A stretch of 38,071 nucleotides of DNA from Gemmatimonadota bacterium. Its GTDB lineage: Bacteria > Gemmatimonadota > Gemmatimonadetes > JACCXV01 > JAHWKZ01. The DNA lies in contig JAICNR010000007.1 of assembly GCA_025931135.1 (NCBI GenBank), forward strand, positions 1-38,071. Direction: 5' to 3'. The number at the start of each line of letters is the position of its first letter. Position 1 is the stretch's first letter. The position numbers and the translations under genes are program-made. Shown here one piece after another: positions 1 through 38,071 of this stretch. A model generated the notes under the pieces. It was not told the origin of the DNA and made no database searches. It saw nothing but the letters and a program-made list of their open reading frames with translations.

Positions 1-1
1 C

Positions 2-1966
2 TTTCGCGCCCTGGACCGCGCGGGACAGGAGGTCGCCCTCCTGGAGCCGGGCAAACCCGCCCGGATCGGTGATCTCACCCTTACTCTCACCCCCGCCTCG
101 CTTGCGCACGACCGGATCCGGTTCTCGGTCCGCGGCTCCGACGCTGTAGTGGCCGAGATCCGCCGCGGGCTTTCGGTCCAGCGACCGAGCCGCGAGCAGA
201 GCGTCATCGAGATCCGATTCGAGGGGCCGGATCCGCACTACGTGGCCAGGATCGCCAACGCGATCGCCAATCAGTTCCTGGACTATCGGCGCTCGGTTCA
301 GCGCACCGCAGCCAGCAGCACGATCGAGTTCCTCGATCGCCAGATCGACACGCTGAACGTGCAACTGCGCGAGGCGGAAGAGAACCTCCGCGAGTATCGC
401 GAGCAGGAGCAGATCGTCGATCTGGTGTACGAGGGCTCGTCCGCCGTCGATCGCTTCGTCACGCTCCAGACCGAGCGCGACGCGCTCCAGTCCGAGCGCG
501 ACGCCCTGTCGGGCCTGATCGTCGAGCTCGACAGTGCGGCCGCGATACAGCGCGACCCGCTGCAGCCATCCCCGGCACGCCGGGTCATGGCGTATCCCGG
601 GCTCGCCGGGAATGCGGGCGCCTCGCAGATGCTCTCGACCCTGATCAGCCTCGAGAACGAGCGCGCGGCGCTGCTGGATCGGCGCAAGCCAGATGATCCC
701 GACGTCCAGACGCTGACGAACCGGATCCACGGGGTCGAGCAGGAGCTGCGGCACCTCACTGTGACCTACCTCAAGAACCTCGATTCCCAGCTGGCGACGA
801 TCAACGTTCAGATTGCGGAAGGAGCGGACCAGCTGGCGGCGATTCCGGCCAAGGACGTCGAGTACCAGCGGCTCGTGCGGCAGACGACTCTACTCGAGGG
901 GATCTTCGGGTTTCTGCAGAACGACCTGAAGGAGGCGCAGATCGCACAGGCCGTCGAGTCGCCCTACGCGACCGTCATCGACTCCGCGCTGGTGGCCAAT
1001 CGCCCGATACGCCCTCACAAGGTGCGAAATGTGCTGCTGGCAGTCGCCCTCGGCCTGCTCGTGGGGATCGCCGCCGCGTTCGGGCGCGAGCACCTCGACG
1101 ACACGATCCATACCGTAGACGAAGTCGAATTACTGACGGGGGTTCCGGTCCTGGGGATGATCCCGCACATGCGGAACCACCAGTTGACGAATGGCCGGCG
1201 CAAGATCCTCCCGGGCCGCCGGTCGCGCCTTCCGGCGACGCGCGATGCCCCCCAGGACTACGCCTCCCGCTTGATCGTGAGCCGCGACACCCAGAACACG
1301 GTAGCCGAGGCGTTTCGCAGCCTGCGGACGAACATCACGTTCGCGACTCCCGATCAGGTTCCACGGACTCTCGTCGTGACGAGCTCCCGCGAAGGGGATG
1401 GGAAGACCACAAGCGTGGTCAACCTTGCGGCGGCCTTCGCCCATCAGGGTTTGCGCGTGCTGCTGGTCGATTCGGATCTGCGGCGTGGCGTGCTGCACAA
1501 GGTCTTCAAGGTCCCCAAACGTCCGGGGCTATCGAACGTGCTGGTCGAGAACCTGGAGAGCGAGGACGTCATCCACTCTGTCACAATCGATACCGACGTC
1601 GAACTGGACGTCATGACCTCCGGGACCTATCCCCCGAATCCGGCGGAGCTCCTCGGTTCGAGCCGGCTGCGGGGGATCCTCGATGAACTCGCCAAACGAT
1701 ATGACGTGGTGCTGATCGATTCCCCGCCGCTCACGGTCGTGACCGACGCCGCGGTAGTGGCTCCTCTCGTAGATGGGGTGCTCGTCGTGGCGCGTGCGAG
1801 CCAGACGGAAGTCGGCGCACTGGAGTTCGCGATGATGCAACTCAGGAACGTCAACGCGCGGGTCAAGGGGACGGTCTTGAACGACCTGAGCCTGAACGAC
1901 CGGCGATACGGCTCGCAAGGGTACTACGCGTATACCTACGAGTACACGAAGCGGGAAGAAGACTAG
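2..1966 (+). CDS. Polysaccharide biosynthesis tyrosine autokinase (Wzz/GumC plus BY-kinase), 5' truncated
   Basis: The frame is open to the window edge, so the N-terminus is missing; an internal GTG at 149 is not the start. From the visible N-terminus there is a periplasmic chain-length-regulator part with coiled coil (about residues 90-280), a GNVR-like segment, then a membrane helix (about 341-360, VLLAVALGLLVGIAAAF). The cytoplasmic BY-kinase domain follows: Walker A (SSREGDGKTT, about 462-471), Walker A' (LLVDSDLRRG, about 487) and Walker B (VVLIDSPP, about 570). The extreme C-terminus is a tyrosine cluster (YYAYTYEY), the usual autophosphorylation tail of Wzc/CapB-type kinases. Family knowledge: such proteins control length and export of capsule or exopolysaccharide. 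It probably closes a polysaccharide operon lying upstream, because the next gene is convergent. The product class is secure; the polymer is unknown. Confidence 0.93.
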   Translation, partial: FRALDRAGQEVALLEPGKPARIGDLTLTLTPASLAHDRIRFSVRGSDAVVAEIRRGLSVQRPSREQSVIEIRFEGPDPHYVARIANAIANQFLDYRRSVQRTAASSTIEFLDRQIDTLNVQLREAEENLREYREQEQIVDLVYEGSSAVDRFVTLQTERDALQSERDALSGLIVELDSAAAIQRDPLQPSPARRVMAYPGLAGNAGASQMLSTLISLENERAALLDRRKPDDPDVQTLTNRIHGVEQELRHLTVTYLKNLDSQLATINVQIAEGADQLAAIPAKDVEYQRLVRQTTLLEGIFGFLQNDLKEAQIAQAVESPYATVIDSALVANRPIRPHKVRNVLLAVALGLLVGIAAAFGREHLDDTIHTVDEVELLTGVPVLGMIPHMRNHQLTNGRRKILPGRRSRLPATRDAPQDYASRLIVSRDTQNTVAEAFRSLRTNITFATPDQVPRTLVVTSSREGDGKTTSVVNLAAAFAHQGLRVLLVDSDLRRGVLHKVFKVPKRPGLSNVLVENLESEDVIHSVTIDTDVELDVMTSGTYPPNPAELLGSSRLRGILDELAKRYDVVLIDSPPLTVVTDAAVVAPLVDGVLVVARASQTEVGALEFAMMQLRNVNARVKGTVLNDLSLNDRRYGSQGYYAYTYEYTKREED

Positions 1967-1986
1967 CCGGGACGCGCGAGCGGCTG

Positions 1987-3108
1987 CTAGAGGACGATCA
2001 GCCCGTTCTTCGGCGCCGCGGACAGGGCTTCCAGCCCGTCCGAGCCGAGAAGCGCATCGTCCTCGATCCGCACTCCTCCGATGCCCTCCACATACACGCC
2101 CGGCTCCACGGTCACCACCATGCCGGTCGCAAGGCGGTCGACGCTCTTGCGGCTGAGCCGCGGGGCCTCGTGCACCTCGAGTCCGATCCCGTGCCCCAGA
2201 GAGTGTCCGAATCGCGGACCGTGGCCGGCGGAATCGATGACCGCGCGCGCGAGCGCGTCCGCTTCGGGCCCGGCCATCCCGGCGCGGATGCCTTCGAGCG
2301 CCGCCATCTGAGCCGCGAGAACGACTTCGTAGATTTCGATCATCTCGGCCGGCGGTTCCCCGCATGCGACAGTACGGGTCATGTCGCTCACGTAACCGTC
2401 GGCGACCGCCCCGAAGTCGAACAGGACGATCTCGCCACGGGCGAGCTCCCGGCCCGTCGGGCGCGCATGGGGAAGAGCCGACCGCTCACCGAACGCGACG
2501 ATCGTCTCGAACGAGGCTCCCTCGGCACCACGCCGGACCAGCTCCAGCTCGATCCTCCCGGCGAGTTCCCTCTCGCTCACGCCGGGGCGGACGGCGTCGA
2601 GCATGAGCTCGAACGTCTCGTCGGCGATCTGGCAGGCGCGCCGAATCGCATCCACCTCGGCTTCGGACTTGATCGCGCGGGTCTCCTCCACCCATTCCAC
2701 CACCGGGACCAGCACCGGACCGTCGCTCTCCGACCATTCGGACCACGCCTTGTACGACAGCTGCGCGCGCTCGAAGGCGACCCGCGCGGCTCCCCGCTCC
2801 GAGAGCGCGGCCCGCGCCACGGACATGATGTCCTCGCTCACGATCCGGACTTCGATCTCCGGATCGAGCTCGTCGTCCACCTGGGTCTTGTAGCGGAAGT
2901 CTGTCAGGAACAGGTCGCGCGTTTCCGGTCCCACCAGCAAGAGTCCGGACGATCCCGAGAAACCGCTCAGGTAGCGGATGTTCGGCAGCGCAGTGACGAG
3001 CATCGCGTCGACGTCCGCGGCGGCGATCCGATCTCGCAGCACCGCGCGCCGCTCGGCGGGACCCGCAGGGGCGCGCGGAGGGGAAGCGACCGGGGCCGGC
3101 GGAGTCAA
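1987..3108 (-). CDS. M24 family metallopeptidase (Xaa-Pro aminopeptidase type)
   Basis: About 373 residues. The N-terminal creatinase-like domain (NIRYLSGFSGSSG, about residue 45) is followed by the pita-bread catalytic domain. The five metal ligands expected for M24 enzymes can be placed: Asp in LFDFGAVADGY, Asp in VSDMTRTV, His in HSLGHGIGLEVHE, Glu in TVEPGVY and Glu in GVRIEDD. It is likely a cytoplasmic dinuclear-metal enzyme that removes N-terminal residues before proline. The start is uncertain. A TTG at 3108 overlaps the TGA of the upstream TPR gene as TTGA, preceded by GGAAGG; a GTG at 3123 would add five residues and lacks a ribosome site. The overlap suggests co-transcription with the TPR gene. 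PepP and PepQ subfamilies cannot be separated by eye. Confidence 0.9.
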   Translation of the reverse strand: MTPPAPVASPPRAPAGPAERRAVLRDRIAAADVDAMLVTALPNIRYLSGFSGSSGLLLVGPETRDLFLTDFRYKTQVDDELDPEIEVRIVSEDIMSVARAALSERGAARVAFERAQLSYKAWSEWSESDGPVLVPVVEWVEETRAIKSEAEVDAIRRACQIADETFELMLDAVRPGVSERELAGRIELELVRRGAEGASFETIVAFGERSALPHARPTGRELARGEIVLFDFGAVADGYVSDMTRTVACGEPPAEMIEIYEVVLAAQMAALEGIRAGMAGPEADALARAVIDSAGHGPRFGHSLGHGIGLEVHEAPRLSRKSVDRLATGMVVTVEPGVYVEGIGGVRIEDDALLGSDGLEALSAAPKNGLIVL

Positions 3109-3629
3109 CGGCCTTCCAGCCACGCCGCGAACGCTGCGGAATCCATCGGGCCGACGCGGGTAGGAGATTCCTCCGCCGCTGCCTCCGGGGTCGACTCGGG
3201 CGCCACTGTCCCGGGCAGCACGGTCTCGGGCATGGGCAGAACGGGCTCGGGCATGGGCAGCACGGGTTCGGGCTCGGTCAGCACGGGTTCGGACAGCACG
3301 GGCTCGGGCTCGGCCGACTCAGGCTCGATCACCGCGGCAGGCGGATCCCACGGCAGCCGCTCTCGGGGCGGCGGTGCGGTGGTGCCTTCGACTCCGGCGC
3401 CGGCCGCCCCGACAGGGGCCGGCTCGTTGCCGGATTCCGCGATTCGACGTTCCAGACGGTCGATGCGCTCCGCAATCTCCGCATCCTCCGGGGCCCGGGC
3501 CTGGATCCGCCGGTAGATGGCCAGAGCGCGTCCGAGCAGCCCCTGCTGCGCGTAGATCTCCGCCAGAGTGGAGGTCGCGATCTCCCCGCTCTCGCCGCGG
3601 GATGTGCGCTGGGATGGACCTTCGGCCAT
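3105..3629 (-). CDS. TPR-like protein with acidic proline-rich repeats
   Basis: About 174 residues, starting at an ATG (MAEGPSQRTSRG) just downstream of a good promoter. The N-terminal third has tetratricopeptide character (STLAEIYAQQGLLGRALAIY, then an Ala/Glu-rich helix and a heptad-like IAERIDRLERRIAE). The C-terminal half is low complexity, with repeated EPVL units such as EPVLPMPEPVLPMPETVLPG. No signal peptide or membrane segment is seen, so it is probably cytoplasmic and may be a scaffold. Neighbours: it overlaps the peptidase gene downstream and diverges from the PpiD-like chaperone. Reading the frame upstream of 3629 gives poor protein-like sequence and would run through the promoter, so the longer start is rejected. 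Function unknown. Confidence 0.7.
   Translation of the reverse strand: MAEGPSQRTSRGESGEIATSTLAEIYAQQGLLGRALAIYRRIQARAPEDAEIAERIDRLERRIAESGNEPAPVGAAGAGVEGTTAPPPRERLPWDPPAAVIEPESAEPEPVLSEPVLTEPEPVLPMPEPVLPMPETVLPGTVAPESTPEAAAEESPTRVGPMDSAAFAAWLEGR
3216..3312 (-). repeat. Imperfect short tandem repeat inside the TPR protein gene
   Basis: Units of about 12-18 bases built on cagcacgggctcgggc and its variants are repeated in tandem and encode the EPVL-type repeats. All variants stay in frame, as expected for a low-complexity linker that changes by slippage. Confidence 0.7.
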
Positions 3630-3639
3630 GAGAGGGCAG

Positions 3640-3668
3640 TATATATCCGGGGACTCCCCGGGGGTCAA
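3640..3668 (-). promoter_or_regulatory. Predicted sigma70-type promoter with a palindrome in the spacer, upstream of the TPR gene
   Basis: On the minus strand a -35 TTGACC (3668-3663) and a -10 TATATA (3645-3640) are separated by exactly 17 bases. The expected transcription start lies only a few bases before the ATG at 3629, so the mRNA would be nearly leaderless. The spacer contains the perfect 15-base palindrome CCGGGGACTCCCCGG (3647-3661), placed where a bound repressor would block polymerase. Prediction from sequence only. Confidence 0.5.
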
Positions 3669-3792
3669 CGACTCGACGCGCGCCCGGAGCGGCGCTAGCT
3701 TCTCCCCTCGTCGGCGCCCGTCGCCACGATCCCCGGAACGCATCCGAATCCGACCGAACGATGGACATTCCTCAGCACAGGGCAGCTCAGCC

Positions 3793-5598
3793 ATGATGCA
3801 GCAGTTGCGCGAGTCCACCAAGGTGATCATGGTGATCGTAGCCGTCGCCTTCGTGGGATTGATGGTTTTCGAGTGGGGCATGGATCTCTCCGGGCGCTCC
3901 TCGCAGCAGGGTGGCGCCACCTCGCTGGGGTCCGTCGACGGGGCGGACATCTCCGTGGAGGACTACCAGCGCCAATATCAGATTCTCTACGAGCAGGCTC
4001 AGAGTCAGTCGCCGGAAGGCCTCACCCGCGAGCAGCTGGAGCAGATCGAACAACAGGCGTGGGACGATGTGGTCAATCTCACACTGCTGCGCCACGAGGC
4101 GCGCGAGCGGGGGATCCGGGTCACGGATAGCGAACTCGTCGAGTACATCAAGTTCAACCCGCCCTCCGATATCGTCTCGATGCCTGCATTCCAGACGGGC
4201 GGCCAGTTCGACATCGCCAAATACCAGGCGGCCCTTGCCGACCCGACCCTGCAGCAGACATGGATCGAGTACGAGACGCAGCTGCGTGTCACGCTGCCGA
4301 TACAGAAGCTGCAAGAGCAGGTAATCGCCGGCACCGTGGTGACGGATGCCGAGGCGCGGGCGACCTTCCGTGAGCGGAACGAGCGCGCGCGGATCGACTT
4401 CCTGTTCCTCGATCCGGAGATCCTCGCCAGGGAGGCTGCATCGGTCGTAAGTGACGCGGAGATCCGTCAGTATTACGAGGCTCACAAGGACGACTATCGG
4501 CGTGGCGAAAGCGCGCGCATTCGGTACGTGCGGTTCGAACCGCAGGTGACGGCGGCGGATTCCGCGTCTTCCCGGAACCGTGCGGATTCCCTGGCCGCTG
4601 CAGCGCGGGCGGACGGCGCCGACTTCGCTGCGCTGGCCCAGCGGAACTCCGATGATTCGGTATCCGCCGCCAACGGTGGGGACATCGGATGGATGCGCCC
4701 GGAAGCCCTCGATCCAGCGATCCGAGCCGTGGTCGAGACGCTCTCGGTCGGCCAGGTTTCAGATCCCGTGATGAGTCCGTTCGGCTGGCATGTCCTCAAG
4801 CTCGAAGCCGGTACCGAGACGCAAGTGCAACTGCGGCAGATTGTCGTCGCCGTCGAGGCCGGGCCCGAGGGACGGGACGCTTCGCGGCAGGCCGCGCAGG
4901 AGTTCGCGCGCGCCGCATCCGCGGCTCCGGGTGCCTTCCCAGACGAGGCCACGCGTCGCGGCCTCGAAGTGCACGAGCCGCCGGTATTCGAGAAGGGTCT
5001 CGTGATCCCGGGCCTGGGATCGGCGGCCGAGCTCAACGACTTTGTCTTCGCGAACGAGAAGGACGCGGTCAGCGGCGCACTCTCCCGCGAGGGAGGGTAC
5101 TACGTCGTCCAGGTCGAGGAGCGTTTCCCTGAGGGCTTCGTCGCGGTCGAGCAGGTAGCCGGCGAGATCCGGACGGAGCTGGGACGGCAGAAGCAGCTGG
5201 AGCGGACGCGCGAGATCGCCCCGCAGATCGCGGCGGCAATCCGGGAGACGGGGCTCGAGGGCGCGGCGGCGGCGTTCGGGCTTCGGGTAGAAACGACGGA
5301 CTGGTTCACGCGGATCAACAATATCCCCGGGATCGGCAGCGGGTCGCCGGTCGCCGGCGCGGCCTTCGGCTTGGCTCAGGGCCAGTCCGCCGGGCCGGTG
5401 GAGACGTCACGCGGCCTGTACTTCATCCGCCTGATCGACCATCAGCCCGCCGACGAAGAGGCGTTCCAGCGCGAGAAGGAGATCCTGCGGCAGGAGCTGC
5501 GGGGCGAGAAGATGCGCGAGCGGTTCAACGCGTGGTTCGAAGCCCGGCGGGCTGCGGCCGAAGTCGAAGATCGGCGGGCCCAGCTTCTGGGCGTCTGA
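3793..5598 (+). CDS. PpiD/SurA-type peptidyl-prolyl isomerase, membrane-anchored chaperone
   Basis: About 601 residues from ATG 3793; a second ATG follows directly at 3796. Residues about 10-28 (VIMVIVAVAFVGLMVFEWGM) form one N-terminal membrane anchor, leaving the rest in the periplasm. A SurA-N-like chaperone region (about 50-210) precedes a parvulin domain (about 230-340) with the typical RNSDDSVSAANGGDIGWM and PFGWHVLKLE segments. A second, degenerate parvulin-like domain and a helical C-terminal region follow. Family knowledge: PpiD-like proteins assist folding of secreted proteins leaving the Sec channel, which fits the SecDF genes in the same window. It is transcribed divergently from the TPR gene and convergently with tatA. 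The catalytic competence of each parvulin domain cannot be judged here. Confidence 0.9.
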   Translation: MMQQLRESTKVIMVIVAVAFVGLMVFEWGMDLSGRSSQQGGATSLGSVDGADISVEDYQRQYQILYEQAQSQSPEGLTREQLEQIEQQAWDDVVNLTLLRHEARERGIRVTDSELVEYIKFNPPSDIVSMPAFQTGGQFDIAKYQAALADPTLQQTWIEYETQLRVTLPIQKLQEQVIAGTVVTDAEARATFRERNERARIDFLFLDPEILAREAASVVSDAEIRQYYEAHKDDYRRGESARIRYVRFEPQVTAADSASSRNRADSLAAAARADGADFAALAQRNSDDSVSAANGGDIGWMRPEALDPAIRAVVETLSVGQVSDPVMSPFGWHVLKLEAGTETQVQLRQIVVAVEAGPEGRDASRQAAQEFARAASAAPGAFPDEATRRGLEVHEPPVFEKGLVIPGLGSAAELNDFVFANEKDAVSGALSREGGYYVVQVEERFPEGFVAVEQVAGEIRTELGRQKQLERTREIAPQIAAAIRETGLEGAAAAFGLRVETTDWFTRINNIPGIGSGSPVAGAAFGLAQGQSAGPVETSRGLYFIRLIDHQPADEEAFQREKEILRQELRGEKMRERFNAWFEARRAAAEVEDRRAQLLGV

Positions 5599-5637
5599 GG
5601 GGCCAGGCGGAGGCGGGTCCCGGAGGGAAGTCCGCCG

Positions 5638-5820
5638 CTACTGCGGTTTCTTCTTTCCCTCTTCCTCGAGATCGTCCTTGATCTCGCTCACCCCGCGCTT
5701 GAACTCCCGGATCCCCTTGCCCAGGGACTGTCCCAATTCCGGAAGACGCTTCGCCCCGAAGAGCAGGAGCAGGATGAAAAGGATGAGGATGATCTCCTGC
5801 ATCCCGATCTGTCCGAACAT
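5638..5820 (-). CDS. tatA: Twin-arginine translocase subunit TatA/TatE
   Basis: 60 residues, the usual minimal size. One N-terminal membrane helix (EIILILFILLLLFG, about 9-22) leads to the FG hinge and an amphipathic helix (AKRLPELGQSLGKGIREFKR), then a charged tail ending KKKPQ. TatA oligomers form the pore through which TatC-bound folded proteins cross the inner membrane. The ribosome site is strong: AGGAGG five bases before the ATG, overlapping the stop codon of the DUF4321 gene, so the two are probably co-translated. No tatC is seen in the window. It could equally be called tatE or tatB-like, but the short tail favours TatA. Confidence 0.92.
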   Translation of the reverse strand: MFGQIGMQEIILILFILLLLFGAKRLPELGQSLGKGIREFKRGVSEIKDDLEEEGKKKPQ

Positions 5821-5829
5821 CTCGACCTC

Positions 5830-6096
5830 CTAGAAAAACGCCCGGTAGAGGTACGCCGCGAGCGCGATCCCCACCAGGCTGATGATATTCACGTACAGTG
5901 TGAGCGGCCCGAGCGTCAACCCCACGGCGACGAGGTCCAGAGAGATCGGCCCCAGATGGCCGACGACCGACGTCGTGAAGAAGTCCCGCGCCACTCCCGC
6001 CGGGAGAAACCGGGCGAGCAACTCTCCCACGAAGCTACCCACGAGCAGACCACCGGTCAACACGGCGGTGTAGACCCTCAGGTTCTTGCGGTGCAT
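5830..6096 (-). CDS. DUF4321-like small membrane protein
   Basis: 88 residues with two or three hydrophobic helices: about 8-30 (YTAVLTGGLLVGSFVGELLA), 46-62 and 68-86 (LYVNIISLVGIALAAYLYRA). Length, the GGLLVGSFVGELL opening and the Gly/Pro-rich middle match my recollection of the DUF4321 family, whose function is unknown. It ends 9 bases before tatA and carries the tatA ribosome site across its stop codon. An inner-membrane location is likely; a link with protein export is suggested only by this neighbour. Confidence 0.72.
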   Translation of the reverse strand: MHRKNLRVYTAVLTGGLLVGSFVGELLARFLPAGVARDFFTTSVVGHLGPISLDLVAVGLTLGPLTLYVNIISLVGIALAAYLYRAFF

Positions 6097-6121
6097 CGAC
6101 GCCAGTCCCTGCTACCGTGCC

Positions 6122-6275
6122 GGACGTTCAAGATGGCTCAGCACCCACCTTCGGTGAGTACCCGAGGCGCCCGACGAGGCCGGGTACTCGCCGCAGGTGG
6201 GTGCGAGGCGTGGTGAATCCACGTCGCAGGAAGAACGAGGAGGGCAACGCCACAGATGAGCCGTTTTCAACGTCC
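6122..6275. repeat. Structured intergenic element, copy 1
   Basis: It fills most of the gap between the DUF4321 gene and the polyprenyl synthase gene. Outer arms 6122-6140 and 6257-6275 are complementary at 16 of 19 positions, and two of the three exceptions become G-U pairs in a plus-strand RNA. Inside, 6141-6204 forms a hairpin of about 23 pairs (GCACCCACCT with AGGTGGGTGC, then GAGTACCC with GGGTACTC). A smaller hairpin follows at 6209-6223 (CGTGG with CCACG). Ordered blocks GAGGCG, CGCAGG, CGAGGA and GCAACG (6205-6249) recur in copy 2 at 18591-18707. No protein-coding frame is credible. It may be a structured RNA, a 3'-end element or a palindromic mobile repeat. Confidence 0.75.
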
Positions 6276-6281
6276 CGATCA

Positions 6282-7295
6282 CTACCGGTCGCGAGCCAGG
6301 ACGTAGTCCACCGCCGCGTCGAGCACCTCGCGGGCGGGAGTCTCGGGAAGCAGGGTGAGGGCCTCACGGGCCCGGTCGGCGTATTCCGCTGCGATGCGGC
6401 GGGTGGCTTCGATCCCCCCGCGCTCGTGCACGAGCTCCACGACCCGCTCGATCGCAGCCTGACTCGCACCGCTATCCCCGCGGAAGACCTCGTGCACGGC
6501 GTGGCGCTCCACGGGGGAAAGCCGCGGAAGCACCGCAAGCAGGGGGAAGGTCGCCTGCCCCTCCTTGAGATCGGACCCCGCTGGCTTCCCCATCACAGAC
6601 TGCTCTCCGCCGTAGTCCATCAGATCGTCGACGAGCTGGAACGCCATCCCCAGACGGTGCCCATATGCAGCCAGCATGTCCCGGTGCCGGGGGGCGCCGA
6701 TCACCGCGCCCATCTCGCAAGCGGTGGCGACCAGGCTCGCGGTCTTCTTCTCGATCAGATAGAAGTACTGGGCGGGGTCTTCGACGAGCTTCCGGTGATG
6801 GGCGATCTCGACCATTTCTCCGATCGTGAGATCATTCGTCACTCTGGCGGCGAGCGCGATCAACTCCAGGTCCCCGAGACGTGTGATCTCGGACATCGCC
6901 CGGGAGTAGAGATAGTCCCCCATGATGACCGATACCTTGTGATCCCACTTGCTGTTCAGCGTCGGCATGCCGCGCCGTAGCGCGGACTCATCAATCGTGT
7001 CGTCATGCACAAGCGAAGCCAGGTGGATGATCTCGATCACGGATCCCAGCGAGATCTCGCGCTCGTCGGGATCCTCTTCGATCCGGTTGCAGAGCGAGAG
7101 CAAAACCGGGCGGAAGAGCTTGCCGCGCATCTGCTGGAGGTGGAACGAGATCTCGTTGATGAAGGGGACGTCTGCCTCGAGCACTCGGCTCATGTGCGCG
7201 ATCACGCCGTCGAGCACGTCGTGGACCAGCCCCTGGATCGTGGCCAGGGAGGGCGTCCTGCGTTCGATCTCTCCTGGGGCGGCGCCGGCCTTCAT
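6282..7295 (-). CDS. Polyprenyl diphosphate synthase (trans-isoprenyl diphosphate synthase)
   Basis: 337 residues, the normal length. The first Asp-rich motif is HDDTIDES (about 96) and the second is QLVDDLMDYGG (about 218); GKLFRP near residue 57 is the diphosphate-binding segment. The enzyme condenses isopentenyl diphosphate onto an allylic diphosphate in all-trans configuration. Residues before the first motif are bulky (IIHLASLV), which fits medium or long chains such as the quinone side chain, as in IspB/HepT. Product length cannot be fixed by eye. It begins with ATG, follows the PHP gene by 12 bases and ends 6 bases before the structured element, so it probably shares a transcript with the PHP gene. 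Confidence 0.92.
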   Translation of the reverse strand: MKAGAAPGEIERRTPSLATIQGLVHDVLDGVIAHMSRVLEADVPFINEISFHLQQMRGKLFRPVLLSLCNRIEEDPDEREISLGSVIEIIHLASLVHDDTIDESALRRGMPTLNSKWDHKVSVIMGDYLYSRAMSEITRLGDLELIALAARVTNDLTIGEMVEIAHHRKLVEDPAQYFYLIEKKTASLVATACEMGAVIGAPRHRDMLAAYGHRLGMAFQLVDDLMDYGGEQSVMGKPAGSDLKEGQATFPLLAVLPRLSPVERHAVHEVFRGDSGASQAAIERVVELVHERGGIEATRRIAAEYADRAREALTLLPETPAREVLDAAVDYVLARDR

Positions 7296-7307
7296 CGGGC
7301 CGGAAGC

Positions 7308-8126
7308 TTAACGCGGGGTATGGATGCGGGCAACGAGCGCCTCAGCCCATGCGTCGGGCACTACGGGAACTCCCAGACGACTGCGGTGCCCGGGGGTGCC
7401 GTGGAAATCCGAGCCGCCAGTGGGCAGCAGAGCGAGGTCCCGGGCGAGCGCCTCGTAGTGCCTCGTGCGCGCTGCGGAGTGTTCCGTGTGACGCACTTCC
7501 AGGCCCTCGAGCCCGGCCTCCACGAGGACCGGGATCAGGTCGTCGCGACGGAATGTCCCGGGATGTGCGAGCGCGGACACGCCACCCGCCGCTTTCACGA
7601 GATCGAACGCCACTCGCGGCGGGAGCGCCTGCTTCGGCACGAATGCAGGCCCGTGACGGCCGAGCCACCGCCGGAACGCCTCGTCGAGCGAAGAGGCGTG
7701 GCCGCGATCGACGAGAGCGCGAGCGACGTGAGGCCGGGCGATCGTGCCGCCTCCGCTCGCCGCCAGCACGTCCGTGAACGCGACCTCGATTCCCAGCCCC
7801 ACAAGTCGGTTAACGATCTCCCGCGCTCGCTCCTCACGACGGAGCGCGAGTTCCGCTAGCGCTGCGCGAAGCGCCGGGGCCTGGTGATCGATGCCGTAGG
7901 CGAGGATATGGGCTTCCCGGTTGGCCACGTGCACGGTCAGCTCGGCACCCGCAAGAATCTCCAATCCGGAGGGAGCCGCGCGCTTCGCGGTTTCGATCGC
8001 GTCGGTCGCGTCGTGGTCTGTGATCGCGAGAACCGAAAGCCCGCGGTCCCGTGCCAGAATCACGAGCTCCGCCGGCGACAGCGCGCCGTCGGACACCGTG
8101 GTGTGTGAATGCAGGTCGATCGGCAC
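7308..8126 (-). CDS. PHP-domain phosphoesterase (YciV/TrpH-like)
   Basis: 272 residues with the metal-binding PHP motifs in order: DLHSHTTVSDG, AITDHD, GAELTV, RPHVARAL, ALAHPG and GGSDFHG. Length and motif spacing match the YciV/TrpH group, known as 3',5'-nucleotide phosphatase and RNase AM in Escherichia coli. It is likely a soluble cytoplasmic enzyme using a trinuclear metal site. The GTG start (8126) directly abuts the TGA of the upstream methyltransferase/reductase gene with no spacer, so translational coupling is likely. The exact substrate is inferred from the family only. Confidence 0.9.
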   Translation of the reverse strand: MPIDLHSHTTVSDGALSPAELVILARDRGLSVLAITDHDATDAIETAKRAAPSGLEILAGAELTVHVANREAHILAYGIDHQAPALRAALAELALRREERAREIVNRLVGLGIEVAFTDVLAASGGGTIARPHVARALVDRGHASSLDEAFRRWLGRHGPAFVPKQALPPRVAFDLVKAAGGVSALAHPGTFRRDDLIPVLVEAGLEGLEVRHTEHSAARTRHYEALARDLALLPTGGSDFHGTPGHRSRLGVPVVPDAWAEALVARIHTPR

Positions 8127-10001
8127 TCAGCGTCCGAGAACTTCCAGCGCGACCTCGTAGTGCCCGAACGGCGGCATCACATAGACGCCGCGTACACCGG
8201 GAAGACCGCGGACGCCAGCCAGCGCCTCGCGCGCGATCGCGACGCCCTCAGCTCGCGCCGCGGCCCTGCCCTCCGCCGCCCGCATTCGGGCTCGAACGGC
8301 ATTCGGTATCCGCATGCCGGGAACTTCGTTGTGGAGGAACTCCGCGTTGCGGTAGGAATGGAGCGGCAGGATCCCGACCAGGAGCGGCACGGGCGGCTCG
8401 CCCAGTTCCCCCAGGAATGTCTCGAGCAGCGCGGGATCATAGACCGGCTGGGTCATGGCGAACTCCGCACCGGCTTCGATCTTGCGACGAAAGCGATCCA
8501 GCTCTCGCTGGACGTCGAGGGCTCCCGGATTCACCCCCACTCCGACGTGGAGCGCGAGCGGGATTCCGGTGGGGCGCCCGGCCGCGTCGATACCCCGGCC
8601 CAGCCCCGCCGCCACGCGGGTCAACCCGATCGAGTCCACGTCGAAGACGGCGGTCGGCACCGCGTATTCCCCCGCCTTGGGTGGGTCCCCGGTGATGATC
8701 AGGACGTTCCTCACGTCCAGCGCGTGCGCGGAGAGGAGATCGGCCTGCATGCCGTAGAGATTCCGGTCACGGCAGCAGTAGTGGATGATCGTCTCGATCC
8801 CGGGCACCGCGTCGCGGACCGCGCGGGCGATGACTAGAGGAGTAGGACGCGGAGAGATTCGCGCGTATTCCGGGATGTTCACGGCGTCCACTCCGGACGC
8901 CGCAAGCTGTCGCACGGAGTCGACCAGCTCGTCGAGACGGGCGCTCTTCGGGGGCGTGAGCTCGACCGAGGTCACGAATGTCGATGGATCTGCCATCAGA
9001 CGCGCGATGCGGGTGCGATCCTCGGGCGCCCGCGATCTCCGCTCCTCGACTCGATCGGCCCTCTCTCCTCCCGGCGCCAGACCGCCAGTCCGATGGGGCG
9101 AAAAACCAGCGACTTCGCGGCGCATGTGGCGGACGTGTTCGGGAGTCGTGCCGCAGCAGCCTCCGAGCAACCGGACTCCGGCCTTCACGAACCGCCGTGC
9201 GTACTTCCCGAAATACTCCGCGCTCGCCATGTAGAGAAGCCGACCCTCCACGGATTGCGGCAGACCCGCATTCGGCATCGCGGCGAGGATCGTCTCGGGA
9301 TGTGCCATCCGGGCGACGACCTCCAGCATGGGCTTGGGACCGACCGAGCAGTTCGCTCCGATGACGTCCGCTCCCGCTACGGACAGCCGCTTGACCACGA
9401 TCTCCGGGGTCTCTCCGCCCTGCGTTTCCCCTTCGTCGTTGAATGTCATCATGGCGACGACGGGGACCGCTGCGTCGAGCTTCCGAATGGCTGCGAGCGC
9501 AGCCTCCATCTCGACCAACCAGGGGATGGTCTCTACGACGAATACGTCGATCCCGGCTTCCAGCAGCGCGGCGGCCTGTTCGGCGAAGATCTGCTCCATG
9601 TCGCCGGGCTCGAACTGGCCGGCCACCTGCCCCGCTACCCCGATCGGCCCCATCGAGCCGCCGACCCATGCCTCGTCCCCCGCCGCTTCGCGCACGAGCC
9701 GGACGGCGGCCGAGTTGATTTCCCGGACATGCTCCTCGAGGCCGTGGCCCGCCAATCGCGCGCGGTTGGCGCCAAAGGTGTTCGTCTCGAGCAGCTCCGC
9801 ACCCGCGGCGCGGTATTCCCGATGGACTTCGGAGACCAGCTCCGGGCGGGAGAGGCAAAGGGCGTCGAATGATTGATTGATGAACACGCCGCGCTCGTAG
9901 AGCGCCGTTCCCATGGCGCCGTCGGCGACGACCACGGCCTCGCGCAAACGATCCAGGAAGAGCGTCTCCCGACGCGCGGGAGCGCGGATCGGCGTGATCA
10001 C
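8127..10001 (-). CDS. Bifunctional homocysteine S-methyltransferase / 5,10-methylenetetrahydrofolate reductase
   Basis: About 624 residues, close to the YitJ-type fusion. The N-terminal homocysteine methyltransferase domain has VADGAMGTALYERG, TNTFGANRARL and the zinc cysteines in GANCSVGP and GGCCGTTPEHVR. After a charged linker (about 300-335) the C-terminal part is a MetF-type TIM barrel (SVELTPPK, HYCCRDRNLYGMQADLL, LIITGDPPKAG). The fusion would reduce methylene-THF and methylate homocysteine. The start is chosen at GTG 10001, which has GAGAG ten bases upstream; a TTG at 10010 overlapping the previous stop as TTGA is the alternative. It is tightly packed between the TPR gene and the PHP gene. 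It complements cobalamin-dependent MetH further along. Confidence 0.93.
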   Translation of the reverse strand: MITPIRAPARRETLFLDRLREAVVVADGAMGTALYERGVFINQSFDALCLSRPELVSEVHREYRAAGAELLETNTFGANRARLAGHGLEEHVREINSAAVRLVREAAGDEAWVGGSMGPIGVAGQVAGQFEPGDMEQIFAEQAAALLEAGIDVFVVETIPWLVEMEAALAAIRKLDAAVPVVAMMTFNDEGETQGGETPEIVVKRLSVAGADVIGANCSVGPKPMLEVVARMAHPETILAAMPNAGLPQSVEGRLLYMASAEYFGKYARRFVKAGVRLLGGCCGTTPEHVRHMRREVAGFSPHRTGGLAPGGERADRVEERRSRAPEDRTRIARLMADPSTFVTSVELTPPKSARLDELVDSVRQLAASGVDAVNIPEYARISPRPTPLVIARAVRDAVPGIETIIHYCCRDRNLYGMQADLLSAHALDVRNVLIITGDPPKAGEYAVPTAVFDVDSIGLTRVAAGLGRGIDAAGRPTGIPLALHVGVGVNPGALDVQRELDRFRRKIEAGAEFAMTQPVYDPALLETFLGELGEPPVPLLVGILPLHSYRNAEFLHNEVPGMRIPNAVRARMRAAEGRAAARAEGVAIAREALAGVRGLPGVRGVYVMPPFGHYEVALEVLGR

Positions 10002-10006
10002 AGAAG

Positions 10007-11212
10007 TCAATCTCTCGGGAGGGTGCTGCCGACCTGGCTGAGGATCTCGGCGGCGAGATCGTTCTTGGGGTCGACGAGGAGCATCTCTTCGGCCGCTTTC
10101 CGGGCCGACGAACGGCGACCGGCCTCTACGTGCCACCGCGCCTGGGCCGACAGCGCCTCGAGGACGAGCGAGGCCATCCCGGTCTGACGCGCGGCCTCCG
10201 TCCAGGCGCCATAATGGTCGTCCCGCGCCTTTCCGAAGGCAGCCAGCTTGCGGAAGGCGTCCACCGCTTCCTCCCAGCGACGTTGCGAGCGGAGCCCTTC
10301 GCCGGCCTCGATCAACCAGCTCGCGGCACGCTCGACATCCCCCTCGGATGCCGCTCGCTCCGCATTCGCGACCATCTCGGCGTAGCCTGTCGGCCCGGCG
10401 CGGCCGGACCGGACAGCGTCAGCTTTCTCCGCGGTGTCCGGCGACGCGTCCGAGTAAGTTTCCGTGCTGTCCGCGTAGCTTGTGTGCTCGATCTCGAGCC
10501 CGAGCGGAATCGGCGGCGGTCCGTCGAGGGAGACATCGTCATCGGCGCCGAGCGATTCGGGCGTCTCTGCCAGAGAACGTCGTTCCTCCCGGGAGGGCGG
10601 GAGGGGCTCGGCTCGATCCCCCTGCTCCGCGAGGATATCGGCCACGCGGCGTGCGGCGTCCTGGTCGCCACGCGACTCGTACGCGTGGCGCGCTGCCCGG
10701 TACTCCTCGACGGCGGCATCGCGCTGCCCATTCTCGGCGTACAAGCGGGCGAGCTTCTCGCGCACCAGCGTCCGGTCCGGAGCGATCTTCACGAGTTCAG
10801 CGAGCGCCAGGATGGCGTCCTTCCGCCGACCTGCACGATCCTTGCGGTCGGCGTATGATTCCAGCTCACGCGCCGCGTCCGCGCGGAGGCCCTTCGCCCC
10901 GTAGTAGCGCCCGAGGAGCAGGCCCGACTCCTCGTCCGCGGGCGCATACCGCTGGATTTTCTTGCAGCAGGCGATCGCGTTGTCATACATCCCCTCGCGA
11001 GCGTAGGCCTCGGCTGACTGCCGATAGTGATCGACCGCCGAGTCGAGGTCGCCCTTGTCCAAGTACGCGTCGCCGAGACCGTTCAGGGATGCGGCGGGTG
11101 GCGCGGCGCCCTGGACGTTCGCTTGACGCAGCTCTTCCAGGTAGCGCGCGATCGCCTCGTCGGGGTTGCCGTGCCGCGCCACGCCTCGCGTTTCCTTCTT
11201 GTGCCAGACCAG
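10007..11212 (-). CDS. Tetratricopeptide-repeat protein
   Basis: About 401 residues. TPR units run through the N-terminal half (ASLNGLGDAYLDKGDLDSAV, NAIACCKKIQRYAPADEESG, RTLVREKLARLYAENGQRDA) and return near the C-terminus (GLRSQRRWEEAVDAFRKLAA). Between them lies a low-complexity acidic linker (about 200-290). No signal peptide is seen. The start is unusual: the best ribosome site, AGGAG, precedes a CTG at 11212 by seven bases (product (M)VWHKKETRG). Alternatives are GTG 11182 and ATG 11281, both with poorer sites. The stop is 6 bases before the GTG of the methyltransferase/reductase gene, so the genes are likely co-transcribed. Function unknown beyond protein-protein contacts. Confidence 0.78.
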   Translation of the reverse strand: MVWHKKETRGVARHGNPDEAIARYLEELRQANVQGAAPPAASLNGLGDAYLDKGDLDSAVDHYRQSAEAYAREGMYDNAIACCKKIQRYAPADEESGLLLGRYYGAKGLRADAARELESYADRKDRAGRRKDAILALAELVKIAPDRTLVREKLARLYAENGQRDAAVEEYRAARHAYESRGDQDAARRVADILAEQGDRAEPLPPSREERRSLAETPESLGADDDVSLDGPPPIPLGLEIEHTSYADSTETYSDASPDTAEKADAVRSGRAGPTGYAEMVANAERAASEGDVERAASWLIEAGEGLRSQRRWEEAVDAFRKLAAFGKARDDHYGAWTEAARQTGMASLVLEALSAQARWHVEAGRRSSARKAAEEMLLVDPKNDLAAEILSQVGSTLPRD

Positions 11213-11296
11213 GGGATCGCTCCTTTCTGTGGGGAATCGACAAGATAGGAGCGCTCGATGGGGCTGACAATTCGCGCGCATCGATGCACGCCCCCG

Positions 11297-12583
11297 CTAC
11301 CGCGAAGCGTCGTGCCAGATCCTGCGGCCGGCCCGCACGGTCAGGACGACACGCGGAACCCCATAGTGGTAGGCGAGGTCGCGCACGTCGCCGGCGTCGA
11401 AGACCGTGAGATCTCCGGATGAACCCGGCTCCAGCGACCCCAGGTCGGGTCGCGCGAGCGCGAGGGCGCCGCCATGGGTCACTCCGCGCACGGCCTCCGC
11501 GATCGTGAGTCCCAGATTGAGGCACGCGAGCGGCACCATGAGCGGGAGGTTCTGGGTCATCGAAGAACCGGGGTTGAAGTCCGTGGCCACGGCGAGCGTG
11601 GCACCGGCGTCGGCCAGCGCGCGTCCCGGCGCGTGCCTGCCGAGCTTGAGGAAGAGCGACGTTCCTGGAAGCAGCGTTGCCACCGTAGACGAGGCGGCCA
11701 AGGCGGCGATCCCTGCGGGGTCGATCGCGATCAGATGGTCCGCGCTCGCGGCGCCCAGGCGAGCCGCGAGCGCCGCCCCACCCAGCGGCTGGAATTCCTC
11801 GGCGTGGATCTTGAGGCCCAGGCCCCACCGGGCCGCGGCCGTGAGAATCTCCTCGGCCTCGTCGAGGCGGAACGCGCCTTCGTCGCAGAAGACGTCGCAG
11901 AAGTCTGCCAACCCGTCGGTCGCGACAGCGGGCAGCATCTCGTCGATGACCAGTCGCACGTACGCCGCGCGGTCGGACGCGAACTCGGGGGGGATCGCGT
12001 GCGCTCCGAGGAAGGTGGGGACGAGGCGCGGCAGACCGGGATCCTCCGCCAGCCGGCGAATCGCGCGCAGGGACTTGAGTTCGTCGGCGGCGGTGAGTCC
12101 GTACCCGGACTTGACCTCGACCGTGGTCACGCCGAAGCGCGCGAACTCCGCGATCCGGGGATGTGTGAGTGCGACCAGCTCGTCTTCGTCGCGCGAACGC
12201 AGATCCCGCACGCTGAACAGAATTCCGCCACCCTCGGCCGCGATCTCGCCGTACGTCGCGCCGGAGAGGCGGCGCTCGAACTCGTGGGCGCGAGTGGCTC
12301 CGAAGACGGCATGGGTGTGGGAGTCCACCAGGCCGGGCAGCGCGATGCACCCCGAGGCGTCGAACGCGCGGGGATCGTCGGGGTCGTCGAGCAGCCGGGC
12401 GGCCTCGGGAGGAAGGTCGCGCATGCGGCCCGTGGCGGCGAACCGACCGTTCCGGATCCAGACGTAGGCATCGCCGACGGTAGCGAGGGGATCCGACACG
12501 TCCCCGCGAGAATCGACGAGCTGCGCGAGGCCGTGGACGAGCATCTCGTCGTCTCGGGCCGCGCTCTCCTCCGGCGGCGTCAC
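11297..12583 (-). CDS. hutI: Imidazolonepropionase (histidine degradation)
   Basis: About 428 residues. It hydrolyses 4-imidazolone-5-propanoate to N-formimino-glutamate, the third step of histidine breakdown. Amidohydrolase metal ligands are visible: the HTH pair in [12 protein letters not shown] (about 87), His in [12 protein letters not shown] (about 259) and Asp in [14 protein letters not shown] (about 331). VEVKSGYGL and [10 protein letters not shown] are also typical of HutI. The GTG at 12583 overlaps the hutU stop as GTGA, so it is translationally coupled to hutU; an ATG at 12544 (MLVHGLAQL) is possible instead. No hutH, hutG or hutF is present nearby, so the rest of the pathway must be elsewhere. 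Confidence 0.95.
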
Positions 12584-14256
12584 GCTCCGATCATCGGGAC
12601 CTTCACGCCCCGCTCGAGCGCGGTCATCCGCGCCCGCTCGTATCCGGCGTCCGCGTGCCGCGCGACCCCGAGGCCGGGATCGTTCGTGAGCACCCGTTCG
12701 AGCCGCATGGCGCCGTCGGCGGTCCCGTCCGCGACCGTGACCTGCCCCGCGTGCAGGCTGAGCCCGATCCCGACGCCCCCACCGTGGTGGAACGAGACCC
12801 AGGAAGCGCCTGACGCGGTGTTCAGGAGCGCGTTCAGGATCGGCCAGTCCGCGATCGCGTCCGAACCGTCCGCCATGTCCTCGGTCTCGCGGTACGGGGA
12901 TGCGACCGATCCCGTGTCGAGGTGGTCGCGTCCGATCACGATCGGCGCTTCGAGCGTGCCGTCGGCGACCATCGCGTTCATCCGCTCCCCGAGGCGCCAG
13001 CGATCGCCGTAGCCCAGCCAGCAGATCCGCGCGGGCAATCCCTGGAACGCGACCCTCTCCGCCGCCAGCCGGATCCATCGCTGGAGCGGCTCGTCGTCGG
13101 GAAAAAGCTCCGCGATCGCGCGGTCGATCGCGGCGATGTCGGCCGACTCGCCGGACAGGGCCGCCCAGCGGAACGGTCCCTTCCCCTCGCAGAACAACGG
13201 GCGGATGTACTCCGGAACGAATCCGGGGATCTCGAACGCGTCGTCGACGCCCGCGTCCAGCGCCTGGCCCCGGATATTGTTTCCGTAGTCGAACGCGACC
13301 GCACCGCCATGCCGTAGGTCCAGCATCGCCCGGCAGTGGATCGCCATCGACTCCATCGCCCGGCGGACATAGTCGTCCGGATCGCGCGCGCGGAGATCAG
13401 CGGCATCTTCCGGTTCGAGGCCGGCGGGCACGTAGCCGTTGAGCGCGTCGTGGGCGCTGGTCTGGTCCGTCAGGACGTCGGGCACCACGTCGCGGCGGAC
13501 GATCTCCGGAAGGACATCGGCGCAGTTGCCGGCCAGCCCCACCGAAACCGCTTCGCCGGCGGCAGTCGCCGCCTCGATCCGCGCGAGCGCGGCGTTCAGG
13601 TCCGGGGCGATCTCGTCCAGATACCGGGAGGCGAGCCGCCGCTCGAGTCGAGCGCGGTCGACATCCACGATCAGACATGCGGCACCGTTCATCGTCGCGG
13701 CGAGCGGCTGCGCGCCGCCCATGCCCCCGCAGCCACCGGTCAGTATCCAGCGCCCCCGCAAACTCCCGCCGAAGTGCCGCGCGGCGACCGCCGCGAACGT
13801 CTCGTAGGTCCCCTGGAGGATCCCCTGGGTGCCGATGTAGATCCACGACCCCGCGGTCATCTGACCGTACATCGTGAGGCCCAGTCCTTCGAGTCGGCGG
13901 AACTCGTCGGACGTGGCCCACCGCGGGACGAGGTTCGCGTTCGCGATCAGGACCCGCGGGGCCATGGGGTGGGTGCGGAAGACGCCGATCGGCTTCCCCG
14001 ACTGGACGCACAACGTCTCGTCGTCGGCCAGCTCCTCGAGCGCCGCCACGAGCGCGGCGTAGCACTCCCAGCTCCGGGCTGCGCGCCCCGAGCCGCCGTA
14101 CACGACGAGCCGCTCGGGATCTTCGGCAACCTCGGGATCGAGGTTGTTCATCAGCATCCGGAGCGCCGCCTCCTGGTGCCACCCCCGGCAGCGGAGCTTC
14201 GTCCCGCGCGGCGCGCGAACCGCGCGGGGACCGGCGATCGAGGTCGGTTGGTGCAT
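12580..14256 (-). CDS. hutU: Urocanate hydratase (histidine degradation)
   Basis: 558 residues, full length for the family. It converts urocanate to imidazolonepropionate using tightly bound NAD+ as an electrophile. The Gly-rich NAD segment is [15 protein letters not shown] (about 170). [26 protein letters not shown] and [18 protein letters not shown] are hallmark blocks, and the conserved Cys region is complete. The ATG has AGGAG five bases upstream. The gene is the first of a hutU-hutI pair and follows the strong terminator of the lipoprotein gene, so it should have its own promoter, which I could not pick out with confidence. No regulator of the HutC type is adjacent. Confidence 0.97.
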
Positions 14257-14305
14257 CGGTGCTCCTGTGCGGGGGCGGATACGTCGCTTGCCCGAATGTA
14301 AACGA

Positions 14306-14335
14306 AACGGGGGAGGCCGTCTGGCCTCCCCCGTT
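14306..14335 (-). terminator. Strong intrinsic terminator of the PKD lipoprotein gene
   Basis: A perfect 13-base-pair stem (ACGGGGGAGGCC pairing with GGCCTCCCCCGT plus one A-T) closes a four-base loop. On the minus strand it is followed by TTTCGTTT. It lies 22 bases after the stop of the lipoprotein gene and insulates hutU. On the plus strand there is no T-run. Confidence 0.88.
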
Positions 14336-14356
14336 CGTGTGCGGATCAGGTGCCGC

Positions 14357-16399
14357 TCAGTCGGGGGGGCTGACGAGCGTTCCCTGAACCACGCACAGTC
14401 CGCCCAGGGCGCTGAAGCTGAAGCTCCCTTCGAAACCGGTCGCCGGGCTCCCCGGTCCGTTCCCGAACGCGAACTGCTGCGTGATATTCCCCGATGCCGT
14501 GATCGTGGGCGGGTCCGTTCCCGTCTCCAGGACGATCGGACCGTCGAAGATCGCGAGGCCCGAGGGTGACAAGGACGCCACAGGGTCGTCCTGCACGTTC
14601 GGAATGAGGGCGCTGATCCCGAGGGTGGCGCTCTGGGGAGCGCTCTGCGTCACGATCATGTCGCGGATCTGCGACTCTCCCGGCCCCAGCCCCAGCACGC
14701 CCTGACACACGGAGCTGATGAACGTCAGGGTGAAATCCGTCGAATAGGTGCCGCCGACGACCGGAAACGCGGTCACCGTGACCTCAGCCTCGGCAGTCTT
14801 CCCGCCGTCCGTCACCGAAACGGAGACCCCGTAGTCTCCGGGCACGTCCGCGGTGAACGTCGCCTGGGTCTCGTCTCCGCTCAGGACCAGCGAGGCGGCG
14901 CTCCCGTCCGGCGCGTCCAGCGTCCACGTCAGCTCGAGCGGATCACCGTCCGCGTCGGTGAACGCCGCCGTCGCGGTCACGCTGGCCCCCGCCATGACCT
15001 GGGCGCCCCCCGCGATCGTGAGCGTCCCCACGGGCGGATGGTTGAACGGACCGACCGTGAGGGTGGCCGTGTCGGTGGATGTGAACTCTCCGTCGCTGAC
15101 CTCGAGCTGGACCACGTACACCCCTTCGAGACCCGGCGTCAGGCTCGCGGTCGCGCCGGTTGCCCCGACGATCGACACCGTAGATCCCGTCGGTGCGGAG
15201 AGGATGCTCCATGAGAACGTGAGTTCGTCGCCGTCGGGATCGAACGAAGCCGACCCGTCGAGCGTCATGGGGATCGTCTCGGTCCCGTTCAGGTCGAAGC
15301 CCGCGTTCGCCACCGGCGCTCGGTTCATGCCCGGAGCTGTGGCGGTGATCGTGACCTCGTCGACCGCCTGACCGCCGCGCCCGTCGTTGACGGTTACGCG
15401 CAGGACGTAGGCTCCAGCGACGTCGGGAGTGATGGCGACCGCGGGCGTGGTCGTGGCGCTGAGGACCGCCGTGCTTCCGGCCGGGCGACTCTGCACGACC
15501 CACGCGTACGTGAGCGCATCCGCGTCCGGATCCGTGGCCGTCGCGGTAACGTTCGCCGTGCCGCCCAGCGTGATCGATTGATCGATCCCGGCGTCCACCG
15601 AAGGTGCCTGGTTCGCCGCCGCGACCGTGACGCGCACCGTGTCGCGCGCGGCGAGCTCTCCGTCCGAGACGGTGAGCTCGAATTCGTACACCCCCGCAAC
15701 CGTGGGCGTGAACGTCGCTAGCGCCGTTCCGGCTCCCGTCAGGGAGACCGTCACGCCGCTCGGCGAGGACAGGGTCCGCCATTCGAACGCCAGGGGATCG
15801 CCGTCGGGGTCCGTCGACCCTCCTCCCTGGAGCGTGACGGCCGTGCCGGCGTTCGCATTCTGATCCACGCCCGCGTTCGCGTCCGGGGCCTGGTTCGGAG
15901 GCGGACCGTCGTCCTCGACCGCCGCCGCGATGACCGTGAAGTGCGTGACGAAGCCGCGTACGGTGATCCCGGAAGCCGCGATGTCGACGGTGATCCCGGT
16001 GAGCTCATCGAGTCCGGTCGACGTCGTGGCCAGGAGGGTCAGGTCCGTCGGGTCCACTCCCGCGAGAGCGGAGTTGGGCACGAAGACGAACACTTCGACC
16101 GGCAGCTGAAACTGCTGGCCCTCGGGCGTGAACCGATAGGCTTGTCCGATCGCCCCCGCGGCCTGGAGCGCCGCAGGCATGGCGACCGCCGTGACCGTGA
16201 TCGTGACGTTTCCGGACAGCGCGCCTGCGGGGACCGTGACCCCGGCCAAAGTCTGCAGGCGGACGGTTCCACCCGCGACACCGAGGGTACCCGAACCGTC
16301 GTCCCCGCCGGGCCCGATGGGGCCGCCTCCGCCGTCGCCACAGGCGACCGCGAGGCCGAGAGCGAGAACCGCCGTGGAACCGAAGAGACTATGACGCAT
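14357..16399 (-). CDS. Multi-PKD-domain lipoprotein
   Basis: About 680 residues from ATG 16399, which has AGAGGG eight bases upstream (a GTG at 16408 is less likely). The signal peptide ends in a lipobox (LAVAC, Cys20), then a Gly/Asp linker. About 40-165 is a beta-rich ZU5-like region ([20 protein letters not shown]). Four PKD-type Ig folds follow, each opening with [27 protein letters not shown] or NHPPVGT and containing DPDGDPL-like turns. The last 130 or so residues (from [12 protein letters not shown]) form a separate domain that resembles the whole mature part of the next lipoprotein upstream, including two Cys. It is likely anchored to the outer membrane and surface or periplasm exposed. 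Ligand unknown. Confidence 0.87.
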
Positions 16400-16504
16400 C
16401 GGAAGCACCCTCTGGGGGATGGAAATGGAAGACGCGGGGACTCGTACGCGGCCAACCTTAAGATGACCCCCGCTCCCCGGAGCGTCAACGCCGCTGTCCG
16501 GCCC

Positions 16505-16969
16505 TTACCGCTGGCCGACGATCGTCCCCGTCACCGTGCAGGTCAGCGCGGTGAAGTTGAAGGAGATGTTCATTGCGGTTCCGGCGAATGTCCCGTCGAA
16601 CGTTCCGGTCGCGCTGAACTCGTCGCCGGGCGTCGCGGCGTCCGGGTCGATGACCACGGGGCCCGGACCGAAGTGGAAGGCCCCGGAGCTCGAGAGCGTC
16701 CCCACCGGGTTGCTTGCGAACTCGTCGCGCAGGTCGCTGATGCGGAGCGTGACAGCCGAACCGGACTGGGTGACGACGAGCGCCCCGGTCGTCGAGTCTC
16801 CCGCCGTCACAAGGCCCTGGCATCCGGTCGCCGTGAGCGCCGTGAACGTCGACTGGTACGTACCTGCGACTGCCGGGACGTTGCCGTTCCCCGTCGGTCC
16901 GCCATCGCCTCCGTCGCCGCACGCAGCCAACGCCAGCGCGATCGAGCCCACAACCATCGACTTCCTCAT
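16505..16969 (-). CDS. Small lipoprotein with a two-cysteine beta domain
   Basis: 154 residues. The signal peptide ends in a lipobox (LALAAC, Cys17), followed by a Gly/Asp/Pro linker. The mature domain begins GTYQSTFTALTATGCQG and ends CTVTGTIVGQR; the pattern of alternating hydrophobics suggests an antiparallel beta barrel with one disulphide. It aligns with the C-terminal domain of the neighbouring PKD lipoprotein (shared GTY, CQG, VTQS, LSSSG-like, SATG or SASG, C-V-GT). The ribosome site GAGGAGG lies 3-4 bases before the ATG; an in-frame ATG four codons later is an alternative. No known family was recognised. Confidence 0.82.
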   Translation of the reverse strand: MRKSMVVGSIALALAACGDGGDGGPTGNGNVPAVAGTYQSTFTALTATGCQGLVTAGDSTTGALVVTQSGSAVTLRISDLRDEFASNPVGTLSSSGAFHFGPGPVVIDPDAATPGDEFSATGTFDGTFAGTAMNISFNFTALTCTVTGTIVGQR

Positions 16970-17044
16970 CCGCCTCCTCGCGATCGTGTTACCAGTTCGT
17001 CCCGAATTGAAGGGTCTACCCCCGCCCGCGGGGCGAGGTCCTCA

Positions 17045-18097
17045 CTATCGGAGAACCACCGCGAAGTCTCCGCGGGGCTCCACCACGCCGACCCTGGCCG
17101 CCGCCTTCCAGCCCGCCGCTTGCAGCCGCCGGACCAGATCGTCCGCGCCGGCGGCCGGTACGGCAAGAAGCAGCCCGCCGCTCGTCTGGGGGTCGAACGC
17201 CGCCAGTCGAAGCCCTTCGCTCACGGAGTCGGCGATCCGGGCCTGCGGCTCGAAGTAGCTGCGATTGCTGCGCCCACCACCCGGCACGTGGCCTGCGAGT
17301 CCCAGGTCCAGAACCACCGGGAACAAGGGCAGCGAAGCCGCCTCGAAGGCGAGGGTAACGCCGCTGGCGTCCGCCATGTGCGTGGCGTGCCCCAGCAGGC
17401 CGAAACCGGTCACGTCCGTCGCGCATCGCACGTCCGCCTCGCGCGCGAGATCCGCCGCCCCCGCCGAGAGTCGTTTCATCGACTCGACGGCCGGTTCGAT
17501 CTCGCCGGCGGTGACCGCTCCGTTCTTCAGGGCGGTCGTCAGGATCCCCGTGCCCAGCGCTTTCGTCAAGACCAGAGCGTCTCCCGGCTTCGCCCCGGCG
17601 TTCGTCCAGATGCGGTCCGGGTGGGCGCTTCCCGTCACCGCCAGGCCGTATTTCAGCTCCTCGTCCTGGATCGAGTGGCCGCCGACGATGGCACAACCGG
17701 CTTCGCGACACTTCTCCGCGCCCCCCGCCAGGATCCGCCCGAGGATCGCCGGATCGAGCCCGGACGGAGGCCAGCACACCAGCGCCAGCGCCGTGCGGGG
17801 GGTTCCGCCCATCGCATAGACATCGGAGAGCGCGTTCGCCGCCGCGATCTGTCCGAAATCCCAGGGATCGTCGACGACCGGGGTGAAGAAATCCACCGTC
17901 TGTATGAGCGCGAGGTCGGGCGCGATTCGGTACACGCCCGCATCGTCGAACGTGTGAGCGTCGACGAGCACGTTCGGATCCCGGGGCGCCTCGGGCACGG
18001 CTTCCAGTGCTCTATGCAAGTCCGCCGGACTCAGCTTCGACGCTCAACCCGCGCACCGCACCTTCTCGGTGAGCTTCGTGATCTCTTCGCGCGTCAA
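17045..18097 (-). CDS. selD: Selenide, water dikinase (selenophosphate synthetase), probable selenoprotein
   Basis: The protein makes selenophosphate from selenide and ATP. With translation from TTG 18097 (GGGAGGAA five bases upstream) it has 350 residues, matching SelD. This requires reading an in-frame TGA (18046-18044) as selenocysteine 18, in the context VRCAG-U-ASKLSP. The catalytic position is Cys or Sec in the family, with Lys three residues later, as here. Without readthrough the protein would start near TTG 18019 and lack the catalytic residue. Other motifs: TVDFFTPVVDDPWDFG, GGHSI, ATDVTGFGLLGH and DPQTSGGLLLA. A hairpin follows the TGA at SECIS distance. It lies 19 bases after ridA. 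The SelD identity is certain; Sec insertion is strongly inferred. Confidence 0.93.
18019..18031 (-). promoter_or_regulatory. Putative bacterial SECIS hairpin downstream of the selD TGA
   Basis: On the minus strand AGTCC (18031-18027) pairs with GGACT (18023-18019) around the loop GGC. An extra GC/GC pair (18035-18034 with 18017-18016) lies below a small internal loop. The apical loop begins 17 bases after the TGA and has G in its first two positions, which fits the general bacterial SECIS rules I know. The stem is short, so folding should be tested. Confidence 0.6.
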
Positions 18098-18116
18098 CGC
18101 CGTTCCTCCCGACCGT

Positions 18117-18506
18117 TCAGCGGTCCGGACGGACGGCAACCGCGTCGATCTCGATCCGCGCACCTTTGGGCAGCGCGGCGGCCTCCACGGTGGAGCGCGC
18201 CGGGAACGGCTCTTCCAGGACCTCGGCGTACACTGCGTTGAATGCCGCGAAATCCGACATGTCCGCCAGGAACACGGTCGTCTTGACGACGTCCTTCCAG
18301 CCTGCGCCAGCAGCCTCCAGGACCGATGCGATGTTGCGAAGCGCCTGGAGCGTCTGCGCCTCGATTCCTTCCGGCAGCTGTCCGCTCCGTGGATCCCCGC
18401 CGAGCTGACCCGCCGTGAATACGAGGTTCCCGGTTACGATCGCCTGGCTGTACGGGCCCAGCGCCGGTGGCGCCGCGTCCGTCCGAATCGCCTCCCTGTG
18501 ATGCAT
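18117..18506 (-). CDS. ridA: RidA family reactive-intermediate deaminase
   Basis: 129 residues, full length. RidA proteins are trimers that hydrolyse reactive enamine/imine intermediates released by PLP enzymes. Visible hallmarks are GPYSQAI, FTAGQLGGDP, the substrate-binding Arg in PARSTVE and the Glu in ARIEIDAVAV. The ATG has GAGAGGAGC four bases upstream. It is followed by selD after 19 bases and may be its operon partner. Upstream lies structured element copy 2. Family assignment is clear; which amino acid pathway it protects is not. Confidence 0.94.
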   Translation of the reverse strand: MHHREAIRTDAAPPALGPYSQAIVTGNLVFTAGQLGGDPRSGQLPEGIEAQTLQALRNIASVLEAAGAGWKDVVKTTVFLADMSDFAAFNAVYAEVLEEPFPARSTVEAAALPKGARIEIDAVAVRPDR

Positions 18507-18590
18507 GCAAGCTCCTCTCTTGGCTGCTATGCCGAGCCGGACGCGTGTCCGACCAAGTGCATCGAACCCCGGTCACCTGAGAACGCGGAA

Positions 18591-18707
18591 GGGCGTTCAA
18601 AATGGTCGATATCGAGGCGCGCGACCGAGGAGGGCCGAGGCGCACGTGTTGGTGCGCCGCAGGCCGGCCGAGGAAGCGCAACGAAGAGATCGGCCATTTC
18701 AACGCCC
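18591..18707. repeat. Structured intergenic element, copy 2
   Basis: Located between the stop of the formate-THF ligase gene (1 base away) and ridA. Arms GGGCGTTCAAAATGGTCGAT.. (18591-18613) and ..CGGCCATTTCAACGCCC (18686-18707) are complementary except for one bulge, a C-C and an A-G mismatch and one U-G pair (plus-strand RNA). A central hairpin GGCGCAC/GTGCGCC lies at 18639-18658. Blocks GAGGCG (18637), CGCAGG (18658), CGAGGA (18669) and GCAACG (18678) match copy 1 in order and nearly in spacing. Short frames through it would be miscalled as proteins. Confidence 0.75.
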
Positions 18708-18708
18708 C

Positions 18709-20376
18709 TTAGAAAAGCCCGTGGACGGTGCCGTCGGGGTCTACTCTCATCCCCTCCGCCGCGGGCTTCTTCGGCAAACCCGGCATCGTCATGATGTCGC
18801 CCGTCAGGACGACGAGGAAGCCCGCCCCGGCAGAGGGCCGGACCTGATTCACGGTGACGTGGAAGCCGCGCGGACGACCGAGTCGTGCGGGGTCGTCGGA
18901 TAGCGAGTACTGGGTCTTCGCGATGCATACCGGAAGTGTCCCGAGGCCGATCTGCTCCAGGCGCTCGATGTCCCGCTCCGCGGGGCGCGTGTACTCGACC
19001 CCATCCGCCCCGTATACTTCGCGGGCGATGGTGGCGATTTTATCGCGGATCGCCATCTCCAGGGGATACAGGAAGCGGAAGCTCCCCGGGGACATCGCTT
19101 CAGCCGTGGAGATCACGCGATCCGCGAGCTCGAGACCTCCTGCTCCCCCCTCTGCGTGAACGCGTGCCCGTGCGACCGCCACCCCCCGCTCTTCGCAGAA
19201 CGTCTCGATCCTCCGGAGCTCTACCTCCGCGTCGCCTGCGAACTCGTTGAGGGCGACGATCGGGCTCATGCCGAAGCGTGACAGGATGTCCAGGTGCGCT
19301 GCCAGGTTCGGGAGCCCGCGCTCGAGCGCCTCAGGGTTGGGGGCCTGCACTCCGCGCCGGGACGCCCCGCCGTTGTACTTGAGCGCACGGGCCGTGGCCA
19401 CGACCACGGCGGCCGACGGCTCGAGACCACCGTATCGGCACTTGATGTCGAAGAACTTCTCTGCGCCGAGGTCGGTGCCGAATCCCGCCTCGGTCACGCA
19501 ATACTCTCCCGTCGCTAGCCCCATCCGGGTGGCGAGCAGCGAGTTGCACCCGTGAGCGATGTTCGCGAACGGGCCACCATGCACGAAGGCGGCGCCGCCC
19601 TCGAGCGTCTGCACGAGGTTCGGCTCGATCGCCTTCCGGAGCAGCAGTGTCATCGCACCCTGCGCCTCCAGGTCGCTGGCGCGCACCGGGTCGTCCGCGT
19701 ACGTGTATCCAACCACGATCTGCGACAGCCGCCGCTCGAGGTCCTCGATCCCCTCGGCGAGGCAGAGGATCGCCATGACCTCGCTGGCGACCGTGATCTG
19801 GAACCCGTCCTCGCGCGGAACTCCCTGGGCCTTGCCGCCGAGGCCGACCACGATATTCCGCAGGGCCCGATCATTCATGTCCAGGACTCGCTTCCAGAGG
19901 ACCTGACGCGGATCGATCCCCAGCGCGTTGCCGTGGTGCAGATGGTTGTCGAGCAACGCCGCGAGCAGGTTCGTGGCCGCGCCGACGGCGTGGATGTCGC
20001 CGGTGAAGTGAAGATTGATCTCCTCCATCGGCAACACTTGCGACCATCCGCCCCCCGCCGCACCACCCTTGATTCCCATGCACGGGCCCAGCGAGGGCTC
20101 GCGCAGGCACAGCACCGCGCGCTTGCCGCGCCGGACGAGCGCCTGCGCAAGCCCGACCGAGACCGTCGACTTTCCTTCGCCCGCCGGGGTCGGGCTGATG
20201 CCGCTGACGAGCACGAGCCTTCCTCGGGACGCGCGGCGGTCCAGCGCCGCAAGGCGCACCTTCGCCATGTGCCGCCCGTATGGCTCGATCTCCGCGGCCT
20301 CCAGACCAAGGTCGCCGGCGATGTCCGCGATCGGACGCAGCTCGACGGATCGGGCGATCTCGATGTCGCTCTTCAT
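18709..20376 (-). CDS. fhs: Formate--tetrahydrofolate ligase
   Basis: 555 residues, normal length. It forms 10-formyl-THF from formate, THF and ATP. The ATP site TPAGEGKST (about 65-73) is intact, and LREPSLGPCMGIKGGAAGGG and FANIAHGCNS are family signatures; the C-terminus (GFLVVLTGDIMTMPGLPKKP) is also typical. It supplies or drains the C1 pool used by the methylene-THF reductase fusion and MetH in this window. Whether it works in formate assimilation, purine synthesis or a Wood-Ljungdahl-like route cannot be told. The ribosome site is weak (GGAA directly before the ATG). It is preceded by 237 bases without a gene and followed at once by structured element copy 2. Confidence 0.97.
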   Translation of the reverse strand: MKSDIEIARSVELRPIADIAGDLGLEAAEIEPYGRHMAKVRLAALDRRASRGRLVLVSGISPTPAGEGKSTVSVGLAQALVRRGKRAVLCLREPSLGPCMGIKGGAAGGGWSQVLPMEEINLHFTGDIHAVGAATNLLAALLDNHLHHGNALGIDPRQVLWKRVLDMNDRALRNIVVGLGGKAQGVPREDGFQITVASEVMAILCLAEGIEDLERRLSQIVVGYTYADDPVRASDLEAQGAMTLLLRKAIEPNLVQTLEGGAAFVHGGPFANIAHGCNSLLATRMGLATGEYCVTEAGFGTDLGAEKFFDIKCRYGGLEPSAAVVVATARALKYNGGASRRGVQAPNPEALERGLPNLAAHLDILSRFGMSPIVALNEFAGDAEVELRRIETFCEERGVAVARARVHAEGGAGGLELADRVISTAEAMSPGSFRFLYPLEMAIRDKIATIAREVYGADGVEYTRPAERDIERLEQIGLGTLPVCIAKTQYSLSDDPARLGRPRGFHVTVNQVRPSAGAGFLVVLTGDIMTMPGLPKKPAAEGMRVDPDGTVHGLF

Positions 20377-20613
20377 TTCCGGTCTACCGCGCTTCGACGT
20401 AAGGGAGCGAAGAAGTCAGCCGACCTGCCCCCGGACCGGTAACGGTTCCGGAGGAGTTCGGCTCTGAGGCCCGGAAGATAGTACCGCCCCCCGGCCACCG
20501 TCATTCATAGGTCGGACGAAGAGGATGCGCGAGAAATGGTACGCCGCGGTGGACTCGAGAATCGCCGGCGAGCAGGAGCGCCATCCGGGACAAACACGTC
20601 GCATCCATCGCAA
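20377..20613. other. Gene-free spacer between metH and fhs
   Basis: No credible coding frame and no clear terminator is seen. On the minus strand TACTAT (near 20475-20480) could be a -10 hexamer for fhs but lacks a convincing -35. A plus-strand stretch at 20413-20429 resembles a B12 box but lacks the rest of a cobalamin riboswitch. Confidence 0.5.
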
Positions 20614-23600
20614 TCACACCGAGAAGTACCGGGCCTGCGGATGATGGACGACGAGCGCGGCTGTCGAGAGCTCGGGGACGAGGGCTCCGGCCTCGGTAAG
20701 ATCCATCCCCAGGGCCTCGCGCGCGGGCAGGAGATCGAAGACGAGGCGATGCTGGAGCACTTCCGGGCAGGCACCGTAACCCCACGAGTACCGCAGCCCG
20801 CGTCCCGGAGCGATCCCCAGGTCTGCCCGGACCATTCCGTGCACGTACTCGGCGCTGGCTTCCACGAGGCGGACGCCGAAGCCGTGCAGGTAGTACCCTT
20901 CGCTGTACTCCCCGCTTTCCATGAGCGCGGCCGACTTCCGCAGGAGCGAGTCACCGAGCGTCACGATCTGAAGCGCCACCACGTCGCGCTCTCGGGCGCT
21001 CGCGGGTCTGAAGTAGTCCGCTAGGCAGAGGCGGTCCCGTTCCGGCTGGCGCGGGAATTCGAAGCGCGCGACCTCCCGTTCCGGGTCGCGGGGATCGTAC
21101 AGGACGAGCGCATCTCCCTCGCCGCCCGCCGGCCAGATCCCGTACGCGGCCTGGGGAACGATCCACCCCGAGGCGAGCGCTTCGGCCTTGTATCGCTCCA
21201 ACCGAGGCTCGAACTCCTCGGCCAGGAGACGCTCCCAGCGTTCGCCCTTCGCGTTCTTCGCGCCCCAGTGGAGCCGATAGAGCGTATTCCGATCGATCCT
21301 CTCATAGAGATCCTCGAGCGGCAGTCGCTCCAGGACGCGCGTTCCGTGAAACGCGGGCCGCGGGATCTCCACGTCGGCGGCGGGGCCCGCGCTGTCACCG
21401 GATCCCGCGCGGGCGGCGACTGTGGCCTTGAGCGCTGCGCGGCGCTCGACGCCCTCTCGGATCTCGGCGTGCCGTTGGCGGACGAAATCCGTCCTCCGCC
21501 CTGGATCCATGAGCGCCTCGACCGCCGACAGCCCCTCGAAGGCGTCCCGGCAGTAGAAAAGCCCCGGCCCGTACACGTCGCCATTTTCGACGAAGGCGGC
21601 GGTCCGCACGAACGACGGATTGATCGCGGCCCCTCCGACCAGGACGGGGTAGTCGAGCCCGCGGGCATGAAGCTCCTGCACGCAGAGCGGCATCTGCCGC
21701 GAGGTCGAGACCAGGAGCGCGGACAGCCCGATCGCATCGGCGCCCACCTCCTCCGCCTTCTCGATGATCGTGTTCACGGGCACCTGCTTGCCCAGGTCGT
21801 GCACCGTGTAGCCGTTGTTCGAGAGGATCGTGCCGACCAGGTTCTTGCCGATGTCGTGCACGTCGCCGAACACTGTGGCCAGAACGACGGTGCCCTTGCT
21901 CTGTCCCTCTACCTGGTCGAGGTAGGTCTCCAGCTCTGCCACCGCCCGCTTCATCACCTCCGCGGACTGCAGCACGAACGGCAGGATCAGCTCTCCGGTC
22001 CCGAACTTGTCCCCCACCTCTTTCATCGCGGGCAGCAGGACACCGTTCAGCGTACGGACCGCGGCGTCGTGGTCCCCACCCCCACCCTCGATAGCCATGG
22101 CGACCAGATCCTCGATCCCCTCTCGGCGGCGGTGCAGGATCTGCCAGTGGATCGCCTGCTCAGCAGTCATGCCGGCGGTGGGGTCCGCACGTTCGCCGGT
22201 CTCCTCTTCGTGCTCCTCGAAAAAGGCGATGAAGCGTGTCAGCGCGTCCTCCCGGCGATCGAAGATCAGGTCGTCGGCGAGGGCGCGGCGCTCAGCGTCG
22301 ATCTCGGCGTAGGGCGTGATGTGCGCGGAGTTGACGATCGCCATATCCAGCCCGGCCTCCACGCAGTGGTGGAGGAAGACCGAGTTCAGAGCGGAACGAG
22401 CATGGGCGCGCAATCCGAACGAGACGTTCGATACGCCGAGGCTCGTCAACACTCCGGGAAGCTCGGACTTGATCCGCACGATGCCGTCGATCGTCTCGAT
22501 CGCAGAGCGTCGGAACTCCGCGTCTCCCGTGGCGAGCGTGAACGTGAGCGCGTCGAAGATCAGGTCGCCGGGGTCGAGCCCATACTCACCGACGCAGATG
22601 TCGTGGATGCGCTTTGCTATTTCGAGCTTCCGCTGGGCGGTCTTGGCCATGCCCTGCTCGTCGATCGTGAGCGCCACCAGCGCCGCACCGTGCAGGACCG
22701 CAAGCGGCACGACCTGGTCGATGCGCGTTCGCCCGTTCTCGAGATTGATCGAGTTGACGATCGCCCTGCCCGGGCAGCGCTCGAGCGCCTCCCTGACGAC
22801 CGGAGCCTCTGTCGTATCGATCGCCAGCGGCGCGGCGACACCTTGCGAGAGGAGCTCGACGAGCGCGCTCATCTGCTCCCCCTCGTCCGGGCGCTCCGTG
22901 AGCGCGACGCACACGTCCAGCAAGTGGGCTCCTTCCTCGATCTGCTCGCGCGCCACCTGGAGGATCCCCTGGTAATCGTCTGCGAGAAGGAGCCGCTTCA
23001 CCTTCCGCGACCCCTGGCTGTTCACCCGCTCGCCGATCAAGGTGGGGGGTGGGTCCTGGGCGAGGTCCATCGCGGTCATCGCGCTCGCGACCCTGGGCAC
23101 GGGCCGAACGTCGCGGAGCAACGGGCGCCGACCGCCGACGCGCTCCACGACCTGGGCAATGTGGGCCGGCGTCGTCCCGCAACAGCCGCCGACGACCGAA
23201 ACCCCGAAGCGCAATGCGAACTCCTCGAGCGCAAACGCCAGGTCGTCCGGAGAGAGGTCGTAGTGTGCCACACCGCCCACGTTTCTCGGCATTCCGGCGT
23301 TTGGGATCACGCTGACCGGCAGGACTGAGTTCTCGCACAGCCAGCGCACGTGCTGACGCATGGGCTCCGGGCCCGTCGAGCAGTTGAGGCCCACGACGTC
23401 GACCCGAAGGGCGGCCAGCGTGACGTAGGCCGCCTGGATGTCGGTGCCGAGCAGCATCCGCCCGGCGGTGTCCAGCGTGACCTGTGCCTGGATCGGAAGC
23501 GCCGCGCCGGTGTCTGCGAGCGCGCGCCGGATCCCGGCCACCGCTGCCTTGACCTCGAGCATGTCCTGGCTCGTCTCGACCAGCAGCAGGTCGACTCCGC

Positions 23601-24069
23601 CTTCGATCAACCCGCGCGCCTGCTCGGCGAAGGCGGCCTCGAGGTCCCTCCAGCCTTTCGAGCCGAGGACCGGATCTGACGCGCTCGGCAGGTAGCCCGA
23701 CGGACCGATCGAACCCGCCACCAGCCGGGGCGCGCCGGACGTGGAGAACCTGTCCGCTTCCGCCCGCGCGATCCGCGCAGCCGCACGGTTCAGCTCGACC
23801 ACGCGCTCGGAAAGACCGTACTCCTCGATGGCAAAGCGATTGGCGCGAAACGAGTTAGTTTCGATCACGTCACACCCGACTTCAAGGAACGAGGCGTGGA
23901 TCGCCGCGACCGCGTCGGGGCGCGAGAGCGAGAGGTGGTCGTTGCAGCCGTCCAGCCCGGGGCCCCCGAAATCTGCGGCCGAGAGCCCGAGCGCCTGGAT
24001 GCTCGTGCCCATCGCGCCGTCGAAAACGAGCACCCGCCTGGCCAGGAGGTCGAGATAGGAACGGGTCAT
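20614..24069 (-). CDS. metH: Cobalamin-dependent methionine synthase
   Basis: 1151 residues with all four modules. The homocysteine domain (1-310) has FDGAMGTSIQALG and zinc cysteines in GLNCSTGP (about 228) and GGCCGTTPAH (about 293). The methyl-THF domain (about 340-610) contains GERVNSQGS. The cobalamin cap (about 635-720) precedes the B12 Rossmann domain with DVHDIGKNLVG (about 734; His is the cobalt ligand). The C-terminal AdoMet reactivation domain (about 920-1151) includes RYSWGYGACPEVLQH. It transfers methyl from 5-methyl-THF to homocysteine. ATG start, weak ribosome site, 59 bases after the membrane-protein gene. No B12 riboswitch is seen just upstream. It is functionally redundant with the homocysteine methyltransferase domain at 8127-10001. 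Confidence 0.97.
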   Translation of the reverse strand: MTRSYLDLLARRVLVFDGAMGTSIQALGLSAADFGGPGLDGCNDHLSLSRPDAVAAIHASFLEVGCDVIETNSFRANRFAIEEYGLSERVVELNRAAARIARAEADRFSTSGAPRLVAGSIGPSGYLPSASDPVLGSKGWRDLEAAFAEQARGLIEGGVDLLLVETSQDMLEVKAAVAGIRRALADTGAALPIQAQVTLDTAGRMLLGTDIQAAYVTLAALRVDVVGLNCSTGPEPMRQHVRWLCENSVLPVSVIPNAGMPRNVGGVAHYDLSPDDLAFALEEFALRFGVSVVGGCCGTTPAHIAQVVERVGGRRPLLRDVRPVPRVASAMTAMDLAQDPPPTLIGERVNSQGSRKVKRLLLADDYQGILQVAREQIEEGAHLLDVCVALTERPDEGEQMSALVELLSQGVAAPLAIDTTEAPVVREALERCPGRAIVNSINLENGRTRIDQVVPLAVLHGAALVALTIDEQGMAKTAQRKLEIAKRIHDICVGEYGLDPGDLIFDALTFTLATGDAEFRRSAIETIDGIVRIKSELPGVLTSLGVSNVSFGLRAHARSALNSVFLHHCVEAGLDMAIVNSAHITPYAEIDAERRALADDLIFDRREDALTRFIAFFEEHEEETGERADPTAGMTAEQAIHWQILHRRREGIEDLVAMAIEGGGGDHDAAVRTLNGVLLPAMKEVGDKFGTGELILPFVLQSAEVMKRAVAELETYLDQVEGQSKGTVVLATVFGDVHDIGKNLVGTILSNNGYTVHDLGKQVPVNTIIEKAEEVGADAIGLSALLVSTSRQMPLCVQELHARGLDYPVLVGGAAINPSFVRTAAFVENGDVYGPGLFYCRDAFEGLSAVEALMDPGRRTDFVRQRHAEIREGVERRAALKATVAARAGSGDSAGPAADVEIPRPAFHGTRVLERLPLEDLYERIDRNTLYRLHWGAKNAKGERWERLLAEEFEPRLERYKAEALASGWIVPQAAYGIWPAGGEGDALVLYDPRDPEREVARFEFPRQPERDRLCLADYFRPASARERDVVALQIVTLGDSLLRKSAALMESGEYSEGYYLHGFGVRLVEASAEYVHGMVRADLGIAPGRGLRYSWGYGACPEVLQHRLVFDLLPAREALGMDLTEAGALVPELSTAALVVHHPQARYFSV

Positions 24070-24128
24070 GGCTGGAGCAGGAAGCTAGCGGCATCGGCGC
24101 AGCGCGCCGAACGGAAGTGGCGCATCGG

Positions 24129-25247
24129 CTAAGCGTGCGCGGACGAGGTTCCGGTACCCGCTCGCGCCGGAATCAGTGCCTCCTTCGCCGCGGCCTCCCT
24201 TGCCTCTTCGGCTCCGATCGCGGCCCGGACGAACGCCAGGATCGTCAGGTTGAATACGAGCTCCACCAGCGCCGCGAATTGCTCGCTGTAGAAGCTGAAC
24301 ACCTGAACGAGCAGGATCGAGGTCACGATCGCGCGCTCGAACATTCGGAAGGCGGCTACCCGGGAATACCGCATCCGCACCACTCCCATCAGCACGAAAA
24401 AGCCTGCCAGTCCGGACGCCGCGAGCTGTGCGACCTCGAGTCCGGAGAGCTCGACCATACGTTCCGCAGCGCGACCGAGGAATCGGACGTCCAGAACTTC
24501 TCGCCACCCGAACCCGACCACGAAGATCAGCATCGCGCCGTAAACCAGCTTGAGCACCAGCTGGCCCACGAAGAACGCGATCACGACGGCATCGAAGCCC
24601 GGAGCCGTGGCCAGCCGGCGATATGCCTCCCGGATCCGGCCTCGGGCCCTTCGCCAGCGAGCCGGCCCGCCCCAGGGGATGGGCTCCACCGACACCAGCG
24701 CACCCCGGAGAGGACCGACGAGCGGGTGCGCCTGCTCACTCCGCACAAGGTATTCCAACGCGCGTTCGCGCTCGCGAGCATCGAGATCGCTGCGCGCCAG
24801 CTCCTGGACCTCGCGCAAGGCGTTCAGCAGGTACTCTTCCGGCGAGTTCGCACGCCGCCGGTGGATCGTGTGCACGACCAGGAAGAGGCACACGAACACG
24901 ACGTAGATGATCGAAACGGCGGGCTGGAAGAAATAATCGTTCGAGGCGGTGACGAACTTCCCGATCTCGTCGACGAAGAGCCCGAACCCTACCCCACCAG
25001 CGATCGCCGCCAGCCGCAGCGTGGGTCGATCGAGGAACGAGAGCGCGATCACGAGGGCGGCCAACATGAGGAGTCCGCCCCACAGAACATGAGCCAGGTG
25101 GAGGATATCTCCACCGACGGAGGGATAGCCGGTCAGGTGCAGTCCCAGCCGGACGAGGAGTACAGTGGAGACGGATGCGACCAGGAAGAGCTCGAGGAGA
25201 TCGGGCGCCTCGAAAGACCGGATGAAGATCCGCCGCTCCGTCTTCAC
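24129..25247 (-). CDS. Uncharacterised multi-pass membrane protein
   Basis: 372 residues with about seven or eight hydrophobic helices in two blocks (residues 18-135 and 215-340) split by a charged cytoplasmic-type region (about 136-212, ALREVQELARSDLDARERER). The striking segment is FGLFVDEIGKFVTASNDYFF (about 88-107), rich in charged and aromatic residues between helices, then a long hydrophobic helix. I have seen similar segments in uncharacterised bacterial proteins but cannot name a family. The GTG start is one base after the tatD stop (TGA-C-GTG), so translation is coupled. Transporter, enzyme or signalling roles are all open. Confidence 0.8.
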   Translation of the reverse strand: MKTERRIFIRSFEAPDLLELFLVASVSTVLLVRLGLHLTGYPSVGGDILHLAHVLWGGLLMLAALVIALSFLDRPTLRLAAIAGGVGFGLFVDEIGKFVTASNDYFFQPAVSIIYVVFVCLFLVVHTIHRRRANSPEEYLLNALREVQELARSDLDARERERALEYLVRSEQAHPLVGPLRGALVSVEPIPWGGPARWRRARGRIREAYRRLATAPGFDAVVIAFFVGQLVLKLVYGAMLIFVVGFGWREVLDVRFLGRAAERMVELSGLEVAQLAASGLAGFFVLMGVVRMRYSRVAAFRMFERAIVTSILLVQVFSFYSEQFAALVELVFNLTILAFVRAAIGAEEAREAAAKEALIPARAGTGTSSAHA

Positions 25248-25248
25248 G

Positions 25249-26043
25249 TCAGTCGAGCCGGTAGAAGCGGCGCGCGTTCTCTCGGGTCGCCGCCGCTAGT
25301 GCCGCGGGTCCTACGCCGCGATACCGCGCGAGCGCGGCGACCGTGGCCGGCAGAAACGCCGGCTCGTTGCGCTTGCCGCGGTGCGGCACCGGAGCCAGGT
25401 ACGGCGCATCGGTCTCCACCAAGAGCCGGTCCGCGGGGACGAGCGGCAGGAGACCAGCGGAGTCGAACGAGCCGAAGGTAGCGATCCCGGAGAACGAGAC
25501 GTAGTACCCGTTGTCTACCCCGCGTTGCAGCATCCGGAGGGACCCCGTGAAGCAATGCAGCACAATGCGGTCGGGATCGACCCCCGAGGCGCTCAGCATC
25601 TCGAGCGTCTCGTCCTCGGCCTCCCGGGAGTGGATGACGACCGGCAGCGCTCGCTCGCGCGCGATCGCGAGCTGATCCCTAAAGGCCTCCCGTTGGAGGT
25701 CGCGCGGGCTGTTGTCGTAATGGAAGTCGAGCCCCACCTCTCCCAGCGCGACCGCGCCGCGATCGAGCTCGCCCTCGACGGCGAAGCGGACGGAAGAATC
25801 CCAGCGGGACGCCTCGTGGGGATGGAGGCCCGCGGTGAACCACAGCTTCGGCCACTCCGCGCGCGCTCCGGACTCCGCGACCAGTGACCGACCCGCGGCG
25901 GCGTCCGAGGGATCCACCCCGATTACGACGATCTCGCGTACACCTGCATCTCGCGCTCGCTCCAGCACGGCCTTTCGGTCGGGCTCGAAACGGTCGTCCT
26001 GGAGGTGGCAGTGGGAGTCGAAGTAGCGGATGTCGGCGGACAT
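25249..26043 (-). CDS. tatD: TatD family metal-dependent hydrolase (3'-5' DNase type)
   Basis: 264 residues, typical. Metal-binding blocks occur in order: DSHCHL, GLHPHEA, ALGEVGLDFHY, VVIHSREAEDE, VLHCFTGS and VETDAPYLAPVPHRG. TatD proteins are soluble TIM-barrel nucleases implicated in DNA repair and are not part of Tat export despite the name. ATG start, 27 bases after secF, and coupled to the membrane protein gene downstream. It probably belongs to the secDF transcript. YcfH/TatD subgroups cannot be separated here. Confidence 0.94.
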   Translation of the reverse strand: MSADIRYFDSHCHLQDDRFEPDRKAVLERARDAGVREIVVIGVDPSDAAAGRSLVAESGARAEWPKLWFTAGLHPHEASRWDSSVRFAVEGELDRGAVALGEVGLDFHYDNSPRDLQREAFRDQLAIARERALPVVIHSREAEDETLEMLSASGVDPDRIVLHCFTGSLRMLQRGVDNGYYVSFSGIATFGSFDSAGLLPLVPADRLLVETDAPYLAPVPHRGKRNEPAFLPATVAALARYRGVGPAALAAATRENARRFYRLD

Positions 26044-26070
26044 GCGCGTTACCGCGTCCTGACTCGGATG

Positions 26071-27024
26071 CTAGCGCGTCCGCGCCTTCTTCTTGACCGG
26101 GGCGGAAGCGGAAGCTCGACCCTCCTCGAAACGCCGATGCCAGTCCACGACGATCGGAGCCGCGATGAAGATCGATGAGTACGTCCCGATGACGATCCCG
26201 ATGATCAGCGCGAACGCGAAGTCGTGGATCACGGAACCGCCCATGAAGTACAGGAAAAGAACGACCAGGAGCGTCGTCCCCGAGGTGATGATCGTGCGGG
26301 ACAGCGTCTGGTTCACGGCGGTATTCACGATCGTGGCGTAGGACTCGCGTCGCATTCCCTTCAGATCCTCGCGGATCCGGTCGAAGACGACGATCGTATC
26401 GTTGAGGCTGTAGCCCACGATCGTCAGGAACGCTGCCACCACCGCCAGAGAGATCTCCTTGTTCGCCAGCGAGAAGATGCCGACCGACATGACGATGTCG
26501 TGGAGCGTGGCCACGATCGCCGCCACACCGAACTTGAGGTCGAAGCGGATGGCGACGTAGATCAGGATCAGCACGAGCGCGTAGACGATCGCGAGCATGG
26601 CTTGGGTCTTGAGCTCTTCTCCGATCTTCGGCCCCACCGCCTCGGTGCGGACGACTTCGAACGTCCGGCCCTCGAGCGCCGGAGCCTCCCGCAGATGCGT
26701 CTCAATCCGGTCGCCGAAGACCTCCTCCTGCCCCTCCGGCACCTGAGCGCGGATCACGACGTCCGTCGGGTCGCCGAAGCGCTGCACTTCGCTCGAGCTC
26801 AAGCCCTCCACCATCGCCAGGGCGTCACGTAGGGCTTCGGTCTCCACCGGTCCGTCGAACTTCAGCTGGACCAGAGTGCCGCCCGTGAAGTCGATCGAGT
26901 ACCGGAGTCCTCCGCGGACCGCGATCACCCCGACGGCCAACAGGGTCAGCCCGATCGAGATCGCGTACCCGATCTTCCGATACTTGAGGAACGGATAGTT
27001 CGCGTTCTTGAATATCGCGATCAT
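26071..27024 (-). CDS. secF: Protein translocase subunit SecF
   Basis: 317 residues with six membrane helices. Helix 1 (KIGYAISIGLTLLAVGVIAV) is followed by the SecF signature RYSIDFTGGTLVQLKF, a short periplasmic head (about 55-130), then helices 2-6 including SVGIFSLANKEISLAVVAAF and GYSLNDTIVVFDRIREDLKG. A basic tail ends the protein. SecDF uses the proton motive force to pull exported proteins from SecYEG. The ATG overlaps the secD stop as ATGA. Complete and ordinary. Confidence 0.97.
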   Translation of the reverse strand: MIAIFKNANYPFLKYRKIGYAISIGLTLLAVGVIAVRGGLRYSIDFTGGTLVQLKFDGPVETEALRDALAMVEGLSSSEVQRFGDPTDVVIRAQVPEGQEEVFGDRIETHLREAPALEGRTFEVVRTEAVGPKIGEELKTQAMLAIVYALVLILIYVAIRFDLKFGVAAIVATLHDIVMSVGIFSLANKEISLAVVAAFLTIVGYSLNDTIVVFDRIREDLKGMRRESYATIVNTAVNQTLSRTIITSGTTLLVVLFLYFMGGSVIHDFAFALIIGIVIGTYSSIFIAAPIVVDWHRRFEEGRASASAPVKKKARTR

Positions 27025-28781
27025 ATGCTGAGCCTCGTCGCCGAGCTGCGACGCATCCAGGTGTCGAAGATCGTGCGCGTGACGAACACGGCCGTGAAGA
27101 TGGAGCAGATGATGCCGATGGTGAGCACCACCGCGAACCCCTTGATGGGCCCTGTCCCGAACTGGAACAGGACCGCGGCCGCGATCAGCGTCGTGATCTG
27201 CGCGTCGAGGATCGTCACGAAGGCCCGATCGTAGCCGGCGTCCAGCGCCGCGCGGACGGTCTTCCCTAGTTGAAGCTCCTCACGCACTCGCTCGAAGACG
27301 AGCACGTTGGCGTCCACAGCCATGCCCACCGTCAGGATGAGTCCCGCGATCCCAGGCAGAGTCAGGGTCGCGCCGAACGCGGCCAGTGCGCCCAGGATCA
27401 GCGCGATGTTCATCAAGAGGGCGAGACCTGCGACGAGGCCCGAGGCGCGGTAGTAGAACGCCATGAACGCCATCACCGTCAAGAGCCCCACGAGTCCCGC
27501 CACTCTCCCCGCGTTGATCGAGTCCGCGCCCAGCGACGGCCCCACGGTCCGTTCCTCAATGACTTCGAGGGGGGCCGGCAAGGCGCCCGCGCGCAGGACG
27601 ATCGCGATGTCGCGGGCCTCCTGCACCGTGTCGAAGCCTTCGATCTGGGCGCTTCCCGTCGTGATCGGCTGACGGATGTTCGGCGCCATCCGTACGACAC
27701 CGTCGAGCACGATCGCGAGGCGCTCGTTCACGTGTCCCCGGGTGATGTCCGCGAACTGGCTGGCGCCCTCGCTGGTCATGTCGAGAGTCACGATCGCCTG
27801 GTTCGCCATCTGAGGGTCGAACCCCGCGGCGGCGGTCGCCACCGTCTCGCCCGTCATCAGCGCCTCGTCGTTCACCAGGAACAGGGCTTTGTACGAGCGT
27901 CCGTCGGTGAACGTCTGCGGCTCACCCCCCCACAGCCACTCGGTGCCCGGCGCGAGCGCGAGCCGCGCGGCCGAGTCCGCGAGCATCGCCTCTACTTCCG
28001 CGACCTCGTTCTCGGGCACGAGGAAGTCGTTCTGGTCGTTGCCGCGGGGAAGCGTCTGAAGACGGGAGGAGAGCGGACGCTCGCCGGCCGCAAAGCCTTC
28101 GCCTGCGGTAGTGTCCGCCCCGGTCGTGTCGGCCGCGCCCGTCAACTCCTCGAGCGTACGCCCCGCGGTGGTGTCCGTCGCGATTGGCTCGGCGGGAGCC
28201 GATGGTTCGGCGATCTCCGCGACCGCCGCGGAGTCCGCCGCGGCCGAATCCGCCGCCGCCGAATTTGGCCCCGCGGACTGGATCTCCCGGCCCGCAAGTG
28301 CGGCGTCAACGGCCTGGATCTGGTCGATCGCGGCCTGGCCGTCGACGACGAGCTGGAACTCAAGAAACGCGGCCTGCTGGACCAGGCTCTTCGCGCGGTC
28401 TTCGTCCTGGATCCCCGGCAGCTCCACGATGATCCGCCCGTCGCCGACCTTCTGGATCAACGGCTCCGACACGCCGAACTGGTCGACCCGGTTGCGGATG
28501 ATCTCCAGCGCGCGGTCGATGGCGTCGGTCTGTTCTTCGCCGGTGAACGAGCGTTCGGTCTGGTCGAGCTCGAGGACGAGGTGCATTCCGCCCTGAAGAT
28601 CCAGACCGAGCTGGATGGCGCCCCGTTTGAGTCGGTCCCACGCCGACGGGTCCTCCTGACGCAGCTCCTCACGCGCTTCCTGGGACATGGAGTAGAACCG
28701 GACCGTCGGCCACAGGTACCAGGCCGCGGCGAGCAAGCTCAGGCCCACGATGAGCCATCGGATCTGGAGTTTGCGTCGCAT
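27021..28781 (-). CDS. secD: Protein translocase subunit SecD
   Basis: About 586 residues from ATG 28781 (GAGG four bases upstream; a GTG lies just before it at 28784). Helix 1 (WLIVGLSLLAAAWYLWPTV) precedes the P1 head with GLDLQGGMHLVLELD and RNRVDQFGVSEP, and five C-terminal helices including GMAVDANVLVFERVREELQ. The head carries a low-complexity insert rich in Ala, Ser, Thr and Glu (about 170-235, for example SAAADSAAADSAAVAEIAEP) that is absent from enteric SecD. The gene begins a secD-secF-tatD-membrane-protein transcript with a good promoter at 28865-28893. yajC is not present upstream. Confidence 0.96.
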   Translation of the reverse strand: MRRKLQIRWLIVGLSLLAAAWYLWPTVRFYSMSQEAREELRQEDPSAWDRLKRGAIQLGLDLQGGMHLVLELDQTERSFTGEEQTDAIDRALEIIRNRVDQFGVSEPLIQKVGDGRIIVELPGIQDEDRAKSLVQQAAFLEFQLVVDGQAAIDQIQAVDAALAGREIQSAGPNSAAADSAAADSAAVAEIAEPSAPAEPIATDTTAGRTLEELTGAADTTGADTTAGEGFAAGERPLSSRLQTLPRGNDQNDFLVPENEVAEVEAMLADSAARLALAPGTEWLWGGEPQTFTDGRSYKALFLVNDEALMTGETVATAAAGFDPQMANQAIVTLDMTSEGASQFADITRGHVNERLAIVLDGVVRMAPNIRQPITTGSAQIEGFDTVQEARDIAIVLRAGALPAPLEVIEERTVGPSLGADSINAGRVAGLVGLLTVMAFMAFYYRASGLVAGLALLMNIALILGALAAFGATLTLPGIAGLILTVGMAVDANVLVFERVREELQLGKTVRAALDAGYDRAFVTILDAQITTLIAAAVLFQFGTGPIKGFAVVLTIGIICSIFTAVFVTRTIFDTWMRRSSATRLSI

Positions 28782-28864
28782 CACGCCTCGGCGAAGCGCC
28801 CCGGAGCGGGGCCCTGGAGTGTAGCGTCGGTCTGGAGCCGGTGAAGTGCGGTACGAGAACGCGG

Positions 28865-28893
28865 AAAGTAGACGTCCCTTCCGACCCTGTCAA
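28865..28893 (-). promoter_or_regulatory. Predicted sigma70-type promoter of secDF
   Basis: A perfect -35 TTGACA (28893-28888) and a weaker -10 TACTTT (28870-28865) are 17 bases apart on the minus strand. The -35 directly abuts the stop codon of the upstream outer-membrane gene. The leader to secD would be about 75 bases. Confidence 0.55.
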
Positions 28894-30093
28894 TCAACTG
28901 TCGGGCCGGTCCCGCCGCCATTGTTCGAATGCCCGGACCCCGACGCCGAAGCGAAGGAACGACTCCTCCAGCCCGTGGTCGTCCAACGATCCTCTGCGCC
29001 CGTATTCCACCACGACGTCGACGCCGCTACGCGCGGCGGCCCCCATCGACCGCCCGTAGCCGAGCGACGCTGTCCATTCGGTCACCGGCTCGCCCGCAAT
29101 CTCGAGTGGCAGCCGGCGCCAGCGATAGCCCACGCGAATGGGAGCCTGCGGCCCGAGCACGAACGCACGGGTCTCCACCGGCGCGTATTCCACGCCGCCG
29201 CCGATCTCGAGCGCGTCGCCGTAAGCCACGTTTTCAAGTCCCTCGGGTTCGAACGAAGACCATGAGCTGCTGCGAGCCCCGGCGGTCGCAACCACGCCGC
29301 GCGTGGCCAGCCAGGTGGCGCCGACCATCAGCTCACTGGGGAGATCGAAATCGGAACCGAGCCCCTCGAGCTCATTGTCCGGAGCCCGGATGATCTCACT
29401 CTCGACCGTGGGACGGTATCGATAGGCAGCGCTCAACCGGACACGGGGGCCCATGGACCGCTCGACCCCCACGGTGAAGCCGGCGCCGCTGAAATCCCGC
29501 GTCAGGCTGTCGCTCGTCGGGATAGAGCCCGGAGAGAGGTCCTCCAGGTCGACGACCCGCACGATCTCCCGCGAGCCCAGGTAGATGTCGAACGAGGCTC
29601 CGATCTGCGTGGCCGCGTCGATTGAATACGCGAACGCAGGCGCCAGGACCGATATCCCGCCGGTCGATTCCAGGCTGACCGGCAGCGAATCTCCCTCGAA
29701 CTCGACCAACGCCTCGAGGTCCGTGTCGAAGTCCACGAACTGATAGAAGCCCAGAGCGAAAGCGCTCCTGCCCCACCCGGGCACCACGATCTGTGCCAGC
29801 GGGAACATGACGTCGCCGAAATCGCCGCTCTCGTTCTCCCCGTCCACGGTGGCGTCCTGCGCGAGCAGCGACAGGTAGAGGCCGGCTCGACGGAAACGGC
29901 CGATGGGCGCCGGATTCGCGAGCGTAAACACATCTCCGGCCATCCCGGTCCCCGCGCCGCCGAGCGCGCGCATCCGGATCGTCGCGCCCTCTTCCGGCAC
30001 CGCGAAAGCCGGCAGGTTGAATACGCTTTCCTGCGCCGAGCCCGCGACGGGCATGGTCAGCCAGATTGCGGCCGCGAGCAGACAGCGCCTCAC
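28894..30093 (-). CDS. Outer-membrane beta-barrel protein (FadL/PorV-like)
   Basis: 399 residues with a signal peptide (LLAAAIWLTMPVAGSAQ, cleavage near residue 20). The mature part opens with a conserved small-residue stretch (RMRALGGAGTGMAGDVFTLA), typical of FadL/TodX-like and PorV-like barrels, and then shows many alternating hydrophobic strands (SAFALGFYQFVDFDTD, RLSAAYRYRP, IRVGYRWRRLP). The final strand ends in RFGVGVRAFEQW followed by a short tail. The GTG start overlaps the stop of the lipoprotein gene as GTGA, so the two are coupled and may act together at the outer membrane. Ligand unknown. The barrel class is well supported, the subfamily less so. Confidence 0.82.
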   Translation of the reverse strand: MRRCLLAAAIWLTMPVAGSAQESVFNLPAFAVPEEGATIRMRALGGAGTGMAGDVFTLANPAPIGRFRRAGLYLSLLAQDATVDGENESGDFGDVMFPLAQIVVPGWGRSAFALGFYQFVDFDTDLEALVEFEGDSLPVSLESTGGISVLAPAFAYSIDAATQIGASFDIYLGSREIVRVVDLEDLSPGSIPTSDSLTRDFSGAGFTVGVERSMGPRVRLSAAYRYRPTVESEIIRAPDNELEGLGSDFDLPSELMVGATWLATRGVVATAGARSSSWSSFEPEGLENVAYGDALEIGGGVEYAPVETRAFVLGPQAPIRVGYRWRRLPLEIAGEPVTEWTASLGYGRSMGAAARSGVDVVVEYGRRGSLDDHGLEESFLRFGVGVRAFEQWRRDRPDS

Positions 30094-31346
30094 GGTGCAG
30101 GGGTCCCGAGGCCCGGATCGGAGGGTGGTATGTACAGGATGCGGATGCGCGGGCGCAGATCGGCGGCCGCCTCGGGGCCGTGGAACCGGACGCCCCCGAA
30201 CGCGCTGCGCTCATCGACGAGCGTGAGCGCGAGTCCGAGACTGGATTCGGGATCCTGAACCCATACTCTCAGCAGGCGTGTGAGCGCTGGCGACTCCAGC
30301 GACAACGTGTCGCCGGGCATCGCATCCGGTGGAATCACCACCGCGCCGAGCACGGCCGCCGGCGTGACGGGGCCGAGCAGGGTCTTCTCCCCGATGAAAT
30401 CGGACAGCACGGGGCGGGCTACCAACGTCAATGTGTCGCCGGGGATCCGGGCCTCGTCGATCGTGAGGACGAGGCGCGCCGAGGCGATCGTCACCCCGGC
30501 GGGAACTTCCTCGACTGCGGGATCGAGGAATACCCTGCGAACGGGTTCCGCCCCGCTCACGACCAGGCCACCGTCGGATTCCAGCGCCGCCTCGTCGACA
30601 ACGATGAAGACGTCCTCGATCGCCAGGATCGTTGCAGCGCTGGCCGGGCCCGGGAACTCCAACTCGACGTCCAGCAACGGCCCGTTCCGATTCGTTCCCG
30701 CCAGTCCGCGCGATGCGAACTCGACGGACGCGCCCGGAGTCTGCTGCACCATGATCACACCGTGGTTCGCAAGCTCTCCGGATCGCCAGTCCTCGATCAG
30801 ATCGAGCGGAAAATCCACTCGGATCGAGTCGGCGTCGCCGGGGCCGATCGTGAACTCGAGCACCGGCTCGGGGTCGAAATCCCCGCCCGGATCCCCCCAC
30901 TCCGCTCCCAGGAGCCGGCGCTCCCATGTGGCTGCCTCCTCGCTCCACTCGCTGGTCACGCGGTGGAGCGTGAAGGTGACGGGCTCCGTCGGCGTCGGGC
31001 TGTATGCGAGCCGAAGCTGCGCCTCGACCACCTCCACCTCGACGGGAAGTGAGTCGAAGGCCTCGAAGCTGAACCGGAACAGAGCGCGACTCTCGAAGCC
31101 GGGAGCCCCGGGCCACTCATGAGCGGTGATCAGGCGGTCGGATTCGGCGCGATCAGACGGGAAGATCACGTAGTCGAGCGCACGGTCGAAGTCGTCCAGA
31201 ATCAGCGTCTGGACTCCCCCGCCGAGGATCCCCCCGGGCAGCAGCTCGACTCCGACCGGGCTCGCGCCCTTCTCGCCACATGCGGCGGCGACGAGCGCGG
31301 ACCCGAGGATCAACGCGGGGGGGAACCGGCCGTGACGACGCTTCAC
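30090..31346 (-). CDS. DNRLRE-domain-like lipoprotein
   Basis: 418 residues. The lipobox ends in AAAC (Cys23). A first beta-sandwich (about 50-225) matches DNRLRE-type domains: [36 protein letters not shown] and [21 protein letters not shown] second, related region (about 230-400) lacks the clear SEW signature but has the same strand rhythm ([27 protein letters not shown]). These domains are often on surface or secreted proteins. GTG start overlaps the eutN-like stop as GTGA, and the stop overlaps the barrel gene, so it is the middle of a coupled operon. Function unknown. Confidence 0.82.
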
Positions 31347-31630
31347 GTCGCGCGGATCACCGCGCCGCCGACGTCGTACTCGTCGACAATCGCCATGATG
31401 ACGGCGTCCACGGGTCGGCCGTCCGTCCTAGTGGTCTGTCGCGCGGAAGAACCGGTCGCGTAGAGAACCACTTCACCCGCTCCCGCGCCCACTGCGTCCG
31501 CGGCCACCACGTAGCCGCGCTCGTTTCCCAGCTCCAGGTCCAGATTCCGGACGACCAGGAGCTTGAGTCCTTGAAGCTTCTCGTCCTTGCGACTCGCGAC
31601 CACTGCCCCCACCACCCGACCCATCTTCAT
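31343..31630 (-). CDS. EutN/CcmL-family protein (microcompartment vertex type)
   Basis: 95 residues, the exact size of EutN. It starts [19 protein letters not shown] and keeps the family signatures [29 protein letters not shown] and [14 protein letters not shown]. Known relatives assemble as pentamers that cap the vertices of bacterial microcompartments. No BMC-H or BMC-T shell gene, no encapsulated enzyme and no other EutN is found in the window. The ATG overlaps the cdd stop as ATGA and the stop overlaps the lipoprotein start as GTGA. An orphan role outside a microcompartment, or a satellite gene for a locus elsewhere, are both possible. The fold assignment is firm, the role is not. Confidence 0.93.
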
Positions 31631-32040
31631 GCGGAGCCTTGTTTCTTGAAGCGGAAAGGGTATGGCAGCAGCAGGTCGAGGGTGGAGTCGTGGCGCTCGC
31701 CGGCGTCGGTGAGCACTACGACTTCGAGGTGCGGAGCGAACTCCGCCAGCGCCTGACGGCACGCGCCGCAGGGATGCGGGGCTCTCCCCGCCGCCGTGAC
31801 CACGATCCGGCGAAACGCCCTGTGGCCCGCCGATACCGCGGCGAACAAGGCGCTGCGCTCGGCGCAGCAGGTGACGGAATAGGACGCGTTCTCGACGTTG
31901 CACCCCGTGAATACGGTGCCGTCGTCCGCCTCAAGCGCCGCGCCCACGGAGTACCCCGAGTAGGGCGCGTACGCTCTCGCGCGCGCCTCGGCGGCCAGCG
32001 TTTCCAGGCGTCCGCTGCCGACGGATGCGCCCGAGCTCAC
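31627..32040 (-). CDS. cdd: Cytidine deaminase
   Basis: 137 residues from GTG 32040, which overlaps the DUF1844 gene stop as GTGA. It has the zinc site of the family: Cys-Ala-Glu in [12 protein letters not shown] and [12 protein letters not shown], with NVENASYS before it and [12 protein letters not shown] near the N-terminus. It deaminates cytidine and deoxycytidine to uridine forms for pyrimidine salvage, as a homotetramer. A longer frame upstream of 32040 would overlap the previous gene and is not protein-like. It is third in the alr operon. Confidence 0.95.
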
Positions 32041-32510
32041 GGAGCGACCTTGAGGTAGAGCGTGCGCAGCTGGTCGAGCGTCTGGTCGAGGGCCTGCCGT
32101 TCCTCGACGGGGAGATTCCCGCGCGTTCGCTCCTCGAGGATCCCGAGCAGGTCGATCTCGTGCTTGGCCCACTGCGGCAGGACCCGGCGATCGCCTTCGG
32201 GAGTCAGCGGCAACTGCCCCAGGAACCCGAGGGCCCTTTCGATGTGTGGCTCGATGAGTTCGAGGAACGAGGGTGGCGGTGGGTTCATCTCTGCGAGCTG
32301 GTCGAGGTACGCCCCGGCGAGCCCGGCCTCGTCCATCTCGCCGTCCACGGTCGGCTCGGCTTCCGGAGCCGGGGGGACGACCCGCGCGGACGGCCCGGGC
32401 GCCGCTGTCGCGGGCTCCGCCGGCAGGGACTCCGGCTCGGGGATCGGGTCGGCAAACTCCGCCTCCTCGCGAAACGCCGACCGCCGTTCCCGGAACTTGC
32501 TTTCGGTCAC
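32037..32510 (-). CDS. DUF1844-domain protein
   Basis: 157 residues. The N-terminal half is acidic, Pro/Ala-rich and probably disordered. The C-terminal half (about 68-155, from LAGAYLDQLAEM) is helical and ends in the pattern HEIDLLGILEERTRGNLPVE, then a helix with LDQLRTLYLKV, which I recognise as DUF1844. No function is known. GTG at 32510 overlaps the alr stop as GTGA, and its own stop overlaps cdd. No signal peptide, so it is probably cytoplasmic. Confidence 0.8.
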   Translation of the reverse strand: MTESKFRERRSAFREEAEFADPIPEPESLPAEPATAAPGPSARVVPPAPEAEPTVDGEMDEAGLAGAYLDQLAEMNPPPPSFLELIEPHIERALGFLGQLPLTPEGDRRVLPQWAKHEIDLLGILEERTRGNLPVEERQALDQTLDQLRTLYLKVAP

Positions 32511-33712
32511 TGCTCCACCTCCATCGCTCTTCGCCGCACGCGAGGCCCGATTCGAGTCAAGATCGAGTACGCGATCTCACCCGCTTCCCCTGCTACGTCC
32601 TCCGCCGATCTCCGCTTGCCGTCCTGCGTTCCGATCAGCGTGGCCACCTCACCGGGATGCAGATCCGGGAACGGGGTCGCGTCGACCATGGTCAGATCCA
32701 TGCACACCGCGCCGCGGATCGGCGTCAGAGCTCCGCGCAGAAGGACATGACCGCGGTTCGACAGAGCGAGCGGCCATCCATCCGCGTACCCCACACCCAG
32801 CACGGCGATCCGCTCGGGGCCGCGAGCGACATACCTCCCGTGGTAGCTCACAGGATCACCGGGCTGCAGGTCCTTGACGGCGATCACCCGGGCATGCCAG
32901 GAGAGCGCGTGCTCGAACGGAATGGCGCCTTCCCCCGTCCTCCAGGATCCCCCGTCGGTGTCCGGCGCGATCTCGCCCGCGGCGCCGTACAGCGCGATCC
33001 CGGGCCTCACGAGCACGCGGATACCGGCGCCGCCGGCGGCGAACCGGGACGCGCGAGCGAAGCGGAGCGCCGCGGCACTGTTCGCGGCGTGCACGCAATC
33101 CACCCGCACACCGCGCGCGGCAAGCTCGGCGAGCACCGATTCGAAGCGGTCGAGCTGCCGCTCAGTAGGTCCGCGGTCGGCCTCGTCGGCGCTCGAGAAG
33201 TGCGTGAAGATACCGGTGATATCGAGGCCCGGCAATTTCGCCATTCGCTCCATCAGCTCGATCGCGTCGCGGTCCCAGACCCCCGTACGCCCGAGACCGG
33301 TGTCGATATCCAGATGCGCTTCGAAGCTACGGCCTGCCCCCCTCGCCACCGCGTCGAATCCCAGGGCCTGGTCCAGGGAGGTGATGGCGGGGATCACGGA
33401 CAGCGCCAGAGCACGCTCAGCCTCCACCGGGAGCAGCGGCATCGCGCAGACGATCGGGCCGCGGATTCCGGCCGCACGCAGACGTGCGGCTTCATCGAGC
33501 GCGGCGACACCGAACCCCCACGCGCCCGCCGCGGCGGCGGTCTGCGCCACCGGCTCGAGACCGTGGCCGTAGGCGTCGGCCTTCACCACCATGAGGACGC
33601 CGCACCCCTCGGGCAGACGTTTCGCCAGCGCGCGTATATTGCGCGCGATCGCGCCGAGGTCCACGTCCACCCAGGTGCGCGCGGTCACTTCGTCTATGCG
33701 TTCGGGATCCAT
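32507..33712 (-). CDS. alr: Alanine racemase
   Basis: About 401 residues from ATG 33712 (MDPERIDEVTARTWVDVDL). It makes D-alanine for peptidoglycan. The PLP lysine is in VVKADAYGHG (about 43), the catalytic Tyr in GVGYADGW (about 303), and RGAVCMDLTMVD follows; VRPGIALYG is also typical. It is the first gene of an overlapping chain of six. There is no ribosome site before the ATG, but a promoter ends about 10 bases upstream, so the mRNA may be leaderless. Extending the frame upstream would overlap mazG and gives low-complexity sequence, so it is rejected. Confidence 0.95.
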   Translation of the reverse strand: MDPERIDEVTARTWVDVDLGAIARNIRALAKRLPEGCGVLMVVKADAYGHGLEPVAQTAAAAGAWGFGVAALDEAARLRAAGIRGPIVCAMPLLPVEAERALALSVIPAITSLDQALGFDAVARGAGRSFEAHLDIDTGLGRTGVWDRDAIELMERMAKLPGLDITGIFTHFSSADEADRGPTERQLDRFESVLAELAARGVRVDCVHAANSAAALRFARASRFAAGGAGIRVLVRPGIALYGAAGEIAPDTDGGSWRTGEGAIPFEHALSWHARVIAVKDLQPGDPVSYHGRYVARGPERIAVLGVGYADGWPLALSNRGHVLLRGALTPIRGAVCMDLTMVDATPFPDLHPGEVATLIGTQDGKRRSAEDVAGEAGEIAYSILTRIGPRVRRRAMEVEQ

Positions 33713-33720
33713 CGGGGTGG

Positions 33721-33751
33721 CTAGGATAGGGACGGGGAGGGGACCCGACAA
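33721..33751 (-). promoter_or_regulatory. Predicted promoter of the alr operon, probably giving a leaderless mRNA
   Basis: On the minus strand TTGTCG and TATCCT are separated by 17 bases (GGTCCCCTCCCCGTCCC). TATCCT is ten bases before the alr ATG, so transcription should start at or next to it. This fits the lack of a Shine-Dalgarno sequence. Confidence 0.45.
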
Positions 33752-33788
33752 CTCGACCGGTCCATGCGCGATCCTTAGGTTGCCCGCG

Positions 33789-34601
33789 ATGGAAGATCCG
33801 TCACGCGCTCCGGATCCCGGCGCCTTCGAGGCGCGTTTCGAGGGCGTCCTCGAGCTGCTGCGCCGCCTGCGGAGCCCCAACGGGTGTCCCTGGGACCGTG
33901 AACAGACACCTCGCTCCCTCCTTCCCTATCTGATCGAAGAGGCCCACGAAGTCGCGCACGCGATCGAGGCTGGGGACGACGAGTCGATCCTCGACGAACT
34001 CGGGGACCTGCTTCTCCATCTCGCGTTCCAGATCGTAATCGCGGAGGAGGAGGGTCGATTCGACATGCGGCGGGTCGCCGGCGGGCTGATCGCCAAGATG
34101 GTCCGCCGACACCCGCACGTCTTCGGAGACGCCGAGTATGCCGGCGCCGGCCACCAGGCGATGTGGGAGCGACTCAAACGCGAGGAAAAAGTCGCGGAGT
34201 CCGACGGCGTGATCGGACGTCTCCCGGAGCACCTTCCGACCCTGGTTCGCGCCCATCGCATGCAGGAAAAGGTGGCGTCGGTCGGATTCGACTGGCGTGA
34301 CGCCGCTGGCGCGCGCCGAAAGGTAAGCGAGGAGATCGAGGAGACCGATCGCGAAGCTGCCGCGGGGACGCCGGAATCACTGGAGGAAGAGTTCGGGGAT
34401 CTGCTGTTCGCGATCGTGAACTGGGGCCGGCTCCTGGGCATCCATCCCGACACGGCGCTCCGGCGCGCAAACCGCAAGTTCGAATCTCGTTTCCGCAAGC
34501 TGGAGAGCCTGGCGGAAGAGCGCGGCATCGACATCGAAGGCTCGTCGTTGGAGGTGCTTGACGGGCTATGGGAAGAGATCAAGTCCGGCAGGACCCGGTG
34601 A
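33789..34601 (+). CDS. mazG: Nucleoside triphosphate pyrophosphohydrolase MazG
   Basis: 270 residues, the length of two-domain MazG. The N-terminal all-alpha NTP-PPase domain has CPWDREQTPRSLLPYLIEEA and DELGDLLLHLAFQI (EExxE and ExxD magnesium ligands). The C-terminal repeat has EEFGDLLFAIVNWGRLLGI and ANRKFESRF. It hydrolyses (d)NTPs to monophosphates plus pyrophosphate and lowers aberrant nucleotides or ppGpp effects. It diverges from alr over 76 bases and converges with asnS. The ATG lacks a clear ribosome site, as for alr. A longer upstream frame overlaps alr and is rejected. Confidence 0.95.
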   Translation: MEDPSRAPDPGAFEARFEGVLELLRRLRSPNGCPWDREQTPRSLLPYLIEEAHEVAHAIEAGDDESILDELGDLLLHLAFQIVIAEEEGRFDMRRVAGGLIAKMVRRHPHVFGDAEYAGAGHQAMWERLKREEKVAESDGVIGRLPEHLPTLVRAHRMQEKVASVGFDWRDAAGARRKVSEEIEETDREAAAGTPESLEEEFGDLLFAIVNWGRLLGIHPDTALRRANRKFESRFRKLESLAEERGIDIEGSSLEVLDGLWEEIKSGRTR

Positions 34602-34673
34602 TCGTCCCACACAGCACCGGTTCATCTCGGGATTGCCGGGATCTGAACGGCTCTGACCCCGCGGGGCAAGGGC

Positions 34674-35978
34674 TCAGGGCGTGATCCGGTTGATGAGGCG
34701 GGGAAACGGAATCGCCTCCCGTAGGTGGTCGAGCCCGCAGATCCACGAGATCGTGCGCTCGAGCCCCAGGCCGAATCCGCTGTGCGGCACGCTGCCGTAC
34801 TTTCGCAGTTCGAGGTACCAATCGTACGCCGCCTCGGGAAGACCCTCTTCTCGAATTCGCGCGACCAGCCGGTCGTGGTCGTCCTCGCGCTGGGAGCCTC
34901 CGATGATCTCCCCGTAGCCTTCGGGAGCGAAGAGGTCGTTGCAGAGGACGACATCCGGCCGGGTCGGATGCTGCTTCATGTAGAACGCCTTGACGGCCTT
35001 CGGGAAGGAGTGAACGAACACCGGCCGGTCGTACGAGTCGGTGAGCAGCGTCTGGTCCTCGCCCCCGAAGTCCGCTCCCCATTCGATCGCCGATCCCTTC
35101 TCCCGCAGGACATCGACCGCCTCGTCGTACGACAGGCGCGGGAACGGGCGCTGGACGCGCCTGAGCCGGTCCATGTCGCGGCCCAAACCTTCGAGGTCCG
35201 CGCCGCGTCGCGCGAGCACCTGCTTAACGACATGCTCCACGAGCTCCTCCTGGAGTGCCATGTTGTCTTCCCAGTCATACCACGCCATCTCGGGCTCGAG
35301 CATCCAGAACTCGGTGAGATGGCGGCGGGTCTTCGATTTCTCGGCGCGGAACGTGGGGCCGAAGCAATACACCTTGCCGTGCGCCATGGCCCCGGCTTCG
35401 ACGTACAGCTGGCCCGTCTGGGCGAGCGACGCTTTACCGAGGTCGAAGTACTCGGTCTCGAAGAGCGTTCCCGCCTCCTCGCCGATGGCCCGGGTCAGGA
35501 TCGGCGAGTCCAGGCAGACGAAGGCACGCTGATGGAAGAATTCCCGAATCGCGAAGATGATCTCGTCCCGGATCCGCATCACGTGCCAGGGGCGACTCGA
35601 CCGGAGCCACAGGTGCCGGTGATTGAGCAGGAAGTCGACCCCGTGCTCCTTGGGGCCGATCGGGTAGTCCTCTGCGATCTGGAGGGGCTCGACGACGCTG
35701 AGCGAAAGCTCGGTTCCGCCGGGCGCGCGGGTGTCGGCCCGAACGGTTCCGCGAGCGGCGAGCGACGACTCCTGAGTCAGGGCGTCGTACGCGCTCCAGG
35801 TCGCGGAATCCACTTCCTTCTCGACCAGCACGCCCTGCACGATCCCCGTGCCGTCGCGGATCAGCAGGAACGAGATCTTCCCGCTGGAGCGCTTGGAATA
35901 CAACCACCCGCGCACCTCGACCGTTTCTCCGACGTGGTCGCGGAGGTCGGCGATCGATACCCTCTTCGCGTCGCTCAT
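34674..35978 (-). CDS. asnS: Asparagine--tRNA ligase
   Basis: 434 residues. An N-terminal OB fold binds the anticodon (VSIADLRDHVGETVEVRGWL). The class IIb core has motif 2 FRAEKSKTRRHLTEFWMLEP (about 208) and motif 3 GFGLGLERTISWI (about 401). Features of AsnS rather than AspS are the short insertion, EKSKTRRHLTEF and the ending HLREAIPFPRLINR. It charges tRNA-Asn directly, so this organism need not rely only on the amidotransferase route. Monocistronic by context: it converges with mazG and diverges from the propeller gene. ATG start. Confidence 0.96.
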   Translation of the reverse strand: MSDAKRVSIADLRDHVGETVEVRGWLYSKRSSGKISFLLIRDGTGIVQGVLVEKEVDSATWSAYDALTQESSLAARGTVRADTRAPGGTELSLSVVEPLQIAEDYPIGPKEHGVDFLLNHRHLWLRSSRPWHVMRIRDEIIFAIREFFHQRAFVCLDSPILTRAIGEEAGTLFETEYFDLGKASLAQTGQLYVEAGAMAHGKVYCFGPTFRAEKSKTRRHLTEFWMLEPEMAWYDWEDNMALQEELVEHVVKQVLARRGADLEGLGRDMDRLRRVQRPFPRLSYDEAVDVLREKGSAIEWGADFGGEDQTLLTDSYDRPVFVHSFPKAVKAFYMKQHPTRPDVVLCNDLFAPEGYGEIIGGSQREDDHDRLVARIREEGLPEAAYDWYLELRKYGSVPHSGFGLGLERTISWICGLDHLREAIPFPRLINRITP

Positions 35979-36009
35979 TTCGGCCCGGAAGCTACCCCGG
36001 AGGTCCCGC

Positions 36010-37125
36010 TTGTCAATTCGACCCGCATGTGTGTCGCTGCTGATCGCGAGCCTGTGCCTCTGCCCGCGGGCAGCCGCTCAGGAAGGCGGCGCGGAAGGAG
36101 TCGATGACCCCCCTTCGGTGCCTGCCGTGTCGCGGCAGACTTGGGAGGAGGCCTGGAAGCTCGACGTCTCTCGGGGCGGCTCGGCCCCTCTCGTCTGGGC
36201 GGATACCCTGCTCCTCGTGGCGAGTCTCGACCGCAACTTGCACTGGATCTCGATCGGTTCCGAACCGCGAATCGAGTTCAAAGAGAACTACAAGGGCGGG
36301 TTCAGTGCGGCCCCCGTCGTCACGAGCCGGTTGATCTTCCTGCCGGAGCTCGAAAGCGGAAGCCGGCTCGTCGCGGTCGATCGGCTGACCCGCGAGATCG
36401 CGTGGACCGTCGAAGCGGGGGACCTGGCCGCGAGCCCGGTCGTCGACGGCAACCGGATCTACACCGTCTCCTCTCTGGGCGAGATCCGCGCATGGTCGGA
36501 CGACGGCACCGAGTTCTGGCGCACCGATCTGGAGACCCGGGTGACCTCGCGACCCGCTCTGCTCGGAACGACGCTCCTGGTTGCGTCCACCGACGGCTGG
36601 GTGCACGCGGTCGACGCGTCGGACGGCACGATCGAGGACGTCGTTTCGCCCGGGGCTGGTCCGATCTGGGGCGATCCCGTGGTCCTGCCCGATGAGGCCT
36701 CCGGCACGACCGCCGTCTTCACGACTCTCGGCGGCCAGGTCCTCGAGCTGGCGTCCGATCTGACGATCGTCCGGCAGCGCTCCTTCCCCTCGCGGTTCTT
36801 CGCCGGCCCCACGCGGGCAGGAGATCGACTATACCTCTCGGGACACGAGGGTACGATCTGGTGCTACGACTGGGAGGGGGATGCGATCGACTGGCGCCTC
36901 GATCTGGACGACGCCACCGTGCGGATGTCGCCGGCCGTCGGCGACGGACACCTCGCGGTCGGTGACCTCCAGGGCAATCTCGCGATCATCGATCGCGCGA
37001 GCGGGGTGAGCGAGTGGACGACGCGAGTGGACGGGGCCCTCACCTCGACCCCTCTGTTCCGCGGGGATCGGCTATTCGCGATCAGCGAGCAGGGCACACT
37101 CTACGCGTTTCGGCCCGCCCCCTGA
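36010..37125 (+). CDS. Secreted beta-propeller protein (PQQ-like repeats, BamB-like)
   Basis: About 371 residues from TTG 36010, with GGAGG six bases upstream. A signal peptide (SLLIASLCLCPRAAAQE) directs it out of the cytoplasm. The mature part holds seven or so propeller repeats of PQQ type with patterns such as SAAPVVTSRLIFLPELESGS, ASPVVDGNRIYTVSSLGEIR and MSPAVGDGHLAVGDLQGNLA. This resembles BamB, a scaffold of the outer-membrane assembly complex. Consistent with that, the next gene is an Omp85-type barrel, though it lies on the opposite strand. No lipobox Cys is seen at the cleavage site, unlike enteric BamB. A PQQ enzyme is unlikely because catalytic signatures are absent. Confidence 0.82.
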   Translation: MSIRPACVSLLIASLCLCPRAAAQEGGAEGVDDPPSVPAVSRQTWEEAWKLDVSRGGSAPLVWADTLLLVASLDRNLHWISIGSEPRIEFKENYKGGFSAAPVVTSRLIFLPELESGSRLVAVDRLTREIAWTVEAGDLAASPVVDGNRIYTVSSLGEIRAWSDDGTEFWRTDLETRVTSRPALLGTTLLVASTDGWVHAVDASDGTIEDVVSPGAGPIWGDPVVLPDEASGTTAVFTTLGGQVLELASDLTIVRQRSFPSRFFAGPTRAGDRLYLSGHEGTIWCYDWEGDAIDWRLDLDDATVRMSPAVGDGHLAVGDLQGNLAIIDRASGVSEWTTRVDGALTSTPLFRGDRLFAISEQGTLYAFRPAP

Positions 37126-37132
37126 TTCCACG

Positions 37133-38071
37133 CTAGTAGTTGTACCCCACGAAGAAGGACCAGTGGGAGTGGTTCTCCTCGTCGGGGAACAGGTCCCGCT
37201 TCTCTTCGATCTTGAAGCGGCGAGCCCAGTCCACGCGCAGGACGAACGGCCCGCCCAGAGGATACCGGAGCGATGCGCCCCAGCTTCCGAGGAGGCCGGG
37301 CCAGTTCCCCAGCTCCTGGAGCTCACCATCCTCCACGTACAGGCCCTCCGGGGTCCAGGCGTTCCCCACGTCCACGAACATCCCGCCCCAGACCCCGTTC
37401 GCGAGAAGCGAAGCCACTCCTGTGAGATAGTAGTTCGGCCGCAACAGGGGGAAGCGCCACTCCTGGTTGAGGAGAACCGTATAGGTGCCGTTCAGGATGT
37501 AGCTCGGGTAGCCACGCAGGGAGGCCGGGCCGCCCAGATAGTAGAACGTGGGCACGTCGCCGGATGCGAAGCGACCGCGGGCGCGCACCGCGTACGTGGT
37601 GTTCAGCGAGGTGCGGAAGTACTCGCGCACATCGAGCAGCACGTCGGTCGACTCCAGCTCACCTTCGGAAGCGTTGACCACCCCGCTCACCGTCAGGTTG
37701 ATACGCTGGCCGTCGACGGGTCCTACGGGTCCCCATAGGGAATTGTCGTAGACGTAGCTCGTGGACCCGATCGTGAGCCAGGCGTCCCGCAGGAAGATGT
37801 CCTCGACAACATCGAAATCGGTGGGCAGCTCGGTCAGGTTGTTCCGTTCGAACGCGAGCTCGGTCTCGATGCGCTGGAACTTCGAGATCGGATAGCTGAG
37901 GAGGCCGACTCCCCCCCAGCGCTCCTCGAAGAAGTCGTTCCGCACTCCGATCCCCTCCCCTCCGGCTCCCGGACGGTCAAACTCCGATCCGAGCAACGAA
38001 GTGAAGAAGGAACGGAAGCGGTACGCGCCGAAACCCCAGTTGAGCCTCTGCTTGAGATTCACGTACATGAA
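37133..38071 (-). CDS. Omp85/BamA-TamA-type outer-membrane barrel, 5' truncated by the window edge
   Basis: The last 312 residues are visible; the frame stays open through the edge, and the ATG at 38068 is internal. It shows many amphipathic barrel strands with aromatic girdles, the loop-6 signature PASLRGYPSY, the following GMFVDVGNAW strand and a final strand ending FVGYNY, as needed for recognition by the assembly machinery. These are features of the surface-antigen (D15) domain of BamA, TamA and patatin- or protease-fused relatives. The N-terminal domains that would distinguish these lie outside the window. It is convergent with the propeller gene, with a 7-base gap. Confidence 0.85.
   Translation of the reverse strand, partial: FMYVNLKQRLNWGFGAYRFRSFFTSLLGSEFDRPGAGGEGIGVRNDFFEERWGGVGLLSYPISKFQRIETELAFERNNLTELPTDFDVVEDIFLRDAWLTIGSTSYVYDNSLWGPVGPVDGQRINLTVSGVVNASEGELESTDVLLDVREYFRTSLNTTYAVRARGRFASGDVPTFYYLGGPASLRGYPSYILNGTYTVLLNQEWRFPLLRPNYYLTGVASLLANGVWGGMFVDVGNAWTPEGLYVEDGELQELGNWPGLLGSWGASLRYPLGGPFVLRVDWARRFKIEEKRDLFPDEENHSHWSFFVGYNY

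Follow-up and report, generated by a model that had tools for sequence, protein, structure and literature searches.

Folded palindromic repeats of about 120 bases that abut stop codons in Gemmatimonadota and other bacteria

Introduction

What are the two similar imperfect palindromes that lie some twelve kilobases apart in a 38,071-nucleotide stretch of a Gemmatimonadota genome (assembly GCA_025931135.1, contig JAICNR010000007.1; this whole stretch is hereafter called the window)? An earlier note, made from the sequence alone, saw in them either a new structured RNA or a family of palindromic repeats. Here we describe how many copies exist, what is conserved in them, where they lie relative to genes, and whether they move.

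Results

The two copies of the window

Copy 2 carries the arms and the ordered blocks GAGGCG, CGCAGG, CGAGGA and GCAACG that the earlier note had ascribed to it at 18591-18707, and the C.C mismatch described as common to both copies is present in each and recurs in further copies. The additional hairpin in the left half of copy 1 is likewise there, at 6141-6204. Each copy lies at the 3' end of a minus-strand gene, as had been reported; these genes encode a polyprenyl diphosphate synthase-like protein (copy 1) and formate-tetrahydrofolate ligase (copy 2), and copy 2 sits between fhs and ridA, inside an apparent operon (Table 1). Beyond what had been noticed, the element abuts, or itself supplies, the stop codon of the upstream gene. 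The plus strand of copy 2 folds at -71.4 kcal/mol versus -48.0 kcal/mol for shuffled sequences (z = -6.1; 0 of 200 shuffles), its minus strand gives z = -5.4 (0 of 200 shuffles), and copy 1 gives z = -5.2 versus shuffles. Elsewhere in the window, a minus-strand gene at 14357-16408 has internal DNA repeats 570 nt apart; its product contains tandem-95 repeats and in part resembles myxosortase/rhombosortase-dependent M36 peptidases.

Table 1. Positions, within the window, of the two palindromic elements and the genes beside them
Feature	Positions	Strand	Remarks
Copy 1, whole palindromic element with nested hairpin	~6122..6275	-	Arms CGTTCAAGATGG (6125-6136) and CCGTTTTCAACG (6261-6272)
Copy 1, nested hairpin module (GCACCCACC...GGTGGGTGC)	6141..6204		Kind seen only in copies of its own genome
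Polyprenyl diphosphate synthase-like gene	6282..7295	-	Gene end adjoins copy 1
RidA-family gene	18117..18506	-	Next co-directional gene past copy 2
Copy 2, whole palindromic element	18591..18707	- (strand of the upstream gene fhs)	The + strand is GA-rich and folds more stably
Copy 2, gene-distal outer arm (GGGCGTTCAAAATGGTCGAT)	18591..18610		Pairs with 18689-18707; C18598 opposite C18700; basis: fold and helix covariation
Copy 2, inner hairpin GGCGCAC/GTGCGCC	18639..18658		Flanked by a GA/GCA asymmetric internal loop
Copy 2, outer arm on the gene side	18689..18707		The fhs stop codon (TAA at 18709-18711, minus strand) lies 1 nt away
Formate-tetrahydrofolate ligase gene (fhs)	18709..20376	-	Stop codon abuts copy 2

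Copy number and host range

A DNA search of the MAG to which the window belongs (G000; 2.43 Mb in 249 contigs, 81% complete) returned significant matches in at least 15 places. A covariance model built from 11 copies (R1) matched about 40 copies in it after removal of antisense echoes. Thus, the resemblance of the two window copies is not due to chance. This search of the genome and its relatives, which the earlier note had proposed, revealed further copies in related genomes: 68 matches (about 65 copies) in the congener G001, 24 in G003, 5 in G002 and 57 in G028, a distant Gemmatimonas MAG of the same class. Most of the 41 genomes searched with R1 had no match. An exact core pattern also matched MAGs labelled by their depositors as Deltaproteobacteria, Bdellovibrionales and Rokubacteria, which contain 1 to 69 R1 matches each, and in the class of one of these MAGs, G041, 45 of 63 genomes are carriers, often with 20-50 matches. 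The distribution is patchy: some genomes, spread over several bacterial phyla, have tens of copies each.

The elements matched none of the 4227 Rfam families at either gathering or permissive thresholds, so that the absence of a named family, suspected at the outset, held up in this comparison; the scan yielded only a tRNA nearby and, outside the elements, one weak match to a CRISPR repeat. The family was not found in plasmids and phages by blastn, nor in viral contigs by one exact pattern, which other subtypes may escape. We conclude that these are members of an unnamed family of folded DNA repeats of about 120 bases, which has no Rfam entry and which may have been noticed in part before, in Geobacter (see below).

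Conserved structure

The repeat unit is about 117-130 bp long and its ends read GGNCGNTGA or CAGGCTGCTGA. Read with the gene, it consists of outer arms of the form X-TGA-Y ... Y'-TGA-X', a conserved core and an inner hairpin. In an alignment of the copies of G000 and G001 (113 rows, in which some copies recur as antisense echoes), 95.6% of the cells are paired, and two-sided changes occur at 32 of the 36 pairs, in 545 cells versus 134 in shuffles (0 of 500). The covariation that the earlier note had seen between two copies is thus real. Other MAGs gave 207 two-sided changes versus 56 in shuffles, and G041 alone (43 copies) gave 97 versus 19; in both cases none of 500 shuffles reached the observed value. 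These alignments were fitted to the model; the first model was built on a MAFFT alignment, in which two-sided changes were already present at 21 of the 36 pairs. Sliding the pairing partner destroyed the signal. Across phyla, the G.G/C.C mismatch within the arm TGA is kept, as are the internal loops GA/GA and GA/GCA; the pairs that flank them vary.

Tests of the strand gave discordant results. The ratio of G.U to A.C was 87:27 on the model-fitted alignment, and was also skewed on A3 and A4; it was 66:67 on a model-free alignment of the arms, and about 46:17 on a structure-blind alignment (a tally of true pairs), where three columns drove it. Fold energy favours the strand antisense to the gene in 77 of 95 copies when computed as RNA and in 88 of 95 as DNA, which we do not take as proof of the strand. 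Of the two forms first proposed, the palindromic repeat family stands; an RNA as the functional form is still conjectural, given the conflict among these strand tests and the orthologous presence and absence described below.

Some copies carry additions. One is a nested ACCCACC..GGTGGGT module, which without exception lies within or next to elements and is confined to the genome of the window (6141-6204 in the window; L109, L110, L111, L112, L114, L116 and L117); 561 kb of the congener contained none. It thus appears to be a lineage-specific addition to the repeat, and the proposal that a hairpin module can multiply holds in outline only. In G041 (L257-L296), many copies share a conserved tail past the right arm (ATTTTGAGTTTTTCA..., or CGCGAGTATATTAGTTT), which suggests a possibly longer unit in this genome. 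G041 and G047 also contain a second arm subtype (GCGTCATAAC ... GTTCTGACGC), which has the same type of core and coexists with the first (L279, L294, L312).

Placement at stop codons

Gene calls from a simple codon-usage gene finder, with offsets measured from the start of the model, bear out the association with 3' ends of genes that the earlier note had suggested testing, and show that it holds in one orientation. In G000 and G001, 80 of 102 copies had the stop codon of a same-orientation upstream gene within -7 to +11 nt of the element, versus 2 of 102 for the mirrored end and 4.7% of random intergenic positions (Fisher p about 4e-33). Offsets of -1/0 and of +11 are the most frequent. The position +11 is that of the arm's own TGA, which is the actual stop codon of the upstream gene in 15-17 copies. 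Genes ending just before an element in these two genomes over-use TAG (26 of 52 versus a background of 24%, p about 1e-4). In other lineages 28 of 36 copies had such a stop at the end of an open frame of at least 80 codons. A looser test in G041 gave 31 of 43, versus 12 of 43 for the mirrored end; there, TAA or TAG precedes the arm in 8 of the 12 copies that have no upstream ORF, so that in this genome the element itself appears to include the leading stop codon. About 20% of copies are exceptions to this placement, and more in G041 (12 of 43). Two elements directly follow the 3' end of a tRNA gene, one in the genome of the window (L092, 4795-4922) and one in G025 (L067). The downstream gene is co-directional at the rate of the genome background (62:33 versus 564:246), often within 60 nt, which indicates that elements also lie within apparent operons.

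Gain and loss at orthologous sites

Among the orthologous sites compared between G000 and G001, 19 are filled in both genomes, including those of both window copies (matches L127 and L158), and about seven are filled in one genome only. Sites filled in one genome and empty in relatives indicate that elements are gained and lost, and favour a mobile DNA repeat over a fixed RNA gene. In three comparisons of a filled with an empty site (L139/L093, L134/L096, L143/L100), the last residues of the gene differ, and its stop codon lies at the edge of the element or in the arm. About 29 relatives were compared at one intergenic site of G041: in most of them the site is a short gap that contains no element; single relatives have an independent copy in another orientation, a copy of a different subtype, or a palindrome made of arms only. 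At one of the sites filled in G000 or G001 only (L121, about 6733-6789, versus L087, 10161-10284), all that the congener retains is a small hairpin that shares the TGAAAA...TTTTGA arms but lacks the conserved core.

Copies within a genome are up to 91% identical although their flanks are unrelated, and orthologous copies average 73% identity. Between genomes, element DNA can be up to 90% identical where the flanking gene is 70-76% identical; judged from these identities, horizontal exchange or strong constraint would fit. One region (L105, 6267-6394, versus L126, 10006-10133) is 99% identical between two species, other orthologues being 70-90% identical; the right half of its element is identical and the left arm different. 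Horizontal transfer, an exchange of arms between copies or a binning artefact could each account for this.

No flanking direct repeats of 2-9 nt, as left by target-site duplication, were found beyond chance in G041, and G000/G001 gave only a weak 2-nt signal. The Y1_Tnp domain (PF01797) was not detected in the genome of the window or in G001, G003, G025 and G041, carriers of 68-69 matches among them; it is present in some other carriers and in non-carriers, with no clear relation to copy number. The position after a stop codon had also brought integron attC sites to mind. We rejected this idea, as the boxes RYYYAAC ... GTTRRRY were present at the ends of 0 of 102 elements and an integron integrase search of five carriers gave no match over the cut-off. 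In view of the missing duplications, the failure to detect Y1_Tnp in rich carriers and the absence of integrase and attC boxes, the standard labels of REP/RAYT, MITE and attC do not fit.

Discussion

The elements are mobile or formerly mobile palindromes that conserve their structure and are gained at gene ends in one orientation, often giving the gene its stop codon. We consider it probable, with some reserve, that they form an ERIC/REP-like mobile repeat family of about 117-130 bp whose copies become the 3'-UTR hairpin of a host gene and often supply its stop codon.

Their position at gene 3' ends could also lead one to see a cis-acting RNA under selection, either a transcription terminator or an mRNA 3'-end element, in which A4-5 and T4-5 tracts around the GC-rich Y stem would make a bidirectional intrinsic terminator. 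The longest T run near the 3' arm is indeed four in 62 of the 102 G000/G001 copies and five in 39 of the 43 G041 copies, the 19 sites filled in both congeners show 99 two-sided pair changes, and the two copies behind tRNA genes would suit such a role. However, a terminator scan of both window copies found no terminator, the A/T tract is lost in Rokubacteria copies and in some Gemmatimonadota copies, and a downstream gene that is co-directional at the background rate, often within 60 nt, is not what a terminator predicts. With filled and empty sites and patchy presence also speaking against it, we regard this explanation as unlikely. The covariation itself might have arisen without selection on the fold, either because copies recombine or because DNA template switching corrects imperfect palindromes (quasipalindrome correction). 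Orthologous copies show 99 two-sided changes versus one-sided changes of which 26 kept and 55 broke the pair, the left arm of L105 seems to have been exchanged, and the model-free arm alignment has no G.U excess, all of which would agree with such a process; but correction of this kind would erase the C.C mismatch and the GA/GA and GA/GCA loops, which persist across phyla, and it thus seems quite unlikely as the source of the covariation.

As to how the repeats spread, a MITE moved, like ERIC, RUP and Correia elements in earlier proposals, by a DDE transposase of the IS630 type with TA duplication would account for their size, for the terminal inverted repeats that they possess and for their multicopy intergenic distribution; the leading TA(R) at the left end in G041 and the TAG excess in G000/G001 also point that way. 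Yet the arms covary instead of staying conserved, the orientation relative to genes is strongly biased, and no direct repeats exceed chance in G041, with only the weak 2-nt signal in G000/G001. A MITE with TA duplication is therefore not supported, and we think a MITE origin very doubtful. A REP/BIME family mobilised by RAYT, a Y1 HUH transposase, would explain a palindrome with a conserved strand-asymmetric mismatch that is extragenic, close to stop codons and free of duplications. REPs measure 20-40 bp, however, and the elements here about 120 bp. We reject the RAYT idea for the richest carriers, where Y1_Tnp was not detected, and hold it to be highly improbable overall.

Returning to a mobile palindromic family, we infer that it would spread by a mechanism without target-site duplication that recognises the folded structure and not a fixed end sequence, since the arm sequences vary while the pairing and a defined mismatch stay. 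Copies that land at the last codons of a gene would survive because the gene-facing end carries stops, generally the TGA of the arm and in some lineages a leading TAR/TGA; the mRNA would then end in a long hairpin right behind the stop codon. Less certainly, a hairpin at most 15 nt from the stop codon might alter ribosome release, protect the 3' end of the mRNA, or both, and retained copies might thereby tune the expression of the upstream gene, by analogy with E. coli, where REPs located up to 15 nt past a stop codon cause ribosomes to stall (PMC12306157). Three points do not sit easily with this picture. The exceptions to the placement, about 20% of copies and more in G041, are one. The 19 sites filled in both congeners count against active mobility; they suggest that some of the elements are old and stable, and these could have been retained as regulatory elements. 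In addition, if insertion were random and copies simply survived where they did no harm, intergenic copies in both orientations should be common; they are not seen, so that this does not explain the tight adjacency to stop codons. A bolder proposal is the following: a cross-phylum class of self-spreading folded repeats would be placed at stop codons in fixed orientation by duplication-free, structure-recognising machinery (acting on single-stranded DNA or mediated by RNA), with ends that carry the stop codon so that insertion yields a standard 3'-UTR hairpin. For the present we treat it as speculation that is probably wrong.

Interspersed palindromes are known in bacteria. The chief finding here is the placement of the family, in one orientation and with near-stop-codon precision; the family is also absent from Rfam and present in several phyla, and shows no target duplication and, in several of its richest carriers, no REP transposase. 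Its hundreds of natural copies offer material for asking how a repeat finds, or is kept at, stop codons, and a test bed for whether hairpins directly behind stop codons tune expression in bacteria beyond E. coli. A curated model would annotate many blank intergenic regions in Gemmatimonadota and Deltaproteobacteria MAGs.

Comparison with known systems

As a whole the family behaves like ERIC, REP and NEMIS elements. Compared by description, it resembles the ERIC (IRU/RU-1) of enterobacteria, an imperfect palindrome of about 127 bp that is multicopy, intergenic and able to form a long stem-loop (PMC2229807); the family described here also consists of imperfect palindromes of that size in many intergenic copies, but no TA duplication was found in it, and it adjoins stop codons tightly in one orientation and lives in other phyla. 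The Correia/NEMIS elements of Neisseria and YPAL of Yersinia, which are 100-170 bp long, palindromic, multicopy and transcribed with neighbouring genes (PMC2229807), share the palindromic, multicopy character; they have target-site duplications, whereas we found none here. With the REP/BIME of E. coli the family shares an extragenic palindromic nature and nearness to stop codons, although REPs are short units with GTAG/CGTC tags and a RAYT. Like attC sites, the elements are imperfect palindromes just past a stop codon with one strand folding better; unlike them, they have no R boxes and are dispersed singly, not arranged in cassette arrays. Finally, short RNA elements were predicted in 2009 in Geobacter metallireducens (the Gmet_R1005 family); that report describes 24 copies, one of them between co-transcribed genes, and mentions the family in Desulfotalea as well (PMC2700814). 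Its central palindrome GRCGTAGCGCTGCTACGCC, the only part compared, resembles the core GGCGTAG...CTACGCC of the G041 copies. Judged by this resemblance, the Gmet_R1005 family may be a relative of the family described here, or may well be identical with it.
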